A stretch of DNA of 60,901 bases, taken from positions 1-60,901 of the forward strand of contig JAPYSB010000011.1 in NCBI GenBank assembly GCA_029936675.1. The letters run 5' to 3'. The stretch is from Dehalococcoidia bacterium. GTDB taxonomy: Bacteria; Chloroflexota; Dehalococcoidia; Lucifugimonadales; UBA826. This document shows, one piece after another, positions 1 to 60,901 of this stretch (the first letter of the stretch is position 1; each line of letters begins with the position of its first letter). The notes below the pieces were generated by a model. It was not told the origin of the DNA and searched no databases. It worked only from the letters and a program-made list of their open reading frames with translations. A program made the position numbers and the translations under genes.

Positions 1-1
1 T

Positions 2-79
2 GAGTCTTGGGACATGCGTCCACAGGCCAATGGTAATATCGGCACTATCAACAACGTCAACTTGGTGATTATGAAGTAG
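2..79 (+). CDS. C-terminal end of an ABC transporter substrate-binding protein (partial)
   Basis: An open frame enters from the left edge and ends at TAG 77-79, giving about 25 residues (ending ...NVNLVIMK). The fragment has no diagnostic motif. Its place directly upstream of DppB- and DppC-type permeases suggests the tail of a family 5 (peptide/nickel) extracellular binding protein. A rho-independent terminator follows 20 bases after the stop. The assignment rests on context, because the body of the gene lies outside the window. Confidence 0.55.
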   Translation, partial: ESWDMRPQANGNIGTINNVNLVIMK

Positions 80-99
80 GTGCTGACCTAGAAAAAATG

Positions 100-133
100 A
101 ACGCCCCTTGTATTATGCAGGGGGCGTTTCTTT
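100..133 (+). terminator. Rho-independent terminator after the binding-protein gene
   Basis: A perfect 8-bp stem (AACGCCCC 100-107 with GGGGCGTT 121-128) with a 13-base loop ends in a T-rich run (TTTCTTT). It lies between the binding-protein stop and the permease genes. It would separate, or attenuate, permease expression relative to the binding protein, which is a common arrangement in ABC uptake operons. Confidence 0.8.
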
Positions 134-212
134 GTAGATTCAGGAGAGCCAACCCTCTCAACCTAGATTCCTTTGAATAGAAAACAGCTAATAAATATAG
201 AAATGGTTGGTA

Positions 213-299
213 GGGAGATAGTGAAAAACATACACTTCTCCCTCCTTGCCGAAGCCTTTGCCTAATTTAGCCGGGTCATTTAAAATCCACCAATGACCC
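213..299 (+). other. Two hairpins in the leader of the permease genes
   Basis: The 240-base gap before the permease start holds two inverted repeats. The first pairs GGGAGA (213-218) plus AGTG (220-223) with CACT (233-236) plus TCTCCC (237-242), with one bulged T. The second pairs GGGTCATT (273-280) with AATGACCC (292-299). Neither is followed by a T run, so they are not obvious terminators. They may be mRNA-stability hairpins or operators; the sequence does not decide. Confidence 0.4.
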
Positions 300-372
300 C
301 AAGCCTGTTAAGATGGCAAAATAAATTTAGACCGTTGCTGCAGCTGCGGAGTTTTTGGAAGGTGCTCTAAGG

Positions 373-1311
373 ATGATTACATTCCTGTTGAGGCGAATAG
401 TTTTTGCTTGTTTCGCTATGATCGGAGCAACCTTTATAACATTTGGACTTTCACGAGCAGCGGGTGATCCCCGCTACTTATACGCCCAAGAGGGCGGTTA
501 TGGAATTACCCCGGAACGCTGGGATGAACTTGGGCGCGAAATGGGGCTCGACAAACCACTGGTGTGGCAATACACGGTTTGGCTTGGAAATATTGTCAAA
601 GGTAATTGGCAAGATAGCCTACTTGATCGAAAGGATGTGTTTGGAAAGATCAAGGATAGGCTACCCCCAACGCTTAAATTCGCTTTAGCCTCATATATAT
701 TTGCGGGTGTCATTGGAATTCCATTGGGGGTACTGTCGGCTGTGAGCCGGGGTAGCCTATGGGATTATCTTGGCCGAGGCTTTGCTCTATTTGGGCAAGC
801 CCTACCGGTTTTTTGGGTGGGAATAATGCTGATTTTGATATTCTCGGTGAAACTGAGATGGTTACCGACAGGGACTCTGGGAGATGGGTTTTTCTCATGG
901 AAATATTACGTTCTACCAACTATAACGTTAGGATGGATTGCTGCCGCCACCTATCTCAGGCTTGTTAGATCTTCAATGCTGGAAATACTAGATTCAGAAT
1001 TCATTAAATTGGCTAGAGCTAAAGGTGTTAGTTACAACACTTTAATTTGGAAGCATGGTTTTAGGAATGCTTTGATAGCGCCTCTGACATTCTCCAGCCT
1101 ACTGCTTACGGGTTTCATAACTGGTGCTGTTGTGACTGAGACTATATTTGCCATACCAGGACTAGGAAGGCTTGCCTACCAGGCGATAAATAACAATGAC
1201 TTTCCGATTATGGTGGGAGTGGTGCTGGTTTGGACCGCACTTTACGTTACGATGAACTTTTTTACAGACATGATTTACGCATTAGTAGATCCAAGAATTC
1301 GATACACCTAG
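373..1311 (+). CDS. dppB: Peptide-type ABC transporter permease, DppB family
   Basis: This is an inner-membrane subunit of an oligopeptide/dipeptide/nickel-class ABC importer. The protein (312 aa) starts with the usual short cytoplasmic end and first membrane segment (FLLRR...), followed by a periplasmic region to about residue 95 and a five-helix permease domain. The EAA loop that contacts the ATPase is at about residues 209-235 (EFIKLARAKG...). I chose ATG 373, which has GGAAGG ten bases upstream; an in-frame TTG at 355 lacks a good ribosome site. It is followed nine bases later by the DppC-type partner. The matching ATPases are 5.6 kb away on the other strand. The true substrate is unknown. 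Confidence 0.9.
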   Translation: MITFLLRRIVFACFAMIGATFITFGLSRAAGDPRYLYAQEGGYGITPERWDELGREMGLDKPLVWQYTVWLGNIVKGNWQDSLLDRKDVFGKIKDRLPPTLKFALASYIFAGVIGIPLGVLSAVSRGSLWDYLGRGFALFGQALPVFWVGIMLILIFSVKLRWLPTGTLGDGFFSWKYYVLPTITLGWIAAATYLRLVRSSMLEILDSEFIKLARAKGVSYNTLIWKHGFRNALIAPLTFSSLLLTGFITGAVVTETIFAIPGLGRLAYQAINNNDFPIMVGVVLVWTALYVTMNFFTDMIYALVDPRIRYT

Positions 1312-1320
1312 GATTAAAAG

Positions 1321-2406
1321 ATGGCACAGGTAGAATTATCAGAAGACCTTCTAAAGAAGATTGGCGCTGAGAAAGGTACCTTTGGAGAGATCTGGAGCTT
1401 CATAAGAAGATGGCCGATTATCCCCTTGTTTCTTTTGGCGTTGCTTATATTTACAGGAGTTTTTGCTGATTTACTAGCCCCACATGATCCTCTTATTGCT
1501 AGACCAGACAATAGGAACATCCCTCCAGTTTGGGAAACGTCGATCGTGCTTAATATTAAAAGTGGTTCCGACCCTTTGGTTTTTCCAGACCCGGTTGATA
1601 AACCCATTGAAGAGGCTATGCTTCAATACGGCATAACTCCCACCTTGGAAAATACTGTAAACCAGGAAGCTGTAGAAGAGGCTTTCAAAGAGGCAGGGTA
1701 TTTGGCCAAAGTTAAGTGGGCTAGCTGGGATCATATACTTGGTGGGGATAACATAGGCAGGGATCTCTTAAGCCGAATCATTCATGGTGCTAGAGTATCT
1801 CTTGTTGTTGTGTCAGTAGCTTTGGTATTTGGGCTCCTCATCGGGGTATCAATGGGATTGGTGGCAGGCTACTTCGGTGGCATGATAGATGAGATTATCA
1901 TGAGGGTGACGGATATATGGCTGGGATTGCCCTTCATACTGATTGCGATTGTGGCAGTTATAGCATTCGGGCAGACTTTTACGATTTTGATTATTTTGTT
2001 GGGAATACTCTCCTGGACTCCTTTCGTAAGAAATGTACGGGGTGAGGTGCTCAGCCTAAAAACTAGAGATTATGTGTCCTTGGCAAAGGTTGCAGGGTGT
2101 TCCACATTCAGAATACTGGTATGGCACATTCTTCCGGGAACCATAAACACCATCATTGTGATTGCAACTCTTCGAGTAGGGCAGCTTATATTAACCGAGG
2201 CAATACTGAGTTTCCTAGGCGCTGGAATCCCGCCGCCTACGCCTGCTTGGGGTGCCATGGTTAACGATGGAAGACCATATATCAATGATGCGTGGTGGAT
2301 ATCATTTTTCCCAGGAGTAGCGATATTCCTAGTGGTTATGTCACTTAATTTCTTGGGGGACTGGTTAAGAGACAGATTGGATCCAAGGTTGAGACAGCTC
2401 AACTAA
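1321..2406 (+). CDS. dppC: Peptide-type ABC transporter permease, DppC family, with an enlarged periplasmic loop
   Basis: This is the second permease subunit of the importer (361 aa). Membrane segment 1 is at about residues 33-50, and the family motif LGGDNIGRDLLSR at 140-152 precedes the permease core. The EAA loop is at about 249-270. At 361 aa it is longer than E. coli DppC (about 300 aa). The extra length is an acidic stretch between segment 1 and the GRD motif (about residues 61-130), which probably sits outside the membrane and could contact the binding protein. It is the last gene of the + strand transport operon and is followed by a strong terminator. Confidence 0.9.
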   Translation: MAQVELSEDLLKKIGAEKGTFGEIWSFIRRWPIIPLFLLALLIFTGVFADLLAPHDPLIARPDNRNIPPVWETSIVLNIKSGSDPLVFPDPVDKPIEEAMLQYGITPTLENTVNQEAVEEAFKEAGYLAKVKWASWDHILGGDNIGRDLLSRIIHGARVSLVVVSVALVFGLLIGVSMGLVAGYFGGMIDEIIMRVTDIWLGLPFILIAIVAVIAFGQTFTILIILLGILSWTPFVRNVRGEVLSLKTRDYVSLAKVAGCSTFRILVWHILPGTINTIIVIATLRVGQLILTEAILSFLGAGIPPPTPAWGAMVNDGRPYINDAWWISFFPGVAIFLVVMSLNFLGDWLRDRLDPRLRQLN

Positions 2407-2423
2407 TAAATCAGGGAATATAG

Positions 2424-2461
2424 AAAAAGGAGCAAGGGTCTTAAACCTTGCTCCTTTTTCT
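2424..2461 (+). terminator. Strong rho-independent terminator after dppC
   Basis: A 14-bp perfect stem (AAAAAGGAGCAAGG 2424-2437 with CCTTGCTCCTTTTT 2446-2459) has an 8-base loop and a T tract built into the 3' arm. The A-rich 5' side could also let it work in the minus direction, but no minus-strand gene ends here. Confidence 0.9.
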
Positions 2462-2560
2462 ATTAATAAGTATCGAATCTGGTTTAGAGAGTGGTAAACT
2501 TCACAACTATCAAAGATACGTTAAGATAGTTAAAATTACCTTCCTGTAATGGAGCGAAAT

Positions 2561-3079
2561 ATGTTTACTATAAATAATAAGTTTATGACGCTTGTTCTTC
2601 TTATTGCTCTGCTAAGCCTTTTGGCTGCAGCCTGTGGTGTTAAATCAGGCAATAGAAGACCAGCAAGAGAAGATTCTGATAAAACGGGTGAGTTTCACAG
2701 GTCCCCAATCACTAGTAAGCTTGAAGAATTATCTGTTGATTTAGATAAAGCCGACGGTACCTGTAAGGCAACTCCTGGGGATCTGACTTCACCGGCTGCC
2801 GCTAGAGTTCGATTGGGTGTGCAACTCGTGGGTACTTCAGTAAAGGAAAACCTTACAAAATCCATTGAGATTGTAGGGGAAAAGAAGAACGCCAAATATG
2901 AAATTTCTGGTTTGACTATTAAGTCTGCTGGCGGTGCTTTAGACATAGGAACGTCTTCGTTAGCACTGGATTTGCAGTCCGGTTCAAGAAAAAATTACGA
3001 TTTTAATATTGGGGCTGCTGGAACTTATGATATTTTATGTGATGGCAGTAAGGTGGGCACTTTTACTGCTACAGAATAG
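2561..3079 (+). CDS. Small secreted lipoprotein of unknown function
   Basis: The protein (172 aa) starts with a lipoprotein signal peptide: a hydrophobic run followed by the lipobox LAAAC, with the lipidated Cys at residue 25. The rest has low similarity to anything I recognise. A Thr/Ser/Lys-rich segment leads into a C-terminal half rich in beta-type residues (about 75-172), perhaps one or two immunoglobulin-like sandwich domains. ATG 2561 is preferred because GGAG lies six bases upstream; an ATG at 2549 overlaps that ribosome site. It stands alone between two terminators. Function is unknown; exported location is well supported. Confidence 0.75.
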   Translation: MFTINNKFMTLVLLIALLSLLAAACGVKSGNRRPAREDSDKTGEFHRSPITSKLEELSVDLDKADGTCKATPGDLTSPAAARVRLGVQLVGTSVKENLTKSIEIVGEKKNAKYEISGLTIKSAGGALDIGTSSLALDLQSGSRKNYDFNIGAAGTYDILCDGSKVGTFTATE

Positions 3080-3114
3080 CGACAGTTTAAAAATAGACTG
3101 ATCTAAAGATAAGA

Positions 3115-3148
3115 CCCCTAGACTTCTCGTTAAGTGTAGGGGTTTTTT
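3115..3148 (+). terminator. Rho-independent terminator between the lipoprotein and propeller genes
   Basis: CCCCTA (3115-3120) pairs with TAGGGG (3137-3142), and the stem continues past one G-G mismatch through ACTT/AAGT to a CTCGTT loop. It ends in six T residues. It lies so close to the next start codon (ATG 3158) that the downstream ribosome site begins right after the T run, so the next gene may depend partly on read-through. Confidence 0.85.
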
Positions 3149-3157
3149 CGAGGAAAA

Positions 3158-5191
3158 ATGTACAAAATCACCAACTTGCTTTTAATAGCCATAATCACTT
3201 CTCTTTTTGTTAACATTTCCTTGTTAATAACGGATGGCCAGGTTGTCGAAGGAGTTTTATATGCAGCGATCATTCCCTCTTGGGCTGTGTATATCCTGGC
3301 TGCAGCGGTACCATTCTCAGTGGTGTTGTCGTCTCTTGTAACAGCGTTATTAATCAGAAAAAATGTCCCATCTACCCTTGATGTTCTAGATCAGCCTGAC
3401 AACATCATTGAGGTTACAACGCCAATGGTTGTTCCTGAACCGGGATCAACCCCAAAAGTAGCTGTTGAGCAACCTGGACGTGGCCCAATCCCGATTAATG
3501 TCCATGAAGTTTCGACAACCAGTCCGGCAAATTCAGAAGCCCCAATTTTTGTTCCAACCATATCTACATTTGAGGTTACAGAAAACCCTACGGATCTATT
3601 TTTCCATGAAGGAACTATATGGGTGGCCTCACAGGATGAGGATGGCATTGCCAATTATTCTATGGAAGGTGAATTGATTTATTCCATGCCACTTCACCCT
3701 TATCCCAATGCACTGGGCCATGACGGGGATGAGCTTTGGGTTGGAACCTACTTTGCTGTCAGAACCTTTGACTTAAAGGGTGGAATGGGCAGTGCCCCAG
3801 TTGAGCTTCGTCGACCAACGGATATGTTGTATGCAGGTAATGCAATGTGGATCGCGAATTCCGGAAGAGACGTTGTCACCATGGTGACTAAAGATAGACA
3901 AACCGTTAAGAATATTCAATCTGGGTCGAAACCACAAAAATTAACATTTGATGGTCAGCACATATGGGTGGTTAACAATGGAGATGATTCGATTTCCAAA
4001 ATAGATCAAGAAGGTAATTTGATTGGTACCTGGAATACTGGAGGAGGTGCAAGAGGCATCGCATTTGCTGAAAATCATATATGGGTAACCAATTCGCTTG
4101 ATGATACTTTAAGCCGATTCACTTTGTCAGGAGATAAAGTAGCCGATTACCCTACAGGAACTTTGCCTGGTGATGTTGTTTATGACGGGGAAGGAATTTG
4201 GGTAGCAAACCGTACAGACAAAACAGTCACAAAATATGGGATAGAGGGACAGCATTTGGGAACTTTTCATATTGGGAATACTCCTAACTCCCTTGCAACA
4301 GATGGTAAAGGCACTGTGTGGGCTGCGCATTCTACGGAAGGACTGGTATCAAAATTGGTAGTTGAGGATGTCACTATTTCCACCTATCCGGTTGGAAACG
4401 CCCCAGAACCAATAATATTTGATGGTGACAATTTATGGGTTGGAAATGCTCTATCCCATACCATTATGAAAATCGGGTTGGATGGACAACAGAAGGCTGT
4501 ATATGAATCGCATGGAAGAGAGCCTAATGCTCTTTTGTTCGATGGGGAAAATATATGGTCTGCCAATCAATTTGATCATAATGCGACCAGACTTTCACGT
4601 GACGGGGAACTTTTAGGTACCTACTCAGTTTCCACTCTACCGAGAACGCTTGCCTTTGATGGGGAAAATATATGGACTTCGGGATGTTGGGAAACTTTGT
4701 TGTACAGGCTAGACCTTGAAGGTAATTCGGTGTCTCCTGTAGAAACAGAGGGTGCTGGGCCCATAGTGTTGTTCTTTGATGGGAAAAATATCTGGGCTGC
4801 GAATGCCCATAGTGATACTGTTACCAAATTTAGCACAGAAGGGAACCCTGAAGGAAATTTTTCTGTCGGCGATGTTCCGATCGCATTTACAGAAGAAGGA
4901 GATAACATCTGGGTAGCGAATTGGAGAGAGCACACAGTATCTAAACTCTCGAAAACCGGTGAAGATTTAGGAAGATTCGATACGGGTAGACTACCCTACG
5001 GTATTGCATACGATGGAGAAAATATATGGACAGCCAATAGCATGGACGGAACCGTGACCAAACTTTCGCTAGATGGCGAAATATTGGCCACGTATCCTGT
5101 AGGCGCAGCACCCGCAAAAATAATCCCTGTGAATGGAGAAATTTGGATTACTTTAACGAGTGATGATTCTATAGTTAAGTTGACGCCTTAA
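3158..5191 (+). CDS. Membrane-anchored 14-blade beta-propeller protein (YVTN/NHL-like repeats)
   Basis: The protein is 677 aa. Two hydrophobic segments at about residues 5-27 and 36-66 anchor it to the membrane. A Pro/Thr/Ser-rich linker runs to about 140. From there to the end are 14 repeats of about 38 residues with the core (FDG)ENIW-V/T-AN...TVTKLS..G. I count 14 copies of the I/L/V/M-W-x-x signature, from IWVASQ to IWITLT. Fourteen blades fit two seven-blade propellers side by side, which is an inference. Such repeats usually mediate protein or ligand binding outside the cell. No catalytic motif is visible. GAGGA just upstream supports the ATG at 3158. Confidence 0.8.
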   Translation: MYKITNLLLIAIITSLFVNISLLITDGQVVEGVLYAAIIPSWAVYILAAAVPFSVVLSSLVTALLIRKNVPSTLDVLDQPDNIIEVTTPMVVPEPGSTPKVAVEQPGRGPIPINVHEVSTTSPANSEAPIFVPTISTFEVTENPTDLFFHEGTIWVASQDEDGIANYSMEGELIYSMPLHPYPNALGHDGDELWVGTYFAVRTFDLKGGMGSAPVELRRPTDMLYAGNAMWIANSGRDVVTMVTKDRQTVKNIQSGSKPQKLTFDGQHIWVVNNGDDSISKIDQEGNLIGTWNTGGGARGIAFAENHIWVTNSLDDTLSRFTLSGDKVADYPTGTLPGDVVYDGEGIWVANRTDKTVTKYGIEGQHLGTFHIGNTPNSLATDGKGTVWAAHSTEGLVSKLVVEDVTISTYPVGNAPEPIIFDGDNLWVGNALSHTIMKIGLDGQQKAVYESHGREPNALLFDGENIWSANQFDHNATRLSRDGELLGTYSVSTLPRTLAFDGENIWTSGCWETLLYRLDLEGNSVSPVETEGAGPIVLFFDGKNIWAANAHSDTVTKFSTEGNPEGNFSVGDVPIAFTEEGDNIWVANWREHTVSKLSKTGEDLGRFDTGRLPYGIAYDGENIWTANSMDGTVTKLSLDGEILATYPVGAAPAKIIPVNGEIWITLTSDDSIVKLTP

Positions 5192-5223
5192 AAGCAGGAT
5201 TAACATAGGCAAGAGGTTGATTA

Positions 5224-6015
5224 ATGTTTCACATGATCGATGAGCAAGGAAGTTCCGCCTGGGCTGGAATATGCGATCTGATTTATCTCGATAGAAGAGA
5301 TGATATTGGTTATTATTTAGACCAGGCTTCCTCAAAAGGCTCTTCAATTCTAGAAATTGGTTGTTCAACAGGACGTATCACAGAATTACTTGCAGATTTC
5401 GGGAAGGAAGTACATGCTGTGGATCCATCCTCAGAAATGTTATCTATTGCCAAAAAAAAGATTGAAAAACTATCGAATCCAGGACAAGTTTCGTTTAGTG
5501 AATCACCTTTGCCGGATCTTAAACTAACTTCCGATAGAAAATTTTCCTTAGCTATCGTTCCATCGTCGGCATTTATGTCTATTCTTTCACCAGAGGACCA
5601 ACAAAAATTTCTACATAATGTGAGACGCTATCTTAGCCCTGCTGGAAAACTTATTATTGAAATGAAAGTCCCAGACCCGGACGTAATTTTGGGCGACCCA
5701 GCAACTCTTTATCACCTTATGGATATAAATAATGACTATGATGGTGGGAAATTAATTTTCTACCATCATAGGGATTATGATGACTACGAACAAATTGGTG
5801 ATTCAAAGGTTGTAGTGGAATTTGTTGATAGGGATGGAATTGTTGTTCAAAAGGTTGTTCATGATATATCTTTCCGATATACGTTCAGGTGGGAAATGTA
5901 TCATTTACTTCGTATTTGTGGATTCGAAATATTATCCCTACATGGGGATTTTGACGGGAATGATTTTGACGAAGAAAGCGATAGTATGATCTGGGTTGCT
6001 GGTTCTAGATCCTGA
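5224..6015 (+). CDS. Class I SAM-dependent methyltransferase
   Basis: The 263-aa protein has a Rossmann-type methyltransferase core. Motif I is EIGCSTG (about residues 44-50), and the acidic residue that binds the SAM ribose is in AVDPSS (Asp67). The post-motif region with YLSPAGKLIIE (about 135-150) is typical of small-molecule methyltransferases. The C-terminal part (190-263) is beta-rich and family-specific. AGAGG seven bases upstream supports the ATG. It is 32 bases after the propeller gene with no terminator, so the two may be co-transcribed. The methyl acceptor cannot be told from the sequence. Confidence 0.82.
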   Translation: MFHMIDEQGSSAWAGICDLIYLDRRDDIGYYLDQASSKGSSILEIGCSTGRITELLADFGKEVHAVDPSSEMLSIAKKKIEKLSNPGQVSFSESPLPDLKLTSDRKFSLAIVPSSAFMSILSPEDQQKFLHNVRRYLSPAGKLIIEMKVPDPDVILGDPATLYHLMDINNDYDGGKLIFYHHRDYDDYEQIGDSKVVVEFVDRDGIVVQKVVHDISFRYTFRWEMYHLLRICGFEILSLHGDFDGNDFDEESDSMIWVAGSRS

Positions 6016-6038
6016 CTATCGTTGATCACAAGGTGGAA

Positions 6039-6875
6039 TCATTCTGATTCTAAAGCCCCTGCGAGGTCGATATCGCGTTTCAAAGATGGGTCGATGCTCA
6101 TCGCCTTCTCAAATTGAGAAACTGCCTCTCCTGTATTTTTAGAGGCCATATAGGCTAGACCCAAATTATAGATAGTGGCTGAGTTTCCAGGATCTAGTTT
6201 AGTGGCTGTATTTAAATGCAAAATAGCATCATTGAATTTCCCTAAATGATATAGCGAAATCCCTTTGTATGAATGAGGTATTGGGTCTGTAGGATTCTCT
6301 TCGATCGCGGAGGTAGCCCTGGCTAAAGCAGATGTGTATTTTCGTGAATGAATGTCTTCATAGGCTTTTGTGAGGTTACTATAGTAGTCCCCAAACGATA
6401 TTTCTCTGGCAACATTAAAGTTTTTTATTGCTTCTGTGAACATATCCATTTCGCCATAAGAGTTCCCAAGATATAAATATAGATCCGCATTATTAGGCTC
6501 TAATTCAATTGCTCTTGAGAAATCTTGTAGGGCATTTTGAAAAGCTCCTATTCGGTAATAGCAAGATCCTCTTGAAGACCAGGCCTGGGTTATTTGGGAA
6601 TCTTGGTCGATTATCGCTGAATAATCCGATATAGCTTTTTCAAATTCAGAATTGCTTTCCCGAATTTGACCTCTTAACAGGAAAGCCTCTGTAAAACTTT
6701 CATTTGTTTGTATTACTTCCGTGAGTAGTTGCTCTGCTTCTTCAAGGTAACCTTGGGTTCGGTATTTCTTAGCCTGATTTAATTGTGCTTCAAAGTTTGG
6801 GGAATCACATGCCAAGAAAAGGAACAACATAACAAAAAATAAAAACGAGGAATAGAAAATACCGGGTGATGGCAC
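6039..6875 (-). CDS. TPR-repeat protein, probably exported
   Basis: The protein has a hydrophobic N-terminal segment (FLFFVMLFLFLAC) followed by about seven tetratricopeptide repeats. Examples are AEQLLTEVIQ, AWSSRGSCYYRIGAFQNAL and IYNLGLAYMASKNTGEAV. TPRs form helical scaffolds for protein binding. The start is uncertain. The frame is open upstream to 6998, inside the ATPase gene that precedes it, but GTG 6875 puts the hydrophobic segment at the N-terminus as a signal peptide. The lipobox-like FLAC is weak. It follows the ATPase gene closely and is probably co-transcribed with it. Confidence 0.72.
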   Translation of the reverse strand: MPSPGIFYSSFLFFVMLFLFLACDSPNFEAQLNQAKKYRTQGYLEEAEQLLTEVIQTNESFTEAFLLRGQIRESNSEFEKAISDYSAIIDQDSQITQAWSSRGSCYYRIGAFQNALQDFSRAIELEPNNADLYLYLGNSYGEMDMFTEAIKNFNVAREISFGDYYSNLTKAYEDIHSRKYTSALARATSAIEENPTDPIPHSYKGISLYHLGKFNDAILHLNTATKLDPGNSATIYNLGLAYMASKNTGEAVSQFEKAMSIDPSLKRDIDLAGALESE

Positions 6876-6945
6876 CAGCCTGGGATATAAATTTTGCGGT
6901 GCAAACGTTAACTTACCTGATTGCACCACAAAAAATGTCGAGCAG

Positions 6946-7971
6946 TTATCTTTCCCTTGGGAACCAATAGCAGCCGTATTCGTCGGCACAATGAGCACAG
7001 TGAGCTGTCTGATGGCCGGGAGCTACAACTTTGGTAACAAGTTCATTCTCGTTACATAACGGGTCTGGTTCCGGACATAGCGGAGCATAACTGCAGCAAG
7101 ATGGCGGGTCGATTGGTGAAGGAACCTCACCTTCCAATAGTAGCTCTTTTTTTTGATCATCAGGATGATACGGAAGCGCTGCGCCAATCAATGCCTGAGT
7201 ATATGGGTGTGTTGGGGTGTTAAATAATTGATCGGTTGAAGCCTCTTCAACTAATTTACCTAAGTACATAACGCCCATTTTGTCGCACATGTATCTTACG
7301 GTGGCCAAATGGTGGGCGATTAGGAGGTAGGTGAGCCCATGTTCTTTTTGTAGATCCATTAGCAGGTTCATTATTTGGGCTCTAATAGAAACGTCCAAAG
7401 CTGAAACTGGCTCATCCAACACAATAAGTTTTGGATTTAATGCTAGGGATCTTGCAACACCAATCCTTTGTCTTTGCCCACCTGAAAATTCGTGGGGGTA
7501 TAGCTCGGCTTGGTATTGTTGCAGTCCTACTTCTTCCAAGATATCTCCAACCTTGGTATGAATCTCACCCCTAGTCATTGTTGTGTTTACCTCAAGAGGT
7601 TCTGCAATAATGCTTTCTACTCTCATTCGCGGGTTCAAAGAGGCCCAGGGGTCTTGAAACACTGCCTGTACACTAGATTTGTAGTATTTTCTTGCATCTT
7701 TGTCCGCATTTATAGCGTCCTTTCCTTCGAAAAATATTTCCCCTTCAGTCGGTTCTTCCAGCATAAGGACCATTTTCGCAGTTGTGGATTTACCACACCC
7801 AGATTCCCCAACTAACCCGTAGGTGGTGCCGGGTTCTATGGTTAGACTTATTCCGTCTACCGCTTTTAGAAATTCTTTCTTGCCTCTCAGAGAACCGAAC
7901 ATTCCACCGCCGACTTGGAAATGTTTCTTGAGATTTCTAATCTCCAGTAAAGCCCCATTTTCACTTGTCAT
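6946..7971 (-). CDS. dppF: Peptide-type ABC transporter ATPase, DppF/OppF family
   Basis: This is one of two ATPases that power the importer. Visible motifs are Walker A (GESGCGKST, about 55-63), the signature FSGGQRQR (about 161-168), Walker B (LIVLDEP, about 182-188) and the switch histidine in LIAHHL. The C-terminal oligopeptide/dipeptide-type extension has a Cys-rich stretch (CCSYAPLC, PLC, HCAHC, GC), as in family members that bind an Fe-S cluster. ATG 7971 has AAAGAGG six bases upstream; the in-frame TTG at 7977 is less likely. It lies 34 bases after its DppD-type partner. Confidence 0.9.
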   Translation of the reverse strand: MTSENGALLEIRNLKKHFQVGGGMFGSLRGKKEFLKAVDGISLTIEPGTTYGLVGESGCGKSTTAKMVLMLEEPTEGEIFFEGKDAINADKDARKYYKSSVQAVFQDPWASLNPRMRVESIIAEPLEVNTTMTRGEIHTKVGDILEEVGLQQYQAELYPHEFSGGQRQRIGVARSLALNPKLIVLDEPVSALDVSIRAQIMNLLMDLQKEHGLTYLLIAHHLATVRYMCDKMGVMYLGKLVEEASTDQLFNTPTHPYTQALIGAALPYHPDDQKKELLLEGEVPSPIDPPSCCSYAPLCPEPDPLCNENELVTKVVAPGHQTAHCAHCADEYGCYWFPRER

Positions 7972-8005
7972 ATTCAACCTCTTTCCATTTATTTAAATTC
8001 AGAAT

Positions 8006-9037
8006 TTATAAGGCTCTTGGGAACCACTTGCAGCCATGTGTATCAAAACATGCAGCGCAGTAGGCTACCCAATGTCCTGGAGATTCTTCCTGAAGGATCG
8101 GTTCCAGCAGTGCACAATCTGGGTTAGGGTTGTCTTTATCACAATCAGGTTGAAAATTGCACCCTGAAGGTCGATTTGTCACGTTTGGAGGGTTTCCAGG
8201 TATCGCGTATAGCCTTTCGACATTCTCTTCCATTTTTGGAACTGACCTAATCAAGGCCTCTGTGTATGGATGGAGAGGGTTGTTGAAAATTTCTCTAACA
8301 TCTCCCTGTTCTACAATCTTCCCAGCATACATCACGGCGACCCGGTCACACATTTTTGCAACTATGCCAAAGTCGTGTGTAATGAAAATAATTCCAACAC
8401 CCGTATCCTCTTGGAGGTCTCTTAAAAGGTTCAAGTATTGGGCTTGTATCGTGGCATCCAAAGAGGTTGTTGGTTCATCCGCTATTAATACTGAAGGATT
8501 GCAAGATATACCGATCGCTCCAACGACACGCTGCCTCATTCCACCTGATAACTGGTGTGGGTAATCTTTCATTCTGGTTGCAGGCGCGGGAATTTTTACT
8601 TTTCTGAGCATGTCTATAACTGTCTCTTTCAAGGTTGTCCCCCTAAGACCTTCGTGAATCTTAAGAGCTTCAGCGACCTGGTCTTCTATATCGAAAACCG
8701 GATTCAAAGCGGTCATAGGGTCTTGCAAAATCATCGCAATTTTGTCACCCCTTACCTTGTTCATATCGCCTTCGCTTAGATCAAGAAGGTTTTCTCCTTC
8801 CAGGAGAATTTCACCACCGACGATATGGCCGGGGGGAGACGGTATCAATCGCATTACGGAACTCACCGTCACGGATTTACCCGAACCAGATTCCCCAACA
8901 ATCCCTAATGTTTCCCCTTTTCGAAGATGAAAGCTAACTCCGTCAACTGCCTTCGTAACACCCCAACGGGTCACGAAATAAGTCTGAAGGTCTTTAACCT
9001 CCAGTACTACATCGCCAATTCGGCCATCTGAAACCAT
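8006..9037 (-). CDS. dppD: Peptide-type ABC transporter ATPase, DppD/OppD family
   Basis: This is the second ATPase subunit (343 aa). Walker A is GESGSGKSV (48-56), the signature is LSGGMRQR (163-170), Walker B is VLIADEP (183-189), and the switch histidine is in FITHDF. The C-terminal extension again carries a Cys-rich segment (CNFQPDC, CALL, CAACFDTHGC) typical of this family. AGGAG with eight-base spacing supports ATG 9037. It heads the minus-strand ATPase pair; a conspicuous pair of hairpins precedes it. The permeases at 373-2406 are the natural partners, though they are on the other strand. Confidence 0.9.
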   Translation of the reverse strand: MVSDGRIGDVVLEVKDLQTYFVTRWGVTKAVDGVSFHLRKGETLGIVGESGSGKSVTVSSVMRLIPSPPGHIVGGEILLEGENLLDLSEGDMNKVRGDKIAMILQDPMTALNPVFDIEDQVAEALKIHEGLRGTTLKETVIDMLRKVKIPAPATRMKDYPHQLSGGMRQRVVGAIGISCNPSVLIADEPTTSLDATIQAQYLNLLRDLQEDTGVGIIFITHDFGIVAKMCDRVAVMYAGKIVEQGDVREIFNNPLHPYTEALIRSVPKMEENVERLYAIPGNPPNVTNRPSGCNFQPDCDKDNPNPDCALLEPILQEESPGHWVAYCAACFDTHGCKWFPRAL

Positions 9038-9068
9038 GACTTGAACTCCTATCTTTCTGGTTCCTTGA

Positions 9069-9121
9069 TGTTTTCACAAGAACAAAAGTTTCTTGTGAAA
9101 ACAGCGCCTAATTTCAGGCGC
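9069..9121 (-). repeat. Two adjacent hairpins upstream of dppD
   Basis: A 14-bp perfect inverted repeat (TGTTTTCACAAGAA 9069-9082 with TTCTTGTGAAAACA 9090-9103, 7-base spacer) abuts a second, GC-rich 6-bp one (GCGCCT 9104-9109 with AGGCGC 9116-9121). They sit in the 183-base gap between the NIPSNAP gene stop and the dppD start. Neither has a T run in the direction of transcription. They could be an operator for dppDF or a processing hairpin. Confidence 0.5.
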
Positions 9122-9220
9122 ACATCGACAAATTTAAGTACCCGCCACTATAACCAAAGGGTCAGGAAAAGGCAATAGGTCCACAGGCATGAATGGAAGG
9201 GTTTTTGAGGCTATTGAGGT

Positions 9221-9607
9221 CTATTTTGGCTCAGGGAAAAAATTCGCGCCATTCATAATCGTATTTTGTTGACTGAGAATTAAGTTTTTGACTCGCGGTA
9301 GATAATCTCTGTCCCACCTTGAGTCAGAGCGCACTTTTTTTCGAGATTCCTCGAAATGGCTGTAATCTCGGTATCCCAAAATGTGGACAATCCGGTTGAG
9401 GTGCCCTACGTCGGTGTAATACCAACCGGCTAATTTAATACCGTAATCTTGTCGAATTTTTAATGCCACTTCTCCTACCGAGCTCATGTATTCTGGAACT
9501 GATCCCGGTTTTAGGTCATATGTCCGCATGTCATATATCAAAATTCCCCCATACAGGTTTCTAGGCTTTTGATTTTTTATCACTGCCCGGCTACCAAATA
9601 TTTTCAC
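9221..9607 (-). CDS. NIPSNAP family protein
   Basis: The domain (about 100 aa, residues 25-128) has the NIPSNAP pattern: an opening YDMRTYDLKPGSVPEY followed by a G-W-Y-x-D-x-G-x-L-N-R segment and repeated aromatic/Arg positions. NIPSNAP domains have a dimeric alpha+beta barrel fold and occur widely in organisms that degrade organic acids; the biochemical role is not established. The ATG at 9607 overlaps the end of the upstream gene by 17 bases, so the two are probably translated together. A second NIPSNAP gene lies at 20892-21188. Confidence 0.75.
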   Translation of the reverse strand: MKIFGSRAVIKNQKPRNLYGGILIYDMRTYDLKPGSVPEYMSSVGEVALKIRQDYGIKLAGWYYTDVGHLNRIVHILGYRDYSHFEESRKKVRSDSRWDRDYLPRVKNLILSQQNTIMNGANFFPEPK

Positions 9608-9983
9608 CGAACTTTACAGCAATCCAGTTATTATCAAGTTCAAAAGAATCCTTTTTGGACCAACCGGCATCAAGAAGAGTATCCCATCCTTCAGATGCAG
9701 AAATATCAGTTGCCAACTGGGATTTTGGTGAAGGGTAGGCAAACCATAGAAATCCCGCCTTTTTAAGAATGGCCACTCCTGCCGCTGCTGATTCTGATAC
9801 GTCCCTTTGATTGCGGGCAAATATTAAAATCACATCGAACATTCCGTCACCGACGTATGAAACCGAGGCGCCTTTAGGTAGATTCATGTGGGCTATTTCT
9901 TGGGCATGATGTTCGGGGGGCGAAAATATGAATATGGAAGAATATTCTTGAACACCGAGACCGAGAAAAGCTTTCTCTTCCAT
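9591..9983 (-). CDS. DUF3052-like protein
   Basis: This 130-aa protein resembles a small family (DUF3052-like) with the central segment GFLWFAYPSPKSQLATDI followed by GWDTLLDAGW and a final WIAVKF. These positions are well conserved in relatives I recall, including the Tyr-Pro and the Gly-Trp pairs. The fold resembles a degenerate methyltransferase-like sheet, but no SAM motif is visible, so no function is assigned. It is the first gene of a two-gene unit with the overlapping NIPSNAP gene. Confidence 0.65.
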   Translation of the reverse strand: MEEKAFLGLGVQEYSSIFIFSPPEHHAQEIAHMNLPKGASVSYVGDGMFDVILIFARNQRDVSESAAAGVAILKKAGFLWFAYPSPKSQLATDISASEGWDTLLDAGWSKKDSFELDNNWIAVKFGENIW

Positions 9984-10292
9984 AAATAAGAATTTCCTTC
10001 ATTTAACTTCCCCAACGGGAGCCCGACTAAGCAACAGTATCATGAAATGTAATAATAAACATATAATTATCTGCTCTTGAAATATTTATACATATCAATA
10101 TAATTCCGCTTTGGCTTCTTATGCTGGCTGATCTCTCGTTCTATCAATAGAACTTCATCTAAATAAGATGGCTGAAAAATTATTTATCAACCGAAAGTTT
10201 AACAATAACAATAACGGAAGAATTTCCGTTGATAGCTTTTCATCGAATGGAAAGAAAATATTTTGAAAATTGAGAATGTGGGGAATTGAAAA
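9984..10292. other. AT-rich intergenic region between divergent genes
   Basis: This 309-base, very AT-rich stretch separates the minus-strand DUF3052-like gene from the plus-strand zinc-ribbon gene, so it should hold promoters for both. I see one short perfect hairpin (AACGGAA 10213-10219 with TTCCGTT 10224-10230, loop GAAT). I found no convincing ORF, tRNA or paired -35/-10 boxes. Confidence 0.4.
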
Positions 10293-10472
10293 ATGGTAGA
10301 TTACAAAGCATGCCCAAAGTGCCGTGGTGATATGCACACTCGGCGAGACACTTTCGGGGATTTTAAAGAATGTATCCAATGTGGTTTAATGCAAGATCTT
10401 GAAGTTGAACAGAAATCAGATACATTGACTGTTTCTGACGGCCCTAAAAATAAAGCAGGGAAAGCCGCTTAA
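10293..10472 (+). CDS. Tiny zinc-ribbon protein (59 aa)
   Basis: This short gene encodes 59 residues beginning MVDYKACPKCRGDMHTRR. Two Cys pairs, CPKC (residues 7-10) and CIQC (about 28-31), are about 17 residues apart, which is a zinc-ribbon arrangement. The tail is charged and probably unstructured. GGGG lies nine bases before the ATG. Single zinc-ribbon proteins of this size are often nucleic-acid or protein adaptors; nothing further can be said. It stands alone, 250 bases before the Fe-S carrier gene. Confidence 0.65.
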   Translation: MVDYKACPKCRGDMHTRRDTFGDFKECIQCGLMQDLEVEQKSDTLTVSDGPKNKAGKAA

Positions 10473-10722
10473 TTTTTAACACCTAATCAGGATTATCAGT
10501 ACCTTTAAAGCTATCGTTACCAATAAAAAGAGCTGGATGTTTGGCGGGTCATTGAGTCTACAACAGGTCAACATGGTTTAGACGGAGCCTTCGTTGATAT
10601 TGACTGGATACCGCTATGTTTATAAAATCAATTATCTAGAAGCGTTGCCAAAAAAAATGGTTACGTACCATTTAGCTTAGTGGAAGTTGGATTATGATAC
10701 ATGTAGATGATGGGAGGTCTAA

Positions 10723-11079
10723 ATGACAACGACTCAGAGCCCGGCCCCACTTTCCATAACAATAAGCGAGGCGGCGGCCCACCACGTCAAGGAGTTTGCG
10801 GCTTCTGAAGGAAACCCGGACGCTGACCTGCGTGTAGGGGTAAAAGGCGGCGGTTGTTCCGGACTTACCTACATGTTAGAAATAGTGAGTGATGGCCCAA
10901 GAGAAACCGATAAAGTGATCGATGAGAATGGTGTTCGACTTTTCGTTGATAAAAAGTCATATGTATTTCTAGCTGGCACGATACTTGAATATTCTGGGGG
11001 ACTCAACGGAAAAGGGTTTGTATTCAATAACCCCAATGCTAAAACAACCTGCGGTTGCGGCACTTCGTTTAGTGTTTAG
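10723..11079 (+). CDS. A-type iron-sulfur carrier (IscA/ErpA/SufA family)
   Basis: The 118-aa protein passes Fe-S clusters, mostly [4Fe-4S], to target enzymes. All three conserved cysteines are present: Cys45 in GGGCSGLTY, and Cys110 and Cys112 in the CGCGTSF C-terminus. GGGAGG five bases upstream marks the ATG. It is followed 12 bases later by a YgfZ/GcvT-like gene. YgfZ-type folate proteins act in the same Fe-S pathway in E. coli, so the pair looks like a functional operon. Which A-type subclass it is cannot be told. Confidence 0.9.
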   Translation: MTTTQSPAPLSITISEAAAHHVKEFAASEGNPDADLRVGVKGGGCSGLTYMLEIVSDGPRETDKVIDENGVRLFVDKKSYVFLAGTILEYSGGLNGKGFVFNNPNAKTTCGCGTSFSV

Positions 11080-11091
11080 GTAAGACCTCAT

Positions 11092-11991
11092 TTGATTGAA
11101 AAATCTGTTTTTGTAGATCTCAGTGATTATTTCAGCAGGATAGATATATACGGGGAAGATTCACTAGATCTCCTGGATAGATTGTCCACTAATAGACTAG
11201 AGGATCTCACTGCCCCGTTTATGGGTATGCACTCTGTCCTCACCACTAGTAAAGGGCGAATAATTGATCTTCTTAGTGTGAATCGCTTACCTGACAAAGT
11301 TCTATTAATGACGGCTGGTGAATCTAAAAACAAAGTCATTGATTGGATAGAGTTTTACACAATTATGGAAGACGTTACAGTCAAAGATGTCTCGACAGAA
11401 ACCTGTCACTTTAGGTTGATCGGTAATAGCTGGGAGAATCTTTTTCCGGCAATGACTAATCTATCCATCCATAATTCTGTCATTTGTGAAATTGAAGGAG
11501 AATCTTTCATAGCGATAAAAGAGCAGATGTCTTCTGTCCCATGTATTGACGTTATAGGTACAACTGGTGCAAAAAATAAATTAAATCAGGTATTTTCCAC
11601 AAAATTTAAGAGTTTTACCCTAAAAGAATTCATCCAGCTGAGATTGGAGCTTGGAATTCCAGCGTTTGGATACGAATTAACGGAAGATTTTAATCCGCTG
11701 GAGGCAGGTCTAATCTCCCATATTAACTTTAACAAAGGGTGTTACATAGGGCAGGAAGTGGTCGCTAGATTAAACACTTATGACAAGGTGCAACGCAAGC
11801 TAGTTAGATTGTCTTGGGAGGGCACTCTAGCTGAAAAAGATATTACCTACGACGGCCATTTGGTGGGAGTCATAACCTCCGCAATGAATGGGGCCGGATT
11901 AGGATTTGTTCGTAACTCTCATGCAGAACTCAGAAGAGAGTTAGAATGCGGCAATCAAAAGGTGATGGTGACGGAAATATTGGCGGAATAG
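11092..11991 (+). CDS. ygfZ: YgfZ/GcvT-like folate-binding protein for Fe-S maintenance
   Basis: The 299-aa protein has the GcvT-like folate-binding fold and the diagnostic YgfZ/Iba57 motif K-G-C-Y-x-G-Q-E (residues 215-222). The Cys in that motif is essential in E. coli YgfZ, which helps maintain certain [4Fe-4S] enzymes using tetrahydrofolate. The start appears to be TTG 11092; the AGG spanning the previous stop is its only visible ribosome site, so coupling to the upstream Fe-S carrier gene is likely. Its stop codon directly abuts the stop of the convergent fabL gene, with no intergenic base. Confidence 0.85.
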   Translation: MIEKSVFVDLSDYFSRIDIYGEDSLDLLDRLSTNRLEDLTAPFMGMHSVLTTSKGRIIDLLSVNRLPDKVLLMTAGESKNKVIDWIEFYTIMEDVTVKDVSTETCHFRLIGNSWENLFPAMTNLSIHNSVICEIEGESFIAIKEQMSSVPCIDVIGTTGAKNKLNQVFSTKFKSFTLKEFIQLRLELGIPAFGYELTEDFNPLEAGLISHINFNKGCYIGQEVVARLNTYDKVQRKLVRLSWEGTLAEKDITYDGHLVGVITSAMNGAGLGFVRNSHAELRRELECGNQKVMVTEILAE

Positions 11992-12762
11992 TTATGAATT
12001 GGCGCTTGATAGAGGTGCCTGCAGGGTAATACCACCATCAACTATTATGATCTGACCTTTTATCATTGAAGCGTCCTCACTACATAAAAAAGCGGTGACT
12101 TTGGCAATGTCGGCACCTGTTATTTCCCTCCCTGCAAGGGTGTTTTTTGACGATGCCACCATATCCTGTTTATTTGGGAATGATTCTAAGGCAGCAGTTT
12201 CCACATACCCCCCCGATACTGCATTGACATTAATACCCTTTTGAGCCAGTTCTACAGCTAGGTATCTGGTTAGTGACTCTAGAGCTGCTTTCGAGGTCCC
12301 CACAGAGAGATAATAGGGTAGAACCTTTCTGGAGCCTTCAGAAGTAATGTTCACTATAGAACCACCATCCGGCATTAATTTTGCTGCTTCTACTGAACAT
12401 AGCCATGGGGCCCGAGCATTTATATTCATTGCCCAGTCCCAGTGTTTTGTCGTCAATTCGTCTGCATTTCTCTGCACGCCAGAGGCAGCATTATTTATTA
12501 GGACATCAATAGAACTAAATTCTTGAGCAACTGATTGAAACATGTTTGCAATTTGATCAGGTTCGGCGAGGTGGGCGCGCAATTTCAGGCATCTCACCCC
12601 CAGGGTTTCTATTTCGCGGCGAGTCTGTTCAGCAGCGTCGTGGTTTCTGAGATAATTAAATGCGATGTGGTAGCCCAGGTTGCCAAACTCCAGGGCAATA
12701 GACTTACCTATACCTCTTGAGCCACCAGTTATCAGGGCCACTTTGTTCTTAGTATCAGCCAT
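11992..12762 (-). CDS. fabL: Enoyl-[ACP] reductase, FabL type
   Basis: This enzyme reduces enoyl-ACP in the last step of each fatty-acid elongation cycle. It is an SDR with nucleotide-binding TGGSRGIGK at residues 12-20. The diagnostic feature is the active site Tyr151-x6-Lys158 (YLSVGTSK), as in Bacillus FabL and FabI, rather than the SDR-standard Tyr-x3-Lys. Segments NNAASGV, HWDWAMNINA and NAVSGG also match FabL. It is 23 bases downstream of fabG and ends the cluster. No fabI is visible here. Confidence 0.85.
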   Translation of the reverse strand: MADTKNKVALITGGSRGIGKSIALEFGNLGYHIAFNYLRNHDAAEQTRREIETLGVRCLKLRAHLAEPDQIANMFQSVAQEFSSIDVLINNAASGVQRNADELTTKHWDWAMNINARAPWLCSVEAAKLMPDGGSIVNITSEGSRKVLPYYLSVGTSKAALESLTRYLAVELAQKGINVNAVSGGYVETAALESFPNKQDMVASSKNTLAGREITGADIAKVTAFLCSEDASMIKGQIIIVDGGITLQAPLSSANS

Positions 12763-12785
12763 TAAAATATTCTAGGCTTTCTTCG

Positions 12786-13532
12786 TTAGATAGCCATACC
12801 CCCGTCAACACTTATTATTTGACCCGTTATGTATTTTGCTTTTTCACTTGCTAGGTAGGCGATCATATGAGCGATATCATCTACCTCCCCAAAATGAGCC
12901 ATCGGTATCCAAGTCATAATGGTGTCTTTTTGTTTGTCTGATAGCACATCGACAGTATCAGTGTGGATGTATCCTGGGGTTACGGTGTTAACGGTTATGT
13001 TTCTGGTAGCGACTTCCTTAGCGAGAGCGAAGGTAAAACCGTTGATTGCGGCTTTTGAAGCGGTATAGTTGGTCTGGCCTATGTTCCCTCGCAGACCGAC
13101 TACGGAGCCAATATTTATGATTCTCCCCCATCTGGACCTCACCATTGTTCTGAGGACAGCTCTACTGCAATAAAACGTACCGTTGAGATTTGTATTTATT
13201 ACTCTAGACCATGCCTCATCTGACATTCTTAATAGCAACCCATCGTCTATGATGCCTGCGTTGTTTACCAATATGTCAATCTGGCCCAATTGTTCTGTGA
13301 CATCTTCTACCATTTTTGTTACCTGACCCAAATCTCCTACATCTGCTTGATAGGAAATGGATTCGACCCCGAAATCCTTCAGATGGTTAACAGTGTTATT
13401 GGCCTCTTTTTGGGAAGAGTAGTAGTTTATTGCAACGTTGGCCCCCATCTCAGCTAGTTTTATTGCTGCGGCTCTGCCGATTCCCTTGGCTGCTCCTGTA
13501 ACTAGGGCTGTTTTTCCTTTGAGCTCAGACAC
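12786..13532 (-). CDS. fabG: 3-oxoacyl-[ACP] reductase FabG
   Basis: This NADPH-dependent SDR reduces 3-oxoacyl-ACP in fatty-acid elongation. It has the cofactor motif TGAAKGIG (residues 12-19), the structural NNAG (90-93) and the catalytic Ser143, Tyr156 and Lys160 (NYTASK). The length (248 aa) is typical. Many SDRs look alike, but the position between plsX and fabL makes FabG by far the best reading. Confidence 0.9.
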   Translation of the reverse strand: MSELKGKTALVTGAAKGIGRAAAIKLAEMGANVAINYYSSQKEANNTVNHLKDFGVESISYQADVGDLGQVTKMVEDVTEQLGQIDILVNNAGIIDDGLLLRMSDEAWSRVINTNLNGTFYCSRAVLRTMVRSRWGRIINIGSVVGLRGNIGQTNYTASKAAINGFTFALAKEVATRNITVNTVTPGYIHTDTVDVLSDKQKDTIMTWIPMAHFGEVDDIAHMIAYLASEKAKYITGQIISVDGGMAI

Positions 13533-13573
13533 TTTTACTCCTATAAACGTATGCAGATAATCGTTTCATTGAT

Positions 13574-14614
13574 TTAATCATCCACAGTGGACATAACCAT
13601 GGATACTTCTTTATTCAGTTCTTCGATGAGTTTTGTTTCCACACACATTTGCGCCAAACCTACAGCCCTTTCCACTGTTCCTGCCGAAGCGTTACCGTGT
13701 CCAATTATACTTACGCCATTGACTCCGAGAACCGGCCCACCGCCTCTTGCATCAACCACGTTATTTTTCTTGTAGAGATCTTCCATAAGAGCGTTGAGGT
13801 GATCGTCGGGGAGTGTCCCCGTTAATGAGGCTTTTAATTGTGATGCCAGCCCTCTTCCAAGCCCTTCTACCAATTTTAGTATTACATTTCCGACGAACCC
13901 ATCACAGACAACAACATCCGCCTTTCCCGTGACCAAATCGTTTCCCTCAATGTTACCAATGAAATTCAAGCCGCTTTTCTTGAATAAAATACTGGCCTCC
14001 TTGGATTGGATATTGCCTTTTCCTTCTTCGCTTCCCACGCTGAGTAATCCTAATTTTGGGTTATCCACCCCTAGGAGTAATTTGCTAAATACAGATCCCA
14101 AAACACCAAATCCTAATAACTGAGAAGGCTTGCAATCAAGATTGGCACCTAAGTCAAGAATAGTTTGGTTTGGAGCAGATCCTATGACCGGGCCACCGAT
14201 AGCGGGTCTTTCTATTCCTTCTATAGTTCCCAGTAAAACAACGGAAGCAGCCATTGCTCCACCCGTAGAGCCCATGGATATAACAGCATCTGCATTGTTA
14301 TTTTTGACTAAATTGGTGGCGACTAGTATGGAAGCGGTAGGTTTTTGTCGCAAAGCTAAGGCCGGTGGCTCATTATCTTCTATCTTTCCCTCTGAGGGTA
14401 CAAAATGTACCGGCAGGCCTCCAATTTCGTGCTTTGCTAGCTCTTGCTGGACCAGGTCGCTATCACCAACAATAAAAACTTCTGCTAAACCATTTTTGGC
14501 GGCTTGGACCGCCCCCTCTACCGGTACAGATGGAGCGTTATCTCCGCCCATCGCATCTATTGCGACCTTCAATAATTGATTCTGAGTCTCTGGCAAATTT
14601 AGTCTCCTAGTCAC
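13574..14614 (-). CDS. plsX: Phosphate acyltransferase PlsX
   Basis: PlsX makes acyl-phosphate from acyl-ACP and orthophosphate, feeding the PlsY route to lysophosphatidic acid. The start of the domain, VAIDAMGGDNAPSVPVEGA, is the family signature, and ANLDCKPSQLLGFGVLGS and the GHGNAS segment near the C-terminus also match. The start is GTG 14614, which overlaps the end of the dehydratase gene by eight bases, indicating translational coupling. The length (346 aa) is normal. It links phospholipid and fatty-acid synthesis in this cluster. Confidence 0.93.
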   Translation of the reverse strand: MTRRLNLPETQNQLLKVAIDAMGGDNAPSVPVEGAVQAAKNGLAEVFIVGDSDLVQQELAKHEIGGLPVHFVPSEGKIEDNEPPALALRQKPTASILVATNLVKNNNADAVISMGSTGGAMAASVVLLGTIEGIERPAIGGPVIGSAPNQTILDLGANLDCKPSQLLGFGVLGSVFSKLLLGVDNPKLGLLSVGSEEGKGNIQSKEASILFKKSGLNFIGNIEGNDLVTGKADVVVCDGFVGNVILKLVEGLGRGLASQLKASLTGTLPDDHLNALMEDLYKKNNVVDARGGGPVLGVNGVSIIGHGNASAGTVERAVGLAQMCVETKLIEELNKEVSMVMSTVDD

Positions 14615-15050
14615 TATCTGATGCTGGTTTTTCTACTGCAACTGAAGTCTCACCCGATATAATGATGTCGCCATCTTGCCTGATTATTACTACTGAGCAG
14701 GTTATGTGACTCCCGTTGGGTGTGTCTTCTAGTTTCTTAACCTGACCGGAAGTTTGGATTTCATCCCCTGGGTATACGGGTGATCTGAATCTCATTTTCA
14801 TTTTGCCGTTGCTGTACCAAGCTGGGCCGAAGCTTTCAGCCATCAATTCTGAAATCGTAGCTGCTGCCATCATTCCGTGACCAATATTACGACCAAATTG
14901 GGAATTCTTGCCGAATTCTTCATCGATATGAATGGGATTATAGTCACCAGAAGCATCCGCATACAGGCGAATTTGGCCCATTGTTATCATTTTTTTAATA
15001 GGTACTAGGTCTGCCCCTATTTTCAAATTTCCCGTCCTTTGTTGCTTCAT
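14607..15050 (-). CDS. MaoC-like (R)-hydroxyacyl dehydratase, catalytic subunit
   Basis: The 147-aa hotdog-fold protein carries the hydratase-2 motif ADASGDYNPIHIDEEFG with catalytic Asp36 and His41, then NIGHGMM. It is comparable to HadB, the catalytic half of the mycobacterial FAS-II dehydratase. The ATG overlaps the TGA of the preceding gene (ATGA), so the two subunits are translationally coupled. Context with plsX, fabG and fabL suggests dehydration of 3-hydroxyacyl-ACP in place of FabZ. A longer frame upstream to 15137 runs inside the partner gene and is unlikely. Confidence 0.82.
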   Translation of the reverse strand: MKQQRTGNLKIGADLVPIKKMITMGQIRLYADASGDYNPIHIDEEFGKNSQFGRNIGHGMMAAATISELMAESFGPAWYSNGKMKMRFRSPVYPGDEIQTSGQVKKLEDTPNGSHITCSVVIIRQDGDIIISGETSVAVEKPASDSD

Positions 15051-15451
15051 GCAGGAAGCATAATTGTGCTTTTGCCTTCCATTACTGAATGTCCCGAAGA
15101 GTTCAAAACCGTCAAGGTTACTACCATGAATCTCCATTCCCTCCGTACATTATTGGAGGCAAGGGAAGCGATGCATCTTAGGGTTTCACCAACTTGTACA
15201 GAATTTTTGAACCCCATTTCTTGTCCAACATGTAATGTTCCACCAGGTATCTGTAAGTCATTAACAACTCCCCTGAGGCTTAAAGCTGCAATCGCCATTG
15301 GCGGCGATAGTTCTATGCCTGATTTATCAAATTCACGTTTCGATGAATCTTGTACTGCTTCTAGATATAGATCGACTTCTTTTTTGCTTAGAGTATATGT
15401 TTGGTCCGATATCTCATTTCCGATTTTTAGTAGAGAATAATCTAAAGGCAA
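15047..15451 (-). CDS. MaoC N-terminal-type protein, partner subunit of the dehydratase
   Basis: The 134-aa protein resembles the N-terminal (HadA/HadC-type) MaoC half. It has TYTLSKKEVDLYLEAV early and HVGQEMGFKNSVQVGETL (about residues 77-94), which matches the H-x-G-Q-E-x-x-F...V-x-V-G-x-T pattern of these subunits. The catalytic SGD-x-N-P-x-H motif is absent, so it is probably the substrate-tunnel half of a heterodimer with the next gene. The start is probably TTG 15451, but the ribosome site is weak and this is uncertain. It heads the minus-strand lipid cluster. Confidence 0.75.
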   Translation of the reverse strand: MPLDYSLLKIGNEISDQTYTLSKKEVDLYLEAVQDSSKREFDKSGIELSPPMAIAALSLRGVVNDLQIPGGTLHVGQEMGFKNSVQVGETLRCIASLASNNVRREWRFMVVTLTVLNSSGHSVMEGKSTIMLPA

Positions 15452-15565
15452 CGGCTGCTCACAAGTATTTAATTTAATCCAGAATTCAGGTCAAAAAAAT
15501 CATGGCGTACCACTATCTAATGAACCGTTCCCAAGCAATTATATAGCCACCCACCCAATATTTGT

Positions 15566-15600
15566 TTACCCGTCTTCTCGGGTAAGCTGCTTCGAGAAGG
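15566..15600 (+). promoter_or_regulatory. Two mutually exclusive hairpins in the serS leader
   Basis: Hairpin A pairs TTACCCG (15566-15572) with CGGGTAA (15579-15585). Hairpin B pairs CTTCTCG (15574-15580) with CGAGAAG (15593-15599), extended by a T-G pair. They share bases 15574-15580, so only one can form at a time. This is the geometry of an attenuator or switch, 80 bases ahead of serS. No T-box consensus was found. It could be chance. Confidence 0.35.
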
Positions 15601-15678
15601 TAGCATAAATTAATGAAACATGGATGAATTCAATCGAATCAAATAGAATTCCAGGTAGTTTCGTAAGGAGTTTTTTGA

Positions 15679-16944
15679 TTGATTGATATAGAGCTGATTA
15701 GAGAAAAGCCTGAATTTGTTATCCAGTCGTTTAAAAGGCGAGGAAAAGAACTTCCCCTCGCTGAGATAAGTGACCTCGACCAAAGACGTAGGGCTGCTAT
15801 AGCCGAAATGGATTCCTTAAGGTCTAGGCGTAATGTGGTCTCGAAAGATTTAGGGCGCTCTAAAGATAAACCAGCTGATTTAATAGAAGAAATGAGGAAC
15901 GTGGGATCTCAGATCAAAAATTTAGAGGAGGAAGAAAAGGTGATAAGCGGGAGATTGAAGCAAGTAATGCTTGATATGCCTAATCTCCCGAGTGAATCTT
16001 CACCAGATGGTCCTGATGAAAATAGCAATATTGTTATTCGATCTGTGGGTGGTATTCCCAAATTTGATTTCAACCCCAAGCCTCACTGGGAGATAGGTGA
16101 AAATCTGGGGATAATTGATTTTCAAAGGGGAGTTAAATTAGCCAAAACCCGATTCTATTTACTTAAAGGTCAGGGTGCTCGCCTTCAGAGGGCTCTTATA
16201 TCTTGGATGTTGGACTTACACACCGAGAAACATGGATATAGTGAATTGTATTTGCCTTATATGGTGAATAGGGACACGGTCACAGCTTCTAGTCATTTGC
16301 CTCACTTTGAGGAAAACATGTACCACGACGCTGAAGATGATTTGTTCATGGTACCGACTGCTGAAGCTCCGGTAACCGGCATGTTTAGAGATGAAATTTT
16401 GGATGCAGAAACTTTACCCTTAAAATTTGTATCTCATACGCCTTGTTGGCGAAGAGAGAAGTTTTCTGCAGGGAGAGATACCCGTGGGATAAAGAGAGTG
16501 CATCAATTTGACAAGGTTGAAATGTATAAATTTGTTGAACCAGATAAATCTTATGAGGAGCTCGAATTACTTTTAAACGATGCGGAAGAAGTTTGCGTTG
16601 AATTAGGTATTCCCCATAGGGTTCTTGAATTATGCACTGGAGATCTCGGTTTCGCGGCAGCTAAAAGCTATGATGTAGAGATGTGGGGGCCAGGTGCCCA
16701 GGAGTGGCTGGAAGTGTCCTCTTGCTCCAATTGCACCGACTTCCAATCTAGGAGAGCAGCTATTCGCTACAAAGCCTCAGAAAACTCTCGGCCAAAGTTG
16801 GTACACACTTTGAATGGTTCAGGGCTTGCAGTACCTCGGGTCATGATTGCTATTCTTGAGAATTATCAACTGCCTGATGGAACTGTAAAAATACCGGACG
16901 CTCTTAAACCCTACGTTGGATTCGACCTCATCACTGGTGACTGA
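15679..16944 (+). CDS. serS: Seryl-tRNA synthetase
   Basis: This class II synthetase charges tRNA-Ser. It has the N-terminal long coiled-coil arm (about residues 28-100) that grips the tRNA, the TAE loop (VPTAEAP, 226-232), motif 2 (TPCWRREKFSAGRDTRG, about 254-270) and a motif 3 region (LNGSGLAVPRVMIAILENYQ) with its conserved Arg. The length (421 aa) is normal. The start is TTG 15679 with AAGGAG eight bases upstream. It is followed 43 bases later by a cupin gene. Confidence 0.95.
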   Translation: MIDIELIREKPEFVIQSFKRRGKELPLAEISDLDQRRRAAIAEMDSLRSRRNVVSKDLGRSKDKPADLIEEMRNVGSQIKNLEEEEKVISGRLKQVMLDMPNLPSESSPDGPDENSNIVIRSVGGIPKFDFNPKPHWEIGENLGIIDFQRGVKLAKTRFYLLKGQGARLQRALISWMLDLHTEKHGYSELYLPYMVNRDTVTASSHLPHFEENMYHDAEDDLFMVPTAEAPVTGMFRDEILDAETLPLKFVSHTPCWRREKFSAGRDTRGIKRVHQFDKVEMYKFVEPDKSYEELELLLNDAEEVCVELGIPHRVLELCTGDLGFAAAKSYDVEMWGPGAQEWLEVSSCSNCTDFQSRRAAIRYKASENSRPKLVHTLNGSGLAVPRVMIAILENYQLPDGTVKIPDALKPYVGFDLITGD

Positions 16945-16987
16945 GAGCAATATTGTTAGTAATAATTACATTTAAGGAGAAATAAGT

Positions 16988-17362
16988 ATGTACGTAACAC
17001 GACAGGAAGATGTTGATCCTCAAGAAGCAGGAGATGCCCCTCTTTTTTATGGTGGCAGAGTGACAAGACAGCCTCTTGTCGGCCGTACTGAACCCGAGGA
17101 TTATAACTTCGGGATTATTTCTTTCTACGCAGGCGCAAAAAACTATTTCCACACACACACTAGTGATCAAATATTGTTTGCGACGAAGGGACTCGGAATA
17201 GTAGCCAATGAATTAGAAGAGGTTCAAATGGGAACTGGAGACACCGCTTTTATTCCGGCTGGTGAAAAGCATTGGCATGGAGCCGTAGATGGACATGACT
17301 TCTCTCATATTTCCTTAACACGCCCGGGTAGCGTAACTGAGATGTTTAAGCCTGAATCTTAG
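16988..17362 (+). CDS. Small cupin-domain protein
   Basis: This is a single-domain cupin (124 aa) with metal-ligand positions His55, His57 and Gln61 (HTHTSDQ), and His95/His97 in motif 2 (GEKHWHG). The double-stranded beta-helix fold binds a metal and small molecules; enzymatic and sensory roles are both known. AAGGAG seven bases upstream supports the ATG. Its stop lies two bases from that of the convergent MBL gene, so the two have no room for separate terminators. Confidence 0.8.
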   Translation: MYVTRQEDVDPQEAGDAPLFYGGRVTRQPLVGRTEPEDYNFGIISFYAGAKNYFHTHTSDQILFATKGLGIVANELEEVQMGTGDTAFIPAGEKHWHGAVDGHDFSHISLTRPGSVTEMFKPES

Positions 17363-17364
17363 TG

Positions 17365-18348
17365 TTAGGAGCTACTGAATTCATACTGGCTGCCGACACT
17401 GTTCTGTATTATTGAACTTGGTAATTCCTTCACAAGGGACAAAATTGCCTTCTGACCTGTGCAGTGAGCAGGCACCAACCAGTCTGGGTTTAAAGCTTTC
17501 AGATCAGTTATAGTATTTTGTATAGTGGCTGTATCTAGTCCATCCGGTAAATGAAAACCTCCTATGATTGCATGGATTTTGTCTTCTGCTGTCAGTTTTT
17601 TTGCATAGTTGCAGATATTCACGATTCCGGAATGACCACAGCCAGTCACTATTATTAATCCCTTACCTCTTATATTAGCTATCAAAGCTTGATCGTCTAA
17701 GGTAAGAGGATCTGGTTGCCATGAACCCTCATTAAACACTTCTTGTCCCGCCAAACCCTTTTCATAATCGGTGGTTCGATCTACCTCTCCTGTTATGAGT
17801 AATGAATTGTCTAATAAAAAGGATGGAAGACGTGATTCTTCTATCACATCTAGACCACCTTCTTGTAAAGCGATTTTGCTGGTGGTCGGTAAAATACGAG
17901 GCGTTTTACCAGGAAGCCTGATTCTTCTTTTGTTCCAAAATTCGGGATGGATTATCATCGGGGTGGTCTGTGAACCTAAATCATTCAGAATTCCCTCAAT
18001 TCCCATCGTGTGATCAAAATGACCATGACTAAAGACAATTGCCTCAGCATCCTTAGGCGACAAACCCAATATCCTCATATTTTCTGAGACGCCTGTTGGT
18101 GATACCCCAGCATCAAATAGTATGGAATGCTGATCGCCATTATTTTGAATTGTCACCCAGGCTGAAAAACCATGCTCAGCTCTAAGTTGTGATTTAACAA
18201 AACCGTCTTCGGTTAAAGGAGCCATAATTTCTACTTCGGTTGAAGGTCTTTTGACAGGACCTGTGTTGTTTAAGAGACTGCTAACATGATTATCCATCAA
18301 TACAGTGAGGGATAACTGTTCTATGGCTGCAGGAGATATTTTAAGCAT
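17365..18348 (-). CDS. MBL-fold metallo-hydrolase (dihydropterin-synthase-like subgroup)
   Basis: The metal-binding motif is FSHGHFDH (about residues 106-113, H-x-H-x-D-H). A later SGIVNICNYAK segment, preceded by VTGCGH, and GGFHLPDG supply other conserved ligands. The opening LTVLMDNHVSS...EHGFSAWV matches the subgroup that includes archaeal 7,8-dihydropterin-6-methyl-4-(beta-D-ribofuranosyl)aminobenzene 5'-phosphate synthase and many hydrolases of unknown substrate. ATG 18348 is preferred; GGGAG lies about 11 bases upstream. A TTG at 18366 overlaps that ribosome site. The substrate is unknown. Confidence 0.8.
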   Translation of the reverse strand: MLKISPAAIEQLSLTVLMDNHVSSLLNNTGPVKRPSTEVEIMAPLTEDGFVKSQLRAEHGFSAWVTIQNNGDQHSILFDAGVSPTGVSENMRILGLSPKDAEAIVFSHGHFDHTMGIEGILNDLGSQTTPMIIHPEFWNKRRIRLPGKTPRILPTTSKIALQEGGLDVIEESRLPSFLLDNSLLITGEVDRTTDYEKGLAGQEVFNEGSWQPDPLTLDDQALIANIRGKGLIIVTGCGHSGIVNICNYAKKLTAEDKIHAIIGGFHLPDGLDTATIQNTITDLKALNPDWLVPAHCTGQKAILSLVKELPSSIIQNSVGSQYEFSSS

Positions 18349-18530
18349 GGGCCGGATGACTCCCAATAATCCAATGGTTTATGAATTTACAGTGCAGTTT
18401 AATTCGCGATTAAAAGTCGATATTTTCCCTTGTTGCGTAAACGTGCTTGACATCACTAGAATGTGATCTATTCTAAGCCAAAAGAAATTTATGGTCAGAA
18501 GGTTGATCGGAAAACTGGAGAGTGTGATTA

Positions 18531-19511
18531 ATGTTTGCTGCAAGAATAACAAGTCCTAAGAAAATTGAAATCGAGGATATAGAGACTCCCGGCATAAAAG
18601 AGGGACAATGTTTAGTAAAATTGGAGAGATGGTCGGTTTGTGGGAGTGATATTAGACATGCTTATGGCCCTGTGATGCCGGAAGAAGAATACCCTATGCG
18701 GCATGGGGGAGCCTGTCATGAATGTGCAGGGACCATAGTTGAAAGTAAATCCGATAAATTCAAAGTTGGTCAAAGAGTTATAGTTCTGCCTAGCATGAAT
18801 GGCCCCGGAGGCCTGGTTGAATACTATCCAGGTGATGAGGGCAGGATGGCACTGTTACCGGATCACGGTGATCTAGGCGAGTGGATTCTTTGCCAACCAT
18901 CGGGAACGGTTTTGTACTCTTGTCAGCAAATGGGAACAATATTGGGTAAAGATGTAGTTATTATGGGGCAAGGCAGCATCGGGTTATCTTTTACCGCTAT
19001 CGTTGCGAGAGCCGGTGCAAGGAGAATTATCGCGGTTGACCCGCTTGATTATCGATTGGAATGGGGTAAGAAATTCGGAGCTACACATACTATCAACCCT
19101 GATAAGGATAATGTAGATGAGGCCCTTGCTGAAATCACAGACGGAAAACTCGCTGATATATCTGTTGAAGCCTCTGGGTTCCCTAAAGGGTTGAATGCAG
19201 CAATTAGGGGTGCTACTAAGCATGGCAAAGTGATAGTTTTTGGGATACAGGAAGGTCCACGAGGGAAGACTACGGAAATAGATACCCAGTATTTACTCAG
19301 AAATGCCCCTACTATCATTCCTACATCAGGAGCTGGGAGTGGTGATCCTATGGGACATATTGAAAGGATGATTGAGTTGAAGGATCGAGGCTGGTGGAAT
19401 CCTGGAGAAATGAAAACGCATGAGACAAATTTCTCAGACGTCAACGATGCTTACGACCAGTATGAACAGTACCAGGACAATATTATTAAAGTTGTGCTGA
19501 ACAACGAGTAA
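18531..19511 (+). CDS. Zinc-dependent alcohol/polyol dehydrogenase (MDR family)
   Basis: This medium-chain dehydrogenase (326 aa) has catalytic-zinc ligands Cys37 (CGSD), His63 and Glu64 (CHECAG) and the NAD(P)-binding GQGSIG at 146-151, followed by Asp170, which favours NAD. The usual four-cysteine structural-zinc lobe is absent, so the protein is shorter than a classical alcohol dehydrogenase. It opens a catabolic group on the + strand with an enolase-superfamily sugar-acid dehydratase-like gene, which suggests sugar or sugar-acid oxidation, but the substrate is not determined. A terminator follows. Confidence 0.85.
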   Translation: MFAARITSPKKIEIEDIETPGIKEGQCLVKLERWSVCGSDIRHAYGPVMPEEEYPMRHGGACHECAGTIVESKSDKFKVGQRVIVLPSMNGPGGLVEYYPGDEGRMALLPDHGDLGEWILCQPSGTVLYSCQQMGTILGKDVVIMGQGSIGLSFTAIVARAGARRIIAVDPLDYRLEWGKKFGATHTINPDKDNVDEALAEITDGKLADISVEASGFPKGLNAAIRGATKHGKVIVFGIQEGPRGKTTEIDTQYLLRNAPTIIPTSGAGSGDPMGHIERMIELKDRGWWNPGEMKTHETNFSDVNDAYDQYEQYQDNIIKVVLNNE

Positions 19512-19526
19512 GTTTTATTTGGTAAT

Positions 19527-19564
19527 GCAAAAAGGGGGAGACATATTGGTCTTCCCTTTTTTTT
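19527..19564 (+). terminator. Rho-independent terminator after the zinc dehydrogenase gene
   Basis: An A-rich stem with a GGGGGAGA core (ending about 19541) pairs with TCTTCCC (from 19550) and ends in eight T residues. It overlaps a false upstream extension of the next gene, which confirms that the following gene starts at ATG 19606. Confidence 0.8.
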
Positions 19565-19605
19565 GCCATAATTATCTGAAAATTAAGTTAAGCAGGAGTA
19601 TCACG

Positions 19606-20769
19606 ATGAAAATCACATCAGTGAAGGCTATACCCGCTTCACATGCCACCACCAGAGCAGGCACTTCTGTTTCCAGAAATTATGTTTTTGTAAAAATAGA
19701 AACAGATGAAGGTTTGACAGGGTGGGGAGAAGCCACTTGCGGACCTTTAAGCGTGGCTACGATGGTTGATGAATTTGGTGAAGTTATTAATGGTCAGAAT
19801 CCTATGGAAATCGAGAAACACTGGCAGACTTTGTATCATCATTTTCATGTACGGGGAGGCATTGTTCAGATGTCGGCAATCAGTGGAATTGAAATAGCAC
19901 TGTGGGATATAAAAGGCCAAGCTCTCGGCGTACCCGTTTATGAACTTTTAGGCGGGAAAATAAGAGATAGAATTTGGACCTACGGCAGGTGGGATGGCTT
20001 AACCCCTGAAGCAGCAGTAAAGAATGCAATGTTCCACGTAGAACAGGGCCTTACAGCCTTGAAGGGCGATCCCTTTGAGCATCGGGGCATATTTATTGAT
20101 AAGAAATCAGAAGATTTAGCAATATCAAAAATGCGAGCAGTGAGGGAAGCTGTTGGAGATGAAGTAGAACTTTTTGTTGAAGTACATGGAAGGTTGGCCC
20201 CTTCTGATGCTATCAGGGTAGCCAACAGGTTAGAAGAATTTAGACCTTTTTTTTATGAAGAACCAGTGCCACCTCAAAATTTAAAAGCCCTTAAGAAGGT
20301 GGCCGATAATGTGAATATCCCGATCGCCACCGGGGAAAGGCTTCTGACCAAATTTGATTTTGCAGACTTATTGCCTCTGCATATTGTGGACCTGATACAA
20401 CCAGATGTTGTTCAGGCAGGGGGTATTCTTGAACTCAAAAAAATTGCAGCCATGGCGGAGGCTTATTACGTAGGATTTCAACCACATAATCCGTATGGTC
20501 CTTTTTGTACAATTGCTGCACTTCATTTGGATACATGCACCCCGAATTTCTTGATCCAGGAAGGTGGTATCCATCCCTGGTTTCAGGATGCAACGACCGG
20601 CAATTTCCCGATCCAAAAAAATGGCTACTTTGGTGTTCCTACAGGCATAGGTTTGGGTGTAGCAATGGATGAAGATTGGTTGGAGGCAAATCCTTGGAGT
20701 GATAATGCTTACCCTTGGAGACCTAATTTGGGCGCCAATCCGTCGCGTCAAGATGTGTTTTGGTCTTAA
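19606..20769 (+). CDS. Enolase-superfamily sugar-acid dehydratase (galactonate/mannonate dehydratase-like)
   Basis: The 387-aa protein is an MR/MLE-type enolase that removes an alpha-proton next to a carboxylate, using Mg2+. Metal ligands are Glu192 (FVEVHGR), Glu218 (YEEP) and Glu244 (TGER), and the likely acid/base His are 194 and 294 (QPHNPYGP). The HGR-EEP-TGER-QPDVVQAGG pattern is that of D-galactonate and D-mannonate dehydratases, but the first metal ligand is Glu, not the usual Asp. AGGAG seven bases upstream fixes the start. It lies between a sugar-type dehydrogenase and a NIPSNAP gene. Confidence 0.85.
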   Translation: MKITSVKAIPASHATTRAGTSVSRNYVFVKIETDEGLTGWGEATCGPLSVATMVDEFGEVINGQNPMEIEKHWQTLYHHFHVRGGIVQMSAISGIEIALWDIKGQALGVPVYELLGGKIRDRIWTYGRWDGLTPEAAVKNAMFHVEQGLTALKGDPFEHRGIFIDKKSEDLAISKMRAVREAVGDEVELFVEVHGRLAPSDAIRVANRLEEFRPFFYEEPVPPQNLKALKKVADNVNIPIATGERLLTKFDFADLLPLHIVDLIQPDVVQAGGILELKKIAAMAEAYYVGFQPHNPYGPFCTIAALHLDTCTPNFLIQEGGIHPWFQDATTGNFPIQKNGYFGVPTGIGLGVAMDEDWLEANPWSDNAYPWRPNLGANPSRQDVFWS

Positions 20770-20891
20770 ACTATAAATCTCCCGTCCATTTTAATTGCGA
20801 TTTTTAACCTCAGATTTGGATATAATGCCGCCGGAACCTCTTTTGCCATTGGGGCTGTAACTAGAAAATGATAGAAAGGGAGAAAATGACT

Positions 20892-21188
20892 ATGGTTTCA
20901 CAGCTACGTATTTACACTATCAACCGAGGCATGATGGACTCTTGGCTCAACCTGTTTCATAAACATCTTAAGCCTAACCATGAGAAGTATGGCATACCCA
21001 TCGAGTCGAGTTGGGTCAATGCTGACCGGACAGAGTTCATATGGGTGAGAAGTTTCGATAATGTGGAGGCGATTCAAGCTAAAGAAGATGAGTATTATTC
21101 GTCACCCGAGCGTATTGCGTTGGGAGACCAACCGAAAGACCATATTGCCAAAACTGAGGTCCGAGTCGTAGAGCCTACTAACTCCTAG
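20892..21188 (+). CDS. NIPSNAP family protein
   Basis: This is a short single-domain NIPSNAP protein (98 aa). QLRIYTINRGMMDSWLNLF is the family opening, and a YSSPERIALGDQPKDHI segment follows. GGGAG lies nine bases before ATG 20892; ATG 20886 and 20868 are in frame but badly spaced. It follows the enolase gene, as NIPSNAP genes often follow organic-acid degradation genes. Function is not established. Confidence 0.75.
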   Translation: MVSQLRIYTINRGMMDSWLNLFHKHLKPNHEKYGIPIESSWVNADRTEFIWVRSFDNVEAIQAKEDEYYSSPERIALGDQPKDHIAKTEVRVVEPTNS

Positions 21189-21255
21189 GTTCAAATTTCC
21201 CGCAAATATCTAATTAAGCCTAGAATTTCGAACAATACGAGCAGGAGAAGTGGTT

Positions 21256-23226
21256 TTGGCAGTCACAGCAGTAGATATAAAAAGTCGGGTCGAATTTGAT
21301 TCAGGGACTTCTTGGGGTGCATTTGGACCTTATGAAAGGATAGATGGAGTTGTGGACTTTGGGGTTGATCCAAAAAATCCTGCGAATTCCGAAATAATTG
21401 ATTTGCAACATTCCCCGGTGGGTAGTGCTGGTCTAGTAAATTTCAGTTCCGATTTTGTTTTATTAACACCATCAACCAAGGAATCTTCTCGTCTTCTTGT
21501 CGATGTTGTTAACAGGGGAAGGAAAAGAGCGATAGCTGATTTTAATATGGCATCTCCTAACTTGGCTCCGTCGTCCACCATCGAGCCTGGAGACGGGTTT
21601 CTTTTTGAGCGTGGTTACACTGTGGTATCGATTGGCTGGCAGTATGATGTGTATCGTAGTGGGTCTCTACTCGGAATGGACCCACCTCAAGTTGAACTTG
21701 ATGGAAAACCTGTTGAAGGTACCAACTTGGTGGAAATTCGGCCGAATGAAAGAATCAAAAATTCCCTTCTTGCTAACCGGGCCCATAAACCCTATCCCGC
21801 TAGTTCGACCAACAATGCTAAAGCCAATATGTATGTTAAAGATTGGGAGGATGGCCCGCAGGAAGAAATACCTAGAACCGAATGGTCTTTTTCTAAAGAA
21901 CAAAATGGAACTGTTGTTCCTGATGCCGAGTATGTATATATGAAATCTGGATTTTGCCCAGGTAGGATTTATAGCGTTGTATATGAAGCATCAAAAGCAG
22001 TCGTTTCTGGGTCTACCTTGATGGCTGTTCGAGATATTGGTTCCTGGATCAAATATGGTGGTTTGAACTCACCAATAAAAAGTCGACCTACATATGCATA
22101 TGCCTACGGAATATCTCAAACTGGAAGACTTTTGAGACATTATTTATATTCAGGCATGAATTTAGATGAAAAGGGACGCCAGGTATATGATGGACTTCTT
22201 CCTCATGTGGCTGGTGGTAGACGTGGGGATTTCAATCATAGATTTGCACAACCTTCACAACAATCTTCTCCTGGATTCGGCCATATGTATCCTTTTGCGG
22301 ATGAACCTACAGAGGATCCGTATGGGAGGAAATTGGAAGGACTTCAAGACAGACAGAAAACTTTTGGTGGACTGCCAAAGGTTATTTATACCAATACCTC
22401 GGCGGAATATTGGAGGGGTGATGCCTCGTTATCCCATGTTGATCTGAGAGGTCGCCAGGATCTTGATTTACCTCAAAATACTAGAAGTTACCTATTCTCA
22501 GGAACACAACATGTACCAAGGGAACTTCCCCAAATGAAAGATCCTGGTCCGGACGGATCACTCGGACTTTATGGTTTCAATGTCGTTGACTTCCGACCCC
22601 TTCTAAGGTCAGCGCTTTGCAACCTTGTGTCTTGGGTTGAAGAGGGCCTTGAACCACCAAAAAGTAAGGTGCCAAGGCTTGATGACGGCACTGCCAGTAC
22701 CATTCCTGATGTTCTAGAGATATTCACAGGAGCACTTGGGTTAAAGATTCCAGATCCTTCTCAAATGTGGCGGCTTAGGGAAATGGATATGGGTTTACGA
22801 GAGGATGTTGGCATAGCCACATATCCTATAAAGGAAGGCAGGGAATATCCTAGATTTGTTTCATCAGTGGATAAGGACGGGAACGAAGTTGCTGGTATTC
22901 GGATGCCTGATGTATCGGTTCCAGTTGGCACTCATACAGGCTGGAATCCTCGCGACCCATCAACAGGAGCCCCCGATCAGATTATTTCAATGGTTGGATT
23001 CACCAATTATTTTCCAGTAACTGGAAAATCTTTTAGGTCCCATGATGATTTAAGAAATTCAAATAATGACAGGTATTTGTCAAAGGAAAATTATTTGGAA
23101 ATGGTTTCTAAAGCCACAGAGGAATTGGTTAAGGAAAGATATCTAATTAAGGAAGACATTGATGTGGTGCTGCAAAAATGCGGCCAAAGATATGACGAGG
23201 CCATTTCTAGAGGGAATCAAGTTTAA
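21256..23226 (+). CDS. Large alpha/beta hydrolase-domain protein
   Basis: This 656-aa protein matches the large alpha/beta-hydrolase-domain family of esterase-like proteins (PF20091 type). A beta-rich N-terminal part contains LVDVVNRGRKRA and GDGFLFERGYTVVSIGWQYDV. The nucleophile region GISQTGRLLRHYLY (G-x-S-x-x-G-R) carries the probable catalytic Ser. A conserved Asn-His/Phe-rich stretch follows (GGRRGDFNHRFAQPSQ). TTG 21256 is preferred because AGGAG is eight bases upstream; GTG 21250 is too close. No signal peptide is visible, so it is probably cytoplasmic. The substrate is unknown. Confidence 0.78.
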   Translation: MAVTAVDIKSRVEFDSGTSWGAFGPYERIDGVVDFGVDPKNPANSEIIDLQHSPVGSAGLVNFSSDFVLLTPSTKESSRLLVDVVNRGRKRAIADFNMASPNLAPSSTIEPGDGFLFERGYTVVSIGWQYDVYRSGSLLGMDPPQVELDGKPVEGTNLVEIRPNERIKNSLLANRAHKPYPASSTNNAKANMYVKDWEDGPQEEIPRTEWSFSKEQNGTVVPDAEYVYMKSGFCPGRIYSVVYEASKAVVSGSTLMAVRDIGSWIKYGGLNSPIKSRPTYAYAYGISQTGRLLRHYLYSGMNLDEKGRQVYDGLLPHVAGGRRGDFNHRFAQPSQQSSPGFGHMYPFADEPTEDPYGRKLEGLQDRQKTFGGLPKVIYTNTSAEYWRGDASLSHVDLRGRQDLDLPQNTRSYLFSGTQHVPRELPQMKDPGPDGSLGLYGFNVVDFRPLLRSALCNLVSWVEEGLEPPKSKVPRLDDGTASTIPDVLEIFTGALGLKIPDPSQMWRLREMDMGLREDVGIATYPIKEGREYPRFVSSVDKDGNEVAGIRMPDVSVPVGTHTGWNPRDPSTGAPDQIISMVGFTNYFPVTGKSFRSHDDLRNSNNDRYLSKENYLEMVSKATEELVKERYLIKEDIDVVLQKCGQRYDEAISRGNQV

Positions 23227-23281
23227 GTAGGTACGATATTGGTATTACATCAGATAGGTATTAAATTCGGATGAACGAATT

Positions 23282-24241
23282 TTAACTAAGCGAAGCGCCT
23301 GTTGCGTCGGTGTATATGCTGTAAATTGAGCGACTTGCTGTAATAAATAAACGATTGCGTTTATGTCCCCCAAATGTAAGGTTGGATGGGACTTCCGGTA
23401 AATATATCCTACCAATTAAGTCGGATGAATCGTTATATATCGCTATAGAATTAGTTCCTCGCTGAGCTGATGCCCACAGATTCCCGTCAGTATCACAGCG
23501 CATACCGTCTGTTGAATCCTCACCGGTCTCTGTAAATGTTTTTCCTTCGCCTAAGCTGTCTCCACTGTTTGACAGTTGATAAATATAAATAGCATTAGGG
23601 TTATTTGAGCCAGAATCCGATATATAAAGGTACGTGAAGTCTGGTGAGAAACAAAGTCCGTTGGGACGGACAAGACCTGTCGCCTTTACTTCTACTGCTC
23701 CTGACGAAGGGTCAATTCTATACACTGCGGTTGGTAATTCAGGTTCAGACCGGTCCCCTTCATAATTGTTTAAAATTCCATATCCAGGGTCCGTAAACCA
23801 AATTGCACCGTCTTTATGAATCGCAACATCATTAGGGGCATTTAGTTTTGAATTTCCGAAGGAGTCTGCAATTATGGTGATTGACCCGTCAAATTCTGTT
23901 CTAGTGACCCTTCTAGTTAGATGCTCGCAGGTGATGAGCCTACCCAAATTGTCTCTTGCGTTGCCGTTAGCATTATAGGATGGGTCACGATATCCACTAA
24001 CGATTCCGGTTTCTTCTGTCCATCTCAGGATTCTATTATTTGGGATATCACTGAATAGAAGATATCTTCCATCACCAAACCACGCTGGTCCTTCGGTCCA
24101 TCTACAGCCTGTATAAAGGCGTTCCATTCCAGCATTTCCGAGAACATAGCGTTTGAAACTTTCGTCTATTACCTCTACAAAAGGTTCTGGATACGGGGTG
24201 GTATCTTTTTCCCAATTTCTTACGGTACTATTTATATTCAT
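23282..24241 (-). CDS. SMP-30/gluconolactonase family protein
   Basis: This six-blade beta-propeller (319 aa) has TEGPAWF early, which supplies the first metal ligand (Glu). It continues with FSDIPNNRILRW, APNDVAIHKDGAIWFTDPGYG (Asn and Asp ligands) and RPNGLCFSPDFTYLYISDSG. These are the gluconolactonase/SMP-30 signatures. Members hydrolyse sugar or aromatic lactones with Ca2+ or other divalent metals. Its location in a sugar-acid gene group agrees with lactone hydrolysis upstream of the dehydratase. AAGGA supports ATG 24241. Confidence 0.85.
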   Translation of the reverse strand: MNINSTVRNWEKDTTPYPEPFVEVIDESFKRYVLGNAGMERLYTGCRWTEGPAWFGDGRYLLFSDIPNNRILRWTEETGIVSGYRDPSYNANGNARDNLGRLITCEHLTRRVTRTEFDGSITIIADSFGNSKLNAPNDVAIHKDGAIWFTDPGYGILNNYEGDRSEPELPTAVYRIDPSSGAVEVKATGLVRPNGLCFSPDFTYLYISDSGSNNPNAIYIYQLSNSGDSLGEGKTFTETGEDSTDGMRCDTDGNLWASAQRGTNSIAIYNDSSDLIGRIYLPEVPSNLTFGGHKRNRLFITASRSIYSIYTDATGASLS

Positions 24242-24404
24242 GAAATTGAATTCCTTATGTATAGGTCAATCATGGGACTGTAGGTGGTAAATTTTTGGTA
24301 GAGACTAATTCCAAAGGGAATCAAAAATATTCAGGACAGTCCCATTTTATCCAAATAACTGACCTCGGCAAGTTTATTACACAGAACAGGTAGGTTGAAG
24401 TATT

Positions 24405-25706
24405 TTGAATAAGTCGGAAAGTGTGACGCCGAAACTTTATTATGGTTGGCTGGTTCTCGCCGTATGCTTCTTTATTGTGATGTGTTCATCCGGTGTTCGG
24501 TCCAGTATGGGTGTTTTTATAACCCCAATGGAGGTGGATATGCAGTGGGCCCGAAACGATATTACCAGGGTACTTTCTTTGGGAATATTTGTGGGGGCAC
24601 TGTCCTTTATAGTAATGGGCTATCTTTATGATAAATATGGTGGTCGAAGGGTGATATCGGCCGCTCTAATAATGGTCGGTATATCTGTCTTTTTACTAAG
24701 CCGGGTCAACTCAATTTTCGGATTAATTTTGATATACGGGATACTTGGAAGTTTTGCATCTAGCGGTGCTTCTTTTGTAACTATCCACTCCTTACTGGCA
24801 AAATGGTTCTACAGACGGAGAGGCTTAGCTATGAGCTTGTCTGCTGCCGGAGGGTCTATCGGTCCTTTGTTGTTTGCACCATTTTGTGCGTTTCTGATAG
24901 AAGCTTTTGATTGGAGGACCGCATTTTTATTCATAGGTGGAATGGTTTTGTTTATAGGAGCTCCTCTGTCGGCTCTTTTACTAAGAGATGACCCACTGGG
25001 TCAGATTCCAGATAGTGAAAGGGATGAAACCGGGATTCAAGATAAAGATAAAGGTAAAGCGCAAGTGGAAATGGAAGGGCCATTATTTACCAGTCGCTGG
25101 AAGCAGGCTTTATCCACTTCTCCTTTCTGGCAGTTATCTGCTGCTTATCTTGTTTGTGGTATTACCACTAACATCATTTCCGTACATTTTGTTCCATTTG
25201 CAGAAGATCAAGGAGTACCCAAGATAACAGCTGCCACGATTTTTGGGATAATGATGGGGTTAAATTCCGTGGGGGTAATTTCTGCAGGAGTATTGTCGCA
25301 AAAATTCAGTCAACATAGAGTGTTAGGTTTTACATATGCATTGCGGGGAATTGCTTATTTAGCCTTGTTAACGATAGGTGGAACAACTGGAATGTGGGCG
25401 TTTGCCTTAATAGCTGGAATGTCGTGGATAGCCACTGCTTCAGTAACTTCTTCCCTCGTGGCAGATATATACGGGGTAAGAAATTTAGGAACATTAAACG
25501 GCATGTCTAACATGGTTCATCAGATTGGAGGCGCCGTATCGGTACTTGTTGCCGGGGAACTTCAGGCAGTGACTGGATCCTACGAGATACCTTTCGCGAT
25601 TGCTGGCGCGACTTTATTGTTTGCCAGCATAGCGGCTTTTAGTGTCAAAGAGAAGAAGTACTCATATAGATATTCTAGAGTGCCTGTTGCAGCCGTTTCT
25701 TCTTAA
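24405..25706 (+). CDS. MFS transporter (monocarboxylate/oxalate-like)
   Basis: This is a twelve-helix major-facilitator permease (433 aa). It opens YYGWLVLAVCFFIVMC and has the loop 2-3 motif GYLYDKYGGRR. The long linker after helix 6 is charged (about residues 195-225). The N-terminal YYGW pattern is typical of monocarboxylate/oxalate-formate-like exchangers. The likely start is TTG 24405 with a poor ribosome site. Its stop is only two bases from the stop of the MerB-like gene on the other strand. Confidence 0.85.
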   Translation: MNKSESVTPKLYYGWLVLAVCFFIVMCSSGVRSSMGVFITPMEVDMQWARNDITRVLSLGIFVGALSFIVMGYLYDKYGGRRVISAALIMVGISVFLLSRVNSIFGLILIYGILGSFASSGASFVTIHSLLAKWFYRRRGLAMSLSAAGGSIGPLLFAPFCAFLIEAFDWRTAFLFIGGMVLFIGAPLSALLLRDDPLGQIPDSERDETGIQDKDKGKAQVEMEGPLFTSRWKQALSTSPFWQLSAAYLVCGITTNIISVHFVPFAEDQGVPKITAATIFGIMMGLNSVGVISAGVLSQKFSQHRVLGFTYALRGIAYLALLTIGGTTGMWAFALIAGMSWIATASVTSSLVADIYGVRNLGTLNGMSNMVHQIGGAVSVLVAGELQAVTGSYEIPFAIAGATLLFASIAAFSVKEKKYSYRYSRVPVAAVSS

Positions 25707-25708
25707 GT

Positions 25709-26365
25709 TTATAAACTTTGTTTCCATGACATATAATCTGATCGGCCCCTCTCCTTAAACCGAGGGTTGCTGAATCGCCCCATAAATTCTTCAAGGGTTT
25801 GCGTGACTTGATCAGCGGAATTAGGGTCGTAGTGAATCCAGTTGTTCAAATGCTCTTCCGACCGGAAGAAATTCATGTTTACTCAATTTCTCCCGGCGGT
25901 GTCCCCGCCTCCCAAAAATCCGAATCCGTAAATAGAAACACCTACAATCCCTTCCGCCGGTATTGAACTAAGAATCTTTCCATCCTTGACTGTCACGTTT
26001 ATTGGATCATTACAATCTAGGCAGACACTATCAATTTGGACTGTCTTACCGGGGAATAACCAGCAAACTGCTAGGGATTCAAAAGCTCATTGTCCCCACC
26101 ATTTGCTTTCACCATTTACAGTAATTTTGTAATGAGTTGGCACGTTATTAAACGGTGCGAAACTACCAATTATATCGGTGCCGGGAACGAGCCAATATCC
26201 TGCCATCTTTCCAGGGCCCATAAGATCAGTTAGAGATGTTCTCGCCTCTTCTACCTCTATCTCAAGCGCTGAAGCTATTTCTGTGTAATGAGGAGCCACC
26301 CCAGTTGATACGATGGTTTTCATTATGTGAGTGTACAGTTGATCGAGAGTTTTTAGATCAGTCAT
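25709..26365 (-). CDS. Alkylmercury-lyase (MerB) family protein, predicted double selenoprotein
   Basis: One frame of 218 codons runs from ATG 26365 (AAGG nine bases upstream) to TAA 25709, broken only by two TGA codons at residues 93 and 161. MerB is 212 aa. A winged-helix-like N-terminus (1-60) leads to APFNNVPTHYKITVNG. TGA-93 (before AFESL) falls where MerB has catalytic Cys96, with Glu96 near the position of Asp99. CLDCNDP (about 109-115) matches the middle Cys region. TGA-161, just before VNMNFFRSEEHL, falls where MerB has Cys159. Each TGA is followed by a SECIS-like hairpin. The best reading is selenocysteine at both sites. A pseudogene with two nonsense mutations is less likely. Organomercury cleavage is not shown; no mer genes are nearby. 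Confidence 0.8.
25849..25873 (-). promoter_or_regulatory. SECIS-like hairpin after the second TGA of the MerB-like gene
   Basis: On the minus strand, 12 bases after TGA (25885-25883), TTCTTCC pairs with GGAAGAG around the loop GGTC. An AAT/ATT extension follows past one bulged C. The loop begins 19 bases after the TGA and starts with GG, like the GGUCU apical loop of E. coli fdhF. Bacterial SECIS elements lie at this distance. It is coding sequence, so it also encodes amino acids. Confidence 0.6.
26054..26080 (-). promoter_or_regulatory. SECIS-like hairpin after the first TGA of the MerB-like gene
   Basis: Twelve bases after TGA (26089-26087), CTAGCA pairs with TGCTGG around the three-base loop GTT. 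A 2x2 internal loop (CC/TT) and a lower stem GAAT/ATTC extend it. The loop starts 18 bases after the TGA and begins with G, as needed for SelB binding in known bacterial elements. Its architecture resembles the hairpin after the second TGA. Confidence 0.6.
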
Positions 26366-26479
26366 TAGTATTTACCTTTTGCATTTGGCTGTCTGATTCA
26401 GGGCTATATCTTTAGTGAGAAGAATATCAACACATTGATTTGTTAGCAAAACAGGGTCAATACTAGCGATTTATATGAG

Positions 26480-26485
26480 TATAAT
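26480..26485 (+). promoter_or_regulatory. Candidate -10 box (TATAAT) for the following MFS gene
   Basis: A perfect TATAAT lies 49 bases before the AGGAG-preceded start of the MFS gene. No good -35 box is seen at the usual distance, so this is only a candidate. The region is the divergent gap between the MerB-like gene and the MFS gene. Confidence 0.3.
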
Positions 26486-26533
26486 GACCATGCTATTTTG
26501 GTCCCCGAGGTTAGGCTCTGAGGAGATATCCAA

Positions 26534-27805
26534 ATTAAATTATTAGGACAGCGCACGATTTTTTATGGCTGGATCGTGGTGGGTGTGATGGCAATTGCTA
26601 GTGCAGTTAGCATGGGCATGGGTTCATTAAATTTTGGGTTATATATCAAACCAATGGGGGAACAGTTAGGTATTGGGCGTGCTTCTTTCGGCTGGGCTTC
26701 CACCTTTAGGAGCATTTCAAGTGCTGCAACGAGCCCTATTATAGGCAGATTGCTCGATCGCTATGGAGCCAGATGGATTCTTGCAGGTTCAACCATAATT
26801 ACTGGATCGTGCATGGTTGGCCTTGCATATACACGTGAAGCATGGCAACTCATGGTTTTGTTTTCAATAATGGGTCTAGTCGGTATGAGTGGACCAGGTG
26901 CCCTTACTACCTCGGTGCCACCATCTAAGTGGTTTGTTCGAAACAGAGGAAAAGCTTTAGCCGTTACAGCGATAGGTGTTTCCTTGGGGGCCTTAATTTT
27001 TGTTCCGCTCACCCAAATTTTCATAGATAAATACACTTGGAACACCTCTTGGATTATATTAGCGATAGTTGGGGTGATTATTGTTGTTCCCCTTTCTGTT
27101 ATTTTCGTAAGAAGACAGCCTGAGGACATAGGATTACTTCCTGATGGCGACAACCCCCTCGCGGTGTCTGCCGTCGAGGACATCAATGATGAATTTTCGT
27201 GGACCTTAAAGGAAGCGGTAAAAACAAAAAGCATGTGGTTTCTTATAATTGCTTTTTCTATTCTGTCTTTGGGAATACTGACGTTGGCCCTGCACAGGAT
27301 ACCGGCGTTTATGGATAGAGGACTGGATCCCACGTTAGTCTCGCTTGCGACAGCTTTTGATGCTGTATGTGCCGGGTTTGGTAGTTTTGCCGGAGGAATG
27401 TTGGTGAGGCGACTTCAGCCTAAATTTATAGGAGCCTCAGCATTCTTGATGTTAGCCACGGCGAGTGTGATGTCAATCTATGCGTATGGGTTTTGGTTGA
27501 TGTTTTGGTCGATGGCTATTTTTGGGCTTGGGATAGGCATTAATTCATTCACACAAAATTATATCTGGGCGGATTATTTTGGAAGAGGCAACCTAGGCAG
27601 CATCCGAGGATTTGTTATGCCTATCACTTTGTTTGTGGGATCTTTTGGCGCTCCTGCTGCAGGGTATGTATTGGATATCACCGGATCGTATGATCCTGCT
27701 TGGTGGGCTGGTGTTGTTTTGATGTTGATAGGAGCCTTAGTCTTTGTTCTTGCTGATAAACCCAAACATAATGCACTCCTCTTTAATCAAAACCCTAGGG
27801 AATAA
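26534..27805 (+). CDS. MFS transporter, probably starting at a rare ATT codon
   Basis: This twelve-helix major-facilitator permease (423 aa from 26534) has the opening KLLGQRTIFYGWIVVGVM, typical of MFS proteins beginning just before helix 1. The loop motif GRLLDRYGARW is at the expected place. The frame is closed by TGA at 26519, and there is no ATG, GTG or TTG between it and GTG 26576, which would lose FYGWI at the head of helix 1. AGGAG (26521-26525) stands eight bases before ATT 26534, so ATT is the best start. It is divergent from the MerB-like gene. The substrate is unknown. Confidence 0.85.
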   Translation: MKLLGQRTIFYGWIVVGVMAIASAVSMGMGSLNFGLYIKPMGEQLGIGRASFGWASTFRSISSAATSPIIGRLLDRYGARWILAGSTIITGSCMVGLAYTREAWQLMVLFSIMGLVGMSGPGALTTSVPPSKWFVRNRGKALAVTAIGVSLGALIFVPLTQIFIDKYTWNTSWIILAIVGVIIVVPLSVIFVRRQPEDIGLLPDGDNPLAVSAVEDINDEFSWTLKEAVKTKSMWFLIIAFSILSLGILTLALHRIPAFMDRGLDPTLVSLATAFDAVCAGFGSFAGGMLVRRLQPKFIGASAFLMLATASVMSIYAYGFWLMFWSMAIFGLGIGINSFTQNYIWADYFGRGNLGSIRGFVMPITLFVGSFGAPAAGYVLDITGSYDPAWWAGVVLMLIGALVFVLADKPKHNALLFNQNPRE

Positions 27806-27939
27806 ATTTGCAATTAGCGCCATTGGGGATTTAAGTTGGATATAGGTTCAAAATTTTAGAATAATTTTAGAAAATTAAGATATTCTGTTAATGTGCCTGT
27901 GGCAGGTACCGAAAAAATTTTAATAGGAAGTGAATTAAA

Positions 27940-29064
27940 TTGAAATTCGGCTTATTTTTTGAGTGGCCCAATCCAGAGTTTCGTGAATTTAAAGATATCT
28001 TTTCAGAAGGATTGGAACAAATAAAATTATCTGAGAGGTTAGGTTTCGACTATGTGCTTATAGCGGAACATCATTTTTCCAATTATGGGTTTTCTCCGGC
28101 ACCTTTATTGCAGGCGTTAAAGATAGCCGAGAATACCGAAACTATCAAAATAGGTACTGCAGCTATCATTGTGCCGGAATGGCAGCCTCTTAGAGCTGCC
28201 GAAGAGATAGCTGTTTTAGATCACCTCACCGAGGGCCGGATATTTTGTGGGGTCGGTAGAGGCTACCAGCCTTATGAAATGGGTGGTTTTGGGATAGATC
28301 TTGAAGAATCCAGGCCTAGATTTCAGGAAGGGCTAGAGGTCATGATGAAGGCTTGGCGGGAGCATAAGGATTGGACCTATGATGGCGAATACATAAAGGT
28401 AAAAGAACCAATAACAGTTTTCCCAAAACCCTATCAAAAACCTAACCCACCTATGTGGCTTGCCGGATCATCAGAAGGGTCTTTGAAATTGGCGGCCGAC
28501 GAAGATATTTTGCCGTTAACCTCTAGCATGATGGGTATGGAAGCGGTTTCTCAGCAGTTTGCCAGCTATGTTCGATACCGGCGGGATGCTGGTAAACCTT
28601 TGGATGATTTGAGTATGGCACTTCAATGTATGACCCATTGTGCTCCGACTATGAAGGAGGCCCTCAACCAATTACCTTATATTCGCTGGCAAGTAAGGGC
28701 CCAAAAGGCCTTAACCGAGAAAAAGGTGATTGACGGGAAAACGCAGGGAGTCCCGTACGAAGGTGAGATGCCGGAGGAATTATTTCTTGATCGAACATAT
28801 TTAGGTGATCCTGACTATCTGATTGAAAAATTTAAAAAAGCGAATGATGCAGGAATTACCAATATAAGTCTTTGGATGATGTGGGGAGGGATCGAGCATG
28901 AAAAATTGATGCGTTCCATAAAATTGATGGGGGAAAAGGTGATTCCTGAGCTAAGGGATTTAACCCCACCTAAAAGCGTAATAGATAATGCATTAGCATC
29001 AGAGCCCACGGAAACTAAAAGTGGATCTTTTACTGTAACAGGAGAAAAATTAAAGGATAGCTAA
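27940..29064 (+). CDS. LLM-class (luciferase-like) flavin-dependent oxidoreductase
   Basis: The 374-aa protein has the luciferase-like TIM-barrel fold that uses reduced FMN. AEHHFSNYGFSPAP is the conserved early segment, followed by IKIGTAAIIVPEWQPLRAAEEIAVLDHLTEGRIFCGVGRGY, the standard LLM signature. A long C-terminal part (about 270-345) contains DPDYLIEKFKKANDAGITNISLW. Start TTG 27940 has AGGAAG nine bases upstream. These monooxygenases are greatly expanded in SAR202-type bacteria and may attack refractory carbon. The exact substrate is unknown. Confidence 0.85.
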   Translation: MKFGLFFEWPNPEFREFKDIFSEGLEQIKLSERLGFDYVLIAEHHFSNYGFSPAPLLQALKIAENTETIKIGTAAIIVPEWQPLRAAEEIAVLDHLTEGRIFCGVGRGYQPYEMGGFGIDLEESRPRFQEGLEVMMKAWREHKDWTYDGEYIKVKEPITVFPKPYQKPNPPMWLAGSSEGSLKLAADEDILPLTSSMMGMEAVSQQFASYVRYRRDAGKPLDDLSMALQCMTHCAPTMKEALNQLPYIRWQVRAQKALTEKKVIDGKTQGVPYEGEMPEELFLDRTYLGDPDYLIEKFKKANDAGITNISLWMMWGGIEHEKLMRSIKLMGEKVIPELRDLTPPKSVIDNALASEPTETKSGSFTVTGEKLKDS

Positions 29065-29167
29065 AGTAAGATCATTGCTATCTTAGGTTAGGGGGTATGG
29101 AGGTTTTGCGCTGAATGAGGGCCTGAAACCTGTAGCCCTAGAATTATTTGATCGGTAAAATCTCGGT

Positions 29168-30205
29168 ATGAACCTAATAACGAGACAGACCATCGGGGTT
29201 TTATTCTCCTCGCTCCTATTACTGGTATTTTATGCTTGTGACTCTGGAGGTGAGGCTATCTATTTTGCATCGAACCGGGATGGGCAATGGGATATCTATT
29301 ACTCTGACCCAAATGCTGAAGAACAAATCAATTTAACGGACAGTCCTTTCGCCGAAAGAAATCCAGTTTTGTCACCGGACCGAAAATTGATAGCATTTTC
29401 AGTAAGTAAAGATTCTAAGGACTTGAATGTGGGAATTGAGGTAATGAAGCTGAAGGAAGAAGAAAAAATCAGTGTCACTACGGGCTTGGGCACTTATGTC
29501 ACACCACACTGGAGCCCTGATAGTTCTAGATTGGCATATGCTGCTGCCCAACCGGGCAAGGAATCATTCGTACTCGTAAGTGACTTGACTCAATCCCTCA
29601 GCCCGCGCCTATCAGATGTTCAATCGGATGAAGTTGGAGATTGGTCTCCAGATGGGAATTCAGTTGTATTTTCATCTTCGAACCCACTAAAGCCAGGTAT
29701 TCATGATAGAAATCCTGACGGTGTTAATCAGAGGCAAGTGAGTTGTGGGAATGATACCGAAGCTAGATGGTCCCCAGATAACAAAAAGTTAGCCTTTATA
29801 TCTGATCGGGCTGGGAATCGAGACATATACGTGATTGAAAAGGAAGTTAAAGATGGATTATGTGAATCGGATGCGGATTCTAAATTGGGGTTGTATCAAC
29901 TCACCGATACAGAGGGTAGTGAGTCTGATATTTCATGGTCTCCTGATGGAAGACAAATATTGTTTGTCTCAGAAAGGGACGGGAATTCAGAAATTTATGT
30001 AATGGATAGTAGTGGAAACAACCAGGTTCGGTTAACTCAAAATGACAAGACAGACAAACAACCTGTTTGGTCTCCCGATGGGAAAAATATTGCATTCGTA
30101 TCGGATTTAGATGGCGACTATGATATTTTCATCATGAATAGTAAAGGGGAAGATCAAAAAAGGTTAACCAATAATGACGCCTCCGATCTCGATCCCAATT
30201 GGTAA
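29168..30205 (+). CDS. TolB-like WD40/PD40 propeller protein, probably a lipoprotein
   Basis: The protein (345 aa) has a membrane-targeting N-terminus (LFSSLLLLVFYAC), with a Cys at about residue 24 that may be lipidated, though the lipobox is imperfect. The rest is PD40/TolB-like repeats of about 40 residues. WSPDG occurs repeatedly (HWSPDSSRLAY, WSPDGNSVVFSS, WSPDNKKLAFIS, WSPDGRQILFVS, WSPDGKNIAFVS). This makes a beta propeller, usually used for protein binding at the cell surface. No tol-pal partners are near. Confidence 0.78.
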   Translation: MNLITRQTIGVLFSSLLLLVFYACDSGGEAIYFASNRDGQWDIYYSDPNAEEQINLTDSPFAERNPVLSPDRKLIAFSVSKDSKDLNVGIEVMKLKEEEKISVTTGLGTYVTPHWSPDSSRLAYAAAQPGKESFVLVSDLTQSLSPRLSDVQSDEVGDWSPDGNSVVFSSSNPLKPGIHDRNPDGVNQRQVSCGNDTEARWSPDNKKLAFISDRAGNRDIYVIEKEVKDGLCESDADSKLGLYQLTDTEGSESDISWSPDGRQILFVSERDGNSEIYVMDSSGNNQVRLTQNDKTDKQPVWSPDGKNIAFVSDLDGDYDIFIMNSKGEDQKRLTNNDASDLDPNW

Positions 30206-30296
30206 TTTTCTTGCTTCTTAACATCAAATCTTGATAAGTCTTTGGTGACATCCTCTTTGGGTATGTGCTAATAATGGCCGGCTGGTTTTGGACGTA

Positions 30297-31436
30297 ATGA
30301 TGGCTTCTAAAGAAAACTACAAATATCGACGAATCATTGTAAAGGCTGGGACAAATATACTTACCAGCGGAAGGGATGAATTAGATGATTCCTTCATCGA
30401 TAACTTGGTATCTCAAATTTCGGAATTATCCTCTTCAGGAAGGGAGATGCTTCTTGTATCATCGGGAGCTGTAGCGGCTGGAAGGGGGGTGATGAGGAAT
30501 TTAGCTAAGAGCTCGGTCTTGCCAGATAGGCAGGTTTTGGCGGCGGTTGGTCAAGGTAGGCTGATGCATTTGTATGAGCAAGCCTTTGCCACTCATGGAA
30601 TTCCCACTGCCCAAGCTTTGCTTTCCCGAAGAGATGTGAATGACAGGTTAGGCTATTTAAATTTAAGAAACACATTACTTTCCTTGTTGAATAATGGTGT
30701 GGTTCCAGTAATAAATGAAAATGACGTAGTGGCTGTGGAGGAACTGGAAGGGGAGGTATTTGGCGATAATGATACTTTGTCTGCCCTGGTTGCTAACTTA
30801 ATTGATGCTGATTTACTAGTGATATTAGGTAGCGTGGAAGGGATGTACACTAAAGATCCAAATATTTTTACAGATGCTGAACTTATATCAGTGGTGGAAA
30901 AAATAGACGATAAACTAAATGAATATGCTGGTCCTTCATCAGATTTAAGGGGACGTGGCGGGATGGTAACCAAAATAGAGGCTGCTCGCTTGGCTACGGC
31001 GTCGGGGGTAGATGTTGTAATCGCAGATGGGACTATGGATTCGGTTGTTTCTCGTCTTTCGAATGGAGAGAGAATAGGTACCCTGTTCAAGACATCGGTA
31101 TCAAAATTGGAAAGTAGGAAAAGATGGATGCTCAGTGGGGTGTCTAATAAAGGGAATATTAAAATAGATAAAGGAGCTGTATCCGCATTGAGATCCAGCA
31201 AAACAAGTCTCCTGCCAGCTGGTGTGATGAGTTGTTTTGGACAATTTGAAAGAGGGGATATCGTCTATATTAAGGATGAGCATGAAAATAATATTGCAGC
31301 TGGTATTAGTAACTATGGGTCCTCTGATTTGCTGCAAATACAAAGTTTAAAATCTGACCGAATTGAACAGGTTCTAGGACACTACTATGGGGATGAGGTG
31401 ATACATAGGGATAATATGGTTATGTTAAATGATTGA
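30297..31436 (+). CDS. proB: Glutamate 5-kinase ProB
   Basis: ProB phosphorylates glutamate at the start of proline synthesis. The amino-acid kinase fold shows VKAGTNIL at the N-terminus, VSSGAVAAGR, NDTLSALVA and GRGGMVTKIEAARLAT. A C-terminal PUA domain (about 275-365) includes LPAGVMSCFGQFERGDIVYI. The exact start is uncertain; ATG 30297 and 30300 are both reasonable, and TTG 30288 is less likely. It is followed 24 bases later by proA, giving the standard proBA pair. Confidence 0.92.
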   Translation: MMASKENYKYRRIIVKAGTNILTSGRDELDDSFIDNLVSQISELSSSGREMLLVSSGAVAAGRGVMRNLAKSSVLPDRQVLAAVGQGRLMHLYEQAFATHGIPTAQALLSRRDVNDRLGYLNLRNTLLSLLNNGVVPVINENDVVAVEELEGEVFGDNDTLSALVANLIDADLLVILGSVEGMYTKDPNIFTDAELISVVEKIDDKLNEYAGPSSDLRGRGGMVTKIEAARLATASGVDVVIADGTMDSVVSRLSNGERIGTLFKTSVSKLESRKRWMLSGVSNKGNIKIDKGAVSALRSSKTSLLPAGVMSCFGQFERGDIVYIKDEHENNIAAGISNYGSSDLLQIQSLKSDRIEQVLGHYYGDEVIHRDNMVMLND

Positions 31437-31460
31437 AGTCCCGAAGAGGGAGGTGTTTTC

Positions 31461-32723
31461 TTGGATAATCTTGAAAATTTAGGCAAAGCAGCCAAAACGG
31501 TTTCTAGAAGACTTGCTTCTTCCTCTGGAGGAAGAAGGAATTTAGCTATTCAGAAGATCGCGACGGCTCTGGTTGATTCCGAGCAGGAGATCATGTCAGA
31601 GAATTCGAAAGATATATCCAACGGCCGCAATAAAGGACTATCAGAGGCCATGTTGGACCGATTGGTTATTACGAAGGAATCAATACATGGCATGTCATCT
31701 GATGCTTTGAAGGTTGCTAATTTAGATGATCCGGTTGGGGAAATGATCGAAATGAAAACCATGGAGAATGGTCTTCAAGTTGGTCGGAAACGAGTGCCCC
31801 TAGGCGTAATCGGGGTTATATATGAGAGCAGACCAAATGTTACTGTCGATATATCAGTGTTGTGCTTGAAATCTGGGAATGCTGTAATTCTAAGAGGAGG
31901 GAGTGAGGCTTTCTATTCAAACCAGATTTTGGCCAAGGTTATAAGGGATGCTGTATCGAAAGCTGATCTGCCAAAAGATTCCATTCAGATTGTCCAGAGT
32001 ACAGACAGGAAACTGGTTTCTGAAATGCTGAAATTGGATCAGTACATTGATCTAATGATTCCGAGAGGTGGACAGGATTTAGTCAACATGGTGGCCAGTG
32101 AATCCAAGATGCCATCTATTACTGGCGGTGTCGGGGTTTGCCATACCTACGTGGACAATGAAGCTTCATTAGATATGGCCGTTGAAGTTGTTAATAACGC
32201 CAAGGTGCAACGACCCTCGGTCTGTAATGCATTGGATACTGTCTTGGTTCACTCTTCTTTGGCTCCGGATTATCTTCCCCGTATGGCTGAAGCTTTTGCT
32301 GTTGCCGGGGTAGAGCTGAGATGTGATACCAGAGCTCTTTCTATTTTGGGCCCAAGGGAGGATATCAAAGTGGTTCCGGCAAAGGATGAAGATTGGGATA
32401 CAGAACATTTGTCATTGATAGCAGGAGTAAAGATAGTAGATTCAGTAGAAGAAGCTATTAACCATATTGAAAATCATGGTACAGGCCATTCTGATGCCAT
32501 CATTACAGAAAATTATTCAACGGCCAACCGGTTTGTTAGGGAAGTGGATTCAAGCGCTGTTATGGTAAATGCCTCGACTAGATTTAATGATGGCGGTCAA
32601 TTTGGTTTGGGAGCTGAGGTGGCGATAAGTACCAATAAAATGCACGCAAGGGGCCCCATGGGACTGAAAGAGATAACCTCTTATAAATGGGTTGTCTTAG
32701 GGAACGGGCATATAAGGCAATAA
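31461..32723 (+). CDS. proA: Gamma-glutamyl phosphate reductase ProA
   Basis: ProA reduces glutamyl-5-phosphate to glutamate semialdehyde with NADPH. It has RVPLGVIGVIYESRPNVTVD, LCLKSGNAVILRGGSEA, and the catalytic Cys in AKVQRPSVCNALDTVLVH. The length (420 aa) is typical. Start TTG 31461 has GGGAGG seven bases upstream. It is the second gene of proBA. A third enzyme (ProC) is not in the window. Confidence 0.93.
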   Translation: MDNLENLGKAAKTVSRRLASSSGGRRNLAIQKIATALVDSEQEIMSENSKDISNGRNKGLSEAMLDRLVITKESIHGMSSDALKVANLDDPVGEMIEMKTMENGLQVGRKRVPLGVIGVIYESRPNVTVDISVLCLKSGNAVILRGGSEAFYSNQILAKVIRDAVSKADLPKDSIQIVQSTDRKLVSEMLKLDQYIDLMIPRGGQDLVNMVASESKMPSITGGVGVCHTYVDNEASLDMAVEVVNNAKVQRPSVCNALDTVLVHSSLAPDYLPRMAEAFAVAGVELRCDTRALSILGPREDIKVVPAKDEDWDTEHLSLIAGVKIVDSVEEAINHIENHGTGHSDAIITENYSTANRFVREVDSSAVMVNASTRFNDGGQFGLGAEVAISTNKMHARGPMGLKEITSYKWVVLGNGHIRQ

Positions 32724-32805
32724 CAGGAAGCAGATTCAAAAGAATAAACTAAGAAATTCGAAATCACACAAGGTTATATAAGTTTCGGCTAATAACGAGG
32801 AAATG

Positions 32806-33756
32806 ATGCAGGAAGAGAATATTTTTTATACAGTGGATATGCAAAGAGAAGTTCGGGATTTTGTACAAAATCTAGAAAAAGAGTCAGCTGAATATCCGCC
32901 GGTATATGAGAGAGATCCGGTAGAAATCAGAAATGATCAAGAAGAAGGACTTGGACGCTATGAAAAGCCGGTTCTATCGCAAAAAGCCATAGAGCGAGAA
33001 ATTCAAAGCGACCAGGGACCAGTTCATGTAAGAGCGTTTATACCTGATGATCAGATAGATGGGGTATATCTGCATATACACGGCGGCGGTTGGGTATTTG
33101 GAAGAGCACATCATCGGGATGGGGATTTGGAAGAAATAATGAACGATTGCAACGCAGCCGTTATTTCTGTCGATTATAGATTGGCTCCTGAAAATCCTTA
33201 CCCAGCGGCCCAGGATGATTGTGAAGCAGTTGCTCTGTGGGTTGTTGACAACGCTATGGAAGAATTTGGCACGGATAAGATTGCCATTGGTGGAGAATCA
33301 GCTGGGGGACACCTATCCGCTTCTACTATGATCCGTATGCGAGACAAGCATGGATTCACTGGGTTTACGGGTGCTAATTTGGTGTATGGCGTGTTTGACA
33401 TGTCTGGAACCCCAAGTCTTAGATTGTGGGGGGATCGTAATTTGGTTTTGAGCACCCCAACGATGAATTGGTTTTTTGATCATTATTTACCTAACCAAGA
33501 TAGGAGAGACCCTGATATATCCCCCTTGTATGCGCACTTGCACGAATTAGCTCCAGCTCTTTTTACTGTTGGGACTTTGGATCCACTTTTAGACGACACT
33601 TTGTTCATGCATTCAAGGTGGTTTGCGTCCGGAAATCCATCTACATTAAACGTATACCCTGGTGCTACTCATGGTTTTGAAAGACAAGGGACATTGTTGG
33701 GAGAAAAAGTTAAGGCTAGGATGAGGACTTTTATTTCCGAGAGTTTTCAGTCCTGA
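32806..33756 (+). CDS. Alpha/beta hydrolase of the hormone-sensitive-lipase type
   Basis: The 316-aa esterase-like protein has the oxyanion-hole motif HGGGW and the nucleophile GESAGG (Ser in G-E-S-A-G), plus VDYRLAPENPYPAAQDDC between them. The likely catalytic Asp is in TLDPLLDD and His in GATHGFER. This is the HSL family of carboxylesterases, which usually acts on short acyl esters. GAGG five bases upstream favours ATG 32806 over 32803. Its 3' end overlaps the convergent MFS gene by 26 bases. Confidence 0.88.
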   Translation: MQEENIFYTVDMQREVRDFVQNLEKESAEYPPVYERDPVEIRNDQEEGLGRYEKPVLSQKAIEREIQSDQGPVHVRAFIPDDQIDGVYLHIHGGGWVFGRAHHRDGDLEEIMNDCNAAVISVDYRLAPENPYPAAQDDCEAVALWVVDNAMEEFGTDKIAIGGESAGGHLSASTMIRMRDKHGFTGFTGANLVYGVFDMSGTPSLRLWGDRNLVLSTPTMNWFFDHYLPNQDRRDPDISPLYAHLHELAPALFTVGTLDPLLDDTLFMHSRWFASGNPSTLNVYPGATHGFERQGTLLGEKVKARMRTFISESFQS

Positions 33757-34996
33757 CGTTGTAATAAAGAAAAATCACACAGAAATATCCGATTGATGTG
33801 GCTAGAAAAATAGGCATATAGCTACCTATCCATGCTACAGCGAATGCTCCGACTGAAGGTCCCAAACCCATTGCGGCAGTTCTGGTTGGGCCTGTCAGTC
33901 CAGTAACAGTACCAAAAGAGGCTCTATTAAATACTGTTCCTAACATCATGCTACCTAGTACAAATATGAGACTAGTAATTGTGGTCCAAAGTACGACAAG
34001 GGCGAATCCATACGTTGGTACGTCAATTACTGTAAAAAGTATCGAGGGTAGAATCGCTAAAACCAGAACACAAATCGCAATTTTTTTGGTTGTGAATCTA
34101 TCTGTTAAATATCCCCAAACGGGTACAGAAAGACCTCCAAGAACGTTTCCTAAAGTCAATGCACCAGCTGCGGTGCTTTGGGAAATTCCTTCATCTGTTA
34201 AGAAGGGGACTACTTGAAATAGTGTCATTGAAGTCGAGGTAACGGCTACGAATTCACCCATCATTATAAACCAGAATGATGGCAGGGACATTATTCTAGG
34301 CACGGTCCAAGTTTGTTCAGAAATCCGAGGGTCTGCTTTGTCTAAAGTAGTGTTTACTGCACCATCTGGTAACTGTCCAACATCTTCTGGTTTATGCCTC
34401 ATCAATAATAAAATAGGCAATGACAGTGGGATGGATACTAAACCGATTACTTTGTATGCTGTCCTCCATGAGTAGGCTGTGGCAATGCCAGTTATTATCT
34501 GAATATTGATGGATTCACCGATTATTCTGTTTAGAGAAGTGATACCCATAGCGAAATTCCGCTTTTTCTCAAAGAAATTTACAGCGACTGTGCGAGGAAT
34601 AAGATTTTGTAGATTCGGACCGGCTATAGCTCGGACCACAATATACGCAGTGAAAAATTGCCATAATGACTGGCTACTGGAAAAGTATATAATTCCGAAC
34701 CCAACTAGCAGGGATGCAAAGAACATCATCCATCTGGGACCAAATTTATCTACAAGCTTTCCTATAAACGGCATTGTTAAACCAGATGTCCATGTTCCAA
34801 GGGTGGCTGCTAAAGCGATAGTTTTTCTATCCCATCCAATGTCCCCTGCAATCAAATCCTGTACCCCTCCAAAAACTGTTTGGGCTACAGATGTAGCTAT
34901 CAAAGCACCAATTGAGGCAGTCCCTAAAACTATCCAGCCGTAGAAGAAGGGTGGCGAGGGATGCCAGCGATAGATGCTTTTCGCTAAATTTTTCAA
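33731..34996 (-). CDS. MFS transporter
   Basis: This is a twelve-helix MFS permease (421 aa) that opens PPFFYGWIVLGTASIG and has the loop motif GKLVDKFGPRWMMF. The pattern of helices and the RHKPEDVGQLPDG linker are like the monocarboxylate-type permeases elsewhere in the window. The start is probably TTG 34996 with TAAGGG upstream. It converges on the alpha/beta hydrolase gene with a 26-base overlap. The substrate is unknown. Confidence 0.83.
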   Translation of the reverse strand: MKNLAKSIYRWHPSPPFFYGWIVLGTASIGALIATSVAQTVFGGVQDLIAGDIGWDRKTIALAATLGTWTSGLTMPFIGKLVDKFGPRWMMFFASLLVGFGIIYFSSSQSLWQFFTAYIVVRAIAGPNLQNLIPRTVAVNFFEKKRNFAMGITSLNRIIGESINIQIITGIATAYSWRTAYKVIGLVSIPLSLPILLLMRHKPEDVGQLPDGAVNTTLDKADPRISEQTWTVPRIMSLPSFWFIMMGEFVAVTSTSMTLFQVVPFLTDEGISQSTAAGALTLGNVLGGLSVPVWGYLTDRFTTKKIAICVLVLAILPSILFTVIDVPTYGFALVVLWTTITSLIFVLGSMMLGTVFNRASFGTVTGLTGPTRTAAMGLGPSVGAFAVAWIGSYMPIFLATSIGYFCVIFLYYNVRTENSRK

Positions 34997-35155
34997 GAAC
35001 AGCCCTTATTTTTGTCGATTTGAGGAATTAACTAGTACAAAAGCTAATTTTAATACTTCTTCGTGATAATATTTCGCCGCCCCTAATCTATTCGAAAAAA
35101 AAGGAAAATGGAATTAGGGCCCCATCTGAAGAATTTTAGAAAAGGAGAGATATAA

Positions 35156-35983
35156 ATGGCATACGAATTTATAAAATATGAAGCATCAGGCGGGATAGCG
35201 AGAGTGACCCTGAATCGGCCTGAGAAACTCAATGCTCTGAGCCAACAGTTGCAATCTGAATTGATCGAGTGTCTGACCAATGCTGATGAGGACCCGGATA
35301 TACGGGTCATAACTCTGAGAGGGGCTGGGCGGGCATTTTGTGCGGGATTCGATATCACTCCTCCTCAATCGGATGAAGATAGAGAAATTACCGAGGCCCG
35401 ACGAGGAAATATCCGGTCAGATATGCAGAGATTGCAAAAAACAGCCAGGTTAATGACTTCAATATTTGACCTGAGTAAGCCGGTTATAGCCGGTATTCAT
35501 GGGCATGTTATAGCTGGCGGTACCGATTTGGCCTTGCATTGTGACATCATCATTGCTGCTGAAGATGCGAATATTGGATTTCCGCCCGTCCGCTCTATGG
35601 GGACTCCTCCTACCCACATGTGGACTTATATGGTTGGTCCGCAATGGGCAAAATGGTTCATGCTAACCGGAGAAACTGTGTCTGGTAAAGAGGCGAGTGA
35701 TATTGGACTGGTTTGGAAATCTGTTCCTGCAGAGGGACTGGATGCGGCGGTGGAAGATTTGGCTACAAAAATGGCGAAAATACCATGGGAAATGCTAGCT
35801 GCCAACAAAAGTATAGTGAATAAAGCTCTCGATTTGATGGGCCGCAATATGATGCAGGTTATTGCTGCTGAGACAGACGCAGTTTCTCACCAATCTCCGA
35901 TTGTCAAAGAGTTCAATGAAATTTCCAGTCAGCAAGGATTAAAAGCTGCACTTGAGTGGAGGGATAGTCCGTTTCGAGAATAG
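35156..35983 (+). CDS. Enoyl-CoA hydratase/isomerase (crotonase) family protein
   Basis: This is a crotonase-fold protein (275 aa). The oxyanion-hole segments are GAGRAFCAGFDI (about 56-67) and HVIAGGTDLALHCDIIIA (about 117-134). The position usually held by the first catalytic Glu of enoyl-CoA hydratase is Pro (GFPPVRSMGTPP, about 141-152), so simple hydration is doubtful; an isomerase, hydrolase or other crotonase reaction is possible. AAAGGAGAG supports ATG 35156. It is followed after a 200-base gap by an SDR, which may act on the same CoA ester or its product. Confidence 0.82.
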   Translation: MAYEFIKYEASGGIARVTLNRPEKLNALSQQLQSELIECLTNADEDPDIRVITLRGAGRAFCAGFDITPPQSDEDREITEARRGNIRSDMQRLQKTARLMTSIFDLSKPVIAGIHGHVIAGGTDLALHCDIIIAAEDANIGFPPVRSMGTPPTHMWTYMVGPQWAKWFMLTGETVSGKEASDIGLVWKSVPAEGLDAAVEDLATKMAKIPWEMLAANKSIVNKALDLMGRNMMQVIAAETDAVSHQSPIVKEFNEISSQQGLKAALEWRDSPFRE

Positions 35984-36183
35984 TATTTTTACCAGAGTAA
36001 AACATGGAAACCAAAACCGAACAAGCTGCAAATCAGTTATCCAGGGAGTATGATTCCGCCCATTGAAGTTAAACCTGATACGAAAGCCATTTTAAATATA
36101 GATTTATTTGGAGAAATAACCCTGGTTGTTGAATAACAAGGATTTATTTTAAGGTATAAATAACAAATTTAAGGTGGATATAC

Positions 36184-37026
36184 ATGTTTGATTTAACAGA
36201 CAGAGTTGCAATCGTGACGGGAGGGGCACAGGGTGTTGGTGGAGGAATTTCAAGAATGTTAGCCCGGGCTGGCGCCAAAGTCTTAATAGCGGACCTGGAT
36301 TTGGAGACGGCTGAAGATACCGCTAACCAGATCTCGAAAGATTCAGGCATTGTTGAATGTGTTGAAACCGATGTAACTTCTTATGAAGATTTAAAAAAAA
36401 TGATCGGTAAGGCTAGAGACTACTGGGGTAAGTTGGATATCTTGGTTAATAATGCCTATGCAGCAGCTGATGGCCAACAAGGCGGAGCATTGGAAGTTAC
36501 GGAAGAGAGGTGGGAAGAGGATATCAGAGCTTTAGTGACTTCGGTCTACGCAGGATCAAAATATGCAATTCCATTAATGCTGGAGACTGGTTCGGGATCG
36601 ATTGTGAACATATCTTCGGTACATGGGTTTTTAGTCGCGAGGAAGGCATTAACCTATGAAACAGGCAAGGCAGCAGTTATCGCTATGACTAAACAGATGG
36701 CGGTAGATTACGGCCGGCAGGGAATTAGGGTGAATGCAATCTGCCCTGGCCATATTGTTACAGAGAGGATAAAAGAAAGTGTTTGGAAAGATAATCCCTC
36801 GGGTTTAAAATTTTTTGAAGATCAATATCCCGTTGGAAGAACGGGAGTTCCGGAGGATATCGGCAACGCGGCTACCTTTTTATGTTCAGATGAAGCTTCA
36901 TTTATCACGGGGCATGCCCTCCCGGTTGATGGCGGGTTGACGATTCAGTTGCAGGAGAATTTCGGAGTCCAGCAAGTTCACTATTACATGGATAATTTGG
37001 ATACCCAAATGCCGTATAAAAGGTAG
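36184..37026 (+). CDS. Short-chain dehydrogenase/reductase
   Basis: This is a classical SDR (280 aa): TGGAQGVGG (12-20), NNAY in place of NNAG (89-92), Ser144 or Ser145, Tyr158 and Lys162 (YETGK). Asp37 after the second strand (LIADLDL) suggests NAD(H). The C-terminal 25 residues are an extra tail. AAGGTGG supports ATG 36184. The substrate is not predicted. It is the second gene of the crotonase-SDR pair. Confidence 0.85.
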   Translation: MFDLTDRVAIVTGGAQGVGGGISRMLARAGAKVLIADLDLETAEDTANQISKDSGIVECVETDVTSYEDLKKMIGKARDYWGKLDILVNNAYAAADGQQGGALEVTEERWEEDIRALVTSVYAGSKYAIPLMLETGSGSIVNISSVHGFLVARKALTYETGKAAVIAMTKQMAVDYGRQGIRVNAICPGHIVTERIKESVWKDNPSGLKFFEDQYPVGRTGVPEDIGNAATFLCSDEASFITGHALPVDGGLTIQLQENFGVQQVHYYMDNLDTQMPYKR

Positions 37027-37068
37027 TGTGAACAGCTAACATCTTTTTACGGGTATCAGATTTCAATA

Positions 37069-38232
37069 TTAGAACTGATCACCTATCCATGGCTTTGGCC
37101 CACTGAATATTAGAGATGCCCTGGCTAGTTCGTCGCTTGAGCCTTCAATCAGGCCCATATTTTTGATATCGAAAGCACTGAGATAACTTGTGTATAACGG
37201 TGCTAGACCGCGAGGTCCCAAAGTTAATCCTGGCAGATTAGATTTACTGACCGTTCCTTTTCCCTCAGATACTTCTATTGTCCAAGTTCCTGAATTTTGC
37301 GGCAAGATTGGGTCTTCATAGTTTAGAGTTAGCGTCGATTGAATATCCTTCGGATAACCTCTAGATTCAATTGCTTTTTTGATATCAATTATTCTCAACA
37401 TCCAGTCTCTGCTGTAGGCAATTTTCACCTCTTGTTCTTCCATCAACAACCTCATAGGATCATTGGGAGGTCCGTTCCATGAGATTGTGTCAATGACAGT
37501 TCTATGGTCATAGAAGAAACGGAGTAGCCTTTCGGCACACTCAGAGTTCAAGGCAACCATGTCTCTTACCCTTATATGATCCGCCGATCGGGCCTGTTGA
37601 AAGTTAACATAGCCTACCGCTTTTTCACCGTCCATCACGATGTAATGAAATATTTTTCGACCTTGAGTCTCCAAAATAAGATCCCAGAGGACAGAACCTC
37701 TGTCTAAGTTCCCATTACTCAATTTCGCCCTCTCGTTATATAAAAGGTAAGTTTCTTCACGTTCGGAAGGATTTGATTCGATAACTTCTAGCTCATTGAG
37801 TGGGGCCTTCATTTCTTTTACAGTGGTTTCATACGTAAATTTTGTGCCCGCTCGCTCATATCCAAAAGAGCGATAAACTCGGGTACTCGATGGAAATAAA
37901 GTAGATATTGGAATAGCTAGTTCGTACATTTCGGCAAGCGAATTCTTGAGAAGCACTGAAGCAGCTCCGATGCCCCTCCCTTCAGGAGCAACCCCAACAG
38001 ATGTAACTGCACCACTCCGGACGATGTTCCCACCAAACCACTGGCCCAGATCGATTATCCCCATTCCGCCGAGTATTTTATTTTTTAATCTTACGGCTCG
38101 AAATTGCTCGTAACCTACGTGTTCATTCCAACCTGGCTGTGCATGTCTATGAAGCGATTGGTATATGGTTTCCCACAAGGATTCGGCTTCTTTTTTGGTT
38201 ATCGGGCCATATGTCAATTTTGAGTAGCTCAT
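37069..38232 (-). CDS. Eis-like GNAT acetyltransferase with SCP2-type C-terminus
   Basis: The 387-aa protein is organised like Eis. An N-terminal GNAT domain (about 1-140) has the acetyl-CoA site VGVAPEGRGIGAASVLL; a second GNAT-like domain follows; and the C-terminal sterol-carrier-like domain (about 285-385) has TWTIEVSEGKG and LAPLYTSYLSA. Eis proteins acetylate amines, including aminoglycosides, and lysines; the true substrate here is unknown. It shares the minus strand with the next enolase gene, 26 bases downstream of its stop. Confidence 0.8.
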   Translation of the reverse strand: MSYSKLTYGPITKKEAESLWETIYQSLHRHAQPGWNEHVGYEQFRAVRLKNKILGGMGIIDLGQWFGGNIVRSGAVTSVGVAPEGRGIGAASVLLKNSLAEMYELAIPISTLFPSSTRVYRSFGYERAGTKFTYETTVKEMKAPLNELEVIESNPSEREETYLLYNERAKLSNGNLDRGSVLWDLILETQGRKIFHYIVMDGEKAVGYVNFQQARSADHIRVRDMVALNSECAERLLRFFYDHRTVIDTISWNGPPNDPMRLLMEEQEVKIAYSRDWMLRIIDIKKAIESRGYPKDIQSTLTLNYEDPILPQNSGTWTIEVSEGKGTVSKSNLPGLTLGPRGLAPLYTSYLSAFDIKNMGLIEGSSDELARASLIFSGPKPWIGDQF

Positions 38233-38258
38233 ACTATTGTTTTTGTCACTTTTTTGAT

Positions 38259-39356
38259 TTATGAAACTCTGTATTGTTCTAGCACATCCATTTTTGGGAT
38301 TATTCCGAACCCTGGCAGTTCCGGCGGGCTAACAAATCCATTTTCTACTTTAATTGTAAATTCATACATTTGGTCGTACAAAGGATGAGTTTCTTCTCGG
38401 TAGTATTCTAGAATTAGTCCATTAGGGATAGCACAAAGCAGATGTATGTGAACCTCTTGTTTCCCATGTGGAGCTATTGGAAGATTGTGTGCCTGAGCTT
38501 GAGCAGCGACTTTCATAAACTCGGTAACTCCTCCCATAATCAAGGCGTCAGGCTGTAGTATTGCAGCACTTCTGCTCTCTATAAGATCTCTAAATCCGTA
38601 CTTTGTGTACTCATTTTCTCCTGTGGCGACCGGAATGGTGGTTGCCTCGCTGATAAGTCGATGGCCTTTGTAATCGTCAGGAGGAATAGGTTCTTCAAAC
38701 CAGAATATGTCATAAGGTTCCATTTTTTTTGCTATTTCAATTGCTTCATAAAATCTGTAGGCACAGTTTGCATCTACTAAAAGTTTTATATTTGGGCCTA
38801 TTGCCTCTCGAGCAGCCTTAACTCTTTCAATGTCTTCATTAATGCTTACGCCGCCGATTTTTATTTTAACTGCGTCAGCCCCCATATTCACGCTGGTCAA
38901 CATTTCTTTTTGTAGTTCTTTCAGACCTTTCCCGTCTTCATAATATCCACCGGCGATGTAGACTGGAACTTTATTAGTAAATCCTCCCAAAAGTTTGTAT
39001 ACAGGTTGGTTTGAGGCTTTACCTTTGATGTCCCACAAAGCGATGTCAATTCCGCTTATAACCCTTGTCGTCAATCCCCGACGACCGGATATCTTCGGTT
39101 CCCAAAGCTCATCCCATATTTTTTCATTACAAAACGGATCCTCCCCAATTACGGATTCCTTATAGTATTCGAAAATCGCCTCATTTATGGAAGAAGGAAT
39201 ATGAGGGTTTCCTAAAAGCCCGACACCCGTGATACCTTCGTCAGTATCGATAAAGACAAAATCTTGACCATCGTGGGTATAGGTATGTTTTCCGTTGCTC
39301 TGAGGGATGGGCTTAGGCCAACGATAGCTTTCTAGCCTCATGTCTGTAATTTTCAT
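38259..39356 (-). CDS. Enolase-superfamily protein, MR-type (KxK) subgroup
   Basis: The 365-aa protein is a mandelate-racemase-type enolase. The general base pair Lys164-x-Lys166 (VKIKIGG) is intact; metal ligands are Asp195 (VDANCAY), Glu221 (FEEP) and Glu247 (TGENEY); and His297 (APHGKQE) is the second base. This set allows racemisation or dehydration of an acid sugar or 2-hydroxyacid. The start is ATG 39356 with AGAG upstream; 39398 is only an upstream in-frame codon. It leads the Eis-like gene. Confidence 0.85.
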   Translation of the reverse strand: MKITDMRLESYRWPKPIPQSNGKHTYTHDGQDFVFIDTDEGITGVGLLGNPHIPSSINEAIFEYYKESVIGEDPFCNEKIWDELWEPKISGRRGLTTRVISGIDIALWDIKGKASNQPVYKLLGGFTNKVPVYIAGGYYEDGKGLKELQKEMLTSVNMGADAVKIKIGGVSINEDIERVKAAREAIGPNIKLLVDANCAYRFYEAIEIAKKMEPYDIFWFEEPIPPDDYKGHRLISEATTIPVATGENEYTKYGFRDLIESRSAAILQPDALIMGGVTEFMKVAAQAQAHNLPIAPHGKQEVHIHLLCAIPNGLILEYYREETHPLYDQMYEFTIKVENGFVSPPELPGFGIIPKMDVLEQYRVS

Positions 39357-39481
39357 TTCAAATCTCTCATATAATGGTGAGTGTCTGATAATAACCAACG
39401 GATTCTAGCATGAACAATGGAGTTGCATATCCATATTGAAGCCTTTCCATTAATGTATGATTTGCAATCCATGGAGGAAGT

Positions 39482-40864
39482 GTGAATCTTTCCAAAACTC
39501 ATTTATATTCAAAGAAAATTGAATCACAATCTGCCTTTAAAAGCGGGGATTCGGCTTTTGAGGTTTTGGCTGAGCAGATATTGGAGATTGGTGATGTCAA
39601 TGATGCGATGCGTAATCTTGTACAGGAAGGATTTACTGGTCAAGATGACCGACCCGTCGGTGGCTTAAAGGACATTGTTAACCGAAGTCAAGAGGAACGA
39701 AGGGTTCTACTAGAAAAATATACCTATGACAAGGTACCGTCGGGGAATCTACTTGAAGAGCTTGAGAATTATTCCTTTGTGGGTTCGGAATTTCTGACAA
39801 CAGAAAAAGGGAACGAAGTTTTATCGATGCTGAAACGCTTAGATAAATTAGATGCGGCGATTAAGGAGGCTATGAAGACGGGCCAGCTTGGGGATTTAGA
39901 TTTAGATGATATAGAAGATTTACTTGGGAAGTTGGCTCGTATCCAGCTTGACGAAATTCTTCGGATGATAAGTGCTCTTGAGGAGGCTGGTTACTTATTA
40001 AAAAATCGCGATAGATTCAAACTGGGACCTAAGGCAGTCAGAGAGATTGCACAAGATGCGATGCGAGAAATTTTTTCCCAGATGCGAAAGGGTAATTTAG
40101 GTGCCCATGACACTTTTAAGAAGGGCGATTGGGGAGACCTTACCGGACAGACAATACCATATGAATTTGGTCAATCCTTTGAAATAAATCTTCAAAAATC
40201 CCTTTTCAACACTGTCGTTAGAGAAGGGTCATCGATACCACTTAGGATTCAATCTCAGGACTTAGAAGTTAATGAGCACGAGCATCTTACCCAATCGGCA
40301 ACAGTGTTGATGCTTGATCAAAGCCGCTCGATGGGCATGTACGGAACTTTTACGGCAGCGAAAAAAGTGGCTCTTGCTTTGTACTGGTTGGTACAGACCA
40401 AGTTTCCCAGAGATAAACTATTTGTGGTCGGATTCTCAGATTATGGTATGGCGATTGAGGGTAAAGATTTACCTGAGTCAACTTGGAATCATTGGGTGGC
40501 TGGTACCAATATGCACCATGGCTTGATTTTATCTAGGCAACTCCTGGCTCGCCAGAATGTGGCGAATAAGCAGATTTTGATGGTTACAGACGGAGAGCCC
40601 ACAGCCCATATGGAAGGTGGACAAGCTTATTTTTCCTATCCTCCAACCCCTCGGACATTGGAACAGACATTGAAAGAGGTGAAGAGATGTACAAGGGAAG
40701 GTATCGTCATAAATACATTTATGCTCGAGATGAACTATTTTCTTATGGAATTTATGGATGAAATGGCCAAGATTAACAAAGGGCGGTCTTTTTATACGAA
40801 ACCGGATCAGCTTGGTCGCTACATGTTAGTTGATTATTTGGAAGGTAGGAAAAGAAAGGTATAA
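39482..40864 (+). CDS. VWA-domain protein
   Basis: This protein is 460 aa. The first 260 residues have no motif I recognise; a charged, partly helical segment (about 120-200) includes DLDLDDIEDLLG. The C-terminal von Willebrand A domain (about 272-450) carries the metal-site motif D279-x-S-x-S (LDQSRSMG), a Thr/Asp in TDGEPTAH, and GTNMHHGL. It is not accompanied by a MoxR-type AAA+ ATPase, the usual partner of such genes. A GGAGG is just upstream of GTG 39482. It leads an apparent + strand cluster with the DUF1800/DUF1501/NHL genes. Confidence 0.78.
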   Translation: MNLSKTHLYSKKIESQSAFKSGDSAFEVLAEQILEIGDVNDAMRNLVQEGFTGQDDRPVGGLKDIVNRSQEERRVLLEKYTYDKVPSGNLLEELENYSFVGSEFLTTEKGNEVLSMLKRLDKLDAAIKEAMKTGQLGDLDLDDIEDLLGKLARIQLDEILRMISALEEAGYLLKNRDRFKLGPKAVREIAQDAMREIFSQMRKGNLGAHDTFKKGDWGDLTGQTIPYEFGQSFEINLQKSLFNTVVREGSSIPLRIQSQDLEVNEHEHLTQSATVLMLDQSRSMGMYGTFTAAKKVALALYWLVQTKFPRDKLFVVGFSDYGMAIEGKDLPESTWNHWVAGTNMHHGLILSRQLLARQNVANKQILMVTDGEPTAHMEGGQAYFSYPPTPRTLEQTLKEVKRCTREGIVINTFMLEMNYFLMEFMDEMAKINKGRSFYTKPDQLGRYMLVDYLEGRKRKV

Positions 40865-40961
40865 CCATTGATGATTAATTGCGACTTGGCTAGAATGAGC
40901 GGGATATAGTAACTAGCAATGAAAGGTTGATGGATAGGAACACCTGATAGGAGGAGCTCAA

Positions 40962-42365
40962 ATGACTAATAACGATCTGGCACTGAAAGCACATCTGCTG
41001 AGGCGAGCAGGATTTGGTGCATCTAGGTTTGAACTTGAGCAGATATCCGATAAATCTTATGAAGAAATCGTGGAAGACTTGGTACACCCTGAACGGTTTG
41101 AAGAAATTGATGAAGATTATTTGAAAAGATATAACCCTGAGGTCTCATACCACGATGGCCATCCAATTCACGCGGGGCGTTGGATATGGAGAATGATTAA
41201 TACCAAACGTCCCTTAGAGGAGAAAATGACCCTTTTTTGGCATCATGTTTTTGCCACAGGGCATTACAAAGGTGACCACACTCCCTCTACCATAGGACAG
41301 ATTGAAACGTTTAGAGAGAATGGGTTAACGGACATAAAACAAATTCTTCTTGACCTGGCTAAAGATCCACATATGAATTATTGGCTTGATAATTGTGAGA
41401 ACCACTCTGATCAGCCCAATGAAAACTGGGGTCGAGAATTACTGGAACTGTTTTCGATGGGTGTAGGGAATTATAGCGAGGAGGATGTTAAACAAGCAGC
41501 TAGGGCTTTTACTGGCTGGACATTCGAACAACCCTTACCTCTTTATCCTTACGGTCATTACGAATCTAAATTTGTGTTTAACGAATCTGACCACGATAAC
41601 AGCGAAAAAACATTCCTTGGTAGGAAAGGAAATTTCAACGGTGAAGACATAATCGATATCATATGTGAGGAAAGGGCAACAGCTTTATTCATATGCAGAC
41701 ATTTGTATAACTTTTTTGTCGAGGATGAGTCCCAAGTTCCTGCTTGGAGTATAGAACCCCCTAGAAACCCAGAGGCTGTTGATACCATGATCGATATTCT
41801 CATGAGTAATGATGGTGAAATTAGGCCAGTTTTGACTTACATGTTTAATTCCGACTTTTTCAAGAACTCCTTTTATAAGAAGGTTAAAAATCCATCAGAA
41901 TTGGTAGCAGGGACACTCAAATTGTCAGGTAGGTATTCAGTTGTACTTGCAGAGGGAGAAAATGTTGGGACTCTCTACAATACAGCTGCAGTGATGGGTC
42001 AAGCCCTAATGAATCCCCCAACTGTTGAAGGATGGCACACAGGACATGAATGGATAGATGGTGGAACCCTTAATGAAAGGGTTAATTTCGCCGTCAACCA
42101 GTTTAATGATGTTTCTAGTCCGGGATTTAGGGACATATTGGAAAGATTGGGACCCGTTGTTGAATCTGGTGATCTTGTCGATAGATGTTTGGATTTAATC
42201 GGGCCGATTGAGGTTGGTGAGGAAACTCGTATGGCACTCAGCAAATACGCTGAGGAGGTAGGGGACGTTAACTTGAGCACGAATGAAGACAAAGTCGAGA
42301 ATGCTCAGAAAATAGCACGGATGATTCAGTTAATCGTTTCAACCAGAGAATACCAATTCGCGTAG
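40962..42365 (+). CDS. DUF1800 family protein
   Basis: The 467-aa protein begins HLLRRAGFGASRFELEQI, the usual DUF1800 opening, and contains FWHHVFATG, WGRELLELFSMGVGNYSEEDVKQAARAFTGW and HLYNFFVED. These positions define the family. DUF1800 and DUF1501 genes are commonly neighbours, as here. The family role is unsettled. No signal peptide is visible, so it is not obviously exported. AGGAGG supports ATG 40962. Confidence 0.85.
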   Translation: MTNNDLALKAHLLRRAGFGASRFELEQISDKSYEEIVEDLVHPERFEEIDEDYLKRYNPEVSYHDGHPIHAGRWIWRMINTKRPLEEKMTLFWHHVFATGHYKGDHTPSTIGQIETFRENGLTDIKQILLDLAKDPHMNYWLDNCENHSDQPNENWGRELLELFSMGVGNYSEEDVKQAARAFTGWTFEQPLPLYPYGHYESKFVFNESDHDNSEKTFLGRKGNFNGEDIIDIICEERATALFICRHLYNFFVEDESQVPAWSIEPPRNPEAVDTMIDILMSNDGEIRPVLTYMFNSDFFKNSFYKKVKNPSELVAGTLKLSGRYSVVLAEGENVGTLYNTAAVMGQALMNPPTVEGWHTGHEWIDGGTLNERVNFAVNQFNDVSSPGFRDILERLGPVVESGDLVDRCLDLIGPIEVGEETRMALSKYAEEVGDVNLSTNEDKVENAQKIARMIQLIVSTREYQFA

Positions 42366-42397
42366 TAAGAAATCCATTGAGACAGAGGTAACTAATA

Positions 42398-43540
42398 ATG
42401 ACAACTTTTACGCAAAAAGATCCTGTTTTCGTAGTGGTCCAACTGTCCGGTGGCAATGATTTCATGAACACATTAGTGCCATATTCTAATCCCGCTTATT
42501 ACGATAACAGGAAATTTCTCAATATATCTGAAGAAGATGTTTTGCCGTTGGATGGAACTTTAGGTTGGCACCCTGAGATGGCTCCTTTCAAGGAGCTGTA
42601 CGATAGAGGTATGGTTTCTGTTGTCCAGGGAATTGGCTACCCAGATTCTAATCGCAGTCATTTTAGAGGTATGGATATATGGCATACCTGTGCACCAGAT
42701 GAGGTTTCGACGATTGGATGGCTTGGTAATGTGATTGAGCAGCTAGATCCTAGCGGAGATAATCCGCTTACAGGAGTTAATTTTGGTGTGGGGCTGCCAA
42801 GGGCAATGTCAAAAGCTGGAGTTCCGGTCACGAGTGTATCCAACTTAGACGAATATGGATTAATGAGTGGAATTTCTGCTCAACAACAGCGAGTTCAGGC
42901 TCTCCAAATTTTTAAAGATATGTACGGTCAAGCTGTGGGGTCCGGACCAGTTATGGACTATTTGTCCCGTACCGGGATGGATGTATTGTCTGGGGCTGAT
43001 TTAATTAAGGTAGCGCCACAACAATATGAGTCAACTGTGGAATATGCAGATAATCCAATAGCCAAGTCCCTGAGAGATGTGGCCCGCGTTCATACAGCTA
43101 ATTTGGGAACCCGTGTTTTCTACACACAACAGGGCGGATATGATACGCATGCCAATCAACTGCCTGTTCAGCCTGGCCTATTTAGAGATATGTCCAGGGC
43201 CGTTAATGATTTCTTTGCTGATTTGGAAGAACACGACGCTGATGAAAATGTCGTTATGCTTATTTTCTCTGAGTTTGGGAGAAGAATTAATGACAACGGT
43301 TCAGGCACGGATCATGGGTCCGGAGGAGGAGCATATTTGGTGGGGAAACCAGTGGCAGGAGGTTTATATTCCGAATACCCCTCCCTCGAGCGTGATAAGT
43401 GGGAAAAGGGAGAAGATTTGGCTCATACAATTGATTTTCGAGGCATATATGGAACAGTCATTGAGCAGTGGCTGGGGCTTGAAGCAGCGCCGATAGTGTA
43501 TGGGAATTTCGAACAGATTAATCCTTTTAGAGCAAACTAG
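42398..43540 (+). CDS. DUF1501 family protein without a Tat signal
   Basis: The 380-aa protein shows the DUF1501 pattern VFVVVQLSGGNDFMNTLVPY at the start, QGIGYPDSNRSHFRGMDIWHT, TQQGGYDTHANQ and FSEFGRRINDNGSGTDHGSG. DUF1501 proteins are predicted sulfatase-like or alkaline-phosphatase-like enzymes, usually exported by the Tat system. Here the N-terminus lacks a twin-arginine signal, so a cytoplasmic form is likely unless export uses another route. It is 32 bases after DUF1800. Confidence 0.85.
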   Translation: MTTFTQKDPVFVVVQLSGGNDFMNTLVPYSNPAYYDNRKFLNISEEDVLPLDGTLGWHPEMAPFKELYDRGMVSVVQGIGYPDSNRSHFRGMDIWHTCAPDEVSTIGWLGNVIEQLDPSGDNPLTGVNFGVGLPRAMSKAGVPVTSVSNLDEYGLMSGISAQQQRVQALQIFKDMYGQAVGSGPVMDYLSRTGMDVLSGADLIKVAPQQYESTVEYADNPIAKSLRDVARVHTANLGTRVFYTQQGGYDTHANQLPVQPGLFRDMSRAVNDFFADLEEHDADENVVMLIFSEFGRRINDNGSGTDHGSGGGAYLVGKPVAGGLYSEYPSLERDKWEKGEDLAHTIDFRGIYGTVIEQWLGLEAAPIVYGNFEQINPFRAN

Positions 43541-43559
43541 AATATAGGAGGCGGTGGCA

Positions 43560-44558
43560 ATGACATTACCATTCGAATTATTGAGATCAGGATATCCATA
43601 CTATATGACTTTGGGTCAGAGAAGAGTGACATCCAATCCGGTAGATATTGGGTTCGGCAAGGAGAATGTATATGTTCTGACTCGGGGAGGATTGGGAAAC
43701 GAGGTTCGGGTGATCAATTGGGAGGATGAGAATCTGGGTACCCGAGGAGGCGCGAGCCTGTTCCAATGGCCAGCAGCTCTCCTAGTTGATGAGGATGAAA
43801 ACCTATATGTCACAGACGAGGCAAACCATAAAGTTGTCGTGATGGATAAAGATGGAGAGCATATCAATACTTGGGGAGAAAAAGGTTCCGAACCAGGACA
43901 ACTAAATCGCCCATCTGGAATGTCTTTTGACGCAGAAGGCAACATCGTACTTTCAGATGCAATGAATAGTCGGATTCAAAGATTTACGAGGGATGGAAAA
44001 CACTTACAGGCATTTGGTGAATTTGGGGATGGGGAAGGGGAATTAAATATGCCCTGGGGTTTAACGGTAGATCAATTCGGAGATATTTTCGTTGCCGACT
44101 GGAAAAATGATAGGGTTCAGAGGTTCACCTCTGAAGGAGAATTTAAATCTGCTATAGGCTCGCATGGTACTGAGAAAGGAGAGTTTCGCAGGCCATCTTC
44201 GGTAGCCGTTGACGGCCATGGGGATATATACGTTTCTGACTGGCAAAATGACCGAGTGCAGCTTTTTAATAGGGATGAGAGATACATACAAAGTTTCCAT
44301 GGGAACGCTTCGCTTTCTAGGTCTGGGAAACAATATATTTTGAGTAATCTGGTTACCCTAAGGCTGCGTGCCGAGGGTGATTTTGAGAAAACCCAGCGAT
44401 TGAACGCTCCTATGATGGTGAAAGTGGATGATCAATTCAGATTGTTCATAACGGATTTTGGAAATCACAGGATTCAGATTTACCAGAAAGACGCGGTTGA
44501 GTTGTCTGAAACGGAGATAGCTCCTAAGATGAGAAACCCCATCTTATTTACCACCTAA
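43560..44558 (+). CDS. NHL-repeat beta-propeller protein
   Basis: This protein (332 aa) is a run of NHL repeats. Examples are LVDEDENLYVTDEANHKV, SFDAEGNIVLSDAMNSRI, TVDQFGDIFVADWKNDRV, AVDGHGDIYVSDWQNDRV and KVDDQFRLFITDFGNHRI. These form a six-blade or larger propeller. ATG 43560 has AGGAGG eight bases upstream; GTG 43554 is too close. Position after DUF1800/DUF1501 suggests a shared process. It has no catalytic motif and no signal peptide. Confidence 0.8.
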   Translation: MTLPFELLRSGYPYYMTLGQRRVTSNPVDIGFGKENVYVLTRGGLGNEVRVINWEDENLGTRGGASLFQWPAALLVDEDENLYVTDEANHKVVVMDKDGEHINTWGEKGSEPGQLNRPSGMSFDAEGNIVLSDAMNSRIQRFTRDGKHLQAFGEFGDGEGELNMPWGLTVDQFGDIFVADWKNDRVQRFTSEGEFKSAIGSHGTEKGEFRRPSSVAVDGHGDIYVSDWQNDRVQLFNRDERYIQSFHGNASLSRSGKQYILSNLVTLRLRAEGDFEKTQRLNAPMMVKVDDQFRLFITDFGNHRIQIYQKDAVELSETEIAPKMRNPILFTT

Positions 44559-44573
44559 TTTCCACCATCTGAC

Positions 44574-44954
44574 TCAGATTTTTCTTTTGCTACGTATGTA
44601 GTTAGCGTAGTCCAAAACGGACTGCCATTCTTCATCTGTTAGGTCAGCTATGGCTCTAATCCGCATTGAATCGTCGGTATTAACTGGCTGAGTAAATATG
44701 CTTTCATCGATGTATTTGGCGAGCAATGCCAGCCTGTTATATGGAAGTCCTAGAGTCGTGGAAATGTTTCGCAAAGTTTTCACGGAAGGTTGAATTTTAC
44801 CCCCCTCCAAATGTGCTACGTATGCGTTACTCATTCCTAACATTCTGGAGAATTCTCTTTGGGAAAGCTTTTTTTCTAGCCGGACTTCTTTCACCAAACT
44901 GGCTAGCCCAAAATACTGTTTATCTTTGTCAGGTATATGGTCTGGATTAGTCAT
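44574..44954 (-). CDS. XRE-family transcription regulator
   Basis: The short protein (126 aa) has an N-terminal helix-turn-helix (about residues 30-55; LSQREFSRMLGMSNAYVAHLEGG) of the Cro/C1/XRE type. It is followed by a helical C-terminal domain (LTDEEWQSVLDYANYIRS). ATG 44954 has AGGA nine bases upstream; a longer frame to 45008 starts at TTG with no ribosome site. The nearest inverted-repeat operator candidate is 127 bases upstream, in the promoter of the ncRNA candidate, so autoregulation or regulation of that RNA is possible. Confidence 0.83.
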   Translation of the reverse strand: MTNPDHIPDKDKQYFGLASLVKEVRLEKKLSQREFSRMLGMSNAYVAHLEGGKIQPSVKTLRNISTTLGLPYNRLALLAKYIDESIFTQPVNTDDSMRIRAIADLTDEEWQSVLDYANYIRSKRKI

Positions 44955-45080
44955 ATTAAGCATTCCTATGCTTGTATCATAACTGCGCTGATAGGGTTTG
45001 AGGAACAATGTTTCGATAAATGAAATTTAATTACTATCATTAACTAAAAAAACAAAATATATTAGATGTAATGTTCGGAA

Positions 45081-45114
45081 AATATTTGACAACACAGAAC
45101 AAATATTCTATTAT
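45081..45114 (+). promoter_or_regulatory. Near-consensus sigma-70 promoter overlapped by an operator-like inverted repeat
   Basis: TTGACA (45086-45091), a 17-base spacer and TATTAT (45109-45114) form a near-consensus promoter on the + strand. The perfect inverted repeat AATATTTG (45081-45088) / CAAATATT (45100-45107), with an 11-base gap, covers the -35 box and most of the spacer. A shorter TGTTC/GAACA repeat (45072-45076, 45097-45101) overlaps it. This is the shape of a repressor site; the adjacent XRE protein is a candidate binder. Confidence 0.7.
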
Positions 45115-45120
45115 ATAGTT

Positions 45121-45206
45121 ACATTTTAATAGCCGCTCCTCCAGATTATTAAAGCGGCAGAGGGTATCCCCTAGTTTTGGTTCTTTTAACCGGCTGGGGG
45201 ATTTTC
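45121..45206 (+). ncRNA. Candidate small non-coding RNA of about 85 nt
   Basis: Transcription from the upstream promoter would start near 45121. The RNA has a first hairpin (GCCGCT 45132-45137 with AGCGGC 45153-45158). A second, long one pairs ATCCCCTAG (45166-45174) with CTGGGGGAT (45194-45202) and GGTT (45179-45182) with AACC (45188-45191) around CTTTT. This ends in TTTTC and then TTTT, so it is a terminator. No ORF fits between. Both neighbouring genes are on the other strand, so the RNA is orphan. Confidence 0.55.
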
Positions 45207-45222
45207 ATTTTGTCTTGACCAA

Positions 45223-46302
45223 TTAGGCCTTCAATTTGTGAACCATCTCCATATCTAGAGAGACTCCAAGCCCAGGCCCATTGGGAACTTCCAGGTACCC
45301 GTTAGTTATCTGCAAGGGTTCAGACAGTATAGGGTGTTCGTCCCTGATTGAAACTGATTCAATGTTATATTCTTGAGCGTATGGAGCACCTGGGGTTGCC
45401 GCCACAAAATGTGCGTGGGCCACGGTACTGATGGTTGGTTGAGTATTGTGGCAGGTTATAGGAATTCCAAGAGATTCTGCTAAATTAGCTATTTTAATTA
45501 GAGTTGTGAAACCAGGCGTTTTAACAATGTCCGGTTGAATGATATCTACTTTCCCTCTTATCATGAGTTCTTTGTACTCATATAGGCTATATATCATTTC
45601 TCCAGAGGCAATGGGAATATCAAGTGCCTCTGCCACGTTAGCGAGGCCGGGTAGATCGTAATGAGGTCGAGGTTCTTCAAAGTGGAACACTCTCAATTCT
45701 TCAAGTTGTTTACCTATTTCGATTGCATGATGCACGGAGTAAGCCCCATTCACGTCTACTAATATGTCAATGTCGTCACCCACTGCCTTTCTTACTTCAG
45801 TCACAGTGGCTATTGTCTGATCTGCAGAGTCGTCAATCCTGCCTGGAACCGCACTGTGTAATTTATAGCCTGTATAACCTTTCTCTACAAACGATAGGGC
45901 TCTATTTGCTTCCTGGAGTGGTGTTAGGTTTCGCGCCATTGAACTAGCGTATACAGGTACCTTTTCTCTCACCTTTCCTCCGAGCAGTTGGTAAATGGGT
46001 AAGTTGAGAATTTTTCCTTTAAGATCCCACATTGCAATATCCAAACCTGCAATACCGATCCAAATGGCCCCGCCTATTTCCATAGCCTGACCCGCTGTTG
46101 CCATATCTCTAAATCTGGCTTCAGTGTCGATTGGGTCTTTACCTAAGATGGCAGGTGCGAGAAGTTCTTCCACTACTGTCTTGGTTACTAATGGTTGTCG
46201 TCTGAAACATTCCCCGATGCCGGTGATACCTTCGTCTGTATGAATGAAAACAAAAGGGTGAAGTTTTTCCAATACTACATACTCAATTGAGCTTATTTTC
46301 AT
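45223..46302 (-). CDS. Enolase-superfamily protein (MR-type, KxH variant)
   Basis: The 359-aa protein is another MR/MLE enolase. Metal ligands are Asp183 (VDVNGAY), Glu209 (FEEP) and Glu235 (SGEM). The base motif is Lys147-x-His149 (GYKLHSA), so the second Lys of the classical KxK motif is His. His285 (ITCHNTQP) is the other probable base. AAGG eight bases upstream supports ATG 46302. Together with 19606-20769 and 38259-39356, three paralogues with different active sites are in this window. Substrate unknown; the CaiB-type gene lies directly upstream. Confidence 0.85.
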   Translation of the reverse strand: MKISSIEYVVLEKLHPFVFIHTDEGITGIGECFRRQPLVTKTVVEELLAPAILGKDPIDTEARFRDMATAGQAMEIGGAIWIGIAGLDIAMWDLKGKILNLPIYQLLGGKVREKVPVYASSMARNLTPLQEANRALSFVEKGYTGYKLHSAVPGRIDDSADQTIATVTEVRKAVGDDIDILVDVNGAYSVHHAIEIGKQLEELRVFHFEEPRPHYDLPGLANVAEALDIPIASGEMIYSLYEYKELMIRGKVDIIQPDIVKTPGFTTLIKIANLAESLGIPITCHNTQPTISTVAHAHFVAATPGAPYAQEYNIESVSIRDEHPILSEPLQITNGYLEVPNGPGLGVSLDMEMVHKLKA

Positions 46303-46327
46303 TTGTATGACCTTAAATTGATTGTTT

Positions 46328-48616
46328 CTATCCCACTATTCTCTTTGATCTAAGAGTCACTATATTCTCTTCCAAAAATCCAAGTTCTCGCAGTACTTGA
46401 TCTGTATGTTCTCCATGGTCTGGGGCCGGTAAATCTAGTTTCCCGGGAGTTCGTGAAAATCTAAAGGGGAGCCCTTGCAGTTTTATGTGCCCTAAATTGT
46501 ATGAATCATTTTCAGTAATGAGACCGAGTGCATGTGCTTGAGGGTCATCATGAATTACTCGGAGGCTCCTATTTGCAGCGCATTTCACCCCTGATTTCCG
46601 GAAAATATCTATCCATACAGATACTTGAGCACTTATAAATAATGATTCAAGTTTTTGATTGAGAACGGTTTGATTCTCTGCTCGGGACTCTTTGTTATGT
46701 CTAGCTAAATCAGGCACTCCTGCTGCGTGGCACATCTTGTTCCATTCGATGTCTTCTTTACAGGAAAGAAAAAACCATCCATCCTCGGCTTCATAAAGCC
46801 TGTAGTCGACCGATTGACCTACCGATGTTAGCCTGGGTTTTGTTGGCTTATTTGGATAATTGAAATATTCTGCCGCTTGATACGCGAAGGCAGCGTTCAC
46901 TAAAGAAATTTCAACATGCTGACCTTTGTTATGCCGGGATCGATAATACAAAGCCGAGACGATCCCATATGCTGATAATATCGCTGATGTGTAGTCAGAG
47001 GCGGCAATTCTTAAGAAGACAGGATTTCCAGAGCCCCCTTGATCTTTCATTGCACCCCCTTGGGCCTGAATCAGAGGATCGAAGGCAGGATATTCACTGA
47101 ATGGCCCAGTGAGACCATAACCATTTACCGTTGAGTAAATAATTTTAGGATTTACCTTACGAAGGCTCTCGTAATCAACACCCAGATTTTCAGCTATCCC
47201 TCCTCTGTAGTTTTCTGTAACAACATCAGCTTCCTTGACCAACTGATGAAATATATTTAATCCTTTAGGGTCTTTCAGGTTTAGAATCATTCCTCTCTTG
47301 CCCTGATTCCACCCTTGAAATGCGGCTCCATTTTGTCTGAACCCATCTCCGGCGAACGATTCTATTTTTAATACATCGGCTCCAAGATCTGCCAATAGAG
47401 TCGTTCCATAGGCTCCAGCTATATAGCCAGTAAGATCTACGATCTTTATTCCATCTAAAGGATGCTGGCTCATTTTCCCTAGAGGAATCGGCTTTTTTGG
47501 AATGCAAGTTGCTAACAAAGAATTATCTTCTCCCGGGTACCTCGCTGGCCCAGGTGTGGGGGACTTCGAAACAGAGAATTTCAAAGGAGGTGAAACCTGA
47601 GTTGTTAATCCTAATTCAGGGTCTTCTATTTTTTGCAGCATTCCGTTGTGGATGACTTGTGGGTGCCGGGAAAACCATTCTCGAGTCTCGGCTGGTGCGC
47701 ATGGCACGTCGTTTTTCCTGAGGATATTTAACCAATGCTCTCTGGAGTTGGAAGCGAAAATTGGCTCTAGTATCTCTGCCAAATCCGACCAGTGTTCTGG
47801 GGGAATATTCCAAGGTGCTTCCAAAAAGCGAACATCCTCCAACAAATCAAAGCATTCCAGGGCTATGCATAACTTATTCCAGAAAACATTATTTCCACAT
47901 GCCACGAAGATCCAGTCATCTGAACACTTGTACAAACGATATACTGGTAAGCCAGTTGATGGCCCTGGGCCTCTTCGCCTTGCTGGAGTAATCACTTTTT
48001 CACCATCGATGAACCCTGTAGCTTGCATCGCCGTTGATCCCGCATAGAGAGGAACTTCGATTTTCTGCCCTAATCCACTGGTTTCCCTTTCAAATAATGC
48101 TGCAGATACGGCAAGAGACGCTGTGAAGGCTGTACCGTAGGTAGGAAACGGTAGTTGAACGTATAGTGGAGTCCCAGTCTCTCCACCTTGCCCTTCATGT
48201 ATACCTGTATAGGTACCGATAGTACCTTCATCCCCCGAGATATCAGCCATTGGACCAACATCTCCATAGGGAGGTATCGAACAATGCAAGATCGTGGGAT
48301 TGATTTTGGAAAGATTCTCGTAATCAAGAAAAATAGCTTTGGCTTCAGACAGGAGCCAGGTAGTAACAATAACATCAGAAGATTTAATGAGAGAGTGGAG
48401 ATTCTGCATTTCCTTGTCAGAGGAAAGATCTAAACAGATACTTTTTTTACCTCGATTATAGAATCTATAATTTGGATCAGAACGTAATGGATCCCCGCCA
48501 AGGGGCTCTATTTTAATTACCTCGGCTCCCATATCACTCATCAAAAGAGACGTATACATTCCCGGAATATCGCGGCTAAAATCTAAGATTCTTATGTCGG
48601 AAAAAACACCTGTCAC
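46328..48616 (-). CDS. Tandem CaiB/BaiF CoA-transferase (two-domain fusion)
   Basis: This is a 762-aa fusion of two class III CoA-transferase domains, about 1-380 and 385-762. Each starts with the family opening: IRILDFSRDIPGMYTSLLMSDMGAEVIKIEP, and IKIVDLTGYIAGAYGTTLLADLGADVLKIE. The catalytic Asp of the family is present in the second domain (RIAASDYTSAILSAYG) but is absent from the matching place in the first (LPFPTYGTAFTAS). The first may be a structural half; a single chain with both folds could mimic the intertwined dimer. It is upstream of an enolase gene. Substrate unknown. Confidence 0.85.
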   Translation of the reverse strand: MTGVFSDIRILDFSRDIPGMYTSLLMSDMGAEVIKIEPLGGDPLRSDPNYRFYNRGKKSICLDLSSDKEMQNLHSLIKSSDVIVTTWLLSEAKAIFLDYENLSKINPTILHCSIPPYGDVGPMADISGDEGTIGTYTGIHEGQGGETGTPLYVQLPFPTYGTAFTASLAVSAALFERETSGLGQKIEVPLYAGSTAMQATGFIDGEKVITPARRRGPGPSTGLPVYRLYKCSDDWIFVACGNNVFWNKLCIALECFDLLEDVRFLEAPWNIPPEHWSDLAEILEPIFASNSREHWLNILRKNDVPCAPAETREWFSRHPQVIHNGMLQKIEDPELGLTTQVSPPLKFSVSKSPTPGPARYPGEDNSLLATCIPKKPIPLGKMSQHPLDGIKIVDLTGYIAGAYGTTLLADLGADVLKIESFAGDGFRQNGAAFQGWNQGKRGMILNLKDPKGLNIFHQLVKEADVVTENYRGGIAENLGVDYESLRKVNPKIIYSTVNGYGLTGPFSEYPAFDPLIQAQGGAMKDQGGSGNPVFLRIAASDYTSAILSAYGIVSALYYRSRHNKGQHVEISLVNAAFAYQAAEYFNYPNKPTKPRLTSVGQSVDYRLYEAEDGWFFLSCKEDIEWNKMCHAAGVPDLARHNKESRAENQTVLNQKLESLFISAQVSVWIDIFRKSGVKCAANRSLRVIHDDPQAHALGLITENDSYNLGHIKLQGLPFRFSRTPGKLDLPAPDHGEHTDQVLRELGFLEENIVTLRSKRIVG

Positions 48617-48640
48617 TGCCTGGATTATTCTCCTATTGGA

Positions 48641-48874
48641 TCATTTAAATTTAGCTTTCATTACTCTAACTTCATCAAGCATCCTTTGCTCCGTAATAGA
48701 GGTAGGTAGGTTCGTGGAGTTTTTAAGCATTTTTTCACGTAGATCAAGAAAATCCAATGCGTGATCCTTGCATCTGAAATGGTTGTCCATTAGGAGTATT
48801 AATTGAGTTTTTTTATTTTTCTCTATTCTTGTGACGTTATCGCTGTCACAGTCTGTACATAATTCTTCTCTCAT
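48641..48874 (-). CDS. Small Cys-rich protein
   Basis: This 77-aa protein begins MREELCTDCDSDNVTR and has a later CKDH (around residue 35). The C-x2-C and C-x2-H pairs could form a small zinc site, but spacing is unusual. The remainder is helical and charged (EKMLKNSTNLPTSITEQRMLDEVRVMKAKFK). GGGATT lies upstream of the ATG. It sits 24 bases before the CaiB-type gene on the same strand and may share its transcript. No function is assigned. Confidence 0.5.
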   Translation of the reverse strand: MREELCTDCDSDNVTRIEKNKKTQLILLMDNHFRCKDHALDFLDLREKMLKNSTNLPTSITEQRMLDEVRVMKAKFK

Positions 48875-49215
48875 TTTAATCCCAATTTGATTTCTACAAG
48901 AAGATTTTCTCTAGCTACGTACCATATCAAATTAAACCTCATCATGGGCACATCACCACAGGATAAGCATTACTAATCTTTGAGGAGGTATGAGTATGGC
49001 CCACCCATGTTCGTTAAAATCCTCTTTTACTACCAAGCCTGATATTTAACTACCATCGGGAAGAGTCCTTTTTGGTTGTCTCCAGAAAGCTCGATAAAAA
49101 CGAGCAGAAAAGTGCGATGAAATAAATCTGTCAAATGGTCGGTTATTAGTGAATAAAATATTATCAGGTGTCAATTTCCAAAAAAAAACCTGATTAGGAA
49201 ATTTAGGAGAATGTA
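48875..49215. other. Intergenic region between divergent genes
   Basis: The 341-base gap has a strong ribosome-site-like GGAGG (48984-48988) that would start a 17-codon peptide (ATG 48996 to TAA 49049). Without more evidence this is probably chance or a leader peptide. A small hairpin GCTCG/CGAGC lies near 49090. No RNA gene was recognised. Confidence 0.35.
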
Positions 49216-49842
49216 ATGAGCAATCAAAAATTAGTCAGTTTATCTCTGGCAGTTTTTCCAATACTAGCTTTTGCCGGTTGGATAATACTTGGCGCAATAC
49301 TGGGATTTGATAATGGTCCGCATGAGCCACAATCGTACATAACTGCATTAGGGGCAAACAGTGATGCGGTAAAAATTATTTTCCCAATCATTACATTATT
49401 TTTCATTATAGTAATTGGAGGATTGGGCTTTATAAGTAACTCGATGGAAGGAGGCTCTGGTCATTTTATGGCGAGATTTGGTTTCCTGCTTATGGTTATT
49501 GCCGCACCAGGATTTGTAACGGAGGGAGGCCTGCAAATGGGCGCGGCTGAAGCGGCTTCGCTCGGATCATTACAGACAGCTCAGACTTTATTTGCAGCAG
49601 GTGGCGCAATTGGTGCATTAGCTACTGCACTCATGTTTATTGGATTCTTAGTTATAGGGTTAGGCATACTAAAACAAAAAAACTTTCATGTAATTATCGC
49701 CGCAGTTATGGTGATAGCCGGGATATTTACCACAGCTATATGTGTCATCGATTACAGTAACCAATTGATTGTAATTGGGTATGTTGGGTTTTGTTTGGCT
49801 ACCTCTGCTCTTGGGATAAGTTTATTACGGTCCGCAGAATAA
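49216..49842 (+). CDS. Multi-pass membrane protein, DUF998-like
   Basis: The 208-aa protein has about six hydrophobic segments (near 8-30, 55-75, 82-104, 120-150, 155-178 and 182-203). The pattern AGWIILGAILG at the start and regularly spaced helices is like DUF998 membrane proteins. A stretch GFVTEGGLQMGAAEAAS lies between helices 3 and 4. GGAGAA precedes ATG 49216. Function is unknown. A long perfect hairpin follows directly. Confidence 0.7.
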   Translation: MSNQKLVSLSLAVFPILAFAGWIILGAILGFDNGPHEPQSYITALGANSDAVKIIFPIITLFFIIVIGGLGFISNSMEGGSGHFMARFGFLLMVIAAPGFVTEGGLQMGAAEAASLGSLQTAQTLFAAGGAIGALATALMFIGFLVIGLGILKQKNFHVIIAAVMVIAGIFTTAICVIDYSNQLIVIGYVGFCLATSALGISLLRSAE

Positions 49843-49844
49843 AT

Positions 49845-49891
49845 TTTGGGATGATTGGCAGCGTTCCAGCGATGCTGCCAATCATCCCAAA
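49845..49891. terminator. 18-bp perfect hairpin between convergent genes
   Basis: TTTGGGATGATTGGCAGC (49845-49862) is exactly complementary to GCTGCCAATCATCCCAAA (49874-49891), with an 11-base loop. It starts three bases after the + strand stop and lies 52 bases from the stop of the converging minus-strand gene. No T run follows, but the stem is long enough to stop transcription or protect mRNA ends from either side. Confidence 0.6.
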
Positions 49892-49943
49892 GTATGGCGG
49901 TTGAACCACAATAGCTGAAGAATACACGTTCTCTATGTGACTG

Positions 49944-50471
49944 TTAGGGTACGAAGCCGATAGCCTTCCCGGCTGTTTTTGGAACAGGGTTTCCTTCCAA
50001 TTCGGCGTACACCTCATTGGCAAATTCAATCAGGTTAGGTTGGTTTATGATAGGCCTACCTGACTGGACATAATACTGGCGACCACCAACAGAATCCATG
50101 AGGCCATCGAATCTTTTAATGTAATACCCTGGTAAATTTCTATTTCTATTTAACCCCCACTCAGTGTTTGTTAGTAGGTACCCAGCCCTTAGATGTGCTG
50201 ACAATCCGTCAAGGTCTGGAACATCTAAATTATCCAAACCCTCGTGTCTTTTTGCATAGAATTGCCGCAGAGAGTCACTAGTTGTTCGAGACTGTAAATA
50301 TTGAAGAAGTAAACCTAGGGAAGTTAGAGTGAGCTCTCTGTCGGCATCTTCGTGAGCTCTTGACAACACTTTGCGTTGTAATACAAGCTCCCCTGCTAGA
50401 AAGAATGCAACCACCGGGGTCGCTGCTCCAGTCAGTATTTGCGCTACGGCAATGGTAAGTTCTGTATCCAT
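49944..50471 (-). CDS. Hypothetical membrane-anchored protein
   Basis: The 175-aa protein has one hydrophobic segment near its N-terminus (TIAVAQILTGAATPVVAFFLAG, about 5-27). A soluble domain with helical character follows (LTLTSLGLLLQYLQS, HLRAGYLLTNTEWGL). I recognise no family. AGGAGG five bases upstream of ATG 50471 is an excellent ribosome site. That site is inside a 10-bp hairpin, so translation is likely regulated. Confidence 0.6.
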   Translation of the reverse strand: MDTELTIAVAQILTGAATPVVAFFLAGELVLQRKVLSRAHEDADRELTLTSLGLLLQYLQSRTTSDSLRQFYAKRHEGLDNLDVPDLDGLSAHLRAGYLLTNTEWGLNRNRNLPGYYIKRFDGLMDSVGGRQYYVQSGRPIINQPNLIEFANEVYAELEGNPVPKTAGKAIGFVP

Positions 50472-50504
50472 ATCAGCCTCCTGAGATATATTCCGGAGGC
50501 TGAT
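50472..50504 (-). promoter_or_regulatory. Hairpin that hides the ribosome binding site of the gene at 49944-50471
   Basis: In the mRNA (minus strand) ATCAGCCTCC, a 13-base loop and GGAGGCTGAT form a perfect 10-bp stem that ends at the base before the AUG. The Shine-Dalgarno sequence is in the 3' arm, so it is sequestered. This is the layout of an RNA thermometer or a translational repressor site. Confidence 0.6.
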
Positions 50505-50695
50505 GTCATATTTATTAACTTGGGGCTAATTACATATATATCAATTCTTTTCGTTCCTCACTGATAACATCATCGCCAACCTATTTCCACTCATAATATT
50601 TGGGCGATTCACTTAGATAAAACAAACATTGACACCATTTCAGTTAATTCTTACAGTGGTAGAAAAATTTAGAATCGTCAATAGGAGTGACCCAA

Positions 50696-51316
50696 ATGTC
50701 ATATTTCATGAATTTTCTCAGATACCCTAGCCCAGGTAAAACTAGTGCTGTACTGGAAGCTGTTAAAGAGTCAGTGGTGGCTGTAGGAAGACCAGGCAAC
50801 GTTGCAGTTCCCGTTTCTGTAGGAAACCCGACAATTGCCCGGCCCGCGATAGTCAGCCTTATCGGTGGATTTCAAACATTGGATGAGCTCGATGACTTGC
50901 AAGAAGCCTCTCTCAATGACAGTGTAACTATGCAGAGACTTGATGCCATTGATGCCCTGTGTGAAAGAGCAACTTGGGTAGTATCGGAGATTCTTAGCGA
51001 GCCTATGACCTCTCTTCCGGACGGTTATGAGCCAAAAATTATTTCCAGGACAATTTTGCATTCTAAACCTAACAGGAGAGTAGAGTTAGTTGATGCCCTA
51101 CTTGAAAGCCGGTCTAGTTCCACATCTATAATCAAACCTATTGTGAGTCAAGCATTGGCTGGCCCTGTAGGCCAAATCCGGGTATCCAGGTTTGCTGAAA
51201 GTCTTCAGGATATTCAAGAACAGCAATCAGAGGCTGTAAGTAAGCTGGGAAAGATCCCAGAAATGCTTGCTCAATCTCCTGTACGAATTGTGAGTCGGAT
51301 AATGCACAGTCAGTAA
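50696..51316 (+). CDS. Hypothetical soluble protein
   Basis: This 206-aa protein starts MSYFMNFLRYPSPGK and is rich in Ser, Val and Ile; the last 30 residues look like a helix. The segment NVAVPVSVGNPTIARPAIVSLIGGFQTLDELDDL is its most distinctive part. There is no signal peptide or metal motif, and I do not recognise it. AGGAG eight bases upstream favours ATG 50696 over GTG 50687. It may read ligand values or form a barrel, but no function is given. Confidence 0.6.
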   Translation: MSYFMNFLRYPSPGKTSAVLEAVKESVVAVGRPGNVAVPVSVGNPTIARPAIVSLIGGFQTLDELDDLQEASLNDSVTMQRLDAIDALCERATWVVSEILSEPMTSLPDGYEPKIISRTILHSKPNRRVELVDALLESRSSSTSIIKPIVSQALAGPVGQIRVSRFAESLQDIQEQQSEAVSKLGKIPEMLAQSPVRIVSRIMHSQ

Positions 51317-51429
51317 AAGGATTCATACTCCGAAGTAATGTGATGGGTGGGGTTTCGGTGGCGCTATCCATCATATTAATGGGCCTACAGACCCACTCAG
51401 ATTTGAACTATATGAGAGTGTTACTGGTA

Positions 51430-51918
51430 CTAAATATTGTATTTATTGCCGTGCTGATTTCCAGATTCATCGATGTAATCAGTTCCAGGCCTGATATGCC
51501 AAACAATCAAAATAATCCAGCCAACGATAATCGCAAACCATAATAGTTGCCACCATCCAGATTTTCCTATGTCGTGGAGCCTTCTTGCTCCTAGTGCTAA
51601 ACCAGGTATAAATGTGGCTAAGCTAAATATATTTTGTAACGCACCAATTCCGGTTATGCTATCAGTAATGCTCAGAACCACCCCAGTTAACACCAGAAAT
51701 AAACACCACCACCAATATTCTGCTCTCGTTGCTCGACCACGGAAGTTGATGTAATTCTTAAATGCTAAGCTGATAGCCTCTCCGAAGCCAACCATGGGAT
51801 TTGATGAATCTATATCATACTGATTTACTGTGGTCGGTTGGTCAGATAGTTGAAAACCGCATATCCCACAAAATTGAGCTGAGGACTCATTTTCTTTTCC
51901 ACAAGTAGGGCAATTCAT
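51430..51918 (-). CDS. DUF805 membrane protein with zinc-ribbon N-terminus
   Basis: The protein (162 aa) starts MNCPTCGKENESSAQFCGICG, a four-Cys zinc ribbon. The DUF805 domain (about 50-160) follows, with FRGRATRAEYWWWCLF and ALGARRLHDIGKSGWW. Membrane helices flank these. ATG 51918 is preferred; AGGA lies eight bases upstream, and a longer frame to 51963 has no ribosome site. It is divergent from a second DUF805 gene at 52034. Function is unknown. Confidence 0.78.
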   Translation of the reverse strand: MNCPTCGKENESSAQFCGICGFQLSDQPTTVNQYDIDSSNPMVGFGEAISLAFKNYINFRGRATRAEYWWWCLFLVLTGVVLSITDSITGIGALQNIFSLATFIPGLALGARRLHDIGKSGWWQLLWFAIIVGWIILIVWHIRPGTDYIDESGNQHGNKYNI

Positions 51919-52033
51919 AGTAAACATCCTACCAGATGAGCACCTTTTAATTTTTCGAATCATTTGCCAATAGTAATAAGGCCGGCTTTGAATTCTCCTA
52001 GTTCATTACTATTATTTGAGCTAGGATGGCAAG

Positions 52034-52504
52034 ATGGCTAAGAAAAGCTTCACAACATATATATATGGATGGCTCGCTATTTTCACCGTGTTGTTGGTGA
52101 AAAGCTCTGTACAGCCCTTACGAAACATCTTTGACTACAAAGGACGAGCAACAGTCAGGGAATTTTGGCTGTTTTTTATTTTTTGGGTTAATCTCATACC
52201 TTTTATTTTGGGATACTACATAGCTGGATTTTTGGGTGTTGACCTGTACTTAGATGTGCTAGTGATACTGCCTTACGTATCGCTATGTGTGAGGCGGCTT
52301 CATGATGTTGGTTGGAGTGGGAAATGGGTGATTCTAATCGAAGGGCCGTGGTACGTCCTTATGACGATTTCGGTATGGGAGTCCGTAGGATTACTACAAT
52401 TACTCTGTTTATTACTCCACATCGTCATGGCAATTGTCATTTATGGTCGTAAAGGCCGGGAAGGCTACAACCAATATGGTGAACAGCCCTACGATTATGT
52501 TTAA
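52034..52504 (+). CDS. DUF805 membrane protein
   Basis: The 156-aa protein has the DUF805 pattern YKGRATVREFWLFFIFW and LCVRRLHDVGWSGKW, with about four membrane helices, but no zinc ribbon. It diverges from the zinc-ribbon DUF805 gene, with 115 bases between starts, so the two may share control. AGGA seven bases upstream supports ATG 52034. Function unknown. Confidence 0.8.
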   Translation: MAKKSFTTYIYGWLAIFTVLLVKSSVQPLRNIFDYKGRATVREFWLFFIFWVNLIPFILGYYIAGFLGVDLYLDVLVILPYVSLCVRRLHDVGWSGKWVILIEGPWYVLMTISVWESVGLLQLLCLLLHIVMAIVIYGRKGREGYNQYGEQPYDYV

Positions 52505-52567
52505 AGTTTCACGGTAGTACTAGATCAATTGGCAAATTCAGGGACGTATAAACACGAATCTTCTTCT

Positions 52568-53332
52568 TTAGTATCGACCACCACTAGTATCAATCGTTAC
52601 CCCGGTAACATAATCCGCATCGCTCGACGCTAGAAAAGCAATGACCTTGGCTTGGTCTTCAGGTTGAGATACACGCCTTAAGGGAATTTGCTCAAGAATC
52701 TGTTGTTTGTTTTCCTCTGACCTTTGTTCCCATCTTGGTCCTACTCTTTCACTCAAGGTCACACTAGGGGCGATTGCATTGCAGGTCACACCGTACGGTC
52801 CAGCCTCTCTGGCAACCTTTTTGGTGAAAGCCATGATACCTGCCTTGGCCGCGACATAGGCACTGCTAGGGTCGCCCATGCTGTGGGCTGCGTCAGAAGA
52901 TATGTTGACTATTTTTCCATTGCCTTGCTTTTTCATCTGCTTGATAACAGTGCTAGTGCATAAAAAAGTACCCCTTAAGTTAAATTGGATGACCTTATCC
53001 CAGTCATCTAGCGAAAGGTTGTCAACCGAGGCTTTACTATTTTGGATAATGGTGCTGCCTCCGACCGCGTTTACCAAAATATCAATTTTGCTAAACTTAC
53101 CGATCACTGAGTCCACTAATTCCTTGACCTGGTTGCTTTCCAATACATTTGTTTCAACGGTGCTAATGTTTCCCCCCTCTCCCTCTATTGTTTTGGCCAA
53201 TTCTGCGAGGGCCCCTGAGTTTATGTCCACAGCCACTAACTGAGCTCCTTCTCGCGCAAGGATCCTCGAGGTAGCCTTTCCGATTCCATTGGCCGCTGCT
53301 GTAACTATAGCCACCTTACCTTGAAACCTCAT
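52568..53332 (-). CDS. Short-chain dehydrogenase/reductase
   Basis: The 254-aa SDR has TAAANGIGK (11-19), an NAVGG (88-92) in place of NNAG, and Ser145, Tyr159 and Lys163 (AYVAAK). The strand-2 Asp36 (VAVDINSG) favours NAD(H). It has the FabG-like VNISSDAAHS segment but is not in a fatty-acid cluster. AAGGAGGG supports ATG 53332. Substrate unknown. Confidence 0.85.
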   Translation of the reverse strand: MRFQGKVAIVTAAANGIGKATSRILAREGAQLVAVDINSGALAELAKTIEGEGGNISTVETNVLESNQVKELVDSVIGKFSKIDILVNAVGGSTIIQNSKASVDNLSLDDWDKVIQFNLRGTFLCTSTVIKQMKKQGNGKIVNISSDAAHSMGDPSSAYVAAKAGIMAFTKKVAREAGPYGVTCNAIAPSVTLSERVGPRWEQRSEENKQQILEQIPLRRVSQPEDQAKVIAFLASSDADYVTGVTIDTSGGRY

Positions 53333-53652
53333 TACTACCCTCCTTAATTGAACCTAACTTTGCCGGCAGTTTAGGAGATGTTCTAGAAAAAAGCCACATA
53401 ATTAATGGAATGCCCCCTTGGAATCCAAAGTTAAAAGAGAGATATGAGCACCTAGTTGCCATCACAGTGGTGGCAGATTCAAGAAGTGGTGACAGCTTCG
53501 AATTTCCCACTTCTTTAAAATAATTCTGTGATTCTCACTTAATTCTCCGTTTTGTAGTACTAAGTTGAAATATACTTTTCTTCTCCCTTGGCTGACGTAC
53601 AATGTCATGAAAGGTAAATATTGGCTTTGAGCCCACGGTAAAACTTGGTTAG
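53333..53652. other. Intergenic region with no convincing gene
   Basis: The 320 bases between the SDR start and the DUF4349 start hold only short open frames: one + frame of about 60 codons from within the SDR, containing MPPWNPKLKERYEHLVAITV and ending at TAA near 53521, and a minus frame across 53316-53510. Neither has a family motif or a ribosome site. A degraded gene remnant is possible. Confidence 0.35.
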
Positions 53653-54504
53653 ATGAAAACTTTTATTATTATTTGCATGGTGCTGTCAGTCAGTCTATTC
53701 AACTCTTGTTCAAACGAGGTTAATTCTGTGTCGCGGGCCTCAGAAATGGAGCCTGCTACATCCTCGGACTACGCCATGGCAGCTCCTGCCTATGCTCCGT
53801 CACGCGGCATTGAAAGTTATTCAAAAAGTTCACTAGAACCTAGAATCCAAATAAATGGGAATTTATCTTTAGAAGTGCAAAATGTATCGACTGCTTTACA
53901 AGAAACTCGAGGGTTGGTCATCCAATACGGGGGCAATATCACCTCGTCAGATTCAGGCGACTCTTTCAACCGATATGCCAACATATCGGCCCTAATTCCG
54001 AGGGAATCATTCTATGAATTAATTGAGGCAATAAAAAATGTCGCCACAAAAGTTACTAATGAGAATATTAACTCCAATGATGTGACCGAAGAATTTGTAG
54101 ATACCGAAGCAAAATTAAATGTGATGAAGCAGACGGAAAATCGTTTCATATCACTACTCTCCGAAACAGCCAATGTAGAAGAGGTCATGAGCGTAGAGAG
54201 AGAACTAATGAGACTGAGGGGGGAGATAGATAGTCTTGAGGGGAGGATGAAATACCTTAGCAAAACTACAGATAACTCTGTTCTTAATATCTATATGACG
54301 GAAAAAGTACCAATTACAGGCAGTGGGTGGAGGTTCTTCGACTCCCTGGACAATTCAGTAAGGGCTATGGTTTCTTTTTCTAAACATATCGCAAATTTTC
54401 TGATAGGCATCATTGTCTTTTCACCCATTCTAATTGGGGTAGGGGTCATTGCCTTTTTGACCTATAAATACGGGAAAAGATATATCCCTCGTCGCAAGAA
54501 ATAG
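53653..54504 (+). CDS. DUF4349 lipoprotein
   Basis: The 283-aa protein has a signal-peptide-like N-terminus (MKTFIIICMVLSVSLFNSC) with Cys19 as a probable lipidation site. The DUF4349 domain (about 70-225) follows, with INGNLSLEVQNVSTALQE, YGGNITSSDSG and NENINSNDVTEEFVDTEAKL, and a coiled coil (VMSVERELMRLRGEIDSLEG). A membrane helix (about 250-275) lies near the C-terminus. The family is of unknown function. Confidence 0.82.
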   Translation: MKTFIIICMVLSVSLFNSCSNEVNSVSRASEMEPATSSDYAMAAPAYAPSRGIESYSKSSLEPRIQINGNLSLEVQNVSTALQETRGLVIQYGGNITSSDSGDSFNRYANISALIPRESFYELIEAIKNVATKVTNENINSNDVTEEFVDTEAKLNVMKQTENRFISLLSETANVEEVMSVERELMRLRGEIDSLEGRMKYLSKTTDNSVLNIYMTEKVPITGSGWRFFDSLDNSVRAMVSFSKHIANFLIGIIVFSPILIGVGVIAFLTYKYGKRYIPRRKK

Positions 54505-54633
54505 CTCCACAGACTCGTGCACATCAATCCGTAAAGACAGTTTTTATGAGGGACACCAATCAACTACCAGAGTAGTCTCCCAGATATTCCTGAATTCTAA
54601 TACCAAATAAAAACGCGAGAGATAAGTTGAGCA

Positions 54634-55419
54634 TTAGAAAGGTATCTTCTCCGTTATCTTTGCATCTTCGCAAGGGTCGTGGCCTTCTGGATGGGTATCC
54701 TGAAGCATTTGACCGAAGTCATCACTGGTGACATGACATAGAAAATACAGACCTGCTTCTTCAAGAAATTTCATTACATCGTGATGGATATCGTTCCCTT
54801 TTGGGTTTTTGGCTACTTCAAAAATACCTCTCCTTCCGTAATAGTTGTCCTTGGGCGTAGCACCATCTGTAAAAGTTTTATCCTTAATGCCCCTCATTTT
54901 GAGTTCTGAAACTAACTCATCCCACTCAGTAAGACTTACCTCTCCAATTTCATACATGAGAGCATTACGAATCGGGAACATGATGGCCATCACTCTGTGA
55001 AAAGCTTTCTCATCATCCGTCATCCCGTCTTTTAAATGCCTTTCGAATTCGTCCCCGTTAAAAGCAGGGGTTCCTCTAGCTTGTAGAATTTCACCGGCGG
55101 AGTTTACTGCCACAGCCTCATTCATGGAAAAGAGGAAAATTTCATCACCGTCTACTATGTGTTCAGTATTTGGCTTGAGGCCAGCTCCATGAGGTATTCC
55201 TAAGAAAATACAATAACCGTCCGAGTTTATCACACACGCATATTTGTCTTCTGGCCTACTTTCCTGTCCAGCAGGCTGTGCAGCAGCAGGCTGGGAAATT
55301 TGGTTTGAGTTAGTTGTTCTGGTGGCTACCGCATTTTGTGCCGAGGGAGCAGCCGTTGTACCTCCGCAAGCGATAATTAACAAAAAGGCAATCAGAAAAA
55401 ACATTAACCAATTGTTCAC
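54634..55419 (-). CDS. Lipoprotein of unknown function
   Basis: This 261-aa protein begins with a signal peptide (MFFLIAFLLIIACGG) and a Cys18 lipidation site, then a low-complexity Ala/Thr/Ser/Gln linker (20-55). The rest has DGYCIFLGIPHGAGLKPN, EFERHLKDGMTDDEKAFHRVMAIM and LYFLCHVTSDDF. I recognise no family. AGAGGGG supports GTG 55419. Confidence 0.65.
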   Translation of the reverse strand: MNNWLMFFLIAFLLIIACGGTTAAPSAQNAVATRTTNSNQISQPAAAQPAGQESRPEDKYACVINSDGYCIFLGIPHGAGLKPNTEHIVDGDEIFLFSMNEAVAVNSAGEILQARGTPAFNGDEFERHLKDGMTDDEKAFHRVMAIMFPIRNALMYEIGEVSLTEWDELVSELKMRGIKDKTFTDGATPKDNYYGRRGIFEVAKNPKGNDIHHDVMKFLEEAGLYFLCHVTSDDFGQMLQDTHPEGHDPCEDAKITEKIPF

Positions 55420-55535
55420 AGCACCCCTCTTTGCAATTTTGTATATGTAAGGTTAGAAATACCTCTCCGTTCCTTGCCAACAACACTATAGTGAGCATAG
55501 TGCATCACATGATTTTAAATTAATTGGTTATATCT

Positions 55536-56030
55536 TCATTCGTGGAGTTTGCAAACCAATTGAGCCCAGTGTTGGCCCCACTCGTAACATTTTGAAACAA
55601 TAGAATCCTCGGAAGATTCAGAAAGTGCTATTGGGCCGTAATGAGATGAGTGGGCGTTGCCCTGGATGACCATTCCATGGTTGAGCAAGACATGAAGCAT
55701 GCTAAGCAAAGCTAATTCTGCACCACTACCAGGGCTTCCGCCAGCAGTGAATGCTCCTCCGACCTTTCCAGATAATGGGCCTGGATAGTCTTGATGGGCC
55801 ATCACGTCGAAAAGTCGCTTGATTTCCCAATCGATACCTCCGAACCGAACCGGAGTGCCGATTATTATTCCTTTAGCTAACAACATTTCTTCCCAACGAA
55901 CATCACCAACTAACCTAACGGTGGCCTCTAACCCCGAATTCTGAATTCCTTGACGAATGGGCTCCACCATATGTTCGGTACGCCCATTTTTGGAAGTGTA
56001 TATTATTAGTAAACTATTCTTCTGTTTCAT
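55536..56030 (-). CDS. Flavodoxin-like/NADPH-dependent quinone-reductase-type protein
   Basis: The protein (164 aa) has the flavodoxin fold. LLIIYTSKNGRTEHMVEPI binds FMN phosphate, GTPVRFGGIDWEIKRLFD is the second FMN loop, and GGAFTAGGSPGSGAELALLSMLHVLLNHGMV is the third. These match the WrbA/flavodoxin-reductase class. The likely start is ATG 56030 (GGGTG six bases upstream); GTG 56039 is in frame. Substrate unknown; a quinone or other electron-transfer role is inferred. Confidence 0.8.
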   Translation of the reverse strand: MKQKNSLLIIYTSKNGRTEHMVEPIRQGIQNSGLEATVRLVGDVRWEEMLLAKGIIIGTPVRFGGIDWEIKRLFDVMAHQDYPGPLSGKVGGAFTAGGSPGSGAELALLSMLHVLLNHGMVIQGNAHSSHYGPIALSESSEDSIVSKCYEWGQHWAQLVCKLHE

Positions 56031-56184
56031 TTTTATCACCCTGTGATATTTCTTAATTTGGTTTTAATAGTATGCCCCTATTTCATTACAGCCTACCCAG
56101 GCGCTCATATGTCTAGACCCATATTAAATGAATTATCTATAATGAAAACGTGCTTAAGAAATTTCATTACACCACCACGCGCCG

Positions 56185-57432
56185 ATGAAGTCGGAAAGAC
56201 TCTATTACCTCATAAACTTTTGTGATAATTTTTTCTTTTCTCTGGCAACCGTGACTTATGGGGTTTACGCTGTGCGGCACGGCCAGTTGGAAGCCTACCA
56301 ATTAATCCTCATTGGCACCGCAATGGAGCTCGCTGTCTTTATGGCTGAGGTTCCAACCGGAATAATGGCCGATCGATACAGTAGGAAGGGCTCTATATTA
56401 ATAGGTTTTTTTGTAATGAGTGCTTCCATCGCAATCGTGGGATTATCGCCAACTTTTACTGGAATCGGATTAGGAATGTTCTCATGGGGAATTGGGTACT
56501 CATTTATAAGTGGTGCACAAGAAGCATGGCTCTCTGACGAAATAGGTGAGACAAAGGCTAACAAGGCATTTATTAAAGCCGCCCAATGGCAGATGGCGGG
56601 AGGAGTACTTAGCATCATTCCTTCCATTGTTCTTGCGGGAATAAATCCCCGCCTCCCATTCATTACAGCAGCATTCTTCTATGCTTCATTGATGTTTTTC
56701 CTATTACTGCAAATGTCGGAGAAAGGATTTATTAGAAGAGCAAGCAGTTTGAAAGGTAGTGTATCTATTCTTCCTGAAGGTTTCTGGTCAAGGCTTAAAA
56801 CTAATCACCTTATGTTCATCGGTATAGTTACCTCGGTTTGTATAGGTGTGACTATGGAAACTTCTATGAGATTCATGCCACATATCATGCTCAACCTTCA
56901 AAATATGCCGAACATCCCTTTTTTGAATTACTTTACATTTGGTATGACCGGTGATGTGGAGTCTAGCGAACTTGGCTGGTTCGGCATCATCAAGGGTGGT
57001 GGCTATCTAGCGGCACTTTTCGGTACTTTTCTTGTAGGAAAGGTGGTGGAGACCGAACGCCTTCTTTCAGTATCACGTGCTTTAACTTTCTCAACCTTCA
57101 TTTTAGGCCTGTCTGCTTTAGTTTTTGGAGCCGCCAATGGGTTTCTTTTAGCACTATTTTCATACTGGCTTTTAATTGCTGTGGAAGAATCAATGTACCC
57201 ACTACGTGTGGCATTTGTAAACAGAGGTGTTCAAAGCTCTGAGAGGGCGACTCTGATATCAATAATTAGCCAGTCCACATCTTTTGGGGAAATGTCGGCT
57301 GGTCCAATAATGGCCATAATATCTGTCGCCAAATCAGTTTCTTTTGCTTTAATTACTTCAGCCGTTGCGTCGGTTTCCGCCTCGTTATTATTTGCAAAAT
57401 CATCTTTTCCCTTAAAGGAGAATGAAGGATAA
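56185..57432 (+). CDS. MFS transporter
   Basis: This 415-aa MFS permease has the loop 2-3 motif GIMADRYSRKGS, a slight variant of the family pattern, and about 12 helices. The conserved GAQEAWLSDEIGE segment in helix 4-5 is typical of an MFS subgroup without known substrate. No ribosome site is seen before the ATG, so translation may be leaderless or start elsewhere. Confidence 0.82.
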   Translation: MKSERLYYLINFCDNFFFSLATVTYGVYAVRHGQLEAYQLILIGTAMELAVFMAEVPTGIMADRYSRKGSILIGFFVMSASIAIVGLSPTFTGIGLGMFSWGIGYSFISGAQEAWLSDEIGETKANKAFIKAAQWQMAGGVLSIIPSIVLAGINPRLPFITAAFFYASLMFFLLLQMSEKGFIRRASSLKGSVSILPEGFWSRLKTNHLMFIGIVTSVCIGVTMETSMRFMPHIMLNLQNMPNIPFLNYFTFGMTGDVESSELGWFGIIKGGGYLAALFGTFLVGKVVETERLLSVSRALTFSTFILGLSALVFGAANGFLLALFSYWLLIAVEESMYPLRVAFVNRGVQSSERATLISIISQSTSFGEMSAGPIMAIISVAKSVSFALITSAVASVSASLLFAKSSFPLKENEG

Positions 57433-57627
57433 AGTCACTCTCAGCAGAATAACTTTTATAACCACATTGTGGCTGATTTTAAATAATAGGTTCTCCGTTC
57501 AAAAGACGGGCTTCGTTCTATCCCCACCACATCTAGCGAGATACTGCTACACATGATTTTGAATTATCTATAATGGCGTCCTGATGGTAGATAATAAAGT
57601 GGTTCATGAAATTAAGGAGTGTCTGTA

Positions 57628-58014
57628 ATGGTTATTGAACGTAAGAACTATGATGGAATTCCCCTGACAGGATCGCCCCATTTTCATGCTGTCAAAGTGG
57701 GAAATTTACTTTTCTTCGCTGGAGCAACTGCCAAAATGACGGCTGCTGAAAAGGGAAGCATGGCTGATCAGACGAGGGTGATTTTCGAGAGAATGAGGTA
57801 CATTATGGAATGTGAAGGAGGTACCCTTAGTGATGTTGTGAAGATTACTAGCTACGTGACCGATTTGTCCGAATCCGCTAAATCTGAAACTCAAACAGTT
57901 CGGCAGGAGTATTTCGGAGAAGATCTGCCTGCCAGCACGAGGGTCCAAGTTGCGGGTTTAGATGGTCCTGATTTGTTGATTGAAATTGATGCTATAGCGA
58001 TAATATCTCAATAA
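57628..58014 (+). CDS. RidA/YjgF family protein
   Basis: The 128-aa protein has the RidA fold. LLFFAGATAKM, a later DVVKITSYVTD, STRVQVAGL with the Arg that binds the carboxylate, and LLIEIDAIAII are the family positions. Family members hydrolyse imines and enamines or have regulatory roles. ATG 57628 has AAGGAG eight bases upstream. The Arg is retained, so imine deaminase activity is plausible. Confidence 0.85.
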   Translation: MVIERKNYDGIPLTGSPHFHAVKVGNLLFFAGATAKMTAAEKGSMADQTRVIFERMRYIMECEGGTLSDVVKITSYVTDLSESAKSETQTVRQEYFGEDLPASTRVQVAGLDGPDLLIEIDAIAIISQ

Positions 58015-58065
58015 CAACCTTCGATCATTTAATGACGGCCTTGGTCAAACAGGTTGTGGGAAAAG

Positions 58066-58722
58066 CTAATTCGCTAGTAAAACGGTATTTATGGCCATTC
58101 CAGCGGCAGCTATGGTTGGATCGATGACTGGGACTCCTAATAATTTTTCTAAGGCCTCGCGATACTTTGCCATGCCCGCGCAACCCATAATTATTACCTC
58201 TGCACCGTCTTTGTCACGCAGTTCTGTCCCCACTGCCAGCATTTTCTCATAGGTATCGTTGCTATTCTCTACCTCTGCCACAGTTAGCTCCAATGCACGC
58301 TCGCCGACGCAATGATTGTGAAGGAGTCGTTCCCGCATGTGTCGGATATGACGAGGAATCGACTGGCTAAGTATTGCAATAACACCAAACGACTGACCCC
58401 GTGAGAGGGCTGTCAGCATTGCACATTCAGCAATGCCAAATACAGGTCTATCTGTTTCTTCTCGACAAAGAGCTAACCCAGGGTCTGAGTAACACGCAAT
58501 TATAAAGGCAGAGGCCTCGGTGTCCGCTCTAATACTATCCACAATCAACGGTTCAACCTTACTTACATCAGCCTGGCTTTCAACTCCGAACGGGCCATCT
58601 GAAAGGGTTATACATTCAAGATGTGGACCACCAGCCAAACGCAACGGTTCCAAAGCCTCCGAAATACCGGAAGTAACAGCATCGTTAGAGTTTGGATTTA
58701 TGACTCTTATGACCGGGTACAT
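58066..58722 (-). CDS. Asp/Glu-type (hydantoin) racemase
   Basis: The 218-aa protein has the pattern VINPNSN at the N-terminus, the first catalytic Cys77 (IIACYSDPG) and the second Cys181 (IMGCAGM), plus VIDPTIAAAGMA near the C-terminus. This is the Asp/Glu/hydantoin racemase superfamily, which uses two Cys acid/base residues. The reaction may be a racemisation or a decarboxylation. It is on its own between RidA and an MFS gene, converging with RidA. Confidence 0.85.
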   Translation of the reverse strand: MYPVIRVINPNSNDAVTSGISEALEPLRLAGGPHLECITLSDGPFGVESQADVSKVEPLIVDSIRADTEASAFIIACYSDPGLALCREETDRPVFGIAECAMLTALSRGQSFGVIAILSQSIPRHIRHMRERLLHNHCVGERALELTVAEVENSNDTYEKMLAVGTELRDKDGAEVIIMGCAGMAKYREALEKLLGVPVIDPTIAAAGMAINTVLLAN

Positions 58723-58879
58723 TAACCTGTTTTTCCTTATCCAGAAATCTTAACATCAAAGTGTTGGCAGAAACGAATTAGTTAAGGATGAGCGGTATAT
58801 TTACACCGCAATATAGTGACTTAGATTAATTTTTAATCTGGATCCTCAGTAGGATTGAATTTGAAGATTTAAAGCGTTT

Positions 58880-60103
58880 CTAACCATCCGTAACATTCAC
58901 GTTTAACGGTAAGGTAAAGGTGATAGCTGCTGCTAAGGCAAAAAGAATTCCAAGATAAACCATGACCATATCGAACCCGAAATTTTGGTAGATCGCTCCT
59001 GCCATTATTGGTGACATCGTACTCATAGCTAAGCTTATAGTTCCAGTTACACCGAGGACGCTAGAAGATATGTTTTCCCCTGCGATATCTAGGGTGGCCG
59101 CAGTTATTATTGGTTGATCCGGGTATAAAAACACTCCGAGGAGTACTATTGATATAGCTAGAAAAATCCCCTGTGAAAAAATCACTAATGATAGAGCAAT
59201 CAGGCTAGACCAAATTAACCCAGGAATTAAAACCTGTTTTCTTCCAAACCTATCTGACAGGTATCCAGCCAGGGGTTTTGTAATAATTCCTATCACAATT
59301 AGCAGTCCTATATGTAACCCTCTTGCAGAAGGTCCCATAGATAGCTCATCGTAAAAATATAAAGGTAATATAGTCAGCAGTGCTACTAGAGACATGCCGC
59401 GGAGTCCTTTAACGGTAGATATACCCCATATAACAGGTTGCTTTAGCGCACGAAATACAGTGCTAATATGGTTCGCATAATTGATCTGGTCTTTTTTAGA
59501 TTCACTTAGTTGCCATATCCTGGATACAGAAAATAGAAATACGAAGGCAAATCCAATTGATATGACTCCATAAAAGCTGAGAATTTTCTGCCAGCCTAGA
59601 AGATATAAAAGTAACCCGGTAACAAATGGACCACCTGCATCTCCGATGCTTCCACCGATCCCATGGAATGACAAAACAGTTCCCCTATCATTTGGGAAAC
59701 TTCGAGATAAGGTGGAAGCTGCAGATAAGTGCCAAAAGGAATGTGAAGCGGCAATGATGGCAATGCCAATTAAAAGTAGCGGAAATGCTGGAGATACCCC
59801 CAATAGGACAACGCCAGCCCCGAATCCTCCTATGCAAACAGTTAGGAAGACTGCCCAGTGTTGTTTCAAAGCATCAGATAGTATCCCTCCTGGTAAGGAT
59901 ACTAATCCTGTTGATACTTCCCTCACTGTAAGAATTAACCCTACCCCAATACTGTTCAAAAAAAAATGATTTTGGACTTCTGGGAGTACCACAATGAATC
60001 CTTGAACCACCCAATGATAAAGAGTGTGTCCGCCGGCTAATACTCCCACAAAAATCCATGCTTTGGTGCTGCCGAACTGAGCAGTATTTGATTTAGATAT
60101 CAT
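58880..60103 (-). CDS. MFS transporter
   Basis: This 407-aa MFS permease opens TKAWIFVGVLAGGHTLYHWVVQGFIVV and has GGILSDALKQH (loop 2-3 variant) and GYLSDRFGRKQVL in the second half. It resembles sugar/acid or drug exporters of the MFS class; no substrate is predicted. The ATG 60103 has a poor ribosome site. An inverted repeat in the upstream gap may regulate it. Confidence 0.83.
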   Translation of the reverse strand: MISKSNTAQFGSTKAWIFVGVLAGGHTLYHWVVQGFIVVLPEVQNHFFLNSIGVGLILTVREVSTGLVSLPGGILSDALKQHWAVFLTVCIGGFGAGVVLLGVSPAFPLLLIGIAIIAASHSFWHLSAASTLSRSFPNDRGTVLSFHGIGGSIGDAGGPFVTGLLLYLLGWQKILSFYGVISIGFAFVFLFSVSRIWQLSESKKDQINYANHISTVFRALKQPVIWGISTVKGLRGMSLVALLTILPLYFYDELSMGPSARGLHIGLLIVIGIITKPLAGYLSDRFGRKQVLIPGLIWSSLIALSLVIFSQGIFLAISIVLLGVFLYPDQPIITAATLDIAGENISSSVLGVTGTISLAMSTMSPIMAGAIYQNFGFDMVMVYLGILFALAAAITFTLPLNVNVTDG

Positions 60104-60466
60104 CTTATTAAATCGACAACATTTGATGGTGGACTCCGACTAATAAAGGAATAATTGGTATAAGTATTAGTCGGCAGATTTCCATGGGTGAATAGTACCA
60201 TGGTGCTAAGGCAAGCTACGGCAATTGGACCGAACAGTCTGGGGTAGGGAAGTATATTTACTCGGTAAGTATTAGGCTCAACTAATCGGAGATATTCCTA
60301 TATTCTCAGAGTAAGCGATATGACAGGAAGACATCGTCAATTCGCATTCCCCGTGCAGAATTTAAAGCCGGTATAAACTACTTAAAATAATAAGTTGGGT
60401 TGATAGAAAATAGCCTTGGAAGATATGAATTCACGCTGGTATAAGAATTGAAAGAAAATCAGGAAA
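60104..60466. other. Intergenic region with an inverted repeat and a repeated motif
   Basis: The 363-base gap between the divergent MFS gene and the small ORF holds a perfect 10-bp inverted repeat CCGACTAATA (60136-60145)/TATTAGTCGG (60165-60174), spacer 19. A related AAGTATTAG word recurs farther right, near 60270, next to CTAATC. No promoter pair, RNA gene or ORF is convincing. Confidence 0.45.
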
Positions 60467-60706
60467 GTGTTTGAAGCAGTGAAGAAATATAATCTGTTTG
60501 TGAATGAAGAGGGAGTGAAATATTTTTTCACAGGAGGAGATAGTAATCTACCAATTCGGCTGACGAGACAAATAATAAGAGACGCCGGGGCGGGGCTACA
60601 GTCAGAGGATGTTGTCGCCTATGTCCGATCCACATGGCATGATATATCTCATTTGGCCGATCTTCCGAGAGGTACACTGTTTAGTAATCCGCAAACGGCC
60701 TCTTAA
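60467..60706 (+). CDS. Small hypothetical protein
   Basis: This 79-aa ORF starts with GTG 60467 and reads MFEAVKKYNLFVNEEGVKYFF, then RLTRQIIRDAGAGLQSEDVVAYVRSTW. Nothing is recognised. AGGA is two bases upstream of the GTG, which is too close, so the start and even reality of the gene are uncertain. No signal peptide. Confidence 0.4.
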   Translation: MFEAVKKYNLFVNEEGVKYFFTGGDSNLPIRLTRQIIRDAGAGLQSEDVVAYVRSTWHDISHLADLPRGTLFSNPQTAS

Positions 60707-60738
60707 TCAGTAGATTCATGGATCAAGTCTGTGGTGAC

Positions 60739-60901
60739 CTATCGTCTATATGCCAACGACAGCCCAACAAAAACGGCTATACCAAAAGAAACAGAACCAC
60801 CTAAACAGGTGCCTTTATCCATACCAAAGACAGAACACATGACGAAGTAGTAGGTAGCAGCCACTCCTACAGCGGGGACGACAGCTTTAGAGAATGCATT
60901 T
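60739..60901 (-). CDS. Partial membrane protein, C-terminal end
   Basis: From the right edge, a minus-strand frame reads about 53 codons to TAG 60739. It is strongly hydrophobic with two likely membrane helices (AVVPAVGVAATYYFVMCSVF and SVSFGIAVFVGLSLAY). The N-terminal part is outside the window, so no family is given; the open frame of this composition is the only evidence. Confidence 0.5.
   Translation of the reverse strand, partial: NAFSKAVVPAVGVAATYYFVMCSVFGMDKGTCLGGSVSFGIAVFVGLSLAYRR

Follow-up and report, generated by a model that had tools for sequence, protein, structure and literature searches.

On the minus strand of a 60,901-nucleotide stretch of Dehalococcoidia DNA, here called the window, lies what we judge from sequence, with a probability of roughly 95%, to be an intact gene encoding a MerB-family protein with two selenocysteines (Sec). 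The gene (positions 25709–26365; 218 codons plus TAA) reads from an ATG at 26365 to a TAA at 25709, and its only internal stops are TGA codons 93 and 161; this frame, described in the first-pass annotation, was reproduced by translation. With TGA rendered as U, the 218-residue product runs M...WWGQ-U93-AFESLAVCWLFPG...GRN-U161-VNMNFFRSEEH...KQSL-TAA, and annotation under table 11 would give a 92-residue fragment. Two bases separate the end of the TAA (25709) from that of the convergent MFS frame (25706), which bears out the gap reported earlier. The window contig (C48) is part of a 2.19 Mb genome, 96% complete, and the host is a marine SAR202-type Chloroflexota bacterium.

In MerB, an enzyme that cleaves carbon-mercury bonds, Cys96 and Cys159 bind the metal and Asp99 serves as proton donor. 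Both TGA codons fall on the metal-binding positions: codon 93 (26087–26089, minus strand, as are all features below) at that of Cys96 and codon 161 (25883–25885) at that of Cys159, by phmmer alignment and by comparison with relatives. Against MerB2 (5c17), phmmer aligned U93 to the Cys of FAWCAISTL and U161 to the Cys of GTCKQIHYF; hhalign gave the same pairing with the metal-binding cysteines of MerB and MerB2. The proposed placement of the TGAs on the catalytic cysteines is thus upheld by both alignments, and it is repeated in 34 loci. Two stops placed at random would strike exactly this pair among the 218 codons with a probability of about 4e-5, with the extra factor for both being TGA not included. 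In the alignment of relatives, Glu96 (26078–26080) occupies the Asp99 position, which is Asp in an outer Cys/Sec group and Ala in loci L040 and L042. Between the two TGAs, a C115-LD-C118 motif (26012–26023) has both Cys columns invariant in relatives, and C115 aligns with the conserved non-catalytic (third) Cys of MerB. The N-terminal helical domain (26186–26365) is probably the winged-helix-like N-domain of MerB, as suggested by a near full-length plasmid MerB alignment and by helices in a low-confidence model. That AlphaFold2 model, built on six close sequences, had a mean pLDDT of 47 and was left out as evidence.

The gene occurs in 20 of 197 related genomes searched, the window's own counted; searches of the class and phylum added further loci, and a profile survey covered Chloroflexota. 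Most of the relatives' sequences are assemblies of uncultured organisms, and named records among them include the SAR202 isolates OSU_TB12, OSU_BB09 and SAR202-II-177A, as well as UBA6495 and UBA7891, hence the SAR202-type assignment of the host. Over the loci read, the states at sites 1 and 2 were Sec/Sec in 34, Cys/Sec in 25 and Cys/Cys in 13, with no Sec/Cys among all loci read at both sites; Cys is the only alternative to TGA at either. The Sec/Sec loci range from members of the window's own genus to a different class of Chloroflexota, at identities from 95% down to about 40%. Within the genus, all seven gene-holding genomes carry both TGAs (79–94% identity to the window's copy, self excluded), and Sec/Sec forms near 40% identity occur in further families and, in a single genome (G664), in a different class. 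Close relatives with Cys/Sec are L054, L055, L056 and L084; more distant MerB-like genes are Cys/Sec or Cys/Cys. A one-Sec form near classical MerB was also seen in L046:1501-1860 and L047:1501-1860, which retain Cys96 but have TGA in place of the Cys159 codon; over 157 residues, L046 scores 139–146 bits against the strict MerB models.

The first-pass annotation had asked whether the host holds selA, selB, selC and selD. All were located in the same genome: selA at 530 bits (cut-off 268), selB at 351 bits (cut-off 242), selD at 384 bits (cut-off 125), and a tRNA-Sec with anticodon TCA (UCA). The selD gene (L018:1501-2424) is itself that of a selenoprotein, with a TGA in its catalytic site, CAGU. 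Across the survey, at least one Sec form is present in 55 genomes, 53 of which have selA or selB above cut-off, the other two being 72% and 83% complete; by contrast, neither gene was found in 6 of 12 Cys-only genomes (p = 2e-4).

A candidate bSECIS hairpin lies just 3' of each TGA, with strong evidence for TGA-161 and moderate evidence for TGA-93. The hairpin after TGA-161 (25853–25870; UUCUUCC-GGUC-GGAAGAG) places its loop 19 bases from the TGA; both spacing and loop are close to those of the E. coli fdhF element. Its pair cells are paired in 95% of cases among 59 distinct Sec forms, compared with 49% among 13 Cys forms. The loop is GGTC in 49 of the 59 Sec forms, and the stem shows rare T-A in place of C-G. 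Codon choice in the loop is also biased: CGG encodes 52 of 55 Arg and TCG 54 of 59 Ser, while in the rest of these genes each codon accounts for about 21% of its residue. The preference extends to the window's own AT-rich genus, with the proviso that the sequences are related and binomial p-values overstate certainty. For the hairpin after TGA-93 (26054–26080; GAA..CUAGCA-GUU-UGCUGG..UUC), the stem is kept and GU is present in the loop in 32/32 distinct Sec forms, in 2/4 close Cys forms and in 5/34 far Cys forms. The evidence here is weaker because the conserved peptide also fixes the stem; folding z-scores are weak, and the stem persists in close Cys forms as well. Rfam gave no credible match across the region.

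Were the gene a decaying pseudogene, the TGAs would be premature stops and the downstream sequence a relic. Two in-frame stops under the standard code accord with such decay, as does one relative, L042/L067 (L042:1501-1905, genome G157), whose copy is interrupted between its two TGAs by a TAG and a change of frame and looks like either a decayed gene or an assembly error. Yet both TGAs stand at the catalytic sites in 34 loci, and the homologue comparison called for at the outset found precisely these sites occupied by TGA or Cys, with no scattered stops or frameshifts in nearly all copies. Moreover, dN/dS is 0.10, 0.09 and 0.10 in codons 1–92, 94–160 and 162–218, the most distant pairs being omitted since synonymous distances are saturated there, and purifying selection is equal on all three segments split by the TGAs. 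Conservation of the TGA sites and these ratios reject for the family a random pseudogene, which had already been considered implausible, and for the window's copy we hold decay to be extremely improbable. Only slightly less remote is a changed code or plain read-through, with TGA decoded in this lineage as a standard amino acid such as Cys or Trp. Such decoding would fit the alignment of TGA with Cys in homologues, but TGA is the ordinary terminator of 6 of the window's 49 genes, so the genetic code is unchanged, and in L028 and L029 the relatives' copy of the MerB-like gene itself ends in TGA. The tRNA-Sec, SelA, SelB and CAGU SelD, and the hairpins 3' of the TGAs, also speak against it. Replacement of both catalytic cysteines by selenocysteine, as first proposed, thus appears strongly supported by machinery, homologues, hairpins, selection and co-occurrence, and we infer that Sec is inserted in the living cell.

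In a midpoint-rooted tree of 74 proteins, most Sec/Sec forms group in a single, well supported clade (99/99). Four Cys/Sec members are nested within it at three separate points, L054 together with L056, L055, and L084; they are most readily explained as apparent reversions of site 1 to Cys, some of these branches being weakly placed. Because the remaining MerB-like proteins are Cys/Sec or Cys/Cys, the tree, rooted in this way, suggests that site 2 turned to Sec before site 1. A remote group with a CAVDFL motif (L079:1501-1812 and L080:1501-1770) is likewise Sec/Sec and adjoins the Cys/Cys locus L081; it possibly represents a second origin of double-Sec MerB.

With two selenocysteines in place, the protein could work as follows. 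SelB with Sec-tRNA would recognise the short hairpin that closely follows each UGA on its 3' side, and Sec would be inserted at residues 93 and 161, the metal-gripping positions Cys96 and Cys159 of MerB. The two selenolates would then hold the metal of an organometallic compound such as R-Hg+, Glu96 would act as proton donor in place of Asp99, and the carbon-metal bond would be protonolysed, leaving RH and the metal held by two Se. Sec/Sec/Glu in the places of Cys/Cys/Asp speaks for the same protonolysis, and carbon-metal lyase chemistry seems probable on these grounds; that mercury is the substrate seems an even bet.

The lyase step has a rival that leaves the Sec pair untouched, namely a protein that kept the MerB fold but serves to bind metals or metalloids or to carry out redox reactions. 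The label 'MerB family' given at first stands for Pfam MerB (PF03243), which residues 74–193 match at 73.3 bits (gathering cut-off 27), and fails for the strict organomercurial lyase models NF009710 and NF033555, at 37.9 and 33.3 bits against cut-offs of 193 and 200. Those low scores would suit a protein other than a lyase, as would the change of Asp99 to Glu or Ala and the added conserved CxxC. The strict Cys96/Asp99/Cys159 set is conserved in position, with different residues (predicted Sec93/Glu96/Sec161). Against this rival stand chemically matching residues at all three catalytic positions (Sec/Cys, Sec, Glu/Asp) in nearly all members, and we regard it as the less likely reading, though one of some weight. 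The genome yielded no MerA above cut-off, a point also in the rival's favour; the best hit, the one MerA candidate, was rejected as a dihydrolipoyl dehydrogenase. The MerB-like gene forms no cluster with mer genes: it lies by itself between two MFS transporter genes, convergent with one (24405–25706) and divergent from the other (26576–27805), and this neighbourhood is conserved throughout the genus. With neither MerA nor adjoining mer genes, genomic context gives no support to a mercury role. Against ArsK, a model for arsenite exporters, both flanking MFS proteins reach no more than 39 and 44 bits of 400.

Ordinary gene prediction would cut the gene after 92 codons, and surveys based on such calls would miss the double-Sec form. 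We raise tentatively, as a doubtful prospect, that a widespread Chloroflexota enzyme cleaves carbon-metal bonds by a selenolate pair and provides a dark-ocean route of methylmercury breakdown, uncounted because standard gene calling truncates the gene. Selenium binds mercury tighter than sulfur, so a double-Sec organometal lyase would be a natural test of Sec use and metal release. The natural C/C, C/U and U/U series within one family should make the effect of each selenium measurable, helped by the apparent site-1 returns to Cys.

A literature search, beyond whose reach lay the primary SaoL and new-selenoprotein papers (J Bacteriol 2023, mSystems 2025), found no paper with Sec at both MerB catalytic positions, and a word search of two recent ocean merB papers found mention of neither SAR202 nor selenium. 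Reviews list SaoL, a MerB-like organometallic lyase whose single Sec sits in a CU motif (PMC13188914; under the name alkylmercury lyase MerB-like protein in PMC9312934). The window protein resembles SaoL in belonging to the MerB superfamily, containing Sec and having a proposed organometal substrate; however, it scores 43.7 bits against the SaoL model NF040728 (cut-off 140), and it has Sec at both catalytic positions, with no Cys beside the second. The CAGU-type SelD of the same genome likewise has Sec encoded by TGA and shares the machinery, but is an unrelated enzyme with one Sec rather than two. No relative was found on viral contigs, and plasmids held ordinary MerB only, about 25% identical to the window protein, whose gene lacks a mer operon. 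With MerB and MerB2 (PDB 1s6l, 5c17) the protein shares the Pfam MerB domain, the catalytic positions, length and the conserved third Cys, and differs from them in the residues themselves: Cys/Cys/Asp (or Ser) in the known enzymes, predicted Sec/Sec/Glu here.
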